From assembly GCA_945871905.1 (NCBI GenBank), contig CAMBXL010000016.1:1-46433 (forward strand): DNA of 46,433 bases, given 5' to 3'. This document shows, in pieces, positions 1 to 46,433 of this stretch. This stretch comes from Chitinophaga pinensis (GTDB taxonomy: Bacteria; Bacteroidota; Bacteroidia; NS11-12g; UBA955). Numbering within the stretch: the stretch's first letter is position 1; each line of letters opens with the position of its first letter. A model generated the notes under the pieces. It searched no databases and was not told the DNA's origin. It saw nothing but the letters and a program-made list of their open reading frames with translations. A program made the position numbers and the translations under genes.

Positions 1-115
1 TTATGATGGTTTTTTATAACCCAGTGTCCGATTAAATCGGGGCACAGTCTATAAAGACCATCATTAATCTAAAACAAAAAAGCTCATCTTTCGATGAGCT
101 TTGAGTACCCAGGGC
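1..115. repeat. 115-bp direct repeat, copy A (tRNA-Leu 3' end plus downstream)
   Basis: Identical to 422-536 except one base (g30 versus a451), an offset of 421 bp. Read on the minus strand it holds the last nine bases of tRNA-Leu(UAA), a terminator hairpin and a short sequence that itself resembles a tRNA-Leu 3' half (about 19-47). It is bounded by an inverted repeat, ATGATGGT at 3-10 and ACCATCAT at 57-64. Copy A begins at the window edge, so its true left end is unknown. Confidence 0.9.
79..102 (-). terminator. Terminator hairpin, duplicated copy
   Basis: The stem is AAAGCTCATC with a four-base loop and a perfectly matching arm, followed by a T-run on the minus strand. It is the exact copy of the tRNA-Leu terminator at 500-523 and sits in the upstream direct repeat, beyond the GIY-YIG ORF. 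It could therefore end transcription of that ORF. Confidence 0.7.
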
Positions 116-143
116 CCCGATTCAATCGGGGCACAACCGTGAA
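106..143 (-). pseudogene. Degenerate 3' half of tRNA-Leu
   Basis: Read on the minus strand, this matches the 3' part of the intact tRNA-Leu at 527-610. The variable-arm block TTCACGG-(T/C)-TGTGC and the acceptor end CCCTGGGTA are kept. The T-arm is replaced by the perfect palindrome GCCCCGATT-C-AATCGGGGC (114-132). The 5' half and anticodon arm are absent, so it cannot be a functional tRNA. It lies directly after the stop codon of the GIY-YIG ORF. Confidence 0.7.
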
Positions 144-151
144 AATTGTAT

Positions 152-403
152 TTACCAATTGTTATCAATTAGATATTCCAAGTATTTTCGATTTTTGGCT
201 TTTTTCAATCTTCGTTCTTCCTGAATTGCTTCAATTTCAGTTTGAAATGATTTTTTAGATTTCAGTATATAAGGTAAGCCAATTTTAGTTGATTTTACAA
301 AACCAAGATTGTGTTTTTCAAGTAATTTTTTTTCAGGATTTTCAGAATAACCGATGTAATATCGGTCAATTTTAGAAGAATAAAGTATATAAACGTAAAA
401 TAT
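152..403 (-). CDS. Small GIY-YIG superfamily endonuclease, no canonical start codon
   Basis: The translation starts FYVYILYSSKIDRYYIGYS and ends KAKNRKYLEYLIDNNW. It shows the GIY-YIG signature as YVYIL...YYIGYS, a conserved EEr-LKKAKNRKYLE tail and the usual length (about 83 aa) of stand-alone GIY-YIG proteins of Bacteroidota. The expected initiating ATG is an ATA at 401-403, and the frame closes at a TAA at 422-424, so no ATG, GTG or TTG start is available. Either a rare ATA/ATT start is used or the gene has lost its start. It lies between the two 115-bp direct repeats, downstream of tRNA-Leu in the same direction. The fold assignment is confident; activity and expression are uncertain. Confidence 0.65.
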   Translation of the reverse strand: MFYVYILYSSKIDRYYIGYSENPEKKLLEKHNLGFVKSTKIGLPYILKSKKSFQTEIEAIQEERRLKKAKNRKYLEYLIDNNW

Positions 404-421
404 AATGTAAAAAAACTCACA

Positions 422-536
422 TTATGATGGTTTTTTATAACCCAGTGTCCAATTAAATCGGGGCACAGTCTATAAAGACCATCATTAATCTAAAACAAAA
501 AAGCTCATCTTTCGATGAGCTTTGAGTACCCAGGGC
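422..536. repeat. 115-bp direct repeat, copy B (overlaps 3' end of intact tRNA-Leu)
   Basis: Partner of 1-115, one mismatch. Here the acceptor-stem bases 527-536 belong to the functional tRNA-Leu. The repeat ends exactly where the degenerate copy diverges from the real T-arm. The inverted-repeat arms lie at 424-431 and 478-485. The spacing (421 bp) defines a unit made of the repeat plus the GIY-YIG ORF. Confidence 0.9.
500..523 (-). terminator. Rho-independent terminator of tRNA-Leu
   Basis: A perfect 10-bp stem AAAGCTCATC / GATGAGCTTT with a four-base loop, followed on the minus strand by a T-rich run. It lies three bases after the discriminator base of tRNA-Leu. Confidence 0.85.
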
Positions 537-610
537 GGGACTTGAACCCGCACAGCCGTGAAGCCACAGGATTTTAAGTCCTGCGTGTCTACCGATTCCA
601 CCACCTGGGC
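527..610 (-). tRNA. tRNA-Leu(UAA)
   Basis: Minus-strand cloverleaf of 84 nt with the long variable arm typical of tRNA-Leu. The acceptor stem is GCCCAGG with CCTGGGT (one G-U pair), discriminator A. The anticodon loop CTTAAAA gives anticodon UAA. The T-arm is GCGGG-TTCAAGT-CCCGC. The CCA end is not encoded. It is transcribed with the upstream tRNA-Gly. Its 3' end is duplicated at 106-115. Confidence 0.96.
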
Positions 611-626
611 AAATGAGACTTAAATA

Positions 627-651
627 AAAAAGCCCAAAGCTTGGGCTTTTT
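627..651 (-). terminator. Hairpin between tRNA-Gly and tRNA-Leu
   Basis: A perfect 11-bp stem AAAAAGCCCAA / TTGGGCTTTTT around a three-base loop, flanked by T-rich sequence on both strands. It sits between the two tRNAs. It may end part of the transcripts from the tRNA-Gly promoter or act as a processing signal, because no separate promoter is evident for tRNA-Leu. Confidence 0.7.
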
Positions 652-658
652 ATTTTTG

Positions 659-731
659 AGCGAGAAACGAGGTTCGAACTCGCGACCTCAACCTTGGCAA
701 GGTTGCGCTCTACCAACTGAGCTATTCTCGC
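659..731 (-). tRNA. tRNA-Gly(GCC)
   Basis: Minus-strand cloverleaf of 73 nt. The acceptor stem is GCGAGAA with TTCTCGC, discriminator U. The D-arm is AGCTCAGTTGGTAGAGC, the anticodon GCC sits in CTTGCCAAG, and the T-arm contains GTTCGAA. The CCA end is not encoded. It is the first gene of the tRNA pair, with its promoter at 768-799. Confidence 0.97.
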
Positions 732-767
732 AATTTAATTAAAGAACTTTTTTCCCTTACGGGGTTG

Positions 768-799
768 CAAATATAGAAAAAAAATTATTTTCGTACCAA
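768..799 (-). promoter_or_regulatory. Promoter of the tRNA-Gly/tRNA-Leu pair
   Basis: On the minus strand the -7 element is TATATTTG (complement of 768-775), a full match to the Bacteroidota consensus TAnnTTTG. A weak -33 element TTGG lies at 796-799. It ends about 37 bases before the tRNA-Gly 5' end. Confidence 0.65.
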
Positions 800-819
800 C
801 TTTTTTTAATTATTTTTTT

Positions 820-1941
820 ATGAACCGAAATTTATCTTATTGGGAAACCTCAATTCTTTTGAAACCCTTTGATTTTATTGTCCTTGGCGCCGGTTTGACT
901 GGTAAACAAGTGGCGTTGAAAATCAAAAAAAAGTTTCCTTCGGCAAGAGTTGCTGTGGTTGATCGTTCTACTTTTTCTTACGGCGCGTCAACAAGAAATG
1001 CAGGTTTTGCCTGTTTTGGAAGTATTTCTGAGTTTGTAATGGATGCTAATGAGTATGGTGAAACTCTCTTATTGGATTTAATTAGTAAGAGACACAAAGG
1101 AATCCATCAACTCATTTCTGAATTTGGCGCTGAAAAAATAGGATTTCAAGCAAGTGGTGGTTATGAAATGTTTGAAAATAAAGATGAATTTGAATCAGTA
1201 TTCAGTCAACTGAACTATTATAATCAGCAATTAAAGTCTTGTTTGGGTATTAATCAAACCTTTGATGTAATGGAAAATCATTCAATGAATAAATCCTATT
1301 TTCCCAAATCAATCTTTAATGCACACGAAGGACAATTAAATTCAGGTTTGCTGAATCAAACAATAGCAGATTTGATGCATCGCGAAGGTGTTATCCCATT
1401 GTATGGGATTAATGTTGAGTCTATTAATGCTTCTAACAATAGTTACACCTTAATGACGAATGAAGGTTTTGAGCTTGTTACGAATCAACTAATTGTTTGT
1501 AACAATGCATTTGCCTCTGAACTGTTGCCCGAATTAAATGTAGTTCCTGCACGCGGTCAAATAATAGTAACCAAGCCAATTGATAATTTACCATTTAATG
1601 GTATTTTTCATGCTGATAAGGGTTATATCTATTATAGAACTATTGACAATAGGTTGTTAATAGGTGGTGGTCGTAATTTTTACAAAGCAGAAGAAACGAC
1701 ATCAACAATAGAAACTACTGATAATCTTAGAAACTTTTTAGAAAATTATATCAAACAATTTATTCTACCCAATAAAACATTTGAAATAGACATGCATTGG
1801 AGTGGAATTATGGGAATGGGAAAGGAGAAATATCCAATTGTAAAACGCATTGATAGTCATTTGTTAGTGGCGGTAAGGATGGGCGGAATGGGGGTAGCAC
1901 TTGGCCCTGTGGTCAGTGATGAATTGATGATGCTATTGTAA
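820..1941 (+). CDS. FAD-dependent oxidoreductase, DAO family
   Basis: A 373-aa soluble flavoprotein of the D-amino-acid oxidase/glycine oxidase fold. The N-terminal Rossmann motif is FIVLGAGLTG (about residues 19-28), followed by the acidic end of the second strand, VVDRS, and the DAO-type segment GASTRNAGFACFGS. A C-terminal FAD-contact region ends MGGMGVALGPVVSDEL. Such enzymes oxidise C-N bonds of amines or amino acids and pass electrons to oxygen or a quinone; the substrate cannot be read from sequence. The ATG gives the normal N-terminus just ahead of the FAD motif. No clear promoter box is seen in the 88 bases before it. It precedes kmo by 122 bp in the same direction, with a separate promoter for kmo. 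Confidence 0.85.
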   Translation: MNRNLSYWETSILLKPFDFIVLGAGLTGKQVALKIKKKFPSARVAVVDRSTFSYGASTRNAGFACFGSISEFVMDANEYGETLLLDLISKRHKGIHQLISEFGAEKIGFQASGGYEMFENKDEFESVFSQLNYYNQQLKSCLGINQTFDVMENHSMNKSYFPKSIFNAHEGQLNSGLLNQTIADLMHREGVIPLYGINVESINASNNSYTLMTNEGFELVTNQLIVCNNAFASELLPELNVVPARGQIIVTKPIDNLPFNGIFHADKGYIYYRTIDNRLLIGGGRNFYKAEETTSTIETTDNLRNFLENYIKQFILPNKTFEIDMHWSGIMGMGKEKYPIVKRIDSHLLVAVRMGGMGVALGPVVSDELMMLL

Positions 1942-2016
1942 TTCGTAGTGATTGATGCAGTGATTAAAATCAGTGTTTTTTTTTCAATCTTTTAGCCGTT
2001 TATTTTGTTTTAATAC

Positions 2017-2024
2017 TATGTTTG
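2017..2024 (+). promoter_or_regulatory. -7 element upstream of kmo
   Basis: TATGTTTG fits TAnnTTTG. No convincing -33 TTTG lies at the usual distance. The predicted 5' leader before the ATG at 2064 is about 33 nt. Confidence 0.45.
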
Positions 2025-2063
2025 CAAAGTCTAAATCAGTAGAAGGTATATTTAATTAATAAA

Positions 2064-3401
2064 ATGAAAGAAAAAATAGCAATTATAGGCGGTGGTTTAA
2101 GTGGATCATTATTGGCAATTTGTTTAGCTAAAAAAGGATTTCAAGTTGAGGTTTACGAAAGAAGAGGGGATATAAGGAAAGGGAAAGCAGATGCAGGTCG
2201 TTCTATTAACTTAGCCTTATCTACTAGAGGGATTGATGCTTTAAATAAAGTTGGTTTAGCTGAGAAAGTGCTTGATGATGCCATCCCAATGGATGGTAGA
2301 TTGATGCACGATAAAAAAGGAGAAATAAAATACCAACCTTACGGTAAAAATGGACAATACATCAATTCAGTTTCAAGAAGTGGTCTAAATATCAAATTAT
2401 TGGAATTGGCAGATGGATATGAAAATGTTCAACTTTTTTTCAATTACAGATGTGTTGAAGCTGATTTGAATAACAATCAATGTGTTTTGCTAAATGCAAT
2501 GGGTGAAAAAGTGACAGTAAAGGCGGACATAATGTTCGGTTCAGATGGGGCTTTTTCGGCTATTAGAAGTGAAATGCAAAAACTAAATCGTTTTAATTAT
2601 TCACAGAATTACGAAAATTATGGTTACAAAGAGTTGGAAATAGTTCCAGGGGACAAAGGCTTATTTCAAATTGAAAAAAACGCACTACATATTTGGCCTA
2701 GAGGTGAGTTTATGATGATAGCTTTACCCAATCCAAATGGTAGTTTCACTTGTACTTTGTTCTTGGCTTACGAGGGAACATACAGTTTCGAGAATCTGAA
2801 AACAGAAAAACAAGTTGTTGATTTTTTTAATGAACATTTTGCTGATTCGGTTCCTATGATGCCAAACTTAGTTGAAGATTTTTTCGCAAACCCAACAGGA
2901 AGTTTGACTACCATCCGATGTAATCCATGGGTTTATAAAAACTTTGCCTTAATCGGAGATGCTGCTCATGCCATTATTCCATTTTATGGTCAGGGTATGA
3001 ATTGTAGTTTCGAAGATGTTAAAGAATTAGATGAAATTATAGATCAACATTATCCAAATTGGCCTAAAGTATTTGATGAGTATCAAAAAGCTCGAATTAT
3101 CAATGCAAATGCAATAGCTGATTTAGCTTGTAAAAATTTTGTTGAAATGAGAGATTTGGTGGGACGAGAAGACTTTATGCACTTCAAAAAAATTGAACAT
3201 GATTTGAGTGAACTTTATCCCGAAATTTTTAAAAGTCAATACAGTTTGGTTAGTTTTTCAACACAACCATACAGTCATGCATTGGCTCAAGGATATAAAA
3301 ATGAAGCCTTAATCAATCATATTATCGAACATAAGTTAGAAGGTCACATTACCAATGCAGGTGTGATGTTGCCTATTATTAATGATTTTATGGGTATATA
3401 G
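2064..3401 (+). CDS. kmo: Kynurenine 3-monooxygenase
   Basis: A 445-aa FAD aromatic hydroxylase that converts kynurenine to 3-hydroxykynurenine with NADPH and oxygen. The ADP-binding motif IAIIGGGLSGSL lies at residues 5-16. The KMO-typical segment RSINLALSTRG is at about 47-57. The second flavin motif GDAAHAIIPFYGQGMN follows at about 297-312. Length and motif order match bacterial KMO. No kynureninase, tryptophan dioxygenase or 3-hydroxyanthranilate dioxygenase lies in the window, so the rest of the pathway, if present, is elsewhere. It converges on the minus operon ending at 3447. Confidence 0.93.
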   Translation: MKEKIAIIGGGLSGSLLAICLAKKGFQVEVYERRGDIRKGKADAGRSINLALSTRGIDALNKVGLAEKVLDDAIPMDGRLMHDKKGEIKYQPYGKNGQYINSVSRSGLNIKLLELADGYENVQLFFNYRCVEADLNNNQCVLLNAMGEKVTVKADIMFGSDGAFSAIRSEMQKLNRFNYSQNYENYGYKELEIVPGDKGLFQIEKNALHIWPRGEFMMIALPNPNGSFTCTLFLAYEGTYSFENLKTEKQVVDFFNEHFADSVPMMPNLVEDFFANPTGSLTTIRCNPWVYKNFALIGDAAHAIIPFYGQGMNCSFEDVKELDEIIDQHYPNWPKVFDEYQKARIINANAIADLACKNFVEMRDLVGREDFMHFKKIEHDLSELYPEIFKSQYSLVSFSTQPYSHALAQGYKNEALINHIIEHKLEGHITNAGVMLPIINDFMGI

Positions 3402-3446
3402 AGGTTTGGGCTAAAGTGCCTATGTTATAGTGATAAAGAAGACAAA

Positions 3447-5180
3447 TTAATTGAACTTTATAGTATTGATTTCAATACGTTCAATTACTAATTCTGTATT
3501 TGCTTTATCGTCAATAGAACCTAATGTTAAGTCTATTTTACATTCATTTATTGGTTTGTTAACTAGAATTTGATATTGGTATTCGGTCCATTCATCATTT
3601 TTTTTAACCACTCTTTTTAGTAACAGATTTTGTAACTCTACATACTGATTATTTTCAGTTAAAAGCATAGTAACGTAACTTTCGTTTTTGCTTTGTGCCA
3701 TTTTGATTTTAAAGTTTAAGTTTATAAGTATGGAAGAATCACTGCGATTTTTAGTTTTTAAATAAATAGATTGTATGTCGTTTTTATTGTTTTCGTTTAT
3801 TGATAGTTTCAGGTTTAATGTTGTGTCTGATATTAAGTTTGGTTTGTATTGGTCAAAATGCCAAAAGTTGTAAGTGCTGTAGGCGTAGTAGCGGTGAGTT
3901 TTTAGGAAAATCATTTTGAAATTTTCTTTATTCATTTCGCAACTGTTTAAGATGAAATTTGAAAACTGATAGTGTAATATTTGATTGTAAATTAAACTAC
4001 TTATCCCAATGGTTAAAAATGAGAGGTAAAACCATTTTTTCATAAAAAAAGGACGAATAGAATGGGCAAATAATAAGATTATAGGTCCATAAAATTCAGT
4101 AATCGGCCTACATCCAAGGGTGCACCCATAATGGATGTAATACCAAGAGGCAATGATATAAATGCTTGGAAATAAAATTAAAATAACAGCTAGTAACGCT
4201 TTGAATTTCCGCTGGATGAGTAAAGCAATGCAACTAAACACAACAATTATTGGCATTACAGGAGTATAAGTAAACCATCCACAATTGTAACTCCAAAGTA
4301 ATTCGGCTAATTGGGGGTTGAATAAATTAAGAGTTTCTGATTGGTAAGGATACACAATCCAATGGCCTGTTTGCCAATGCCAAAGTGACATTTGAATCAA
4401 AGGGGCAATAGATAAACATACTATCAAAGGGAGGAGATGTCTCTTTAACTGATTTTTTACAACAGGAAAAGGAATGATAAATAATGGAACAAGCGTGATT
4501 AAAAGATTTACAGGTCTTATTACTACGATTAATCCCATTAATAAACCAATGAAAAGAATGGTTTTTAATTGAGGGTTTTGTCTGTAAATTAAACTGCAAT
4601 AGATTAGGGCAATAAAACAAAAAAATGAATAGCTGTGGCTATAAGCTAAATCATAGGTGGTGTAAAGTTGTAAATTAGTTCCGAAAATAACAACAATAAC
4701 CATGGCCATAGACCAATACCAAGGGATGCTTAATAGTTTTAAACTTTTTAAAAGCAGAATGATACTCCAAGAAACATAAAAGATAACAGAGAGTAGTATG
4801 AGGTAATGGTAAGGTAATTCGAAACCTGAATAGGACTCAAACTGTTGAAGAATACTATTTCCGATTATAAAGAAAGGGCTTTGTAATAGGGCAACTCCTG
4901 AATAGTATTTACAAACGTCTTTATTGTTCACTAATTGGTTGACAACAGGAGGGAAGTAGCCTTTATGGTTTTCTTGTTGGCGAACGGAACTGTCAATGAA
5001 TTGAAAGTTGGGGTCGTTATAAATAAATAATGCTGGTAATATTAAATAATAACCTACTGCATCTTCATTGATTACTTTTTCGAATCTTTGGTACTTATTG
5101 GCAACACTTAGGACTTGCCAAATGTATAATAAAATACATGCTAAAATAGCAAATTGAATTGGTTTGATTGAGATTTTCAA
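3447..5180 (-). CDS. Polytopic membrane protein, GT-C glycosyltransferase-like
   Basis: 577 aa with about ten hydrophobic segments spread over residues 8-400 and a soluble C-terminal domain of about 170 residues. A short first TM helix is followed by a loop with acidic residues (E38, D39 in VINEDAVGYY), the placement of acidic catalytic residues in GT-C enzymes that use polyprenyl-phosphate sugars. This is a fold-level inference; no specific family is recognised. It is the last gene of a minus operon, 15 bp after the M43 protease, and probably shares the promoter at 7363-7394. Confidence 0.6.
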   Translation of the reverse strand: MKISIKPIQFAILACILLYIWQVLSVANKYQRFEKVINEDAVGYYLILPALFIYNDPNFQFIDSSVRQQENHKGYFPPVVNQLVNNKDVCKYYSGVALLQSPFFIIGNSILQQFESYSGFELPYHYLILLSVIFYVSWSIILLLKSLKLLSIPWYWSMAMVIVVIFGTNLQLYTTYDLAYSHSYSFFCFIALIYCSLIYRQNPQLKTILFIGLLMGLIVVIRPVNLLITLVPLFIIPFPVVKNQLKRHLLPLIVCLSIAPLIQMSLWHWQTGHWIVYPYQSETLNLFNPQLAELLWSYNCGWFTYTPVMPIIVVFSCIALLIQRKFKALLAVILILFPSIYIIASWYYIHYGCTLGCRPITEFYGPIILLFAHSIRPFFMKKWFYLSFLTIGISSLIYNQILHYQFSNFILNSCEMNKENFKMIFLKTHRYYAYSTYNFWHFDQYKPNLISDTTLNLKLSINENNKNDIQSIYLKTKNRSDSSILINLNFKIKMAQSKNESYVTMLLTENNQYVELQNLLLKRVVKKNDEWTEYQYQILVNKPINECKIDLTLGSIDDKANTELVIERIEINTIKFN

Positions 5181-5195
5181 AACCGAAATTCAGGT

Positions 5196-6554
5196 TTATT
5201 CAATGACAACTATTTGTTTATGAACAAATTTGCCATTTTCTTTAGATTTTACAAGTAATGCATAGAAACCAGTTGAGTAAGAATCCATTAAAACACTTTC
5301 TTTTTGGTTTGATCGAATGTTTTTTGTAATCACTTGTTTGCCATTCATATCAATGAGAGATACTTCAAATTCACTTTTTTGCGGTGATTGTATTTCAATA
5401 TTAATTGAACCTCCCTTTAAAACAGGATTAGGGTAAAGTTTTACTGTTGTATTTGGTGAGATAATGTAAGTAGTGTCAAACGCAATTTCTCTTTTAGGCA
5501 ATCCTGTTCTTAATTTGTTAAGGACAAAACGCATCATAAATCCTTGTTGTTTAGTAAACATAGCAGCACAACCGTCTAAAGAATAGTCCATGTAGTTTTC
5601 TGTCATATCAGGTTTATCATCAATTGACTCTGTACATGTATTTTGTCCGGTGCAACTGTAGTTTCTTGTTCTTGTATTAGGGGTGTCGAAAATTCCATCG
5701 TCAACACTACAACCTTGGCTGGTGTTGGGAGCATCACCCCAAGTGTGTCTTAATCCCAAATAGTGACCCACTTCATGAACCATTGTTTTTGCTTCAATAT
5801 TATTTCCTATTGCCAGCGGGTGATTTTTTCCAATAGTTGAATAATGGCAAACAACACCTGTTTCTAAATCTGTGGTATCCTTCGTACCGCCTGTAAAATT
5901 CCAATTAGGTGCATTAGTTGGAGGCGTTGCAAATCCTAAAGTCATAGAAACTTGATTAGGGAAACGCATGTTACAAATCCATACATTCATGTATTTAGTT
6001 GGGTCCCAAGCTGTTTTACCACCTCGATTGGTATATTTCATATCAGTGCTGTACTGACCAAAAGTATTCAAAGAAAATGTAGTTTTGTTTGTAAATGTTC
6101 GAGTAACTCCATTGGTTTGATTGCCGCTTGGGTCAACAGTGGCTAAAACAAATCTGATTTTTGTATCGCCTCCTACAGGTTTGAATATAGGACGAATTCT
6201 TTGGGTATCTCTGGTTTGGTGATTGAAAGCTAGATTTAATTCATCCATTTGTGATTGGATGTAAGAAAAATCAATGTTTTCACTGTTGCTATTATACAGC
6301 ACATGAAAAACCACAGGGATTGTATAAGTTACTGTGTCAGTAGAAACAGTGAAATTTCTTTTGTTGTTTTGTTGAATGAAATATTCATTCATCACTTCTT
6401 TGTAAAGATTATTTTGCCATTCAAGAAGTTGAGGATTTCTTTTTAAAATTCGGTCAACCTCTTTTTGATAACCGCAAAAATCATTGTCGATTAACTGTGC
6501 TTTAGCTAAAAAGCTTGTGAATAAAACAAAAAGTATAAGTATATTTTTAAACAT
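5196..6554 (-). CDS. Secreted M43-family zinc metalloprotease with T9SS C-terminal domain
   Basis: 452 aa. The Sec signal peptide is MFKNILILFVLFTSFLAKA, cleaved before Q. The catalytic core carries HEVGHYLGLRH (H260, E261, H264, H270), the extended HExxHxxGxxH zinc site of metzincins, with a downstream Met-turn in NYMDYS. The Cys-rich stretch between them is typical of M43 (pappalysin-like) enzymes. The C-terminal LYPNPVLKGG domain is a type A T9SS sorting signal, so the mature enzyme should be secreted or surface-attached after removal of that domain. It lies 19 bp after the PaaG-like gene and 15 bp before the membrane protein. It is unclear why a CoA isomerase would be co-transcribed with a protease. 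Confidence 0.9.
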   Translation of the reverse strand: MFKNILILFVLFTSFLAKAQLIDNDFCGYQKEVDRILKRNPQLLEWQNNLYKEVMNEYFIQQNNKRNFTVSTDTVTYTIPVVFHVLYNSNSENIDFSYIQSQMDELNLAFNHQTRDTQRIRPIFKPVGGDTKIRFVLATVDPSGNQTNGVTRTFTNKTTFSLNTFGQYSTDMKYTNRGGKTAWDPTKYMNVWICNMRFPNQVSMTLGFATPPTNAPNWNFTGGTKDTTDLETGVVCHYSTIGKNHPLAIGNNIEAKTMVHEVGHYLGLRHTWGDAPNTSQGCSVDDGIFDTPNTRTRNYSCTGQNTCTESIDDKPDMTENYMDYSLDGCAAMFTKQQGFMMRFVLNKLRTGLPKREIAFDTTYIISPNTTVKLYPNPVLKGGSINIEIQSPQKSEFEVSLIDMNGKQVITKNIRSNQKESVLMDSYSTGFYALLVKSKENGKFVHKQIVVIE

Positions 6555-6573
6555 TGGGTAAAATTAATGGTCT

Positions 6574-7356
6574 TTATTGTCCTTTGAATTGGGGTTTTCT
6601 TTTTTCGTTAAAGGCTGCAACACCTTCTTTGTTATCATAACTACTACCAGCTATTTCTTGGCAATAGGCCTCATATTCAAGCATGGTTTCTAAGTCGCTA
6701 TTGAATGATTTGTTTAGCATTTTTTTCATTAATCCAATGGCTTTCGTAGGTGCATTAGCGTAATATTCTACTATCTTAACAGTTTCTTCATCTAATTGTT
6801 CAGCGGGTACACATCTGTTTATCATTCCCCATTCAAGTGCTTGTTTGGCTGTAACTTTACTCCCCATAGTGCTTAATTCAAAAGCACGAGCACTGCCCAC
6901 TAATCGAGGTAAGAAGAAAGAAGAACCGCTGTCAAGCACTAAGCCAACATTTATAAATACTTCAATAAGACTTGCTTGTTCAGATGCAATAATAAAATCA
7001 GAAGCCAAAGCAAGAGAACAGCCAGCGCCCGCAGCAACACCGTTCAATTTACAAATAATGGGTTTGGGCATATTGCGCATTTCACGAATAATGGGATTGT
7101 ATCTTTTGTGTAAAGAATCAATAAAAGAGCGTTTTTCAGTACCAGCAATTGCTTTCAAATCTTGACCACTACAAAAAGCTTTTCCTGCTCCGGTAAGAAC
7201 AACAACTCTGGTTTCAGGATCTCTTTTTGCTTGTTTTAAAGCGTCTTGTAATTCGTAACTTTGTTCATCATTAAAGGCATTAAAAACATCTGGTCTATTC
7301 AGAGTGATGGTTGTAACGTTGTCTTTTTTGTCAAACAGAAGGCAATTGTATGTCAT
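6574..7356 (-). CDS. Enoyl-CoA hydratase/isomerase family protein, PaaG-like
   Basis: 260-aa crotonase-fold enzyme. AFCSGQDLKAI (about residues 60-70) is the first oxyanion-hole segment and LNGVAAGAGCSLALASD (about 104-120) the second. The acidic residue falls in GLVLDSGSSFFLPRLVG, where PaaG (2-(1,2-epoxy-1,2-dihydrophenyl)acetyl-CoA isomerase) has its catalytic Asp rather than the Glu of hydratases. No other phenylacetate genes lie in the window, so the physiological substrate is open. The ATG lies 6 nt after a perfect -7 box, so the mRNA should be nearly leaderless. First gene of a three-gene minus operon. Confidence 0.85.
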   Translation of the reverse strand: MTYNCLLFDKKDNVTTITLNRPDVFNAFNDEQSYELQDALKQAKRDPETRVVVLTGAGKAFCSGQDLKAIAGTEKRSFIDSLHKRYNPIIREMRNMPKPIICKLNGVAAGAGCSLALASDFIIASEQASLIEVFINVGLVLDSGSSFFLPRLVGSARAFELSTMGSKVTAKQALEWGMINRCVPAEQLDEETVKIVEYYANAPTKAIGLMKKMLNKSFNSDLETMLEYEAYCQEIAGSSYDNKEGVAAFNEKRKPQFKGQ

Positions 7357-7362
7357 GAACTA

Positions 7363-7394
7363 CAAATGTAATATAAATTTTATTTTTTCACAAA
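7363..7394 (-). promoter_or_regulatory. Promoter of the PaaG-like/M43/membrane protein operon
   Basis: On the minus strand: -33 TTTG (7391-7394), a 20-nt spacer, -7 TACATTTG (7363-7370), then 6 nt to the ATG at 7356. A start site the usual 5-7 nt past the -7 box would fall at or within two bases of the start codon. Confidence 0.75.
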
Positions 7395-7864
7395 TTGTAG
7401 TTATTGGTTAAGTTAATAGTTAAAGGTTATTAGTCCCGATAGCTATCGGGAAATGGTTAATAGTTAATAGTTTCACACGGTTCAGCTTGAGGTTAATAAA
7501 ATGATTGTTTGCTTGTCATATTGATTTTTGCAAATAAATATATTCTACAAATAGTTGAAATTTGGTTCAAGTAATGTACTCTAATTCTTTCATAATTCTC
7601 AAAATTTAAAGTCAATAGCAATGATATTTAACTAGATTTTTTTTAAATTAATTGAAAATCATTATTTGAGAGATTTTTTTATTTTCATCATCTTTTGATT
7701 AGGGAAAAGATTAAAATCAAGTAATTGGGTTTTCAACCTAATTTAATCATGTAAGAATCGATTTTTATTTTATAATTACTAATGTCTTAATGTTAAATAA
7801 ATTGCACTCATAAACGGAATGTATTTACTAGTATTTTGTTTTACAATTTAAAAATAATATCAAA
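7395..7864. other. Long AT-rich intergenic region with palindrome
   Basis: About 470 bp between divergent genes. It contains the 16-bp palindrome at 7435-7450, flanked by repeats of GTTAATAGTTAA (around 7411 and 7457-7470). No ORF with recognisable coding character was seen in the rest. Promoter boxes for the downstream copper-protein gene were not clear. Confidence 0.5.
7435..7450. repeat. 16-bp perfect palindrome CCCGATAGCTATCGGG
   Basis: Self-complementary over all 16 bases. Related in core (CCGAT...ATCGG) to the palindromes at 28-40 and 114-132. It has no T-run beside it, so it is not an obvious terminator. Similar short palindromes are familiar in intergenic regions of flavobacterial genomes; their role is not established. 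Confidence 0.8.
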
Positions 7865-8215
7865 ATGACAATTTTAGAAAAAGCAATCGAATCTTGTATC
7901 AAGTGTATGAATAGTTGTGAAATGAATATCAAAAATGGACATAATTCAGGCAATTTTACATTCATACACCATTGTAGGGATTGCGCTGATGTATGTAACC
8001 TTTGTATTAGATTCAGTGCCCGAGATTCTGTTTATACCAAAAAAATAATGGCATTGTGTGTTGAAATTTGTAATGTTTGCTCCGTTGAGTGTCATAAAAA
8101 TGAAGCCCATCATCCAACCTCTATGGCTTGTGCTATGGCTTGTTTGAAATGTGCTGAGGATTGCAAAAATTACATTCAAGAAGCCATTAAAAATGATGTT
8201 ACAATGGTGATTTAG
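7865..8215 (+). CDS. Cys-rich four-helix bundle copper-binding protein (DUF326/Csp-like)
   Basis: 116 aa, no signal peptide, 15 cysteines arranged as CxxC/CxxxC pairs along four predicted helices: CIKCMNSC, CRDCADVCNLC, CVEICNVCSVEC and CAMACLKCAEDC. This pattern matches the DUF326 family that includes the cytosolic copper storage protein Csp3, where Cys-lined helices bind many Cu(I) ions inside the bundle. Copper storage or buffering in the cytoplasm is inferred from family resemblance. It is a single gene with a terminator at 8234. A frameshifted HMA-type metallochaperone remnant lies far away at 45812. Confidence 0.85.
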   Translation: MTILEKAIESCIKCMNSCEMNIKNGHNSGNFTFIHHCRDCADVCNLCIRFSARDSVYTKKIMALCVEICNVCSVECHKNEAHHPTSMACAMACLKCAEDCKNYIQEAIKNDVTMVI

Positions 8216-8233
8216 TCATAAAGTAGTACCAAT

Positions 8234-8261
8234 AAAAAAGCCCCATGATTGGGGCTTTTTT
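8234..8261. terminator. Bidirectional terminator between Csp-like gene and fabI
   Basis: Stem AAAAAAGCCCC / GGGGCTTTTTT with a six-base loop, T-run on both strands. It serves two convergent genes. Confidence 0.9.
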
Positions 8262-8282
8262 ATAATTTATTTTTAAGGTTTA

Positions 8283-9092
8283 TTATTCGCTAATTTTGGC
8301 TACTACATCCATTAAGTCATTACTTATTCCAGTAAAACTAAATCCACCGTCGTGAAACAGGTTTTGCATTGTTACGTAACGGGTGTAATCGCTAAACAAT
8401 GAAATACAGTATTCTGCGCACGATTCAGCGCTCGCATTTCCCAAAGGACTCATTTTGTCTGCATAAGTATAAAAAGCATCAAAACCACCAACACCACTTC
8501 CTGCGGTTGTCATAGTCGGGCTTTGACTGATTGTGTTTACTCTAACTTTTTTGGCTTTACCGAAGTGGTAACCAAAGCTTCTTGCAAAACTCTCTAATAA
8601 AGATTTTGCTTCGGCCATTTCATTGTAATCAGGGAATACTCTTTGTGCAGCTATGTATGTTAATCCAACTATACTTCCCCATTCTTTCATTGCATCTTTT
8701 TGGTATAAAGTCTGCATCAATCTATGGAATGAAATAGCTGAAATGTCAAGTGTTTTGTGCATAAAGTCATAATTAAGGTCGGTGTAAGGGTTTTTCTTTC
8801 TTACATTCAAACTCATGCCTATGCTATGTAATACAAAGTCTAGCTGACCGAATTTAGCTATTGCAGCATCAATTAATTTAGTCATGTCTTCCTGAACTGA
8901 TACGTCGCAAGGAATAACTTCCGAATTGGTTTTTGCGGCTAACTCATTGATAGTTCCCATTCTCAATGCAATTGGTGCATTGGTCAAGATAAATTCAGCG
9001 CCTTCCTTGTGTGCCAATTCTGCCACTTTCCATGCGATAGATTTGGTGTCAAGTGCACCAAAAATAATTCCTTTTTTTCCTTTTAATATCAT
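8283..9092 (-). CDS. fabI: Enoyl-[acyl-carrier-protein] reductase (NADH)
   Basis: 269-aa FabI, last reductive step of each fatty-acid elongation cycle. The NADH-binding motif is GALDTKSIAW (12-21), the FabI variant of GxxxxxSxA. The catalytic pair is Y156 and K163 in YNEMAEAK, with Y146 upstream, at the numbering of E. coli FabI. LHSIGMS (88-94) completes the cofactor pocket. Length is standard. The gene starts 8 bp after the stop of the T9SS gene at 9101, so it may be in that transcript. A possible weak own promoter is TAAACTTG, 17 nt before the ATG. Confidence 0.95.
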   Translation of the reverse strand: MILKGKKGIIFGALDTKSIAWKVAELAHKEGAEFILTNAPIALRMGTINELAAKTNSEVIPCDVSVQEDMTKLIDAAIAKFGQLDFVLHSIGMSLNVRKKNPYTDLNYDFMHKTLDISAISFHRLMQTLYQKDAMKEWGSIVGLTYIAAQRVFPDYNEMAEAKSLLESFARSFGYHFGKAKKVRVNTISQSPTMTTAGSGVGGFDAFYTYADKMSPLGNASAESCAEYCISLFSDYTRYVTMQNLFHDGGFSFTGISNDLMDVVAKISE

Positions 9093-9100
9093 ACGTCTAA

Positions 9101-11080
9101 TTAATTTGCAAGTTTAATAATAGGAACCGAGATTTCAATGTCATTTTCGTCTAAACATCTCAATATGTAAATTCCCTCAGGTAATTGTTCAATGTTGATA
9201 CTCAAATCATCTGTTTTGTTAACAGAAAATGATTTTCCAGTTCGGTCGTATATCATGAAGGAATGAAGCGATTCTTGATTGAACCTTATAATGCCTGTGC
9301 TTGGATTTGGGTAAAATTGAACGTTGTTTTTTGTGGTTGATTGAATTTTATTGCTGTGCTTTACAAAAGCTTTGGAGGCAGCACCCAAATTGAAATAGGA
9401 TCCCGAAGCGGTTGTTTCTTTTTTGATAGTATATACATAATAAGTGTAATCTCCACCTACATAATTGCTAGAATCAGTGTATACAGTGTCTTTGATAATA
9501 TAAGATGTCGCTTTAATGTAGATGTTTTTACTTGTATCTACTCTGTAAATAGTATAGCCATCAAAGTCTCCTTTTGGTTTGTTCCATTTTAGTGAAACTC
9601 TTTTGTTTACACTTGAAGCCGTTAGTCCTTTTACTGCAGGTAAATGTCTGTTACATAAGCTTGGGTCGCCCATTAATGCCATGTGTATAGAGTTTCCTGA
9701 GCCATTAAAGCCACCATCGAAGTAAAATGTTGTGTTGTTGAAAGATTCTACAGTCCCAAATCCAATGTTTTTACCTAATCCCATCGTGTGAATATACCAT
9801 TTAGGAATACCACCCCAAAAAGAGGCCAATGAACCTTTTGCTAATGGTGCTTTTAAAAAGTTGTTAGCAATATCCCAATCCCCAAAATAGCTTCCTGCTA
9901 ATATTGTAAAAATAGATTCAATAGAATCATTTACAAAACTAGTGGTGTTCCCAATACCACTGCATGAGTTATAACTGCCAGCACCACAACCATAAGACCA
10001 TAAGTAGCTGTTGCTTTTTAATGTGTTTATATAATCTTTGTTGTCAAAAATACTGTCTCTTGAAAAGAAGCCTGAAAAATTATGATAAGCAGTAGAGGCA
10101 AGGTTAAGCGATGTAAAATTATTGTCTATTAATGCTCTCTCTGTGGTTTTAGTTTGTCCTGTTCTCCATAAATGGTTTCTATTAAGGTAGTTTTTTGTCA
10201 ATACTGTGTCCGATTTTCCAAATGCTGTCATCCCAAATAAATCAACTCTACCCACTTCTAACTCAACTTTTGATGGGAATTTGACATGGTCGAACTTGCC
10301 ATCTTCACGTAAATTATGATGTCTTGTTTGTGCGCCAGTTGTCATAACTACTGAATTGTCTGTCCAATCTCTGTCTATATCCCCATAGTAACCATCTGCA
10401 GGCCAAGCACCTGTATGGTTGCCTTGTCCTTCAACGTGACCGTCTGGAGGAGGAAAGTTAGAGCCATCGCCAGTGTAACCGCCTGAATAAGGAACTGGAA
10501 CATGGCCCAATATAAATAGGGATGTTACGGGTTTGTTTTTTCTTGCATTAACGTGGTTTTTTAACTTATTTTTAACCTGTATAGCTGTTGAAGTTCTATT
10601 GACATATAATTTGCTTACTTGCCAACCTTCAGCTTCTAAATCATTGTATAGTCTATTGATTTCCAATGCCAATGGTCCCAAATAATTACTGTCTATTAAC
10701 AATACAATGCCACCTTTATATGGTGTTTCTTTCAATTCATTACCAACATAAATATATCCAAAAGACACAGCATTATTTCCATTAGCTGTTATTACTCTGT
10801 ATTCACATGATTGCCCTTTTTTAACATTAATGTCTTTGTAGGAAGTTGCGGTGGATGTTAATGTCGCAATTGGATTTCCCCAATCATATTTGTGTAGACT
10901 GTCTCTTTTATAAATCAAAATTTGTCCGGTAAATGTACCCGGCATGGCAGGCCAAGTAAGGTTGATGCCACTTGCATCTGCTGTTGCGTTAATCATTAAG
11001 ACTTGAGTTTTGGCAACTTGAGCTTCAACTTTAAGTAAGCCCAAAAGAGCCATTGTAAAAATTATGAGACTTTTTTTCAT
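9101..11080 (-). CDS. Secreted gingipain-fold (C25-like) protein with FN3 domains and T9SS C-terminal domain
   Basis: 659 aa. Signal peptide of about 20 residues, MKKSLIIFTMALLGLLKVEA. An FN3-like module (about 25-110) is followed by a caspase/gingipain-like region (about 120-470) with the pattern of peptidase C25: SLFILGHVPVP, DGYYGDID, LEVGRVDLFG. A second FN3 (about 480-570) and a FYPNPSTG T9SS sorting domain follow. At the place of the catalytic His-Gly the sequence reads SYGCGAGS. At the place of the Cys it reads ILAGSYFGDWD. The dyad therefore seems lost and the protein may be a non-proteolytic surface or adhesive relative. Fold by motif resemblance only. Start chosen for the clean signal peptide. 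Confidence 0.7.
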   Translation of the reverse strand: MKKSLIIFTMALLGLLKVEAQVAKTQVLMINATADASGINLTWPAMPGTFTGQILIYKRDSLHKYDWGNPIATLTSTATSYKDINVKKGQSCEYRVITANGNNAVSFGYIYVGNELKETPYKGGIVLLIDSNYLGPLALEINRLYNDLEAEGWQVSKLYVNRTSTAIQVKNKLKNHVNARKNKPVTSLFILGHVPVPYSGGYTGDGSNFPPPDGHVEGQGNHTGAWPADGYYGDIDRDWTDNSVVMTTGAQTRHHNLREDGKFDHVKFPSKVELEVGRVDLFGMTAFGKSDTVLTKNYLNRNHLWRTGQTKTTERALIDNNFTSLNLASTAYHNFSGFFSRDSIFDNKDYINTLKSNSYLWSYGCGAGSYNSCSGIGNTTSFVNDSIESIFTILAGSYFGDWDIANNFLKAPLAKGSLASFWGGIPKWYIHTMGLGKNIGFGTVESFNNTTFYFDGGFNGSGNSIHMALMGDPSLCNRHLPAVKGLTASSVNKRVSLKWNKPKGDFDGYTIYRVDTSKNIYIKATSYIIKDTVYTDSSNYVGGDYTYYVYTIKKETTASGSYFNLGAASKAFVKHSNKIQSTTKNNVQFYPNPSTGIIRFNQESLHSFMIYDRTGKSFSVNKTDDLSINIEQLPEGIYILRCLDENDIEISVPIIKLAN

Positions 11081-11088
11081 TTGTTAAT

Positions 11089-12471
11089 TTAATTTTTTAT
11101 TAATAATTCAACTTTGAATTGTTGATTTTGCTCTATTAGAACAAAATATTTTCCTGAACTTAATTTTTCTATTGAAACAGGAGAATTTTCTTGAATATAG
11201 CCAGATAAAAGTAGTTTGCCTTGAAGGTCAAAAATTCTATAAATGGAGTTGATTTCTATCTGTTCATTAAAAGTAATAAACCCTGAACTTGGATTTGGGT
11301 AAAAACTAATGCTGTTGTTTACTTCCGCAACTTTTAATGAAGTGTTGGCGTTTATAACTTCTATGAAGTTAGATTTAGTGGTGTCTCTGAATCCTGCCAA
11401 ATTGGTTCCTTTTAATCCCACTGAGTATAAGCCTGCAATATCCATCACAATTTGAGGGTTAGCGGAATTTCTATTGGTATTATTGACATATCGAACACCA
11501 TTACTAGGCGTTATTGTCCATTCGTATGTGTTGCCAAAATTTGGCGTAGTTGTGTTACTAAACTTAAAGGTGTCGGTTTGTCTAAAGCCTTTGGTTTTGT
11601 TTACATTAAAGTTGACACGAGGTCCAAACAATGAAGGTTGTGGTTTCCTGTAAATATCTCTGTAGCGAACTAAATTAGGAACAAATTGATTGTTTAAATT
11701 GGTACCTGTTACCTCTAAAACGGGAATTTTTTCAGTTTTGCTCAACCATTTGTATTCAATACGACTGTTAGGAAAACCAACAGTAATGGCCTGTTGACCT
11801 GGAATAGCCAAGCGCAAGGAGTCGATTTCTTCTACTCTTGATTTTACTTTGATACAGTTAACCGAATTAGCATAAGGAGTGCTTATTACACCCCAACCCT
11901 CAACGGTGTTTATACGGTATCCTTTTTGCTCAAAATTGCCCACATTGAAAAAAGAAACACCAAATGGAGTTGTTACTTTGAATGTTGATGAATCGTAATC
12001 ATTATAATTTAAAGGGAATTGGTATATCTCGTCTTTGTCGGAATATACACCCCCTGTTTTAAATGTTGTTCCCTGAATTGGAAGGGTAAATGCTGTGCCA
12101 ACGGCTCTCCAAGAATTGCTGTTTTTTTCAAAAAAGTTGTAAATGTCTTTAAACGCAAATTGACCTTGCCCAACGCTGTCCGCTATTTTGTATCCAAATG
12201 CGCCAAAAGGCAATCCAGATAAAATTAAACTAGCATAAGGGGTTTGGCTTAAGGTTTGGTATCTGTACAAATCTTGATTGTTGAATCCCAGATTCTTGTA
12301 ATCCCAATTGAAATTTGCTCCCGTTTGTGCAAAATTAAAGACACCAATGGGTGCATTTGTATATCGAATGGTGTCTCCACTGCTAGGCATGTCCGAACTG
12401 CTAATGCTTATTTGAGCATTAATCGTATAGATAGTGGAAAATAAAAATAGAAAAGTAAAGGCTTTAATCAT
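11089..12471 (-). CDS. Secreted protein with PKD-like domain and T9SS C-terminal domain
   Basis: 460 aa from the ATG at 12471, which opens the signal peptide MIKAFTFLFLFSTIYTINA before Q. A longer frame upstream would overlap the divergent gene. The N-terminal 290 residues match no family I recognise. A PKD/Ig-like module lies at about 290-375 (YEWTITPSNG, DIAGLYSVGLKGTN). The FYPNPSSG sorting domain closes the protein. Secretion by the T9SS is firm; the molecular role is unknown. It ends 8 bp before the C25-like gene and probably forms a transcript with it. The promoter lies in the 44-bp divergent region. Confidence 0.8.
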   Translation of the reverse strand: MIKAFTFLFLFSTIYTINAQISISSSDMPSSGDTIRYTNAPIGVFNFAQTGANFNWDYKNLGFNNQDLYRYQTLSQTPYASLILSGLPFGAFGYKIADSVGQGQFAFKDIYNFFEKNSNSWRAVGTAFTLPIQGTTFKTGGVYSDKDEIYQFPLNYNDYDSSTFKVTTPFGVSFFNVGNFEQKGYRINTVEGWGVISTPYANSVNCIKVKSRVEEIDSLRLAIPGQQAITVGFPNSRIEYKWLSKTEKIPVLEVTGTNLNNQFVPNLVRYRDIYRKPQPSLFGPRVNFNVNKTKGFRQTDTFKFSNTTTPNFGNTYEWTITPSNGVRYVNNTNRNSANPQIVMDIAGLYSVGLKGTNLAGFRDTTKSNFIEVINANTSLKVAEVNNSISFYPNPSSGFITFNEQIEINSIYRIFDLQGKLLLSGYIQENSPVSIEKLSSGKYFVLIEQNQQFKVELLIKN

Positions 12472-12515
12472 GGTTAATAAAAATGTAAAATTAATACTAT
12501 TTTTGAAAATTACAA
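12472..12515. promoter_or_regulatory. 44-bp divergent promoter region (PKD protein / M1 peptidase)
   Basis: Minus strand: -33 TTTG at 12513-12516, 19-nt spacer, -7 TAATTTTA at 12486-12493. Plus strand: -7 TATTTTTG at 12498-12505, 10 nt before the ATG at 12516. The two promoters interleave, so the two genes likely cannot be transcribed fully independently. Confidence 0.6.
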
Positions 12516-14879
12516 ATGAATTCAATTATACACCATAAACGTGCAGTCATTTTTGCATTGATTTTATTCTGTGGATCGATGTATGCCAATCGTACGGATA
12601 GTTTTTCTGTTAAGCACTCCAATATCAATTTGTCTATCAGGAATTTCTCTCAGAAAAAGATAAAAGGATTTACCATTCATAAACTCGTTTTAAAAGTATC
12701 AACCAATACTGTGGATTTCGATTTATCTGGTATGTCAATCGACTCAATTTTAACTGACAATAATTCTTTGGTCTTTTCAAGAATTGGCGATAGGGTTAAA
12801 ATTCAGTTGGGAAAAACCCTCCTTAAAAATGATACTTTGAACCTCGCAATCTATTACCAAGGCACACCTGCCGCCGATCCAAGTGGGTGGGGTGGTTTTT
12901 ATTTTACTGGCGATTATGCTTTCAATTTAGGTGTTGGTTTTCAGGTTAATCCCCATACTTATGGTCGTGCTTGGTTTCCTTGTATTGATGAATTTGATAT
13001 GAAAACCTCTTATTCATTGAACATTGAAACAGATACCAATTACATGGCTGCGGCTAATGGTATTTTGACTTCAGTTACAACATTGCCGAATTCAAAAATT
13101 TGGCATTACCATGAATCAGTTCCCATGTCAACTTATTTGGTTTCTGTGTCTGTTAGTAAATATTCTGTGGTAAATTCTAATTATCAAGGGATTAATTCTG
13201 AGTTTCCTGTATGGTTGATGAGTATTCCGGGTGATACTATCAAGGTTAAACAATCTTTTGTTAATTTGCCTAAAGCAATAGAAGCCTTCGAAAAAGCGTT
13301 TGGACCACAACTTTACAGTAAGGTTGGTTATAATATGGTGCCTTTTTCGGGTGGAGCTATGGAACATGCTGGAAATATTACCTATCCAGCCCCTTTTGCC
13401 AACGGAACTTTGAGCTACGAAACATTAATGGCTCACGAGTTGAGCCACCATTGGTGGGGTAATAATGTGACTTGTAAAACAGCTGAAGATATGTGGTTGA
13501 ATGAAGGTTGGGCTAGTTACTGCGAATATTTGTTTAATGAAGCTGTTTATGGCAAACCACTCTACAAATCTAGTATTTTAACTAACCATGTATTTGTATT
13601 GCGTTTCGCTCACGTAAGAGACCAAAATGTGTTTTCCATGACCAATATTCCTCACGAATATACCTACGGAAGTCATGTTTACAAAAAAGGTGCAGATGTT
13701 ATACATAGCCTAAGAGGAATTATGGGTGATTCTATTTTTTTTGAGGCCTGTAAATCCTATCATCAGGTTTATAAGCTCTCCAATGCAAGTACCAATGATT
13801 TAATGACAGTTTTTAAACAATTCGGAGGAGACAAAGTGGAAGCTTTCTTTCAAAATTTTGTTTATGAAAAAGGCTTTCCTCACGTTATTATTCAAAAACA
13901 AATACATTCTCAACAAAATGCAAAAAACAAATTGAAGTTTTTTACTTATCAAAATCCTAAGTTTACAACCCGACTATACAAAAACATGCCGATGGAAGTG
14001 TTCTTCTTCAAAAATGCCAATCAGTTTGAAAAACGCACTATTACTATTAACAACCAAACAGATTCTTTTGAAGTGGAATTGCCATTTAAACCTGTTTTTG
14101 TGTGTTTAGATTACGATGAAAAATGGAGTGATGCCATAACAGACAGGGTTTTGCATACTAATTTAATAGGAGCATTTGATTTGCCTGAAACATTTTCAAA
14201 AGTGATATTTCAAAAAAACATTGATTCATCCTTCGTTAGGGTAGAACACCATTGGGTTGGTCCGGAATTATACCGAACCACTTCACCATACAAAAGCCAA
14301 TCGAGATACTACACTGTGGATGGTATTTACCACGACTCAGTGGTGTTTGATTTGGAAATTAGTTATGATGGCAGAAGATCAGGAAGTTCGGTAGGTTATC
14401 TCGACCAAGACTTAATTAATGTTACCGAAGATAGTTTAACGGTAATGTACCGAGCATTCCCCGGAGATTATTGGAGGGTTTGGCCACAATTGTCTTTTGC
14501 CAGAGGCGGTTTGTTTGACAAGCAAGGTAAAGTCACTGTGAAAAATGCCGCAAAAGGGGATTATGTATTGGCTATATATGACAAAAGGTTGGGGTTGCCT
14601 CAAATTATTGATTTAGATAGTGTTAAATACAATTGGCATGTGTCTCCAAATCCTGCAAAAAATAAAATTACAATTCGATTTGACTGCCCAACCTGCCCTT
14701 CAATGAATAGCTTTGTTGAGATAAAAAGTATTAAAGGAGAGTCGTTGAAAAGAATAACTCGAAAATCAGGAATACCAGAAATAAGCATAGACATTAGCGA
14801 TTTAAGCAGTGGAGTTTACATTGTAAAATATTACAGTAAAGGCTTTTCAGAAACCAAAAAAATTATCATTGAAAAATAA
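12516..14879 (+). CDS. M1-family aminopeptidase with T9SS C-terminal domain
   Basis: 787 aa. A signal peptide of about 24 residues ends CGSMYA. The gluzincin zinc site HELSH (H307, E308, H311) is followed 18 residues later by E330 in NEGW. The exopeptidase motif GAMEN appears as GAMEHAGN. The C-terminal sorting domain starts VSPNPAKNK (about 707) and ends GVYIVKYYSKGFSETKKIIIEK-like. It should act outside the cell on N-terminal residues of peptides. It is divergent from the PKD gene, and with the M43 and C25-like genes it forms a stretch rich in exported proteins. Confidence 0.92.
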   Translation: MNSIIHHKRAVIFALILFCGSMYANRTDSFSVKHSNINLSIRNFSQKKIKGFTIHKLVLKVSTNTVDFDLSGMSIDSILTDNNSLVFSRIGDRVKIQLGKTLLKNDTLNLAIYYQGTPAADPSGWGGFYFTGDYAFNLGVGFQVNPHTYGRAWFPCIDEFDMKTSYSLNIETDTNYMAAANGILTSVTTLPNSKIWHYHESVPMSTYLVSVSVSKYSVVNSNYQGINSEFPVWLMSIPGDTIKVKQSFVNLPKAIEAFEKAFGPQLYSKVGYNMVPFSGGAMEHAGNITYPAPFANGTLSYETLMAHELSHHWWGNNVTCKTAEDMWLNEGWASYCEYLFNEAVYGKPLYKSSILTNHVFVLRFAHVRDQNVFSMTNIPHEYTYGSHVYKKGADVIHSLRGIMGDSIFFEACKSYHQVYKLSNASTNDLMTVFKQFGGDKVEAFFQNFVYEKGFPHVIIQKQIHSQQNAKNKLKFFTYQNPKFTTRLYKNMPMEVFFFKNANQFEKRTITINNQTDSFEVELPFKPVFVCLDYDEKWSDAITDRVLHTNLIGAFDLPETFSKVIFQKNIDSSFVRVEHHWVGPELYRTTSPYKSQSRYYTVDGIYHDSVVFDLEISYDGRRSGSSVGYLDQDLINVTEDSLTVMYRAFPGDYWRVWPQLSFARGGLFDKQGKVTVKNAAKGDYVLAIYDKRLGLPQIIDLDSVKYNWHVSPNPAKNKITIRFDCPTCPSMNSFVEIKSIKGESLKRITRKSGIPEISIDISDLSSGVYIVKYYSKGFSETKKIIIEK

Positions 14880-14904
14880 ATTTAATATCTTGTTGAAACA
14901 TAGA

Positions 14905-14936
14905 TTTTAAATAAACCCCGAAAGACCTTAATTTTG
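14905..14936 (+). promoter_or_regulatory. Promoter of purL with ultra-short leader
   Basis: -7 TAATTTTG at 14929-14936, a weak -33 TTTT at 14905-14908 (spacer 20 nt), and 6 nt to the ATG at 14943. The TTG inside the -7 box is in frame with purL and should not be taken as its start. Confidence 0.7.
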
Positions 14937-14942
14937 CACAAA

Positions 14943-17153
14943 ATGGAATTAGCAACATTAGAACAAGCCAAACAACTTGGATTATTAGCAGAAGAGTTTG
15001 AAAAAATTATAGAAATATTAGGTCGTACGCCTAATTTCACTGAATTAAGTATTTATTCTGTGATGTGGAGCGAACACTGCTCTTACAAAAACTCTATTAC
15101 TTGGTTAAAAACTTTACCCAAAGATGGTCCATATATGCTAGCGAAAGCTGGTGAAGAAAATGCTGGATTAGTGGATATCGGCGGAGGCTTGGCTGTTTGT
15201 TTTAAAATTGAATCGCACAATCACCCTTCAGCTATAGAGCCTTATCAAGGTGCGGCAACTGGTGTAGGTGGAATTAACAGAGATATTTTTTCGATGGGAG
15301 CTCGTCCTATTGCTCAATTAAACTCATTGAGATTTGGAAATATACAAACAGCTAGAACCAAGTGGTTGTTGAAAGGCGTTGTTAAAGGGATTGGTGATTA
15401 TGGAAATGCTTTTGGTATTCCTACGGTTGGAGGGGAAGTGTATTTTGATGATTGTTATGAAACTAATATTTTGGTTAATGCCATGAGTGTGGGAATTGCC
15501 AAAGTGGGAACTACAATTTCAGCCATTGCAGAAGGGTTAGGAAATCCTGTTTACATTTTTGGTTCTACAACAGGTAAAGACGGAATACACGGTGCGGCAT
15601 TTGCAAGTAAAGATATTTCTGAAGACAGTATCAATGATTTACCAAGTGTACAAGTGGGTGATCCGTTTTACGAGAAATTAATATTAGAGGCAAGTATGGA
15701 GTTAATCCAAACAGGTGCTGTAATAGGAATGCAAGACATGGGAGCTGCTGGTATAACTTGTAGTACAAGTGAAATGGCTGCAAAAAGTAAAACGGGTATG
15801 GTTGTTCATTTGGACAAAGTGCCACTTAGACAAGCTAACATGAAAGGCTGGGAGATTTTACTTTCTGAAAGTCAAGAAAGAATGTTGGTCATAGTAGAAA
15901 AAGGGAAAGAACATTTGGCTGAAGCGATTTTCAAAAAATGGGAAATTACCTATTCTCAAATTGGTGAAGTAACGGATTCACAAAGAGTGCAGTATTACTA
16001 CCATGGGGAATTAGAAGCAGATATTCCGGCAGAAAGTTTAGTATTAGGTGGTGGAGCCCCAATTTATACAAGAGAGTGGGAAACACCTCAGTACTTTAAA
16101 GACATTGAAAGATACAATATTGACAATATTCCTCAAGTCGATAATTTAAAAGAGGTTGCTGAGTTTTTAATGCAACAACCTAATATTGCTTCAAAAAAAT
16201 GGATTTTCAATCAATATGACAGCATGGTTGGAACGGTGAATCAAAGCACCAATTTTCCAAGTGATGCAGCTATTGTAAAAATAAAAGGAACAGATAAATC
16301 GTTAGCGCTAACTGTAGATTGTAACAGTAGATATGTGTATTCAAATCCTCATGTTGGTTGTGCAATTGCCGTAGCAGAAGCAGCCAGAAATATAGTGTGT
16401 TCAGGCGCAAGACCAAGTGCTGTTACCAATTGTTTGAATTTTGGAAACCCTTACGACAAAGAAGTTTATTATCAGTTCAAACACAGTATTGATGGGATGC
16501 GTGAAGCTTGTTTGAAATTCAATACCCCTGTGACAGGAGGTAACGTTAGTTTTTACAACCAAAGTACTGAGGGCGTTGCAGTATATCCAACACCTACTAT
16601 CGGTATGGTTGGTATTCTTGAAAAACCAGAACATCAAACAGGACTTGCGTTTAAGGAAGAAGGAGATTTGATTTATTTAATAGGTCAGTCACAAAATGAT
16701 ATTTCTAGCAGTCAATATTTGGCAAAATACCATAAAGTTGCGTTTTCTCCTGCACCTTGGTTCGACTTAGATGAAGAAAAAAGATTGCAAGATGCTATTT
16801 ATGAGTCTATAGAAAACGGATTTATTAGTTCAGCGCACGACGTGAGTGAGGGTGGTTTGTTTGTAACACTAATGGAATCTGCGATGAACAGTCACTTAGG
16901 TTTCAGAATTCAATCAGACAATGCCTTTAGAAAAGATGCATGGTTGTTTGGCGAAGGTCAAAGTAGAGTGGTTCTAACGGTTAAACCATCACAAAGGGAA
17001 TTGTTGGAAAATCATTTTGGAACACATGGGTTAAATTACCAACACATTGGTGAAGTAAAAGGAGTTAATGCATTGATTGATGGTGAAGATTTTGGTTCAA
17101 TAGATCAGTTAAAGTCGCTTTATGACAATGCAATAGGAAATGCTTTGCTTTAA
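14943..17153 (+). CDS. purL: Phosphoribosylformylglycinamidine synthase subunit PurL
   Basis: 736 aa, the small-type PurL that acts with PurS and PurQ: FGAR + ATP + glutamine-derived ammonia to FGAM in purine synthesis. The N-terminal motif MWSEHCSYKNS and the ATP-site segments IESHNHPSAIEPYQGAATG and AAGITCSTSEMA are typical. The C-terminal half repeats the PurM-like fold (LNFGNPYDKEVYYQ, TGGNVSFYN, SAHDVSEGGL). purS and purQ are not in the window. Start at the ATG 6 nt past the -7 box. A single gene, with about 300 bp to the convergent mazG. Confidence 0.96.
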   Translation: MELATLEQAKQLGLLAEEFEKIIEILGRTPNFTELSIYSVMWSEHCSYKNSITWLKTLPKDGPYMLAKAGEENAGLVDIGGGLAVCFKIESHNHPSAIEPYQGAATGVGGINRDIFSMGARPIAQLNSLRFGNIQTARTKWLLKGVVKGIGDYGNAFGIPTVGGEVYFDDCYETNILVNAMSVGIAKVGTTISAIAEGLGNPVYIFGSTTGKDGIHGAAFASKDISEDSINDLPSVQVGDPFYEKLILEASMELIQTGAVIGMQDMGAAGITCSTSEMAAKSKTGMVVHLDKVPLRQANMKGWEILLSESQERMLVIVEKGKEHLAEAIFKKWEITYSQIGEVTDSQRVQYYYHGELEADIPAESLVLGGGAPIYTREWETPQYFKDIERYNIDNIPQVDNLKEVAEFLMQQPNIASKKWIFNQYDSMVGTVNQSTNFPSDAAIVKIKGTDKSLALTVDCNSRYVYSNPHVGCAIAVAEAARNIVCSGARPSAVTNCLNFGNPYDKEVYYQFKHSIDGMREACLKFNTPVTGGNVSFYNQSTEGVAVYPTPTIGMVGILEKPEHQTGLAFKEEGDLIYLIGQSQNDISSSQYLAKYHKVAFSPAPWFDLDEEKRLQDAIYESIENGFISSAHDVSEGGLFVTLMESAMNSHLGFRIQSDNAFRKDAWLFGEGQSRVVLTVKPSQRELLENHFGTHGLNYQHIGEVKGVNALIDGEDFGSIDQLKSLYDNAIGNALL

Positions 17154-17457
17154 CCCAGAATACGCATTAGAATTCTATTACAAATAAAAAAAGCTTCAAA
17201 CTAAAGTGCCTTCTCGATTTTATTCTTTGAAATAACTCTGCTATTACTACATCATAAAACCTTTCGAGGACACTTGATTTTATTGCCTTTTTTATTTTCA
17301 TCACTAACCCTAATACGTAATCAGGGTTTTAAAACCCAATTGTGTTTTAACAGACTTATTTTCAGATACCTAAGGTTTTTTATTTTTAAAAACACCTTGG
17401 GTATTTTGTTTTTATAAAGAATCCTATTGACGAAACCCTAATTGGCGGAAAAATGAA
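17154..17457. other. Intergenic region between convergent purL and mazG
   Basis: Holds a 14-bp perfect palindrome GGGTTTTAAAACCC (17324-17337) and an imperfect stem-loop (17367-17402, ACCTAAGGT with ACCTTGGGT plus A/T pairs). No strong T-run follows either on the coding side, so terminator function is only possible. No ORF of interest. Confidence 0.5.
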
Positions 17458-18225
17458 TTATTTCAATTTTTTAGCTTCATTCCAAAAGGCGTCCATTTCT
17501 TCCAAACTCATATCCTTCAAATTTTTGTTATTTTCTTTGGCTTTTAACTCAATGTATTCAAATCGTTTTTTGAACTTAATATTTGTTTTTTCCAAAGCAT
17601 CATCAGGATTTATATTTACAAAACGTGCGTAGTTGATTAGGGAAAACATTAAATCGCCAAATTCTTCTTCCTTTTCTTCTAAAGTTTCAGCGGTTTTAAA
17701 TTCATTGAGTTCTTCACTAACCTTGTCCCAAACTTGTTCTTTGTTGGGCCAATCGAAACCCACTTGAGCCGCTTTGTCTTGCATCCTGTATGCTTTAACC
17801 ATGCTTGATAAGGTTTTAGGGACGCCATCTAATACAGAGGTTTTTCCTCCTTTTTTCTCGCTTAACTTAATTTGTTCCCAATTTTGTTTTACCGTATCGG
17901 AATCATTGGCTGTTACATCGCCATAAATGTGTGGGTGTCTTCTAATCAGTTTGGAATTCAGCGATTCAATCACATCATTGAGGTTAAAAAGATCAGTCTC
18001 TGAAGCTATTTTAGAATAAAAAACTATATGTAAGAGGAGGTCGCCCAATTCTTTTTTAATTTCATTAGAATCTTGGTTTAGAATGGCTTCATTAAGCTCA
18101 TAAACTTCTTCAATGGTTAAATGTCTTATGGAATCAATGGTTTGTTCACGGTCCCAAGGACATTTAATGCGCAATTCATCCATTATAGTCAGTAGATTGG
18201 TAAAAGCGGTTTCGGGATTCTTCAT
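17458..18225 (-). CDS. mazG: Nucleoside triphosphate pyrophosphohydrolase MazG
   Basis: 255 aa, two tandem MazG all-alpha domains. The first has CPWDREQTIDSIRHLTIEE and EELxxE-type metal ligands in EVYELNE...KKELGDLLL. The second has EELNEF...EEKEEEFGDLMF. It hydrolyses NTPs and dNTPs to the monophosphate and pyrophosphate, clearing non-canonical nucleotides and affecting stringent-response nucleotides. Length matches E. coli MazG. The ATG lies only 4 nt after a -7 box. Confidence 0.95.
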   Translation of the reverse strand: MKNPETAFTNLLTIMDELRIKCPWDREQTIDSIRHLTIEEVYELNEAILNQDSNEIKKELGDLLLHIVFYSKIASETDLFNLNDVIESLNSKLIRRHPHIYGDVTANDSDTVKQNWEQIKLSEKKGGKTSVLDGVPKTLSSMVKAYRMQDKAAQVGFDWPNKEQVWDKVSEELNEFKTAETLEEKEEEFGDLMFSLINYARFVNINPDDALEKTNIKFKKRFEYIELKAKENNKNLKDMSLEEMDAFWNEAKKLK

Positions 18226-18229
18226 GATT

Positions 18230-18237
18230 CAAAATTA
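18230..18237 (-). promoter_or_regulatory. -7 element of mazG, 4 nt before the ATG
   Basis: TAATTTTG on the minus strand, perfect to TAnnTTTG. No good -33 at 17-21 nt. If used, the transcript starts at or just inside the start codon. Confidence 0.5.
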
Positions 18238-18489
18238 AGTTTTTTCCCAAAATAGTTGTTATCTTTAAATGATAATTTACATTTGAATTAATTACAGCAT
18301 ATTATTTAAAGCCTCAAACTTGTATTTGTTCTTATTGATAATGTGGATTTCACAGTTTAGCTCATGTAAAAATAATGTTATTAATAAAACAGAATGATAT
18401 TGTTTGAGCGCTCATAAAAAATTAACTAGTTTATAATATTATAGTTATAAGAAATCTTAATTATTGATTGGGGTTTTTTTTATTAAAAA
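18238..18489. other. AT-rich intergenic region between mazG and the thioredoxin-like lipoprotein
   Basis: About 250 bp, no coding signal seen. It contains an 8-bp palindrome GAGCGCTC near 18404. Confidence 0.4.
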
Positions 18490-18520
18490 TTTGTTATATT
18501 CAATTAATTTTTTAAATTTG
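18490..18520 (+). promoter_or_regulatory. Promoter of the first thioredoxin-like lipoprotein
   Basis: -33 TTTG (18490-18493), 19-nt spacer, -7 TAAATTTG (18513-18520). A full match in sequence and spacing. It lies inside a longer open frame that begins at 18464 and so rules out that upstream start. Confidence 0.85.
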
Positions 18521-18541
18521 ATGCCTATTATATATATACCA

Positions 18542-19486
18542 ATGAAAAAATTAAATTTATTTTTCGCAATTTTAGTTGTTACAACTGCTTTTTTTGCAGG
18601 TTGTAAAAAAGATGAAACAAGCAATGTGGATGACGATAACACTAATGGTGGTGGTTCATCGGCTTTAGTTGTTGAGAACAAACAACGTTCACTTTTGGCT
18701 TACGTTACTGCTACTTGGTGTCCTCCTTGTGGTCAAGTTGGTGGTCCTACTTTCAAAGCAGCTGTTACTGAAAAAGGAACTAACGAGATAATTGCGTTAA
18801 ATATCCAAACTTCAGATTCAAGATTAACTCCTTACTTCAAAAGACCTTCTAGCATAAATAATCAAGATTCAGTATACATTGCTCCAATTTTTTCTAGAAT
18901 TTTTGCTTCATTAAATATCCAAACAAATGCACAAGGTCAATACGGTATTCCTGCATTCTCAATGAACAATGCATACTTAGGAGGATCAAACGTTACTTCT
19001 ACAACTATGACTAATAATGCAACTACATACAACAGCAATGCGCCTGTAGTTGGGGTTGCTGCTAAAAAAACAATTTCAGGTAATACTATAACAGTTGATG
19101 TAAAATCTAAATTCTTCAAAGAAGGTTCAGGTGAGTATTTCTGGTCTGCTTTAGTAGTTGAAAAATCAGTTACGGGCTACCAAAATGTAGGTGGTGTTGA
19201 TAATCAAAACTATGAACATAAATACAATGTAAGAGCAAGTATGCAAAACGGTGAAATGTACAATCAATCAGTATTTGGATCAAGTTCATTCGCTTCTGGT
19301 ACAGTTGCGGTTGGTAAAGAGTTTACACAAACATTCAAATTGAATTATGTTAATTACTCAGCAATTAATCCTGCTTTTGGAGTAATTCAATGGAATTTAA
19401 ATCCAGCTAACACTAACGTTGCTGTTATTGTTTGGAAAAAGAATGGTACAAAATATGATTTCGTAAACGGTTTCGTTGCGGAATAA
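18542..19486 (+). CDS. Thioredoxin-fold lipoprotein, Omp28-like
   Basis: 314 aa from the ATG that opens the lipoprotein signal MKKLNLFFAILVVTTAFFAG with lipid-attachment C21. The mature N-terminus KKDETSN-DDD is acidic and flexible, as in Bacteroidota surface lipoproteins. A thioredoxin active site W59-CPPC (C60, C63) in TATWCPPC is followed by an Omp28-type region with a beta-sandwich-like C-terminal half. Probably a thiol-disulfide protein in the envelope or at the surface; redox direction unknown. Paralogue of the next gene, with the same promoter architecture. A strong terminator follows at 19506. Confidence 0.8.
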   Translation: MKKLNLFFAILVVTTAFFAGCKKDETSNVDDDNTNGGGSSALVVENKQRSLLAYVTATWCPPCGQVGGPTFKAAVTEKGTNEIIALNIQTSDSRLTPYFKRPSSINNQDSVYIAPIFSRIFASLNIQTNAQGQYGIPAFSMNNAYLGGSNVTSTTMTNNATTYNSNAPVVGVAAKKTISGNTITVDVKSKFFKEGSGEYFWSALVVEKSVTGYQNVGGVDNQNYEHKYNVRASMQNGEMYNQSVFGSSSFASGTVAVGKEFTQTFKLNYVNYSAINPAFGVIQWNLNPANTNVAVIVWKKNGTKYDFVNGFVAE

Positions 19487-19505
19487 TACATTCTTAATTT
19501 ATTAC

Positions 19506-19538
19506 AAAAGCCCTGAATTAAATTCAGGGCTTTTTTTT
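19506..19538. terminator. Terminator after the first thioredoxin-like lipoprotein
   Basis: AAAAGCCCTGAATT-A-AATTCAGGGCTTTT, a perfect 14-bp stem followed by more T. It separates the two paralogues into independent transcripts. Confidence 0.92.
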
Positions 19539-19566
19539 GTCATTATCTAAAATAAATTAATTTTTT

Positions 19567-19597
19567 TTTGGAAACCAATGTAATTTATTTAAATTTG
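19567..19597 (+). promoter_or_regulatory. Promoter of the second thioredoxin-like lipoprotein
   Basis: -33 TTTG (19567-19570), 19-nt spacer, -7 TAAATTTG (19590-19597): same boxes and same spacer as the promoter of the upstream paralogue. Confidence 0.85.
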
Positions 19598-19628
19598 TTC
19601 TTGTATAAATTATATAAATAAGATAAAT

Positions 19629-20459
19629 ATGAAAAAAATTACAATTTTAAGTTCTTTGTTTTTAGCATCAACTATGTTTTTTATTGGGTGTAAAAAAGAC
19701 GAAGTGAAAAATGATGATTCAAACTCAAACAATACAGCTTCTGGCTTAATGGTTGAAAAGAAAAACACTTCTTTAGTTTCTAAAACTACTGCAACTTGGT
19801 GTGGCCCATGTGGTGCTTGGGGTTGGACACTTTTTAATGATATTATATCATCAAATTCAGACAAGGCAATATATGTAGGATTATATGCAAGTAATTCAGC
19901 GTCAAATAAAAATGATTTGTTTTATCAAGCTTCGGCAACAACTCTTGCAAACGAATGGGGAATTAAAGGGTATCCAACATTTTCTACTAATGGTTACAAT
20001 ACGATGAGGTATTCAGGTTCTGGTGGAATATATACAACATTATCAAAGAATACAACCGACAGTGCAGTTAACTCACATACAAATGCTTCAGTTTTAGCAA
20101 ATGCTAATAATAGTTTTAAAATCGAGGGAAACAAAGTAAAAGTAAATATAACTACTAAGTTTTTTGAAGATAAAGCGGGAGAATATTATGTAGCGACTTA
20201 CCTTTTAGAAGACAAAGCTTTGAATATACAAAATGGACAAACTGGAACAGTTGAACATCATTATGTATACAGAGGTGCTTTTGATGGTAAAGTATGGGGA
20301 ACTAAAATTAACAAGATTGGTGCAAATCAAACAGAAGATTTCACAGCTGAAATTACATTCCAAGATACTTGGGTATCAAAAAACTTCAAAGTTATAAATG
20401 TGATTTATAAATTAGTTAATAATAAATACGTGTTTGTAAATGCAAACAGCACTAAATAA
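19629..20459 (+). CDS. Thioredoxin-fold lipoprotein, Omp28-like (paralogue)
   Basis: 276 aa. Lipobox FFIG-C21, mature start KKDEVKN with an Asn/Asp/Ser-rich linker. The thioredoxin motif is W57-CGPC (C58, C61), the classical CGPC of thioredoxin, in TATWCGPCGAWGW. A cis-Pro candidate lies in GYPTFSTNG (about 115-123). The rest resembles the upstream gene (KFFEDKAGEYYVATYLLED against KFFKEGSGEYFWSALVVEK), so this is a diverged tandem duplicate. Envelope location is clear; the partner is not. Confidence 0.8.
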   Translation: MKKITILSSLFLASTMFFIGCKKDEVKNDDSNSNNTASGLMVEKKNTSLVSKTTATWCGPCGAWGWTLFNDIISSNSDKAIYVGLYASNSASNKNDLFYQASATTLANEWGIKGYPTFSTNGYNTMRYSGSGGIYTTLSKNTTDSAVNSHTNASVLANANNSFKIEGNKVKVNITTKFFEDKAGEYYVATYLLEDKALNIQNGQTGTVEHHYVYRGAFDGKVWGTKINKIGANQTEDFTAEITFQDTWVSKNFKVINVIYKLVNNKYVFVNANSTK

Positions 20460-20483
20460 TCATCTATAATTTTAATATTGAAG

Positions 20484-20517
20484 AGCGCTCTGAAGTCAAT
20501 TCAGAGCGCTTTTTTTA
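20484..20517. terminator. Terminator after the second thioredoxin-like lipoprotein
   Basis: Stem AGCGCTCTGAA / TTCAGAGCGCT with a five-base loop and a T7 run. Confidence 0.92.
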
Positions 20518-20543
20518 TAGCCTTTTTTTAAAAAAGGTATTTG

Positions 20544-20575
20544 TTTGGTAAAATCTTTAAAAAAAATTAATATTG
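20544..20575 (+). promoter_or_regulatory. Promoter of the Omp28/T9SS gene, ultra-short leader
   Basis: -33 TTTG (20544-20547), 20-nt spacer, -7 TAATATTG (20568-20575, one mismatch), 6 nt to the ATG at 20582. The in-frame TTG at 20573 is part of the -7 box. Confidence 0.6.
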
Positions 20576-20581
20576 TGTATC

Positions 20582-22756
20582 ATGATTTTTCGACTCATTT
20601 CGATTTTAATTATATTCTCTTGTACTAAAGTTTTTGCTCAAAATTATTTTGCAATTAGAAATGATGGGGATATTCATAAAGGCTATTTTCTAGACCAAGT
20701 GTATGATGAAGGAACCCAAAGATTATTGACTTTTCCCTCCAATGATTTATTTTCACCAACCGTAAATATTCCCTTTCCGTTCCAATTTCATGGAACACAA
20801 TACCAACAACTGAAAGTGTCAGACAATGGTTTTTTGACTTTTAATCTATCTTCAAATCAAACGACATACAATCCACAGTCGATTCCGTCTAATTCCATTT
20901 TCGCTTTTTATAATGATTTTAAATTAGCCCAATTCCCTAATCCAAACCAAGGGTTAGGAGTGAAAGTATATGCCTATACTTTTGGTGTAGCACCGAAAAG
21001 ACAATTTGTAATTCAATATTTTGGCCTTAGTAGGTTCAATGATTCTTTTAAAACGCCAACTAATAATGCCAGTGTGTATGCTTTTGCAATCGTTTTGCAC
21101 GAAGGTAATCAAGGGCGCTTTGATATTATTTATTCTCCTTATGGTGACAGGAATTTAAAAGGATTTGTAGGTTGTAAGTCAGCGTCAGGAACTACTTATT
21201 TGGTAAATGACAGCGCCATTCAGTTGCCTCACCAGTTTAGTTTTAATAGCAGTCAATTTATTGTTTATCAATTTAATGTAGGTAGACAGTTGCAAGAAGA
21301 TGTTCAGATTTTAGATGTAAACGTCAATAAAATTTATCCAACTAATGCCATAGTGAATTTTAGTGGACGTTTAAAAAATAATGGGAAAAATGTATTGAAT
21401 TCTGTTGTGCTAAATTATGCTATTAACAATGGAGATACTATTTCTCATCAACTTTCTCAATTAAATGTTTTGCCAAATGGGCAACAGAAATACAGTTTTA
21501 ATCATCCAATTTCATGGACTAGTGGAACCGTAGGCTCTTTGAACCAAGTTAGATTTTGGACCTCTTTGCCTAATGGTAAATTAGATTCTTTGGATGAAAA
21601 CAACCAATTCCGGACCCAAATATTAAGAAATCAAAACAACAGTACGATAGAACGTAATGTCTTATTTGAACTAGCAACAGGGGCGTGGTGTGGGTTTTGT
21701 CCTGATGGTCACTTATTGCTAAAACAAGCCATTGAAAAATACGGTAAAAGAGTTGTCCCTATCTCGTATCACGAAGATGACAGTATGAGTATTCCTGATG
21801 GAAATGTTATTTTAAGAAGATATGTAAGCAGTTATCCTGATGCTTTTTTAGACAGGGCCAGTTTTTTGGGAAGTAAATCAATGTGGTTGAATGATTTGGA
21901 AAGCAGATTAAGTGTGCGTTCACCCATTGAAATTAAGTTGGTTAATAAAGATTTTAACAGCAACACCCGCAGATTAACATACACAGTTAAGGTTAAATTT
22001 GTAGATTACTACTATGGCAGATTAAGGTTAGGTGGTATCATTACCGAAGACAATGTAAGAGGAGTGGAGTCTAATAATTTGTGGAGTCAAAGTAATTATT
22101 ACAGCAGTATGCATGTGTCAGGTGGAAGTGCAGGCCCTACACACCCATTCTACAATGAAATGGAATTTATGCATGGATACAAACACCGTTTTGTTCTCAA
22201 AGAAATGTTGGGCGGTCCCACAGGTTTTGCCGGAATAATACCACAATTAGTGCAACCCAATACTGAGATAGAATATACCTTTGAAACAATATTACCCCCT
22301 GTTAAGAAGGTTTCATACCAAACGGAAAATAATACGCCCTTCTGTAGCACCATTGATGATGTTGGAATGAATGAAGGCTGTAATGTGCCCGCAAGGTTGA
22401 ATTTAATCGCTTACGTAATGGATGAAGATTCCAATGATATTTTCAATAGTCCGATATTAAATACTTTTCAAGAAAAATTGTGGGATTTAGAAAATAATAT
22501 TTCAGACATTCAATTGAATAATAATGTTTATTTATATCCGAATCCTGCAGGAAATACACTCAATATTAAATCCTCAGGTGGAGAAATGATTCTTGGAATA
22601 AAAATTAAATCAATATTAGGTAATACCATCCTGACTTATGACAATAATTCACAAGCATTAAATATAGAAAGTTTGTCGAACGGGATTTATTTTATAGAAT
22701 ACAGTTACAAAGGCCAATTGTATCAAATGAAATTTTTGGTTAATACAGCTTTCTAA
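20582..22756 (+). CDS. T9SS-secreted protein with Omp28/thioredoxin-like domain
   Basis: 724 aa. Signal peptide MIFRLISILIIFSCTKVFA before Q. A beta-rich N-terminal region (residues 20-350) is followed by a thioredoxin-fold/Omp28 domain starting FELATGAWCGFCPDG (CGFC at about 369-372). The C-terminal LYPNPAGN sorting domain ends with MKFLVNTAF. It is the third consecutive exported protein with a CxxC thioredoxin motif, but this one goes through the T9SS rather than being a lipoprotein. Its stop overlaps the stop of the convergent menC. Confidence 0.82.
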   Translation: MIFRLISILIIFSCTKVFAQNYFAIRNDGDIHKGYFLDQVYDEGTQRLLTFPSNDLFSPTVNIPFPFQFHGTQYQQLKVSDNGFLTFNLSSNQTTYNPQSIPSNSIFAFYNDFKLAQFPNPNQGLGVKVYAYTFGVAPKRQFVIQYFGLSRFNDSFKTPTNNASVYAFAIVLHEGNQGRFDIIYSPYGDRNLKGFVGCKSASGTTYLVNDSAIQLPHQFSFNSSQFIVYQFNVGRQLQEDVQILDVNVNKIYPTNAIVNFSGRLKNNGKNVLNSVVLNYAINNGDTISHQLSQLNVLPNGQQKYSFNHPISWTSGTVGSLNQVRFWTSLPNGKLDSLDENNQFRTQILRNQNNSTIERNVLFELATGAWCGFCPDGHLLLKQAIEKYGKRVVPISYHEDDSMSIPDGNVILRRYVSSYPDAFLDRASFLGSKSMWLNDLESRLSVRSPIEIKLVNKDFNSNTRRLTYTVKVKFVDYYYGRLRLGGIITEDNVRGVESNNLWSQSNYYSSMHVSGGSAGPTHPFYNEMEFMHGYKHRFVLKEMLGGPTGFAGIIPQLVQPNTEIEYTFETILPPVKKVSYQTENNTPFCSTIDDVGMNEGCNVPARLNLIAYVMDEDSNDIFNSPILNTFQEKLWDLENNISDIQLNNNVYLYPNPAGNTLNIKSSGGEMILGIKIKSILGNTILTYDNNSQALNIESLSNGIYFIEYSYKGQLYQMKFLVNTAF

Positions 22757-23826
22757 ATGTGAGGTTCTTGCATTAACAATGGATTGTCTGAAATTGCCTG
22801 CCCCATGTCTCGCCAAAGGAAACCGTTTATTATTTTGGTATAAGGGGTAAAGTTATCTTCAAATAATTTACCTGTTCCTAATCCTGAATGTTGTGTGTTG
22901 TGTTTGGATGCGGCATATTGCGCTATGGCATTCAATCCAACATTGCTTTCAAGGGCAGAGGTCAACCACCAGCCAATTTTTAATGATTCAGCTGCTTTTA
23001 TCCATTCGTCAGATTGTATAAATCCACCAACAAGATTGGGTTTTAAAACAATGTATTGTGGTTGTACAAAAGTGAGTAAATCTCTCATTTCTTCTGGGTC
23101 ATTAATGCCAATTAGTTCCTCGTCTAATGCAATGGGAATGGGAGATTCTATACAAAGTTTTTTTAATTCTTTGGTCTGTTTAGGTTTAATAGGCTGTTCG
23201 ATACTATGAATATTATACTGACTCAGAATATTAAGTTTTTCTAAAGCATTTTTGGGCGTAAAGGCACCATTCGCATCCAAACGAAGTATGGTGTTTTTTC
23301 CCTTTTTATGTTTTCTTATGCTTGCTAGTAATTCACATTCTTTCTCAAAATCGTGAGCCCCAATTTTAATTTTAATGCATTCAAACCCTGATTCAATTTT
23401 CTCAATGGCTTCCTCTTTCATTTCTTTTAAACTGCTCATCCAAACCAATCCATTAATAGGAATACCTTGTTTGCCAATGGTATAAAAGTTCATAAAAATA
23501 TGCTGTTTGCCGCCATTGCGTAGGTCAAGTAAGGCGGTTTCTATACCAAATTTGATTGAAGGAAAGAGCTTAAAATCAAAGTTCTCTATGTTTTTTCCCT
23601 TATTAATAGCTTGAACTAAATTCTTTAATTTGTCTTCATAATCAGGAATGTCATCAATACTTAATCCCGTTAAAGGTGCACATTCTCCTAGGCCAAAAGT
23701 GTCTGGAAATAAGGGATTCCAAACTTTTAATAGCCAAATAGTACGATGTTTGTATGAACCACGACTTGTAGTAGCCGGTTTTTTGAATAATAATTGGTGT
23801 TTACTTAGGGATGCTTTCAGGGCCAT
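22753..23826 (-). CDS. menC: o-Succinylbenzoate synthase
   Basis: 357-aa enolase-superfamily dehydratase that makes o-succinylbenzoate from SHCHC in menaquinone synthesis. The N-terminal capping domain has GLGECAPL. The barrel shows the catalytic Lys in KIKIG (about residue 149), metal ligands in LRLDANG, SIEQP and ALDEE, and the second Lys in VLKPNLVGG. Length is normal. Third gene of the operon SDR-menA-menC, 3 bp after menA. Its TAG stop overlaps the TAA of the opposite gene by two bases. Confidence 0.93.
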   Translation of the reverse strand: MALKASLSKHQLLFKKPATTSRGSYKHRTIWLLKVWNPLFPDTFGLGECAPLTGLSIDDIPDYEDKLKNLVQAINKGKNIENFDFKLFPSIKFGIETALLDLRNGGKQHIFMNFYTIGKQGIPINGLVWMSSLKEMKEEAIEKIESGFECIKIKIGAHDFEKECELLASIRKHKKGKNTILRLDANGAFTPKNALEKLNILSQYNIHSIEQPIKPKQTKELKKLCIESPIPIALDEELIGINDPEEMRDLLTFVQPQYIVLKPNLVGGFIQSDEWIKAAESLKIGWWLTSALESNVGLNAIAQYAASKHNTQHSGLGTGKLFEDNFTPYTKIINGFLWRDMGQAISDNPLLMQEPHI

Positions 23827-23829
23827 TTT

Positions 23830-24726
23830 TTAAAAGAAAAATTGAATAGTTATTAAAGAAATTGAAAATACAAAAGTACCTAATGACAGACGTTTCAGTT
23901 GAGCATTGTAGTCATTTCGTGTTTTACAATTGCTTAATTGACTGTAATGGAGTAAAATAAATAAACTAAAAGCAACAAAGTATATAAACAGTATAAGATT
24001 CAATTGTTTGGCAACACTACTCAGAATAAAAATAAAGGCCAAACAAAGCAATGCCAAGTGGTAAATCAGTGCTTTTGATTTGCCTATTTTAGCAGGAATA
24101 GTCCATTTGTTTTTTTGACGGTCGGAATCTATGTCTCTTATGTTGTTGATATTTAATACACCTACACTTAAAAAGCCGATACTTAAAGATAAAAATAAAG
24201 CATTCACATCAAGCGTTTGTGTTTGAAGGTAATAGGATCCCAATACTGACAATAATCCAAAAAAAACAAAAACAGAAAGGTCGCCAAAGCCATTGTATCC
24301 ATAAGGTTTTTTGCCCGCAGTGTAAAAATAAGCCGCCATAATTCCAGCAATGCCTAAGCTTAATAAAACGTAAAAAGAGGTATTAAATGTGTCGATAGCA
24401 TACACCAATAAACTAATACCAAGCAATAAACAAATTATAATCAGAATCACAATCATAAAGCGCATTGAGCTTATTGTGATTTTTCCTGAGGCTAACATCC
24501 TGTCAGTTCTTTCATCGGTGTCTGCCCCATTTTTAAAATCACCATAATCATTGGCGTAATTGCTTAAAATTTGTAGAAAAACAGCCGTTAATACGCAAAG
24601 GATAAAACTAATGTTATCGCCTGAATTGTTTTTTAAATAGGCCAAAAGATTGCCCGAAACAGTTCCGGCTAAAGCTAATGGGAGTGTTCTTAATCGAGCT
24701 GCTTTTATCCAAGGGCTTATAGACAT
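23830..24726 (-). CDS. menA: 1,4-Dihydroxy-2-naphthoate polyprenyltransferase
   Basis: 298-aa UbiA-family membrane prenyltransferase with about eight TM helices. Both Asp-rich Mg/pyrophosphate motifs are present: NYANDYGDFKNGAD (about 58-71) and NNIRDIDSDRQKNKW (about 193-207). It prenylates DHNA to demethylmenaquinone, the membrane step of menaquinone synthesis. Its start overlaps the SDR gene stop by 10 bp, indicating translational coupling. Confidence 0.95.
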   Translation of the reverse strand: MSISPWIKAARLRTLPLALAGTVSGNLLAYLKNNSGDNISFILCVLTAVFLQILSNYANDYGDFKNGADTDERTDRMLASGKITISSMRFMIVILIIICLLLGISLLVYAIDTFNTSFYVLLSLGIAGIMAAYFYTAGKKPYGYNGFGDLSVFVFFGLLSVLGSYYLQTQTLDVNALFLSLSIGFLSVGVLNINNIRDIDSDRQKNKWTIPAKIGKSKALIYHLALLCLAFIFILSSVAKQLNLILFIYFVAFSLFILLHYSQLSNCKTRNDYNAQLKRLSLGTFVFSISLITIQFFF

Positions 24727-25499
24727 GGTGTTCTTCCTCCATCTACTACCACATTAGTTCCGGTGATATAGGAAGCAAAATGGCTGCATAAAAACGCCGC
24801 TGCATAAGCTGGCTCTTCTGGTTTAGCAAATCGTCCCATTGGTATTTCCATCAACATTTCATCCTTTATCTCATCATTGGCTTTCGATAATTTATTCGCT
24901 TTTGTGGAAATAATACCGGTCAATCTCTCAGTTTCTGTAGCGCCTGGTAAGATATTGTTAACTGTAATTTGAAAAGGAGCAAGTTCGTTCGCAATGGTTT
25001 TTGACCAATTTCCAACCGCACCACGTATCGTATTACTAACACCCAAATTGTGAAGTGGCACTTTCACTGAGGTCGAAATAATATTGATAATTCTTCCAAA
25101 CTGATTTTTTTTCATGTTCGAAATCACTGCTTGAGTCATGAGTTGATTGTTGATTAAATGAGCACTAAATGCTGCAAAATATTCCTCAATAGGAGCGTCA
25201 ATCGCTTTTCCTGCCGGAGGTCCACCTGTGTTGTTTATAAGAATGTCAATATGTAATTCACTGATTTGGGGAATCAATGCTTTAACAGAATCATTGTTGG
25301 AATAATCGGCAATTAAATAGTGGTGTTTTTGCCCTTCAGAGGTACTTAATTCTTGAACGACTTTTTTTAATTTATCTTCATTTCTGGCAAGTAAAATAAC
25401 AGAGGCTCCACATTCTGCAAGTTGAACCGCTATTGCTTTTCCTATCCCCTGAGTGCTGCCACACACTAATGCTGTTTTGTTCTTTAAATCTATCTTCAC
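24717..25499 (-). CDS. SDR-family protein lacking the canonical YxxxK motif
   Basis: 260 aa, GTG start. Rossmann cofactor motif GSTQGIGKA (14-22), NNTGG (89-93) in place of NNAGG, and the catalytic-strand Ser at 142-144. Where SDRs have Tyr-xxx-Lys, this protein has S155-N-T-I-R159. The C-terminus has the usual PGATET and VDGGR segments. The SNxxR variant recurs in a subgroup of SDR proteins of unclear activity. It opens the menA-menC operon and overlaps menA by 10 bp, hinting at a role near quinone metabolism, but it is not a known men enzyme. Confidence 0.85.
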   Translation of the reverse strand: MKIDLKNKTALVCGSTQGIGKAIAVQLAECGASVILLARNEDKLKKVVQELSTSEGQKHHYLIADYSNNDSVKALIPQISELHIDILINNTGGPPAGKAIDAPIEEYFAAFSAHLINNQLMTQAVISNMKKNQFGRIINIISTSVKVPLHNLGVSNTIRGAVGNWSKTIANELAPFQITVNNILPGATETERLTGIISTKANKLSKANDEIKDEMLMEIPMGRFAKPEEPAYAAAFLCSHFASYITGTNVVVDGGRTPCL

Positions 25500-25503
25500 T
25501 AGG

Positions 25504-25534
25504 CAAAGGTAAGGGCTTATTCAGTATTTTTAAA
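25504..25534 (-). promoter_or_regulatory. Promoter of the SDR-menA-menC operon
   Basis: Minus strand: -7 TACCTTTG (25504-25511), 19-nt spacer, -33 TTTA (25531-25534). Only 4 nt separate the -7 box from the GTG start at 25499. Confidence 0.6.
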
Positions 25535-25583
25535 AATTGAAGACTATTCTTTTTTTAAACAAAATGCGTTTTTTGGATTGGTT

Positions 25584-25613
25584 TTTGTTTTTTTAATAAA
25601 AAACTTAATATTG
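25584..25613 (+). promoter_or_regulatory. Promoter of the ELWxxDGT-repeat gene, ultra-short leader
   Basis: -33 TTTG (25584-25587), 18-nt spacer, -7 TAATATTG (25606-25613, one mismatch), 6 nt to the ATG at 25620. It decides for the ATG at 25620 against the upstream TTG at 25578. Confidence 0.6.
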
Positions 25614-25619
25614 CTTTTA

Positions 25620-28310
25620 ATGTCTAATCCCATTCCATTTCCCTTATTTTCCTTCAAGATAATATTGCTTTGTTTGCTTATTGCATCAAAAGCTCATTCA
25701 CAAACACCTCAACTATTAAAGGATTGCAATCCAAAAAATTGCTCTTCAAGTCAATATGGCCATACTATGGTTAATAACACATTGTTTTTTGTGGCTGATG
25801 ATGGTATAAATGGGGAGGAACTCTGGAAAACAGACGGAACTGACAAAGGAACAATGATGGTCAAAAATATTGGGTTTGAACATTTTCGTTCCTTCCCGAA
25901 AGAGTTAACTCATGTGAACGGAATACTTTATTTTACCGCCAATGATGAAAAACATGGTAATGAATTATGGAAGTCAGACGGAACCGATATAGGAACCGTT
26001 TTGGTGAAGGATATTAACAAAGGTAAAAGCAGTTCTCAGCCAAGTTTGTTAACTGTTTTCAATCAGCAATTGTATTTTGTGGTTAACGAGAGTGGATTAT
26101 ACTCAACTATATGGCAATCTAACGGATCAGAATCAGGAACTATTTCTGTTGCCAAAATACAACAGGGTAGCGATAAGGTTAAGATTTCAAATTTAGTCCC
26201 TGTAGGTCGTTTTATGTTTTTAATTGGTGAGATTAATGGTAAACTAGCACTTTGGTCGTTGGAAAAAGGGAATAATCAAGTGACCTATCTTAGAACCTTT
26301 GAAACAAAAGGGTATGATAATAAAGAGGCGTTTTCTTCAATCAATGAATCATTGGTTTTTTCGGCAAGTAGTGAGAGGAATAATGAAGAGTTGTGGGTTA
26401 CGAATGGAACTAAAGATGTAACAAAATTACTTAAAGAACTATTGTTGGGTTCCAATCCTTCCTCACCTAAACATTTTTTCAAACACCAAGATAAGGTTTA
26501 TTTTACTGCAAATAATGCCAAAAGTGAAGCTGAATTATGGCAAACTGATGGAAGTTTAAATGGGACTAAATTGATAAAGAAAATGGGAGGTTTTTCCAAT
26601 AGCAAAATAGATGTTAAGTATGCCTCAATCGGGAAAAGTTTAACAATGAGTGTGGTCGTTTATAATCAAAACCAACACACCGTTTATGGGCTAATAGACA
26701 ATGGTTTTAAATCCATTGCAACTTTTAGTATCAATGATTTTCAAAACAGAATTGGTGTAGTTAAAGGCGAATTGTATGTCAAAAAACAAATGAATCCTCA
26801 AGAAGAAGTGTTGTGTAAATTGGACATCAATACCAATCAACAAAAAGACGTCATTGTCAAAAATAATTTGGGAGTATTCAGTTCTGTTTTAAACTTTTTT
26901 GAATGGAATGGTCGATTTATAAGCGTTGCCAATGATGGAATAAATGGGGTAGAATTATTTGAAATTAAAAACAATCAATTCACTCTGATTAAAAACATTC
27001 AAGAAAAAGGTGTGGGGTCTTATCCCTCTAGTTTTAGAAAATTAGGATCTCAGTTTTCGTTTTTTACACTTCCTAGTTCGCAACAAACGTATTTATGGAT
27101 AAGTGATGGTTCAAGTAGTAATACCAAACAGGTTTACTCTTTTAAGTTGGGCGAGGATGAAACCATTGATGGTGTTATTTCTATGAATCAACAGTTATAT
27201 TTTTTTAAAAGAAATTTTAATAAATATGAGTTTTGGCAAAGCAATGGATTAGAAAAAGGCACTAAACTTCTGAAAACGATTAAGATTAAAGACAAACCAA
27301 TTGCAGAATCTACTGAGGTTAATGTAAAGAAAGTAAAAACAGATATTCAGCAATATTATCCTATTTCAATCATTCAAAACCAGGGTAAACTTTACTTTAA
27401 CTTATTTACCGAAAGTGCGGGCAATGAATTATGGGTTTACGATTCGAAATTAGGAGATATTAGGTTATTGAAAGATATTTATAAAGGTGTTGAATCTTCA
27501 AACCCGTCTTACTTTATTGTTTTTAAAGAATCGGTGTTTTTTGCAGCTACCAATTATAATGAAGGAACAGAGTTTTGGAAAACAGATGGTTCTGTTGCGG
27601 GAACTTTAATGGTTAAGGATGTTTGGCATGGGGCGAATAGTTCTTCACCTGCACATTTTCAAGTCTTTAATAATCACTTGTATTTTGCAGCTAGTTCTGA
27701 GCAAAATGGCGATGAATTATGGAAAAGTGATGGAACCTCAAATGGAACTCTGTTGCTCAAAGATATTAATGCTGGGTCAGATGATTCACATCCTGAAGCA
27801 TTGGTCAGTAATGGTGCGCTTTTGTTTTTTACAGCCAATAATGGCAAGCAAGGCGTTGAGCTTTGGCAAAGTGATGGAAGTGCCGAAGGGACCAAAATGA
27901 CCAAAGACTTGTTTGCAGGAGGGGAGGGTAGTTCGCCACAATTTTTAACGTCTTTTAATGGGTTGCTTTTTTTTGTTGCCGAAGAGGTTAATTCCGGCAA
28001 TGAGCTTTGGATAAGTAACGGAACTGAAAAAGGGACAAAGTTGATTAAGGATATTAAAAAAGGAAAGCCACATTCTTTTATTGAGGATTTGTGTGTTGTA
28101 AATGATCGCTTGTATTTTAAAGCTGTGAGTGGAGAAAATAATCCCGAAGTATATGTTTTGCAAACCAAAAATAATCAAGTAGAAGAGATAAAAGGGGATT
28201 ATAGTAAAGACAATAGATTGCCCCCATCTCAATTTTTTGAATTTAATGGCAAACTTTATTTTGTGGTTGATTCTGTAAAAACAGGGGCAGAACTGTGGAT
28301 GATTCCATAA
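25620..28310 (+). CDS. Secreted ELWxxDGT-repeat protein without a T9SS domain
   Basis: 896 aa. Signal peptide of about 28 residues ends ASKAHS before Q. The whole mature protein is built of about a dozen repeats of 45-70 residues with the core ELWKTDGTDKGTMMVK, variously ELWKSDGT, ELWQSDGS, EFWKTDGS and ELWISNGT. Such repeats likely form beta-propeller blades. The protein ends directly after ELWMIP, inside a repeat. No xPNP domain follows in any frame. Function unknown; a surface or periplasmic propeller is the reasonable guess. The central part (about residues 330-540) is the most degenerate. Confidence 0.82.
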   Translation: MSNPIPFPLFSFKIILLCLLIASKAHSQTPQLLKDCNPKNCSSSQYGHTMVNNTLFFVADDGINGEELWKTDGTDKGTMMVKNIGFEHFRSFPKELTHVNGILYFTANDEKHGNELWKSDGTDIGTVLVKDINKGKSSSQPSLLTVFNQQLYFVVNESGLYSTIWQSNGSESGTISVAKIQQGSDKVKISNLVPVGRFMFLIGEINGKLALWSLEKGNNQVTYLRTFETKGYDNKEAFSSINESLVFSASSERNNEELWVTNGTKDVTKLLKELLLGSNPSSPKHFFKHQDKVYFTANNAKSEAELWQTDGSLNGTKLIKKMGGFSNSKIDVKYASIGKSLTMSVVVYNQNQHTVYGLIDNGFKSIATFSINDFQNRIGVVKGELYVKKQMNPQEEVLCKLDINTNQQKDVIVKNNLGVFSSVLNFFEWNGRFISVANDGINGVELFEIKNNQFTLIKNIQEKGVGSYPSSFRKLGSQFSFFTLPSSQQTYLWISDGSSSNTKQVYSFKLGEDETIDGVISMNQQLYFFKRNFNKYEFWQSNGLEKGTKLLKTIKIKDKPIAESTEVNVKKVKTDIQQYYPISIIQNQGKLYFNLFTESAGNELWVYDSKLGDIRLLKDIYKGVESSNPSYFIVFKESVFFAATNYNEGTEFWKTDGSVAGTLMVKDVWHGANSSSPAHFQVFNNHLYFAASSEQNGDELWKSDGTSNGTLLLKDINAGSDDSHPEALVSNGALLFFTANNGKQGVELWQSDGSAEGTKMTKDLFAGGEGSSPQFLTSFNGLLFFVAEEVNSGNELWISNGTEKGTKLIKDIKKGKPHSFIEDLCVVNDRLYFKAVSGENNPEVYVLQTKNNQVEEIKGDYSKDNRLPPSQFFEFNGKLYFVVDSVKTGAELWMIP

Positions 28311-28555
28311 AGAAAGCTAATCCGACTGGATTGAATTTATTTGTGGTTCTTGATTATTTTTAGTTTATAAAAATTTCACAAACAATGATTTGCTTTTAAT
28401 TTTCAACTCAATGTTTGATGTTTTCAAAATCAATGATCATTTGTGATGTTACAAAAATGAGATATGTATTTAATGGTATTTTTGTAAAAAGCAATATTTA
28501 GAGTCAAGGCATTTATTTTGATAAATAAACACTGATTAATATCAGTAAGAAATAC

Positions 28556-28563
28556 TAATTTTA
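28556..28563 (+). promoter_or_regulatory. Possible -7 element 9 nt before the membrane protein start
   Basis: TAATTTTA, one mismatch to TAnnTTTG; no -33 at a proper distance. Confidence 0.35.
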
Positions 28564-28572
28564 CACCATAAA

Positions 28573-30006
28573 ATGTCTTTATTCAAGTCAGTAACGAGTC
28601 AAATTGAGTTAATGTATAAATGGATTATCGGCTTAACATGGTTGGTGTATCTTTGTTATTCTGTGCTTTTTTATATTTCAAGAACCTTGTACATGGATGC
28701 TGGATACATGTCTTTTAACTTAATAAATGAAAAGGCTTTTGCATTAGAACACCAACGTTTTTCTTTTGTTTACTTACAATCTTTACCACTATTGTTAGTT
28801 CAATTAAATCTTTCTTTAAAGGTTATTTTGTTGGGGATGTCTATTTGGTCTACTTTGTTGTATGGTCTTATTGCTTGGGTTTTGGTAAAAGTGTTTGATG
28901 AGTTAACTCTCGCACTGTTTTGGATTGCTATGTTGATAATGCCATTTAAAGCCTTATTCCATTTTGCACTTTGTGAGTCATTTATGAGTATTGGATTTTC
29001 TATATTGGTTCTTGGGTATCTTTTATATCACAACAAAAAAAAGGACAATCATCGAAAAATAAACTTCGTTGTTTTGCTACTACTCGTTTTGTCAACCTTG
29101 TTTTTTCATCCCTCATCTATATTGTATTTGGGAATAGTGGGGTGGTATTATTTCTTAAACCATGGTTTTGATACACATTTTAAAAAGTTCATTTATTCAA
29201 TGGCCTTTGGTGTAATATTATATTGGATTCTTAAACCATCATCAGGTTACGATGAAACAATATTGAATCAGTTGTTTTCTAAGTCTGTAATTTCAAATTT
29301 ATTTGACAGTTATTTGTTTGATTATTTACATGGAAATTGGTCAGGGTTCTATCTCTTTTTCACCTTATTGTTTGGGGCAATCTGCATTTACTTTGTTGTT
29401 CTCAAAAAGTATTGGTCGGCAGTACTTTATGTTCTAAGTGTGTTTGTTGTTTTATTGATATGTGCAATTGTCTACCACAAGGGAGATAGCGCCTATTTTA
29501 TGGAGAAAAATTTAGCTCCATTTTGTATGGCAATACTCATTCCTTTTCATCACTTACTTAAGCAATTTAATAAATCTTGGGTTATAATAGTGCTTGTAAT
29601 TTTCGTGTTTGCTGTTAATTTGAGTCAACTGCATTCAATGGGGATGGTTTTTGTTAATAGGACTGAAAAGATTGAAAATCTAGTCAATGTAATGGTGGGT
29701 AAAGGGATAAAAAAAGGAGTCTTTACAAAAGATGTTTTCCATTATTCAGAGAATATCGGAATTTGGACATTGCCCTACGAAACTCTGATGTTAAGTCGAC
29801 TGAAATATGATAGAACTGTTACTGTTTTTGGAGCGTCAAATGCACAAGTTAAATTAAAAGAAATAGGCAATGAAAATGTTTTTTTAGGGGCAGATTTTTT
29901 CCCGCCACTTTCATTAGAAAAACTACATTTTAATGAAATCTATTTCAAGGATTTGAATGGGGATTATACAGATATTGATGGTTTGGTTAAAGAGAAAAAC
30001 CAATAA
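28573..30006 (+). CDS. Polytopic inner-membrane protein of unknown function
   Basis: 477 aa with about ten to eleven hydrophobic segments in residues 15-365 and a short soluble C-terminal domain of about 110 residues. The layout (many TM helices, an early loop containing charged residues after TM1, a C-terminal extracytoplasmic tail) resembles GT-C glycosyltransferases, as does the gene at 3447, but I see no diagnostic motif. Single gene, about 70 bp before the next plus-strand gene, which has its own -7 box. Confidence 0.6.
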   Translation: MSLFKSVTSQIELMYKWIIGLTWLVYLCYSVLFYISRTLYMDAGYMSFNLINEKAFALEHQRFSFVYLQSLPLLLVQLNLSLKVILLGMSIWSTLLYGLIAWVLVKVFDELTLALFWIAMLIMPFKALFHFALCESFMSIGFSILVLGYLLYHNKKKDNHRKINFVVLLLLVLSTLFFHPSSILYLGIVGWYYFLNHGFDTHFKKFIYSMAFGVILYWILKPSSGYDETILNQLFSKSVISNLFDSYLFDYLHGNWSGFYLFFTLLFGAICIYFVVLKKYWSAVLYVLSVFVVLLICAIVYHKGDSAYFMEKNLAPFCMAILIPFHHLLKQFNKSWVIIVLVIFVFAVNLSQLHSMGMVFVNRTEKIENLVNVMVGKGIKKGVFTKDVFHYSENIGIWTLPYETLMLSRLKYDRTVTVFGASNAQVKLKEIGNENVFLGADFFPPLSLEKLHFNEIYFKDLNGDYTDIDGLVKEKNQ

Positions 30007-30026
30007 AAGTGATTCATTTTTTTTAT

Positions 30027-30034
30027 TATCTTTG
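30027..30034 (+). promoter_or_regulatory. -7 element upstream of the T9SS gene at 30078
   Basis: TATCTTTG fits TAnnTTTG. The -33 region is only T-rich. The leader would be about 37 nt. Confidence 0.4.
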
Positions 30035-30077
30035 AACCTTATTAGCGTTTTTTAAAGTTTCGTAAATTTAAATTAAT

Positions 30078-31946
30078 ATGCAGAAATCAATATTAGTAAT
30101 TGTTTCAATGTTATTTGCACCTTTTTGGTCTCAATCTCAAGTTGAATTACATCAAGGGAAAGTGGCATTACATAATGTTTTTGAACCACAAAATATTCAA
30201 TTGTTGCCATCACAGGTGTATCGCATTAGTGAATCATTCCCATTTCCAAAAGGGATAGATGAAAATGTAAAAGTATTTGCAACCCAAGAAAGAGAAAGGT
30301 TAAAAGGGAATAAAATGCCTTTATCAAGCACCAAAAGAAATGGAATTCAACCCATTGTTTCTGCTGGATTTGAAGGCGCAATAAATGCGGGTATCCCAAA
30401 CGACAACAACATGGCGATCAACAATGACAGTTTTGTTGTAAGTGTAATAAATTCAAGTATAAGAGTTTACACCACCTCAGGCGTATTTAAAAAGAATTGG
30501 AATTTAACTTTTTTCCCAAGAAGTAGTGAAAATACACAACCCGGAAAAGGCTTAACAATATTGGACAGAAGTTATGATCCTAAAATTGTTTTTGATCCTA
30601 TTAGTAACCGTTTTATTATTGTTTACTTGGAAGGGTCAGAAAGTCCAGATACAAGAATTATTGTTGCTTTTAGTAAATCGAGTCAACCTCTTGATGGATG
30701 GAATGTGTATCAAATAGAAGGAAATCCAATAGGAGGTAAACTTTGGACAGATTATCCCATGATTGCTATCAATAATGAAGATTTATTCATAACCGTTAAT
30801 ATCCTTAAAGATAACACCGATTGGAGAGATGGATTTACGCAATCTATTATTTGGCAAGTGCCAATGAACAGAGGATACAACGGAGATACATTGTTTTATA
30901 ATTTATGGAGTAATATTAAACACAAGAGTAAGTCAATTTGGAGTATTTGCCCTGTTCAAGAATCATTTTTCCCAGCCAATAAAGGCTTATACTTTCTATC
31001 AGTTAGGCCAGGTGATATTCAAAATGACACTGTTTTTTTACACCATATTTCTGACAATTATAACAGTGGAAAAGCACAATATAGTTATTCGATATTAAAA
31101 ACCGATAAAAAATATGGGTTACCACCTTATGCACCTCAAAGGACACAAGGGTATAGACTTCAAACCAATGATGCGCGCGTATTAGGGGCTTTTTATAACA
31201 ACAATAAAATACAATATGTTCAAACCAGTAATAATCCTATCAATGGCCGTTCATCTGTTTTTCACAGTATTATTCAATATCCTGAGCGAGAAAGCAGAAG
31301 TGTGAGTAGTCGATTTATTTCATACGATAGTTTAGACATCGCCTACCCAAACATAGTTAGCGCAGGCAATCAAGTGTATGGACAGCAAGCGTTGATAACA
31401 TTCTCACATACCGGTGAAAGTGTTTTCCCGGGGACATCAGTGGTTTATTTCAACAATGAAGGTCAATATTCTAACTTAACAGTTGCTAGGAAAGGAGATG
31501 GTTTAATCAATTCATTTTTGGCAGATACTATTGAAAGATGGTGCGATTACACGTCAATTCAACGAAAATACAACACTACTAATGAGTTTTGGCTTGCTGG
31601 TTCATTTGGTCGTTCAAATAATACCGCCGGCACTTGGATTTCCAAAATAATAACAAATGACCCTTTGGTATCAGTTAATAAAAATAAAACGAAGGATATG
31701 CCACTTGCTTATCCTAATCCTGTTAGTGATGAGTTAACCGTTCCTTTCAAAACCTCAGTAGATGGACTTATTTCTGTTAAAATTCATGATGCTTTGGGTA
31801 AAGAGGTTATGACTTTGGAAAACTATCAATTAAAAGGCAATCAACAAGCTATTATCGATGTAAGAAATTTTAAATCAGGTGTTTATTTTTATATGGTTTC
31901 AATCAACAATCAGTTAATTTTCAATGGAAGATTCAGTAAAATTTGA
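30078..31946 (+). CDS. Large secreted protein of unknown function with T9SS C-terminal domain
   Basis: 622 aa. Signal peptide MQKSILVIVSMLFAPFWSQS before Q. The central region has evenly spaced motifs such as NNDNMAINN-like, YDPKIVFDP and WTDYPMIAIN, suggesting a beta-propeller (repeats of DP-I-FD and D-YP-I-), but no named family is recognised. The C-terminus AYPNPVSDELTVPF...GVYFYMVSINN is a clear T9SS sorting domain. Its last 23 bases overlap the start of truB, so truB may be coupled to it. Confidence 0.78.
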   Translation: MQKSILVIVSMLFAPFWSQSQVELHQGKVALHNVFEPQNIQLLPSQVYRISESFPFPKGIDENVKVFATQERERLKGNKMPLSSTKRNGIQPIVSAGFEGAINAGIPNDNNMAINNDSFVVSVINSSIRVYTTSGVFKKNWNLTFFPRSSENTQPGKGLTILDRSYDPKIVFDPISNRFIIVYLEGSESPDTRIIVAFSKSSQPLDGWNVYQIEGNPIGGKLWTDYPMIAINNEDLFITVNILKDNTDWRDGFTQSIIWQVPMNRGYNGDTLFYNLWSNIKHKSKSIWSICPVQESFFPANKGLYFLSVRPGDIQNDTVFLHHISDNYNSGKAQYSYSILKTDKKYGLPPYAPQRTQGYRLQTNDARVLGAFYNNNKIQYVQTSNNPINGRSSVFHSIIQYPERESRSVSSRFISYDSLDIAYPNIVSAGNQVYGQQALITFSHTGESVFPGTSVVYFNNEGQYSNLTVARKGDGLINSFLADTIERWCDYTSIQRKYNTTNEFWLAGSFGRSNNTAGTWISKIITNDPLVSVNKNKTKDMPLAYPNPVSDELTVPFKTSVDGLISVKIHDALGKEVMTLENYQLKGNQQAIIDVRNFKSGVYFYMVSINNQLIFNGRFSKI

Positions 31947-32658
31947 TAAATTTTCGGATATTTCATCTTATTTGGTAAGCAAAGAGAATTTTAATGCTGC
32001 TCAAATTCCTGAAAATGCGATTTATTTGTTTGACAAGCCTGAGGGTTGGAGTTCTTTTAAATTAGTAAAAAGGATAAAGTACATTACAAAGTCCAAAAGG
32101 GTAGGGCATGCAGGAACATTAGATCCTTTGGCAACAGGTTTAATGATTGTTTGTACAGGAAAGTGCACCAAAATGATAGAACAGATTCAAAATATGTACA
32201 AGGTTTATACAGGCTTATTTAATTTTGGGAAAACAACCCCTTCCTTCGATTTAGAAACCCCCTTTGATATGGATTATGAATATGAACATATTTTGGAAGA
32301 TGATATTTATAAAGCTGTTTTAGGATTTACCGGTGAAGTAATACAAACGCCACCTATTTATTCTGCCATTAAAGTCAATGGCACTAGGGCTTATAAAATG
32401 GCTCGACAAGGGGAAACAGTTGATATAAAAAGTAGACAAATTAATATTTATTCGTTTCAGGTGGATGGGGTGTTGCCAAGTTTAAATTTCAAAGTGAACT
32501 GCAGTAAAGGGACTTATATCAGGACTTTAGCTCATGATTTTGCTAAAGAATTGAAAAGTGGTTGTTATTTAACCGAATTACGTAGAACACAAATTGGTGA
32601 TTTTAATATTGATAATGCTTTTGATATTAATGAATTCCAAAGGATTACAGAACTTTAA
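31924..32658 (+). CDS. truB: tRNA pseudouridine(55) synthase
   Basis: 244 aa, makes pseudouridine-55 in the T-loop of tRNAs. The catalytic Asp is D67 in GHAGTLDPLATGL. Further family motifs are KPEGWSSF (38-45), TPPIYSAIKVNG and CSKGTYIRTLAHD. The ATG lies 23 bp inside the preceding gene and gives a short N-terminal extension before YLFDKPEGW, as in other Bacteroidota. Its stop TAA overlaps the ribF start (TAATG). Confidence 0.96.
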   Translation: MEDSVKFDKFSDISSYLVSKENFNAAQIPENAIYLFDKPEGWSSFKLVKRIKYITKSKRVGHAGTLDPLATGLMIVCTGKCTKMIEQIQNMYKVYTGLFNFGKTTPSFDLETPFDMDYEYEHILEDDIYKAVLGFTGEVIQTPPIYSAIKVNGTRAYKMARQGETVDIKSRQINIYSFQVDGVLPSLNFKVNCSKGTYIRTLAHDFAKELKSGCYLTELRRTQIGDFNIDNAFDINEFQRITEL

Positions 32659-33590
32659 TGAACGTATTTAATTCCCTAGAAAATCTACCCATATTTGGTA
32701 AAACAATTTTTACCCAAGGAACCTTTGATGGGGTTCATTTAGGACATCAAAAAATACTAAGTAAACTTGCCGCAGAGAGTAAAGAAAAGGGCTTGGAGTC
32801 GGTCTTAATGACTTTTTGGCCCCACCCTCGTTTGCTTTTATATCCCGATGATAATCAATTGAAATTGTTGCAGTCTCTTCCCGAAAAATTAGACATGCTA
32901 GAACAATGTGGCGTTGATAATGTGATTGTAATCCCTTTCGATAAAGCGTTCAGTAATCTCACAGCAGCCTATTTTGTAGAAGAGGTTTTGGTCAATAAAA
33001 TCAATGTTGCTTCCGTTATTTTTGGTTACGACCACCGATTTGGAAAGGGAAGAGAAGGGGATATTCAACTGTTGAAAAAACAGTCGCGAATGTTCGATTT
33101 TAGTGTGATAGAAATAGGGGTTGAAGAAATTAGTGATATTGCAATTAGTAGTACCAAAATTAGACAAGCATTGTCAGAAGGATTGATAGAAAAGGCAAAT
33201 GCTTATTTAGGACGTTTTTACTCACTGAGAGGTAGTGTTGTGGAGGGTTTAAAAATAGGAAGAACCATAGGGTTCCCAACCGCCAATATCAAAACAGATA
33301 TTAAGGAAAAATTACTCCCATCTATAGGTGTTTACTTGGTTTATTCAATTTTGGATGGGATAAAAGTTTATGGGATGGCTAATATTGGAAATAATCCAAC
33401 AATTAAAGACAAAGGATTTTCGATTGAAGTGTATTATATTGATTATCAGTCAGATTTGTATAACAAAGACATTGAAGTGTTTTTTATTAATCGACTAAGG
33501 GACGAAATTAAGTTTGAAAATTTAGAGGAATTATCCTTAAATTTGCAGCTTGACAAAACAAATGCCCTTGATAAAATTAAATCTCTATAG
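32658..33590 (+). CDS. ribF: Bifunctional riboflavin kinase/FAD synthetase
   Basis: 310 aa, converts riboflavin to FMN and FMN to FAD. The N-terminal nucleotidyltransferase domain has GTFDGVHLGH (about 21-30) and ISSTKIRQAL (about 168-177). The C-terminal kinase domain has GRTIGFPTANI and MANIGNNPT. Overlaps truB by one base (TAATG) and the M23 peptidase gene by 29 bp: a tightly packed truB-ribF-peptidase transcript. Confidence 0.96.
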   Translation: MNVFNSLENLPIFGKTIFTQGTFDGVHLGHQKILSKLAAESKEKGLESVLMTFWPHPRLLLYPDDNQLKLLQSLPEKLDMLEQCGVDNVIVIPFDKAFSNLTAAYFVEEVLVNKINVASVIFGYDHRFGKGREGDIQLLKKQSRMFDFSVIEIGVEEISDIAISSTKIRQALSEGLIEKANAYLGRFYSLRGSVVEGLKIGRTIGFPTANIKTDIKEKLLPSIGVYLVYSILDGIKVYGMANIGNNPTIKDKGFSIEVYYIDYQSDLYNKDIEVFFINRLRDEIKFENLEELSLNLQLDKTNALDKIKSL

Positions 33591-34467
33591 TTCTTTGTTC
33601 TTAGGACTACTTGGGTTTGTTTTGTTGTCATCTCACTCATTTTATCATCCCGTTAATAAGACTTCTGAAATAAAAACTGAAGGCGGTGATGATGAAGAAA
33701 AGAAAGAAAATTTTGATTCAACCTTTAGTGCAGCTTGGGAACTTTATATCAATACTTGGGATACAGATAATTTGAATCCCTATTTGTATGATTATAATAG
33801 TTTTAAATCCCCAGTAAATATTTGCTTAGCTCCAGATTCAAATGGTTTTGTTATGCCTGTTTACAATACAGTAACTTCTAACTTTGGTTGGAGAAAAGGG
33901 AGAGCTCATAATGGAATAGACATCGATTTGGAAACAGGAGATACTGTTGTTACTGCGTTTGATGGCGTGGTAAGAATGTCTAAATATTACCATGGATATG
34001 GCAATATGGTAGTGGTAAGACATCCTAATGGGTTAGAAACTTTGTATGGTCACTTATCTAAAGTTTTAGTGGAGGCTGGACAATCTTTAAAAGCAGGAGA
34101 AATAGTTGGTTTGGGTGGAAATACAGGACATAGTTATGGCTCTCATTTACACTTTGAAATCAGATTTATGGGACAGCCCATTGACCCTGCCAAGTTTATT
34201 TCATTCGAGAATTTTTCTCTAGTAAACAATGAAGTTCTGATTGACGAAAATCTTTTTCAGTCGAACAAACTTGTTAAAAAACAAAAAAATGGTAAGTCTA
34301 ATGTTCATGAACATCTAGTACATGTTAAATACCACAAAATTAAACAAGGAGATACGCTAAGTGCTATTGCTAGAAAAAACAAGACGACAGTTTCTAAGTT
34401 GTGTAAATTGAACGGATTGAAGGAAACCTCAATTCTAAGGTTGGGTCAAAAAATAAAGATTAACTAA
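33562..34467 (+). CDS. M23-family peptidase with C-terminal LysM domain
   Basis: 301 aa from the ATG at 33562, which opens the hydrophobic N-terminal segment LYSSLFLGLLGFVLLSS (signal anchor or signal peptide). The zinc-peptidase LytM fold carries H116xxxD120 in HNGID and H195xH197 in HLHFE, with H164 in YGH: all ligands of an active cell-wall endopeptidase. LysM (about 255-300, IKQGDTLSAIARKNKTTV) binds peptidoglycan. The start lies inside ribF. It ends one base from the convergent ruvC stop. Confidence 0.92.
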   Translation: MPLIKLNLYSSLFLGLLGFVLLSSHSFYHPVNKTSEIKTEGGDDEEKKENFDSTFSAAWELYINTWDTDNLNPYLYDYNSFKSPVNICLAPDSNGFVMPVYNTVTSNFGWRKGRAHNGIDIDLETGDTVVTAFDGVVRMSKYYHGYGNMVVVRHPNGLETLYGHLSKVLVEAGQSLKAGEIVGLGGNTGHSYGSHLHFEIRFMGQPIDPAKFISFENFSLVNNEVLIDENLFQSNKLVKKQKNGKSNVHEHLVHVKYHKIKQGDTLSAIARKNKTTVSKLCKLNGLKETSILRLGQKIKIN

Positions 34468-34468
34468 T

Positions 34469-35056
34469 TTATTTCTTAATTCGTTTTTCGTTTTCTTTGG
34501 CAAATTGTTCCCAAGAACCTGTTTTATTTTTACCTGTTTTTAAACCAAATCCCCTAGGGGTAAACTGATTGATGTGACAAATGGCTGCGGCTAATCCGTC
34601 TGTGGCATCTAAATTTTTAGGCATTTCTTCAAAATTCAATAAACGTTGTAACATTTCCGCAACTTGTTCCTTGCTTGAGTTGCCATTCCCCGTAATACTT
34701 TGTTTGATTTTTCTCGGTTGGTATTCAAAAATGGGCATATCTCTCATTAAACCAGCCGCAATTGCAACCCCTTGAGCTCTTCCTAATTTTAACATTGATT
34801 GAACGTTTTTTCCAAAAAATGGAGCCTCAATAGCCATTTCATCGGGATGGTAACTGTCTATTAATCCGGTTACTCGCTCAAAAATATGCTTCAATTTTAA
34901 AGCATGGTCTTCAAATTTATCTAATTTGATTATACCAATACTTAATAAAGTAATTTTTTTTCCAATGCAGCCTACAATGCCGTAACCCATTATATTTGTA
35001 CCCGGGTCAATACCCAATACAATTTTATCAAATTCACTAATTTCAACTCTTTGCAA
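34469..35056 (-). CDS. ruvC: Crossover junction endodeoxyribonuclease RuvC
   Basis: 195 aa from a TTG start. Holliday-junction resolvase with the four catalytic acids in place: D17 (GIDPGT), E77 (IEAPFFGKN), D150 and D153 (NLDATDGLAAAICH). There is no ATG between the upstream stop and GIDPGT; the TTG at 35056 gives 16 residues before D17 and lies 7 nt after a -7 box. The hexamer of the start, TTGCAA, is palindromic and also carries the TTG of the divergent gene. Confidence 0.94.
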   Translation of the reverse strand: MQRVEISEFDKIVLGIDPGTNIMGYGIVGCIGKKITLLSIGIIKLDKFEDHALKLKHIFERVTGLIDSYHPDEMAIEAPFFGKNVQSMLKLGRAQGVAIAAGLMRDMPIFEYQPRKIKQSITGNGNSSKEQVAEMLQRLLNFEEMPKNLDATDGLAAAICHINQFTPRGFGLKTGKNKTGSWEQFAKENEKRIKK

Positions 35057-36016
35057 AACAAAACAAAGATAATTAAAAACATTAATTGGAAACTATTTTA
35101 TAGAATAATAAAATGGCTACTTCCCATTCTGTTGATTTTGTCTTTTTATAATTATTTTAGTAAAAATGTTCATTTTTCGTGGGCTCAATTTCAGATGCAA
35201 TTACGGAATTTGAATCCTTTGTTAATACTTGTGCTTTTGTTCTTTTCTATCCTCAACTGGTCCTTGGAGTCGATAAAATGGAGGTGGACACTTAAGCCTA
35301 TTTCTAAACTTACTTTCAATCAAGCATTTTTGTCTGTTATTTCAGGAGTAGCGGTTTCCCAAGTTTTTCCGAACAAGACAGGTGAATACATCGGTAGATT
35401 GGCTTTTGTTGAAAATAAATACAAATGGATTGCCGCTTTACTCTCAATATGGGGAAGTGTAAGTCAGCTTTTTATGACTCTTTTGTTTGGTGTTTGGGGT
35501 ATTGTTTACTTAAATTTATATCAATCTTACCAAGGAATTGTTATTGTTAGTATTCTTCTAATGGTCTTTTCGTTTGTTGTTTTTTCAAATTTGCCTTTTA
35601 TTATTTCAAAGCTCCATTGGAAATTTTTAAATAATTTAAAACAATCAAGTCCATATTTTAATAAAAAAAGATTGTTAGCATTGTTAACTATTTCCATGTT
35701 AAGGTTTATTTCCTTTGTAATACCATATTTATTACTCGTATATTACTTCTCTAATTCTAACCAATACTTTGTAACAATTATGGCGGCTATTTCCGTTGTT
35801 TTTCTACTACAAACTATTGTTCCTAGTTTTTTGTTCTCGGATATTATTGCACGTATAAGTATTCCTGTTCTTGTGTTTTCAAAATTGTCTATCCCTGTAT
35901 TTACAAATCAATTGGATTATTTGCCGGGCTTGATTTTATATGTGTTTAATTTGATTATACCAGCTTTGTTTGGTGTTATTGTGTTTACATTTAAAAAAAT
36001 AAATGATAAGGAATGA
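35051..36016 (+). CDS. Flippase-like membrane protein (LPG-synthase TM/UPF0104 family)
   Basis: 321 aa with about eight TM helices. The family shows in the pattern NWSLESIKWRW, then SVISGVAVSQVFPNKTGEYIGRL with the conserved G-E-R core, and a C-terminal PGLILYVFNLIIPALFGV. These proteins share the membrane domain of MprF/AglD and are thought to move lipid-linked substrates. The most upstream start is the TTG at 35051; the first in-frame ATG is far inside. Overlaps the GT2 gene by four bases (ATGA), suggesting a shared pathway. Confidence 0.78.
   Translation: MQNKTKIIKNINWKLFYRIIKWLLPILLILSFYNYFSKNVHFSWAQFQMQLRNLNPLLILVLLFFSILNWSLESIKWRWTLKPISKLTFNQAFLSVISGVAVSQVFPNKTGEYIGRLAFVENKYKWIAALLSIWGSVSQLFMTLLFGVWGIVYLNLYQSYQGIVIVSILLMVFSFVVFSNLPFIISKLHWKFLNNLKQSSPYFNKKRLLALLTISMLRFISFVIPYLLLVYYFSNSNQYFVTIMAAISVVFLLQTIVPSFLFSDIIARISIPVLVFSKLSIPVFTNQLDYLPGLILYVFNLIIPALFGVIVFTFKKINDKE
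35064..35071 (-). promoter_or_regulatory. -7 element of ruvC, 7 nt before its TTG
   Basis: TATCTTTG on the minus strand, perfect to TAnnTTTG; the -33 region is weak. It overlaps the first codons of the divergent flippase-like gene. Confidence 0.5.
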
Positions 36017-37107
36017 TAATTTTACTTTTTTCAATTTCCATATCAGTCATTTATATTGCTTTTCTAATTTGGATTAGCCATTCTTTTTCAATTCAAAAAC
36101 TTGATTTTAATGAAAATAAATTACCATCTTGTTCTATCTTAATTCCTTGTAGAAATGATTCAGAGTATTTGAAAGCACTCTTAGGTCAATTAAATGAACA
36201 AGTTCACTGCTTGTCGTCTCACGAAGTGATAGTGATAGATGACCATTCAGATATTCCCATTATTGCTGACAAAAGCTTATCAAACCTCAATTTGAAAGTA
36301 ATATTAAACAATGGGGAAGGTAAAAAAGCATCTTTGTTGAGCGGAATTAATATTAGTCAATATGAAATAATTATAACGTTAGATGCTGATGTGAAAATTG
36401 GTGAATTTTGGTTGAAAGCTATACTAAGTGAGTTTTCGCAAAAAGACTTAAATTTATTGTGTGGACTAATTAGATACACTTCAAACTACTCTATTTTTCA
36501 AGAATTTCAAAGGATGGAATCTGCTGCAATAGTTTCCATAAGTCAAGCAATGTTGAATAGCGGATTTCCTTCAACCTGTAATGGTGCAAATATGGTATTT
36601 AATAAATCTGTATTTCATGAAATAGGGGCTTATAGTGCACACCTCAATGTAAGTTCTGGTGATGATGATTTGTTAATGCATCAATTTGCAAAGCATAATA
36701 TCAAAAAAGTAGCGTATTCTCAGTCTTTAGAATCCATTGTAGAAACGTATCCTGAAACAACGATTAAAGATTTTTTTTACCAAAGGATAAGATGGATGAG
36801 TAAAACGAAGTTTTATAAATTTCCTTATGTGAAATTAGTAAATAGTTTAATGTTGCTGAACGAATTGGTTTATTTTGTATTTCTGTCTTTGGTTTTTACA
36901 AAGTTCAACGCAATTGCTTTTTACTTTCTTTTTTTAAGATACGCGAGTGATTGGTATTTTGCTAAATCTATTCAAAAATTTAGTCCAATAAGTTATCTTA
37001 AAGTGTTGATTATGCCTTATTATTTATTATATGTCCCTGTATCAGTCGTTTTAAGCTTTTGGACAAAAGGGAAGTGGAAAGGCAGAGTAATTACTAAGGG
37101 TTCTTAG
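36013..37107 (+). CDS. Membrane-bound family 2 glycosyltransferase
   Basis: 364 aa. N-terminal TM helix (1-22), GT-A domain with SILIPCRND, VIVIDDHSD, TLDADVKIG (DxD-type metal site), the acceptor segment SGDDDLLMHQF and the QRIRWMSK motif of processive GT2 enzymes (QxxRW). Two to three TM helices follow (about 275-350). It should transfer a sugar from a nucleotide donor at the inner face of the membrane. Coupled to the flippase-like gene by ATGA. Converges with and overlaps the 70-aa gene by 14 bp. Confidence 0.88.
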   Translation: MIILLFSISISVIYIAFLIWISHSFSIQKLDFNENKLPSCSILIPCRNDSEYLKALLGQLNEQVHCLSSHEVIVIDDHSDIPIIADKSLSNLNLKVILNNGEGKKASLLSGINISQYEIIITLDADVKIGEFWLKAILSEFSQKDLNLLCGLIRYTSNYSIFQEFQRMESAAIVSISQAMLNSGFPSTCNGANMVFNKSVFHEIGAYSAHLNVSSGDDDLLMHQFAKHNIKKVAYSQSLESIVETYPETTIKDFFYQRIRWMSKTKFYKFPYVKLVNSLMLLNELVYFVFLSLVFTKFNAIAFYFLFLRYASDWYFAKSIQKFSPISYLKVLIMPYYLLYVPVSVVLSFWTKGKWKGRVITKGS

Positions 37108-37306
37108 TTTTGTTTTCCAAACGTTGCTTTTTGCGAACAAAATACATGGTAACGCTAAAGACAAAAATCATAAAGAAAAAATAAACTTTCCAGTTTGAAA
37201 ACCCACCAATTTTAAATTGTACAGAAGTTTCAATGGCAGAGATTGCAGCTCCTAATAAATAAAAAATGATAATGATTTGTTTGGATAGTAAAGAGTTTGA
37301 TTTCAT
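37094..37306 (-). CDS. Small two-TM protein at the end of the lptC operon
   Basis: 70 aa from the ATG at 37306 (a longer frame would run into lptC). Two TM helices, about 10-28 and 37-55, separated by a short loop QFKIGGFSN, then a very basic tail VRKKQRLENKTKNP. No family recognised. It follows lptC by 13 bp. A small membrane protein is often found after lptC in related bacteria, from memory, so it is probably real. Confidence 0.6.
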   Translation of the reverse strand: MKSNSLLSKQIIIIFYLLGAAISAIETSVQFKIGGFSNWKVYFFFMIFVFSVTMYFVRKKQRLENKTKNP

Positions 37307-37319
37307 AAATATATTGCTA

Positions 37320-37868
37320 TTATAAGGTGTCTTTTTCAATTTGTATAACACCTCTTGGTTTTAAAATAGTCCATTCACTGAAGTCTTGTTTCCCTGTAAG
37401 GCCTTCTCCGGTGATAATTTCATTTTTAGTGGTTATTTTAACAAAGCTGTTGGTGTAGATTTTTTGTTGGTTTTGGTCCCAAATCAGTTTTTCCGTATTT
37501 AGTTTTTCACCTTTTTTATTGACAACTACAACATTTTTGTAGACCTCTGTGATTTTTTTTGTTTGATAAGAAATGCCTTGTTCAGCGCTTAAATAGCTTT
37601 CTTTTTCACCATCAGGATTGTAAAAATCTGCTTTAATTCCCTCAGGCATTTTAATGATTTCATTGCCATCATTTTTAAAGCCAACTAGTTTTTTGGCAAA
37701 AATGACAGCTTTTAGGTATCCTGAATCAGTGTATTTTATGGTAACATTAGTGCCTTGTTGGGTATAAATTAAAGTATCCGCTTGTAACATATTATTGACA
37801 TTTTCTTTGGCATAATCAATGTTACAAGCGGATGAAATAAATAGAATTATATAAAGAATTCTATTCAA
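37320..37868 (-). CDS. lptC: LPS export periplasmic protein LptC
   Basis: 182 aa, TTG start 8 bp after the TPR gene. A lipoprotein-type N-terminus with C15 in ISSAC replaces the TM anchor of E. coli LptC. The beta-jellyroll region carries LptC motifs: YLSAEQG, NVVVVNKKGEKLNTEKLIWDQ, ITGEGLTGKQDFSEWTILKPRG. LptC links the LptB2FG extractor to LptA in LPS transport. Other lpt genes are not in the window. Confidence 0.88.
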   Translation of the reverse strand: MNRILYIILFISSACNIDYAKENVNNMLQADTLIYTQQGTNVTIKYTDSGYLKAVIFAKKLVGFKNDGNEIIKMPEGIKADFYNPDGEKESYLSAEQGISYQTKKITEVYKNVVVVNKKGEKLNTEKLIWDQNQQKIYTNSFVKITTKNEIITGEGLTGKQDFSEWTILKPRGVIQIEKDTL

Positions 37869-37876
37869 TAGTTTTT

Positions 37877-39232
37877 TTATTTACCACCTAAAGTTCTGAT
37901 GATTGTAGATTCTCCTGAACATGGAATAGTGTAACTATCTCCATCTTTAATACCTAAGAAGAATGCATCTGCCTTTGCAGGAAAGAATTTTTTGTGGTTT
38001 GCAATTTGTTTGTTAGCCTCAGCTGTACAACTAGGGTCAATATTTTTAGCTCTATTGAAATAATCAACCGCTAAACAAGCAGCAGCACCCATGTCAAATT
38101 TACTGCCACATCTGTTTTTGTATGCAGCCAAACCTTGAATAATAATTGCATTTCCGTTGTTAGGATTCAAAGCCAATACTTTGTTTGCATAACCACGGGC
38201 AGTAGATAAGTTAGCAATATTGTTTTTAGCTAGTTTGTAATATAGCTCTTCTTTTTTACTATTATCGGTGCTCAATTCTGCTGCTTTTTCATAGTAATCA
38301 TTAGCTTTTGCAGTGCTTTTTTTGCTTTCAAAATAACGAGCAAGTGATTCCGCTGCTTGTGCATTTGGTTCTAATGCGTAGCTTTTTTCTAATAATCCAA
38401 TGAAGTTAGGATTGTCTTTGTATAAAGGATCAGCTTTGTAAAATTTAATAGCTTTGTTAATTAAAACTTTGTCATTAGGATTGGCTTTTAGCTTTGGTAA
38501 AAAGATTAAATCAATGTCCTTACCTTTAAGGAATGGTAACATCATTTTGTCAATTTTATTTAAATACTCAGACCATTCTTTGTACAAAACGGAGTCAGTT
38601 TTGTTGATTTCTTTGTTTAGTTCACCTGAAGTTGACAAGTTGTCGTATAGATTGAATAGAGCTTCGTTGTTAATTTGGAGTTTTTTGTGAGAGACAATTG
38701 CTACTCTTAAATAATCTCTCAAGTAAAATTCGTTTAATTTGTCTTTTTCATTCTCATGGTAAAACTTGTATAGACTCATTATTTCAGCAGTATTGTCAGG
38801 TTTGTAACGAGACAAGCTGTAAGCCCATATGCCTTTAACATAAGCTTCTTCTCCAAAATATTTGATACGTGTAGGATACACCATCAAAAGAGTATCTATA
38901 AAATTCTTTTTTCTAGCAGCTAAAGCAGGATTGTCAATAAGTTTACCCAACATTACAGGACCATTTTGATGGATACTTTTGTATGAACATGGGGCATTGT
39001 TGTATACGTATGACCACCATTTATAGGCCAATTCATAATCTTTGTTTTTGAAATCCTCTTGAAATAAAGACATGTTTTTTCTTGTTTCTAAAGAATCTAC
39101 ACCATGTGATTTGATACATTCAGGTAGCTTCATAGCTTCTTCAGTAGGCTTGTTGCTTTGAGCCGTTGCTAAAAAAGTGAAATTACCAAGTAAAAATAAA
39201 ATAAGCGCTAAAATTTTCTGTTTTTCTTTCAT
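37877..39232 (-). CDS. Exported TPR protein
   Basis: 451 aa. Signal peptide of about 24 residues, ...LLGNFTFLATA before Q. Helical repeats follow through most of the protein, with recognisable TPRs at about 290-375 (AAESLARYFESKKSTAKAND, LYYKLAKNNIANLSTARGY). The C-terminal segment has three to four Cys (CGSKF, AACLA, PSCTA, CSG). Envelope scaffold by type; no enzyme activity expected. It sits between the outer membrane protein and lptC, a Bacteroidota arrangement pointing to envelope biogenesis. Confidence 0.8.
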   Translation of the reverse strand: MKEKQKILALILFLLGNFTFLATAQSNKPTEEAMKLPECIKSHGVDSLETRKNMSLFQEDFKNKDYELAYKWWSYVYNNAPCSYKSIHQNGPVMLGKLIDNPALAARKKNFIDTLLMVYPTRIKYFGEEAYVKGIWAYSLSRYKPDNTAEIMSLYKFYHENEKDKLNEFYLRDYLRVAIVSHKKLQINNEALFNLYDNLSTSGELNKEINKTDSVLYKEWSEYLNKIDKMMLPFLKGKDIDLIFLPKLKANPNDKVLINKAIKFYKADPLYKDNPNFIGLLEKSYALEPNAQAAESLARYFESKKSTAKANDYYEKAAELSTDNSKKEELYYKLAKNNIANLSTARGYANKVLALNPNNGNAIIIQGLAAYKNRCGSKFDMGAAACLAVDYFNRAKNIDPSCTAEANKQIANHKKFFPAKADAFFLGIKDGDSYTIPCSGESTIIRTLGGK

Positions 39233-39251
39233 AATATTAAAATAGATATAA

Positions 39252-40682
39252 TTAATTAAATTTTCTTCTGTTGAACCAATTGTCTGATAAATTAAATCCT
39301 ATGGTTAATCGGTATAAGTCCTCTGCTATTAATCCTTTAGTCCCTTGACCTCTCTTGATATATTCAGCACTTATATTAATCATTGATTTCATAATTACTT
39401 TTTTGCCGTCCCAATATTCTTTCAACTTTGGGATACCAATACCAAAACTTATGCCATATTCATTGATGTTCGTTAATCGGCCAGTATTGTCGATTAAATT
39501 TAATCCTGTGTTCATAAATCGGTAACCCATTCTGTACTCCAAATTAGCTTTTCTTTGTTTGCCAAATGATTTAACCATGTATTCTACATCCACATCAGGT
39601 CTATATGCAAATCCAAAGCTATATTGCTGACTGTTGTTGAATTTTTCGGTGTAAAATGAATTGTTAAGTTGACTTAATAAACTGGTGCGATAATCAAATG
39701 CAATAAGCCATTTGTTTTTAACTGTCACACTAAAACCAGCACTGTAAGTCAATGGTGTAGGTATTTTGGATCTTTCATCTTGTTTGTTCAAAATAGTGTC
39801 AGTTGGTAATCGGCTGTCCAATAAAGAACTTGATAATATAGTGCGGTACAATGTTGAATTCAATTGTGATTCATTTTCCAATGTACCCCCTATAACAAAG
39901 CGAATTGGAGTTCTTTTTGTTTCCACTATTTTGCCACTTGAATCTTTTACATGCCTTACTATAGTGTCTTTGTTTCTGTCGTATTGGAACCCTAGATTGA
40001 AAACAAAACCTCTTAATTGAGTCGATTGGTCGTCAAAAATGATTCTTGAAACCAATGAATCCCTTAAACCATAAGATTTATAAGATACTTTTTGACCAAA
40101 AATATAAGAAGAGGTTAGTCCCAATGATAAATTAGGGGTGATATTAACTGCATTCATCCAAAAAGCTCTACTTAAACCACCTTTTACAGAATAGGTGTTC
40201 ACAACTGTTCCATAACTGGTGTCTTTCACTCTGAAATAGTCGGAGTTAAAGTTTGTGTATGGGTTTATTCCTATTGCAGATGTCCATATAGAACGGTATG
40301 TTTTGTATAGTTTGGTTTGATTGATAGAGTCTTTTTTTAATTCCTGTTTTCTTAGAACGGGAAAGCCCAAAAGGAAATAATTAAAGTTGCCACTAAAAGA
40401 TGTTTTTTGAGCTGTTTCATTGTAGATTTTTCCATAATCACCACGGAATCCAAAATCTAAGATTACATTTTGAATGCTCCCCAGTGAAGCAGCGTTGTCA
40501 TAAGAGATAGATCTTTTGCTTCTAATGCCATTCATGACTCCACCCAAACTTCTGTTGTATGCGTTCATAAATGGTTCAGACTCACCTAATCCTCGTGCCG
40601 AATAAGGAGAAAGTGTGTTTTGGGAAAATAAACTGTTTGTAATGAACAATAAACAGATATTAATGATTAATATTTTTTTCAT
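39252..40682 (-). CDS. Outer membrane beta-barrel protein
   Basis: 476 aa. Signal peptide MKKILIINICLLFITNSLFS before Q. N-terminal STRGLGE-like segment (SARGLGESEPFMNAYNRSLGG), then alternating amphipathic strands through to the end, resembling FadL/OMPP1-type barrels of Bacteroidota. Overlaps coaX by 23 bp at its start. 19 bp before the TPR gene. Substrate unknown. Confidence 0.75.
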   Translation of the reverse strand: MKKILIINICLLFITNSLFSQNTLSPYSARGLGESEPFMNAYNRSLGGVMNGIRSKRSISYDNAASLGSIQNVILDFGFRGDYGKIYNETAQKTSFSGNFNYFLLGFPVLRKQELKKDSINQTKLYKTYRSIWTSAIGINPYTNFNSDYFRVKDTSYGTVVNTYSVKGGLSRAFWMNAVNITPNLSLGLTSSYIFGQKVSYKSYGLRDSLVSRIIFDDQSTQLRGFVFNLGFQYDRNKDTIVRHVKDSSGKIVETKRTPIRFVIGGTLENESQLNSTLYRTILSSSLLDSRLPTDTILNKQDERSKIPTPLTYSAGFSVTVKNKWLIAFDYRTSLLSQLNNSFYTEKFNNSQQYSFGFAYRPDVDVEYMVKSFGKQRKANLEYRMGYRFMNTGLNLIDNTGRLTNINEYGISFGIGIPKLKEYWDGKKVIMKSMINISAEYIKRGQGTKGLIAEDLYRLTIGFNLSDNWFNRRKFN

Positions 40683-41382
40683 TTAAAATTAAAAGATGGC
40701 ATAGACCATGTAATACAAAATTTGGGTCGGCAAATATCTTGTTTTTTTGTGTGATGTCCAAATGTTGAATGTCTCCTCCGGTTAAAACGATTTGTAGGTT
40801 CGAATATTGTTGTTGATAAAAGTTAATATATCCTTCTATTTCGAATTTTAGCCCCAATTTACCGCCGTTTGACAATGCATTTTGAGTGCAGTTACCCATA
40901 AGTTCAGTGTATGAATTAATCTCAACCAAAGGTAATTTAGAGGTGAATTCATGCATGGCTTTGTATCGCATATTTAATCCAGGCGAAATATTGCCACCTT
41001 TATATTCCCCTTTTTCGTTAATAAAATCAATAGTCAAGCAAGTTCCCAAATCGAATATCAAAACATTGGAGTCTGGAAACAATAAGACTGCGGCAGAGAG
41101 TGCTGCAATTCTATCAGTTCCCAATGTGTTAGGCGTTTGATAAAGGTTTATAAAAGGAAGATTGAATTGTGTGTTTAGTTTTAAATATGACCTAGTTTTA
41201 TCTGTGATTTCAAAATCAGATCCACTGTTTGAAATTAACACTGAGTTAACATAAAATTCATTAAATAATAACTCACACTCTTCCATATTCATAACCGTGG
41301 CAGATTTAATCAATTCATTTGATGAATTGAAAATGCCAACTTTCAAACGTGTATTACCCTTGTCAATTACCCCTCTGTTCAT
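40660..41382 (-). CDS. coaX: Type III pantothenate kinase
   Basis: 240 aa, first step of CoA synthesis. ASKHA-fold motifs: phosphate 1 D7-K-GNTR-KVG (MNRGVIDKGNTRLKVG), LGTDRIAAL, phosphate 2 DLGTCLTIDF and GGNISPG, and LTGGD near the C-terminus. Overlaps birA by four bases and the outer membrane protein gene by 23. Confidence 0.95.
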   Translation of the reverse strand: MNRGVIDKGNTRLKVGIFNSSNELIKSATVMNMEECELLFNEFYVNSVLISNSGSDFEITDKTRSYLKLNTQFNLPFINLYQTPNTLGTDRIAALSAAVLLFPDSNVLIFDLGTCLTIDFINEKGEYKGGNISPGLNMRYKAMHEFTSKLPLVEINSYTELMGNCTQNALSNGGKLGLKFEIEGYINFYQQQYSNLQIVLTGGDIQHLDITQKNKIFADPNFVLHGLCHLLILNEKNINH

Positions 41383-42146
41383 ATTATTTGTTTTATTTCA
41401 CCATGGTTAAATGCTTTGATTTGGTCATTTATTAAAACTGACAATCTTCCAAATTCATCGCAATTTACAATTGTGCCCTTAATTATTTCATTGTTAATGT
41501 TAAATTCTTCAGTTTGATTATAGCCAAGAAGAGATTTGGTAAACTGATTTTCAATTTCTAAAGATTGAAAATGGAGTAAATTGAATTCAAAAACTTCGAT
41601 AAATTCTTGAAATAAACGAATTCTATCTTGTTCCTTCTCGCAAATTTGAAACAATGATGTTGCATTAATATTGTCATTATTGGTGAACTTTTGATTCACA
41701 TTAATACCAATACCAATAACAGAATAATTGATTTTATTGCCCAAAAAATTATTTTCAATCAAAATGCCGGCTATTTTCTTTTGTTTAAAATACAGGTCAT
41801 TAGGCCATTTTATTTTTATAAATTGGGAGTTATTCAAACTTTTTTGTAACGATTGAAAAAGACTATATGCTGTAATTTTATTTAAAAGAAAAGGATTTAA
41901 AAGAGTGGTTTGTTGATTCAGGACAATTGAAAACATTAGGTTCTTGTTAGGTTCACTTTCCCAAATATTGCTTTGCTGCCCTCGCCCGTTTGTTTGAAAG
42001 TCAGTAATAAATATGTTGCCATTTTCACAACTATTATTTTTTATCCAATCAAGGGCTGCGTTGTTAGTAGAATCAATACATTTAAAATAAATAATATTTT
42101 GACCAATAAATTGGGTATTTGGTTTTATTTTCGCGAACTGATTCAA
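41379..42146 (-). CDS. birA: Biotin--[acetyl-CoA-carboxylase] ligase
   Basis: 255 aa from a TTG at 42146. Motifs: DSTNNAALDW, the biotinyl-AMP loop GRGQQSNIWES and the catalytic-Lys segment IKWPNDLYFKQKKIAGILIE. There is no N-terminal HTH, so it is a ligase without the repressor domain. A longer frame from 42233 would overlap rsfS by 59 bp and add a hydrophobic stretch absent from the family. The TTG lies exactly 6 nt after a perfect promoter (TTTG-19-TAATTTTG), which fixes this start. Confidence 0.93.
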   Translation of the reverse strand: MNQFAKIKPNTQFIGQNIIYFKCIDSTNNAALDWIKNNSCENGNIFITDFQTNGRGQQSNIWESEPNKNLMFSIVLNQQTTLLNPFLLNKITAYSLFQSLQKSLNNSQFIKIKWPNDLYFKQKKIAGILIENNFLGNKINYSVIGIGINVNQKFTNNDNINATSLFQICEKEQDRIRLFQEFIEVFEFNLLHFQSLEIENQFTKSLLGYNQTEEFNINNEIIKGTIVNCDEFGRLSVLINDQIKAFNHGEIKQII

Positions 42147-42152
42147 AGAATA

Positions 42153-42183
42153 CAAAATTAAAGGAAACCATTTAATGCCCAAA
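42153..42183 (-). promoter_or_regulatory. Promoter of the birA-coaX-lptC operon
   Basis: Minus strand: -33 TTTG (42180-42183), 19-nt spacer, -7 TAATTTTG (42153-42160), 6 nt to the TTG start. The -33 box overlaps the first codons of the divergent rsfS. Confidence 0.8.
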
Positions 42184-42543
42184 AAGAAAATAATAAGTAA
42201 AGTTGATTTAAAAGATGCCATCATAAAAGGCATGCAAGAAAAAAAAGGAAATCAAATCAAAGTTTTAGATTTAAGAAAATTAAAGTCATCAATGGCTGAT
42301 TTTTTTATAATTTGTCATGCTAGCAGTGATAAACAAGTTTCTGCAATAGCTGACAGTGTTGAGGAGTTTAGTAGAAAATTAGCTAGCGAAAAACCACTGC
42401 ACATCGAAGGTTTTGAATCTGCTGAATGGATTTTAATGGATTATTTTGATATCGTAGTTCATATTTTTCAAGAAGAAAAAAGAGAGTTTTACTCAATAGA
42501 AGAACTTTGGGGTGATGCTGAAATAACAGTTGTTAAAGATTAA
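42175..42543 (+). CDS. rsfS: Ribosomal silencing factor RsfS
   Basis: 122 aa. Binds uL14 on the 50S subunit and blocks subunit joining in poor growth conditions. Family motifs: LDLRKLKSSMADFFIICHASSD and AEWILMDYFDIVVHIFQEEKREFYSIEELW. ATG start 28 bp from the divergent birA TTG. In many Bacteroidota ftsH follows rsfS; here it does not, and the next 40 bp are empty before a minus-strand pseudogene. Confidence 0.95.
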   Translation: MPKKKIISKVDLKDAIIKGMQEKKGNQIKVLDLRKLKSSMADFFIICHASSDKQVSAIADSVEEFSRKLASEKPLHIEGFESAEWILMDYFDIVVHIFQEEKREFYSIEELWGDAEITVVKD

Positions 42544-42583
42544 TATTTGTCTCAACCGACAAATTACTAAGCTATTATCCCAC

Positions 42584-42883
42584 TTATTTTAGTTGAATAT
42601 AGGTTTTTTTCAATTCTTTTATTTCCTTTTCAAACCCCTCTCTTGCAGGAAGTCTTAGTGGTTTTTTAGAAATTTTTAATTCTGCAATTCTGAAAACAGA
42701 GAATTGCTTCCATCCAAAAGGTTTCAAAGAATGACTTTCTCCAATAATTTGGAAGCCAACGACTGTATCAAATAAATTTTTGTTTATTCCAAAAGCATAG
42801 GGTTCAACGACGCATTTTTCGCCATCTTATATAAATTCCAAGCACTTTTGGTTTTCAATAGACTCAGTGATTATTTTATTCAT
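42584..42883 (-). pseudogene. Small gene interrupted by one nonsense codon (WYL-like)
   Basis: An otherwise continuous frame of 99 codons from the ATG at 42883 to the TAA at 42584, broken by a single in-frame TAA at 42827-42829. Before it: MNKIITESIENQKCLEFI. After it: DGEKCVVEPYAFGINKN...KPFGWKQFSVFRIAELK. The sequence flows naturally across the stop and resembles small WYL-related proteins (FxYDGExRxVEPYAFG, GWxxFxVxxI). One point change would restore it. Its start overlaps the 28-codon ORF upstream by ATGA. Confidence 0.7.
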
Positions 42884-42966
42884 TGTGTTGCAATAATTTC
42901 GCTCAATCCTAGAATTGAAAAAGCAGTAAGAAAAGCTATAAGAATGATAATAGTGTTTGTTTTCAT
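42880..42966 (-). CDS. 28-aa hydrophobic peptide
   Basis: Reads MKTNTIIILIAFLTAFSI then LGLSEIIATQ, a single TM or signal-like helix. It sits 12 bp after the KTSC-like gene and its stop overlaps the start of the next (pseudo)gene by ATGA, the arrangement of translational coupling. Real expression is uncertain because chance ORFs of this size are common in AT-rich DNA. Confidence 0.35.
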   Translation of the reverse strand: MKTNTIIILIAFLTAFSILGLSEIIATQ

Positions 42967-42978
42967 AGTAGATTGTGA

Positions 42979-43257
42979 TTACAGCCAGCCTAATGTTAAT
43001 TTATATAATAATGATTTTTTCATCATTTTATACTCAGAATTATCCATTTGATTTTTGAAATATCTTTGTAGATATCGACTTAATCCTTTTCCTGATAATG
43101 CCAAAACTTTCAAATTTTCAACGTGTTCTGTACCCTCTGATTCATTTGTGTAAACGATAGGAGCATCCCACTTTTTGAATTTTATAATGATTTTGTCATC
43201 TTCAATTTTGAAATGAGTAATGTCTGATTGTCCTGTTTGATTAGAATAGTTTTGCAT
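42979..43257 (-). CDS. Small KTSC-like protein
   Basis: 92 aa from the ATG at 43257. The pattern DITHFKIEDDKIIIKFKKW (short beta strands), then VYTNESEG, then NLKVLALSGKGLSRYLQRYFKN resembles the KTSC fold (beta strands, xxYxY, then a helix with GKGL-x-I/Y). Usual length for stand-alone proteins of this kind. Function unknown; KTSC proteins have been suggested to bind nucleic acids. Head of a small minus-strand cluster with the 28-aa peptide and the interrupted gene. Confidence 0.5.
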   Translation of the reverse strand: MQNYSNQTGQSDITHFKIEDDKIIIKFKKWDAPIVYTNESEGTEHVENLKVLALSGKGLSRYLQRYFKNQMDNSEYKMMKKSLLYKLTLGWL

Positions 43258-43616
43258 GACTTCCTTCAAATACTTTACAAGTTAATACTAGATTTTTTGA
43301 GATAAATAAAGAAGGTTTTCATAGTTTTAGTTTCTTTGGTGTTTATAAATTGAGTTTTAAGCTTCTTTTTCCCCTAAGAATTACAATTGTAGTTTAGTGA
43401 GTTACAACTGTATATTCTTAAAGGTCAAGTTTGACATATTTTTATAATTAATAATACAAAGTTACCGCAAAAAACTGTATTAATGAAATATTTTATAGTT
43501 TTTATGTCAAATTGATACTTTATTACCACTATAAAATAAATTTAATTGGCAATAAAGTACTATTAATATTGTAATAGTTTACTTATTTTACTATAGTTAA
43601 ATTTAATCTACCTGAA
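43258..43616. other. AT-rich non-coding stretch
   Basis: About 360 bp, very AT-rich, no recognisable coding sequence, RNA or terminator seen. Confidence 0.4.
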
Positions 43617-44262
43617 TTAGATAGTGAAAATTTGTTTTCGAATTGCAAATAAAATAATTCCTATTACATTATTGGTTTCTAACTTTGTTATAATTCGGTA
43701 ACAGTGATTTTTGACTGTTTGCTCTGAGATAAAAAGCTTTTTAGCAATTTCATTTGCAGATAACTGTTGACACAATAATTTTATGATTCCCCTTTCTGTT
43801 AAGTGAGAGTCTTTTTCTGATTTAGGGGTATTGTAAATCAAATGTTTTGCATAAACGACATACACATTTTTGCTTAAATATAAATCGCCATGAATAACCT
43901 TTTCTATGGCATTAATAGGTTCTTACTTGTCTGTGTTTTTAAGTAAGTAGGCACTTATTCCCATTTCTATCAATTCTATAACTTTTGAATTGTATTGTTC
44001 TGAGGTAAGAATGATAATTTCAACTTCTGGGAATTTTTCTTTTAATATTTTTAGTAGTTTCTATGCCATTTAATTCAGGCATTTCGATATCCAAAAACAC
44101 AATGTCGTATTGCTTGCTTTCAATTTTTTCAAGTGCAATTTTGCCATTCTCAGCTTCATCTACCCCACTTGTAAAAATTGTATTGTTTAAAATTTCAACA
44201 ATAGCCTCTCTGAAAATGGTATGGTCTTCAACTACTAAGATGTAATTTAATTAATTGCTCAT
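43617..44262 (-). pseudogene. Degenerate NarL/FixJ-type response regulator
   Basis: Pieces in the right order make one regulator of about 214 codons. Receiver domain: NYILVVEDHTIFREAI...DIVFLDIEMPELNGIE (phosphoacceptor Asp in FLDIEMP), then VEIIILTSEQYNSK and AYLLKNTDK. HTH: LTERGIIKLLCQQLSANEIAKKLF with SEQTVKNHCYRIITKL. Three lesions: TAA as codon 4 (44251-44253), one extra A in an A-run (near 44035-44045) shifting the frame, and a TAA at 43924-43926 in the linker. The open HTH part could at most be made alone from a GTG. No partner kinase is in the window. Confidence 0.88.
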
Positions 44263-44469
44263 GGGTTTATTGGATTGCGAATTGAAATATTGATTTGGAA
44301 TTCATTTTTAGTTTTTATCATAAATTAGCATTGGTTATTTTTAATCTAGATACAATGTTTTTATTATATGATGTTAAGCGTATTATAGTTAATATTTATT
44401 CAAAATGTACATAATGATGCGAGTTGTTTATTGCTATTATTAAGAAATGGGGTTGAGTGAAATTATACA
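44263..44469. other. Intergenic region upstream of the DEAD-box gene
   Basis: About 200 bp of AT-rich sequence. Apart from the -7 box at 44470 nothing is recognised. Confidence 0.4.
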
Positions 44470-44477
44470 TAACTTTG
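44470..44477 (+). promoter_or_regulatory. -7 element of the DEAD-box helicase gene
   Basis: TAACTTTG, perfect to TAnnTTTG, followed by GCA as in many strong promoters of the phylum. The TTG start is 19 nt downstream. No clear -33. Confidence 0.5.
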
Positions 44478-44496
44478 CAAAATAAATTGAATAGAA

Positions 44497-45702
44497 TTGA
44501 ATTTTACAGATTTTAACTTCGAGTCCTCCTTACAAAGTAGTATTGAAAGCATGGGTTTTGTTAATGCAACTCCCATACAAGAACAAGCCATTCCTCTTAT
44601 TTTACAAGGAAAGGATTTGATAGCATGTGCTCAAACAGGAACCGGAAAAACTGCCGCCTTCTTGTTGCCTATTTTAAATAGACTGACCCAAGAACCCTCC
44701 GATCATACAGATACATTAATTGTAGTTCCTACTAGGGAACTTGCCATACAAATAGATACAGCACTCCAAGGGCTTACTTATTTTTCGGGAATTAGTTCCA
44801 TGGCTATATACGGAGGCAATGATGGAACCGCTTTTCAAAATGAGAAAAAAGCATTTGTTGAAGGTACTAATATTATAATAGCAACTCCAGGTCGTTTAAT
44901 AGCACACCTTAATATGGGTTATGTTAAGTTTCCTTTTTTGAAACATTTTATACTAGATGAAGCTGACAGGATGTTGGACATGGGTTTCATAGATGATTTA
45001 TTCAAAATTATCAAGTTTTTACCATCTAAAAGACAAATATTAATGTTTTCAGCAACAATGGCACCAAAAATAAGAGAATTTGCTAAAAAAATGCTTACCA
45101 ATCCTGCCGAAATCAGTTTGTCAATTTCCAAACCAGCAGCAGGAATTAGTCAAAGTGCCTATTTGGTTTTCAATAATCAAAAAAATAAATTGATTAAACA
45201 TATCCTTAAGCAGAAAACATATCACAGTGTTATAGTGTTCGCAAGTACCAAACAAATGGTTAAAGTACTTGAACAAGAATTGCAAAAAGATGGTTTGAAA
45301 GTAAAATCTATTCATTCCGACCTTGAACAAAATCAGAGAGAAGAAGTGTTAAGGCTTTTCAAAAACAAACAAATTCAAGTTTTAGTGGCTACCGATATTC
45401 TTTCTAGAGGCATAGACATAGATGACATTGGTTTAGTTATTAATTATGACATTCCCAATGAACCAGCAGATTATGTCCATAGAGTAGGAAGAACAGCCAG
45501 GGCAGAATCAAAAGGAGAGGCTATTACTTTTATCAATGAGACCAAACAATATCTATTCGCAAACATAGAATCCATGATAGGCTATTCTGTAAGTAAAGTT
45601 GAATTACCTGAATCATGGGGGAGTCGCCCTTTGTATCAACCCGAAAAGCCCTACACAAACTTAAAGGATAAAAAACAAAGGCATCAAAAGCGCAGAAATT
45701 AA
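44497..45702 (+). CDS. DEAD-box ATP-dependent RNA helicase (RhlE-like)
   Basis: 401 aa, TTG start. All helicase motifs are present in order: Q-motif F21...TPIQEQ, motif I AQTGTGKT (45-52), PTRELA (78-83), TPGRL (130-134), DEAD (154-157), SAT (185-187), then STKQMVK, TDILSRGIDID, and HRVGRTARAESKGEA. A short basic tail KDKKQRHQKRRN likely binds RNA. No ATG exists before the Q-motif, and an in-frame TGA at 44488 closes the frame, so TTG at 44497 is the only fitting start. RNA remodelling, possibly ribosome assembly or cold adaptation. Confidence 0.94.
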   Translation: MNFTDFNFESSLQSSIESMGFVNATPIQEQAIPLILQGKDLIACAQTGTGKTAAFLLPILNRLTQEPSDHTDTLIVVPTRELAIQIDTALQGLTYFSGISSMAIYGGNDGTAFQNEKKAFVEGTNIIIATPGRLIAHLNMGYVKFPFLKHFILDEADRMLDMGFIDDLFKIIKFLPSKRQILMFSATMAPKIREFAKKMLTNPAEISLSISKPAAGISQSAYLVFNNQKNKLIKHILKQKTYHSVIVFASTKQMVKVLEQELQKDGLKVKSIHSDLEQNQREEVLRLFKNKQIQVLVATDILSRGIDIDDIGLVINYDIPNEPADYVHRVGRTARAESKGEAITFINETKQYLFANIESMIGYSVSKVELPESWGSRPLYQPEKPYTNLKDKKQRHQKRRN

Positions 45703-45811
45703 AGGATAAAAAATTGTTTAATTAAACATTTATATATAATAAGTTTAATGAATGACTCAAAATTTAATGCCATTAAACACATACTTTAGATTAAAAGTGA
45801 GGTTTGAAATG

Positions 45812-46088
45812 TTATTTTTCAGAACTCAATTTACCAATCATACAACTTGCATAACTTTCAAGTTGAAGTATTAAACCATTTTCTTCTGTTGCTTCTATGT
45901 AACCAATCCCCTTTAATTGGGCTGTTATGTGTATTGTGATTTTCAATACCTTGGTAAATAATGGTGATAGTGTGAGTGTCCCAATCAACATTAATTGAAT
46001 CGATTCCACGCAATTCATTCAATTTATTTTTAATAGAATAGACACAACCACCACATTTGAGGTTAGCAACAATAATATTTTCAGTCAT
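45812..46088 (-). pseudogene. Frameshifted HMA-domain metallochaperone
   Basis: From the ATG at 46088: MTENIIVANLKCGGCVYSIK has the metal-binding CxxC as C12-GG-C15, followed by VDWDTHTITIIYQ. Here the frame is lost by one extra base (near 45950). The next frame continues the fold, VLKITIHITAQLKGIGYIEA, and ends SSEK at 45812. Total length 277 nt equals 92 codons plus one base. Without the shift this is a typical HMA protein (CopZ-like, beta-alpha-beta-beta-alpha-beta). It may be a real frameshift or a sequence error. Confidence 0.8.
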
Positions 46089-46316
46089 AATAGTGTCTAA
46101 ATTACCCAATAAATCCATTATTATCTATGATGACGTTAACATTTGAATATGAAATCGAATAATTTCACATAATTATCAGTTTAAAAAGTAATTTTTTTTA
46201 TTTTTTTTAAGCGATAAAATTGTTAGTTAGAATGATTGATAGAAAGGGATAGAGATTGTTTAAATAGTTGAAAAAAGATAAAAAAAAGCTTGTTTCAAAA
46301 AATAACGAAGAATTAA
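46089..46316. other. AT-rich intergenic region
   Basis: About 230 bp with long A and T runs; no coding signal seen. Confidence 0.4.
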
Positions 46317-46347
46317 TTTGGAAAGTATAGAAAAGGTGTTACTTTTG
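46317..46347 (+). promoter_or_regulatory. Strong promoter pointing out of the window
   Basis: -33 TTTG (46317-46320), 19-nt spacer, -7 TACTTTTG (46340-46347), followed by CACCCCG. Perfect boxes and spacing. No start codon with coding sequence follows in the remaining 86 bases, so the transcript has a long leader. It could be a stable-RNA operon or a regulated mRNA beyond 46433. Confidence 0.8.
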
Positions 46348-46433
46348 CACCCCGTTCTGAGAGAGATTGTTGAGTTGCTAGGAAGCTAGAAAAAAATAAA
46401 TTATTTTTATTTTGTTTTTAACAAAAAAGCATT

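Follow-up and report, generated by a model that had tools for sequence, protein, structure and literature searches.

The locus lies at the left end of a 46,433-bp stretch of DNA (the window), which is the entire contig C16 of a 2.5-Mb, 31-contig genome, base 1 of the window being the contig end. Read along the minus strand, it comprises a tRNA-Gly gene (658–731), an intact tRNA-Leu(UAA) gene (526–610), a terminator-like hairpin directly 3' of the latter (500–523), a decayed tRNA-Leu piece (relic 1), a GIY-YIG nuclease frame (152–403, with the TAA stop at 152–154 and ATA as first codon), a second broken tRNA-Leu copy (relic 2, ~106–160), a second terminator-like hairpin (79–102) and a second copy of relic 1. 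Both tRNA genes were found by tRNA calling, the leucine gene with anticodon taa and an Rfam tRNA score of 61.2 bits, while the two terminator-like hairpins emerged from repeat analysis and are aligned in A3, our alignment of the locus with that of the relative G001. A direct-repeat block of 115 bp, made up of the tRNA 3' end, the terminator and relic 1, is positioned next to the tRNA at 422–536 and again at 1–115, where it reaches the contig end; the two copies are spaced 421 bp apart and differ in one base (99% identity). This order of parts and the single difference between the blocks had been proposed in a preliminary description of the DNA, and tRNA calling, repeat analysis, the Pfam PF01541 match and alignment A3 bear them out. 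The tandem that was judged probable there would continue past the contig end. No further copy of the block was found in the rest of the 31-contig genome, and one G001 gene from the far side of the locus is without a match there.

The two relics carry structures that the preliminary description did not include, namely hairpins that replace or interrupt the arms of the broken tRNA copy. In A3, relic 2 is composed of a D-arm piece, the variable arm, a hairpin and the acceptor 3' end of the host tRNA; its anticodon arm is deleted, and its T arm has been exchanged for a CCCCGAT..ATCGGGG hairpin, the palindrome CCCCGATTGAATCGGGG at 115–131 on the minus strand. A tRNA copy with the T arm replaced by a hairpin and the anticodon arm gone is not the outcome of ordinary decay. 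Relic 2 had been described earlier as 106–143, a real feature that proves longer, and relic 1 (minus strand) is present at 438–468 as proposed, enclosed by a long imperfect hairpin at ~424–485. This hairpin has a folding z-score of −3.5 and its copy at ~3–64 one of −5.2, with none of 200 shuffles folding equally well in either case, and the hairpin of relic 2 has a z-score of −2.8 (matched by 5 of 200 shuffles). The D-arm piece of relic 2 also encodes the stop and last codons of the nuclease frame. Only tRNA reaches its Rfam cut-off at the locus (Ysr49, at 27.6 bits against a cut-off of 95, was taken as chance), and the 421-bp unit holds no integrase or recombinase frame, the longest other ORFs there being shorter than 90 aa. 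The arrangement can be described as a cassette, one GIY-YIG ORF flanked by an intact and a broken copy of the host tRNA gene, which here is tRNA-Leu(UAA). Two other loci of the same genome (L009, 1240–1460, and L004, 1760–2020) contain tRNA-Met genes with upstream relics and other GIY-YIG ORFs adjoining, the relics bearing palindromes in the D loop and anticodon loop.

The nuclease frame matches PF01541 with 34.2 bits (cut-off 22.6), is open for 89 aa without stops, and aligns over 155–403 with the complete ORF of G001. No ORF of 40 aa or more that starts with ATG, GTG or TTG is listed within it; the ATG start of the G001 and G005 ORFs is ATA in the window, and the near-invariant Arg26, present in the 13 other rows of the 14-row alignment A1, is replaced by Lys. 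We take this arginine to be the catalytic one of the GIY-YIG family. Because of these three features the window copy appears to be dead or dying, probably so despite a dN/dS of 0.115 against G001; the family as a whole retains both the start codon and the conserved residue that the window copy lacks. The window locus is therefore best described as a probable decaying copy of the cassette. The near-identity of the repeats had been taken as the mark of a recent event, and the duplication of the 115-bp block may indeed be recent, but the nuclease that it accompanies looks inactive. A tandem duplication of the ordinary kind beside a tRNA, compounded by an assembly fault, would account for the position at a contig end and for the dead-looking nuclease; it is scarcely credible, since the same plan is found in many genomes, isolates and single-contig assemblies among them, which already contradicts it.

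Across 17 genomes of the genus, a GIY-YIG ORF follows tRNA-Leu(UAA) in four (G000, G001, G005 and G011, the last called from an ORF start at a contig end), and the site is empty in seven (G003, G004, G007, G009, G012, G014 and G015), with 456–1506 bp readable downstream. Three genomes (G002, G013, G016) are cut too short, and three (G006, G008, G010) have no tRNA-Leu(UAA) match. Occupied and empty alleles of one site thus coexist within the genus, as expected of a free-standing homing endonuclease, in place of the uniform occupation that the preliminary description had named as speaking against a mobile unit; the comparison recorded no gain event. The tRNA-Leu(UAA) sequence is identical in the carrier G000 and in the empty genomes G007, G009 and G015. 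The sister genome G001 holds a single unit without the 421-bp repeat. In G005 the relic is the mirror case of relic 2, its anticodon arm being replaced by CCCCGATTGCATCGGGG and its T arm missing. The terminators behind the intact tRNA and behind the relic are alike within a genome and different between G001 and G005, a pattern suggestive of independent insertions or of conversion that is still under way. Downstream of Leu(UAA), relics score at best 29–42 in the carriers G000, G001, G005 and G027, and no higher than 25 where a carrier ORF is absent (G011 is truncated and the G037 relic lies upstream); the relic call at this tRNA therefore depends mainly on reading the sequence. A tRNA 3' end with a terminator-like piece and no ORF in G014 may be a scar, its alignment score of 23 lying at background. 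In nine genomes (G002, G009, G011, G012, G013, G016, G018, G044 and G047) a contig end lies no more than a few hundred bases from tRNA-Leu(UAA), as would be expected if unresolved arrays lay there. A similar empty-site comparison at the Val locus of genus g8 was discarded, because in several members, in spite of conserved flanks, the tRNA is inverted or lies kilobases off.

Searches of the 17 genus genomes and of 65 genomes of the order yielded 104 distinct GIY-YIG ORFs or pieces. Those resembling the window ORF are positioned beside tRNAs of 16 isotype labels and on the same strand, with no opposite-strand tRNA at any of the 85 ORFs examined in this survey. Outside the loci used to train profile A1, a tRNA or relic lies within 400 bp of 28 of 35 ORFs scoring at least 65, against 7 of 34 low-scoring ORFs, which counts in favour of a tRNA-gene cassette; counted against it are 9 of 50 high-scoring ORFs (2 of 15 training, 7 of 35 others) with neither within that distance. 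These counts omit 19 fragments shorter than 56 aa, and one low-scoring ORF at a training locus (linked, 1/1) stands outside the 34. Since A1 was built from tRNA-linked ORFs, and some held-out ORFs are close same-genus relatives of the training ORFs, the phylum sample of 29 loci described below provides the freer test. In a tree of 78 rows, based on few columns and with many forks unresolved, generic GIY-YIG proteins form one clade of 23, of which 22 are without a tRNA label, and the other clade of 55 rows is mostly tRNA-linked and contains branches belonging to Val, Ala, Glu, Asp, Met and Leu. The 47 labelled tips require 22 changes of isotype, compared with 32–39 in 200 shuffles, again counted in favour, and the linked or unlinked state switches 11 times compared with 17–29 in shuffles; some isotype labels are doubtful, the second ORF of L108 being labelled Pro beside a Phe relic. 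Users of Leu(UAA) comprise the window's branch together with G027 (L155) and G037 (L147), both of which sit on long branches and are unsure.

The encoded proteins are bare catalytic domains of ~80 aa, and PF01541 matches all 14 rows of A1. They are under constraint: dN/dS for 12 pairs is 0.05–0.12 in five, two pairs show no amino-acid change, and synonymous sites are saturated in the other five. Homing-endonuclease models match members of A1 (group I intron endonuclease in 4 of 14, SegE in 1 of 14), counted towards a homing-type nuclease, and the nearest solved structures by profile are UPF0213 proteins (PDB 1zg2 and 1ywl) and the structure-specific nuclease SLX1. The ORFs are not contained in an intron or intein; they lie between tRNA copies, and Rfam finds only tRNA in eight other loci. 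Classification as a defence system or an RNA family was dropped in view of the Rfam result and of weak matches to PADLOC models, PDC-S14 matching at most 5 of 14 ORFs with a best E of 1.3e-5. A tblastn search with the L045 ORF gave no match in phage and plasmid collections. One contig end in IMG/VR (L267) contains part of a tRNA-Val, an ORF and a hairpin relic on the same plan, and represents either a viral carrier or a mis-assigned piece of host DNA. A further nuclease branch, LPYCVYVLFSEKD.. (L056, L057, L058, L059, L070, L071 and L050), is found with tRNA-Arg, -Met, -Phe and -Val, where sequence matching the tRNA 3' end or terminator as an inverted repeat, and then a further stretch, separate the tRNA from the ORF.

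When 84,980 species genomes were scanned with the Val-type profile, at least 326 relatives were recovered, of which the best 80 were kept. These derive from isolates and MAGs and, going by record names, belong to Bacteroidota save for three MAGs named for other phyla; their genera are those of Flavobacteriales, Cytophagales, Chitinophagales, Sphingobacteriales and Bacteroidales. The three MAGs with the cassette are named Limnohabitans (L160), Streptomyces griseus (L185) and Bifidobacterium breve (L221), and the contigs are perhaps mis-binned. Among the best 80 loci, 63 have a same-strand tRNA call less than 400 bp upstream, also counted in favour of the cassette, with 50 Val(UAC), 6 Arg(UCU) and 7 others; five of the 63 calls (two Ile(tat), Val(aac) and two '???') are probably relics miscalled by ARAGORN. 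The ORF is followed by a tRNA relic in 58 of the 63, and the relic bears a YYCCG..CGGRR hairpin in 54 of these, the four without the motif showing a changed base in the hairpin (L162 and L198), a deleted arm (L231) or the host arm (L216). At 5 of the 63 loci the contig stops no more than 120 nt from the ORF. When the flanks of the 17 loci without an upstream call were read, a hairpin relic was seen in nine, a tRNA or part of one in five and nothing sure in three (L194, L201, L208), and the motif follows the ORF in 16. Among control windows taken at these loci, 35 of 640 contain the motif and 8 of 511 have a tRNA-like score of at least 40.

The Leu-type ORF of G001 was also compared with 395 Bacteroidota genomes, 97 of which have a match at E ≤ 1e-10. 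At the 29 best-scoring loci outside the window's genome, which are not a random draw of the matches, a same-strand tRNA lies within 400 bp in 24 and an opposite-strand tRNA in none. The tRNAs at the linked loci are mostly Gly, Asp and Ala, and a relic scores at least 40 in 18 of the 24 and below 40 in six; the other five of the 29 show a hairpin relic or a partial tRNA on reading the flanks. The proposal that a GIY-YIG unit bounded by tRNA copies is carried beside tRNA genes thus extends to many tRNA genes across Bacteroidota, with tandem arrays at other loci.

Two mirror geometries are observed. In type A the intact tRNA is followed by a terminator, the ORF, a 3' relic and a copy of the terminator, and in type B a 5' relic, in some cases with a copied promoter, precedes the ORF and the intact tRNA. 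Duplication of the tRNA 3' end, suggested earlier as the defining feature, is therefore present in many loci, but the mirror form copies the promoter and the 5' half instead and has the intact tRNA downstream. Units are often repeated: at least two ORF hits, some of them fragments, are present in 27 of the 80 best Val-type loci, Flaviaesturariibacter flavus (L196) having five full hits and a partial sixth, spaced 351 bp apart, and the complete genome of Marivirga arenosa (L176) having two. In the single-contig genome G373, an intact tRNA-Asp heads a row of five ORFs spaced 315 bp apart, with a 3' relic containing a hairpin behind every ORF. In the single-contig genome G211, a 5' relic containing a hairpin stands before each of three ORFs and an intact tRNA-Pro closes the row; a similar array of three precedes tRNA-Ser. 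At tRNA-Ser, two other single-contig genomes show type A with three ORF hits, the last shortened (G315), and type B with two (G267). In all five arrays from single-contig genomes, which have two to five ORFs, ARAGORN calls one tRNA, located at one end. Algoriphagus AK58, with two ORF hits, and A. lacus have a downstream flank in common (80%).

These arrays bear on the possibility that the nuclease, instead of homing selfishly, drives tandem duplication of the tRNA locus and is kept by selection, either for tRNA dosage or in response to tRNA-cutting defence systems. Phage T6 offers the precedent, in that SegB amplifies a unit of segB and tRNA-Tyr by recombination, probably of the 5' region of the tRNA with the 3' end of segB, which share microhomology (PMC13096335). 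The ORF ends here likewise run into tRNA-copy sequence, and the 27 Val-type loci with repeated ORF hits fit as well. We nevertheless judge this explanation unlikely, because in the five single-contig arrays the extra copies are broken and only one tRNA is intact, so that dosage is not raised; the relic at L216, with its host anticodon arm, is an exception to that objection.

The relics are derived from the host's own tRNA. In the Val type the hairpin occupies the anticodon-arm position, GAGCA[arm]GGGTC, and the remainder of the relic follows the tRNA of its host. Over 48 Val and Arg relics of type A, mean identity to the host tRNA is 0.894 for the 30 nt distal to the ORF and 0.752 for the 18 nt on the ORF side, with perfect identity in 27 and 2 relics, respectively (Wilcoxon p = 4e-4); the distal half is the more host-like in 37, nine show the opposite and are counted against, and two tie. 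Type B relics display the mirror pattern, as seen by reading the sequence. Hairpin sites vary between branches, which we count against the homing-type cassette, and include apparent double hairpins in the T loop at Arg (L129), Asp (L111) and Gly (L130) loci, as well as Asn cases of two families (L072, L112) with hairpins at the same two places. At L186, L215, L157, L197 and L203, ARAGORN calls a tRNA-Ile(tat), Leu(tag) or Cys(gca) where a hairpin relic lies. An 18-bp palindrome, TCCCGATAGCTATCGGGA, is dispersed in the window's genome and occurs at 7434–7451 of the window within an apparent AT-rich repeat.

Such hairpins might themselves be the mobile unit, with an SLX1-like, structure-specific GIY-YIG protein moving or exchanging them, swapping tRNA arms in the process, and finding tRNA genes because they are rich in hairpins. 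The exchange of hairpin for hairpin at near-exact borders, and the presence of SLX1 among the nearest solved structures, are consistent with this. The inner three pairs of the 39 distinct Val-type hairpins show complementarity in 87 of 99 cells, compared with a shuffled mean of 53.8 and maximum of 69 (2000 shuffles), so that the sequence changes while the hairpin stays; this covariation would be expected of a mobile palindrome, though the outer five pairs of the stem are fixed by the search motif and the pair counts are uncorrected for relatedness. With up to one mismatch, TCCCGATAGCTATCGGGA has 9 sites in the window's genome, 2 in tRNA relics and 7 outside them, a distribution that also accords with independent movement, but the seven dispersed copies are at least 7 kb from that genome's GIY-YIG matches or on other contigs. 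Intact tRNAs, moreover, retain their own arms. Taken together, mobile palindromes seem to us an improbable explanation. Retention of the hairpin through sequence change could also reflect a system acting on RNA, in which the nuclease cuts tRNA and the hairpin-armed pseudo-tRNA serves as a decoy or antitoxin. A tRNA-like fold persists in some relics, of which three at L163 pass the Rfam tRNA cut-off of 29 bits (29.3–39.6), and the weak PDC-S14 matches to at most 5 of 14 ORFs would agree with it. The ORF-side half of the relics is less conserved, however, and many relics are only part tRNAs, unlike a conserved RNA, which makes this explanation very unlikely.

We consider it somewhat better than an even chance that a small selfish tRNA-gene cassette, spread through Bacteroidota and equipped with a nuclease of the homing type, is present at the locus as a decaying copy. 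Drawing on the SegB precedent of cuts in tRNA genes and amplification of a unit, we propose a cut-and-copy insertion in which a free-standing homing-type endonuclease would cut the corresponding tRNA gene within or close to one of its arms, and the outer halves of the two tRNA copies, with the terminator or promoter, would act as homology arms. Repair from an occupied template would then insert the ORF and rebuild one intact tRNA. The broken copy, in which one or more of the anticodon, T and D arms are apparently replaced or interrupted by a hairpin, would no longer have the cut site, its destruction perhaps rendering this copy cut-proof, and recombination between the directly repeated units could multiply them in tandem. 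Cleavage and its site, homing or transfer, and protection by the hairpin are what we infer from this architecture. Beside the linkage counts, the proposal draws on the mirror geometries, the more host-like distal half of the relics, the patchy occupation of the Leu(UAA) site, the constraint on the protein and the arrays with a single intact tRNA at one end. The main difficulty for homing is that the intact tRNA is the same in carrier and empty genomes, so that a carrier should cut itself if the tRNA gene alone is the target; control of expression or a longer target would be needed. Counted against homing as well is that the nearest solved relatives, UPF0213 and SLX1, are not sequence-specific homing enzymes, and homing leaves the palindromic nature of the break unexplained.

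A bolder view, to which we give slightly less than even credence, is that the cassettes constitute a separate class of minimal mobile element, in which a ~80-aa nuclease parasitises tRNA genes throughout the phylum, one working tRNA is rebuilt at each insertion, the other copies are made cut-proof by an arm-replacing hairpin, and the resulting arrays have a single live tRNA at one end, followed by dead hairpin-tRNA cassettes. The cassette offers a possible reason why small GIY-YIG genes adjoin tRNAs in so many Bacteroidota, and a chromosomal counterpart to the amplification by phage SegB. With it, one can ask experimentally whether homing in bacterial chromosomes is directed at tRNA genes, and by what means an element preserves an essential tRNA. 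In the literature searched, whose coverage excludes most subscription papers and preprints, we found no account of hairpin-armed tRNA copies, of the exchange of an arm for a hairpin in them, or of such a cassette in a bacterial chromosome. For annotation these loci are a hazard, since some relics are called as tRNAs of other isotypes by ARAGORN and assemblies often end there.

Several known systems share parts of this design. Homing elements of fungal mitochondria that carry a replacement gene end consist of an endonuclease ORF with a duplicated gene end, and the double-hairpin elements of the same organelles are GC-rich hairpins inserted in RNA genes; the genomes and targets are different, and the likeness is one of resemblance only. 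Integrase elements at tRNA genes leave the tRNA whole and duplicate one end. The preliminary description had likened the unit to such att sites while pointing out that it has no integrase; the latter is correct, and the former stays an analogy, free-standing homing nucleases of the SegB type being the better fit. Unlike the integrase elements, the cassette is a few hundred bases long and has a single nuclease ORF, no integrase and hairpin-broken copies. By profile, the closest solved relatives of the cassette nucleases are the UPF0213/YhbQ-like proteins and SLX1, but the generic GIY-YIG ORFs of the same genomes fall in the separate 23-row clade of largely unlabelled proteins.

SegB of the T-even phages is a free-standing GIY-YIG homing endonuclease of the tRNA region (PMC2988022, PMC13096335), and is reported to cut inside tRNA genes at the motif RAWTSGAAC. 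We read this motif as the opposite-strand sequence of the T arm, the part of the tRNA at which several of the relics are broken. SegB and the cassette have in common a free-standing GIY-YIG nuclease beside tRNA genes of many isotypes, tandem units of tRNA and ORF, and an ORF end that shares sequence with a tRNA, in SegB with the tRNA start. The cassette differs in being chromosomal and distributed across Bacteroidota, in the size of its protein (~80 aa), in its hairpin-broken extra tRNA copies and in its two mirror geometries, and is known here from sequence alone; the word 'hairpin' occurs 0 times in PMC13096335. As a kind, the cassette is best read as nearest to the free-standing GIY-YIG homing nucleases, and its comparison with these systems suggests a kinship with phage SegB.
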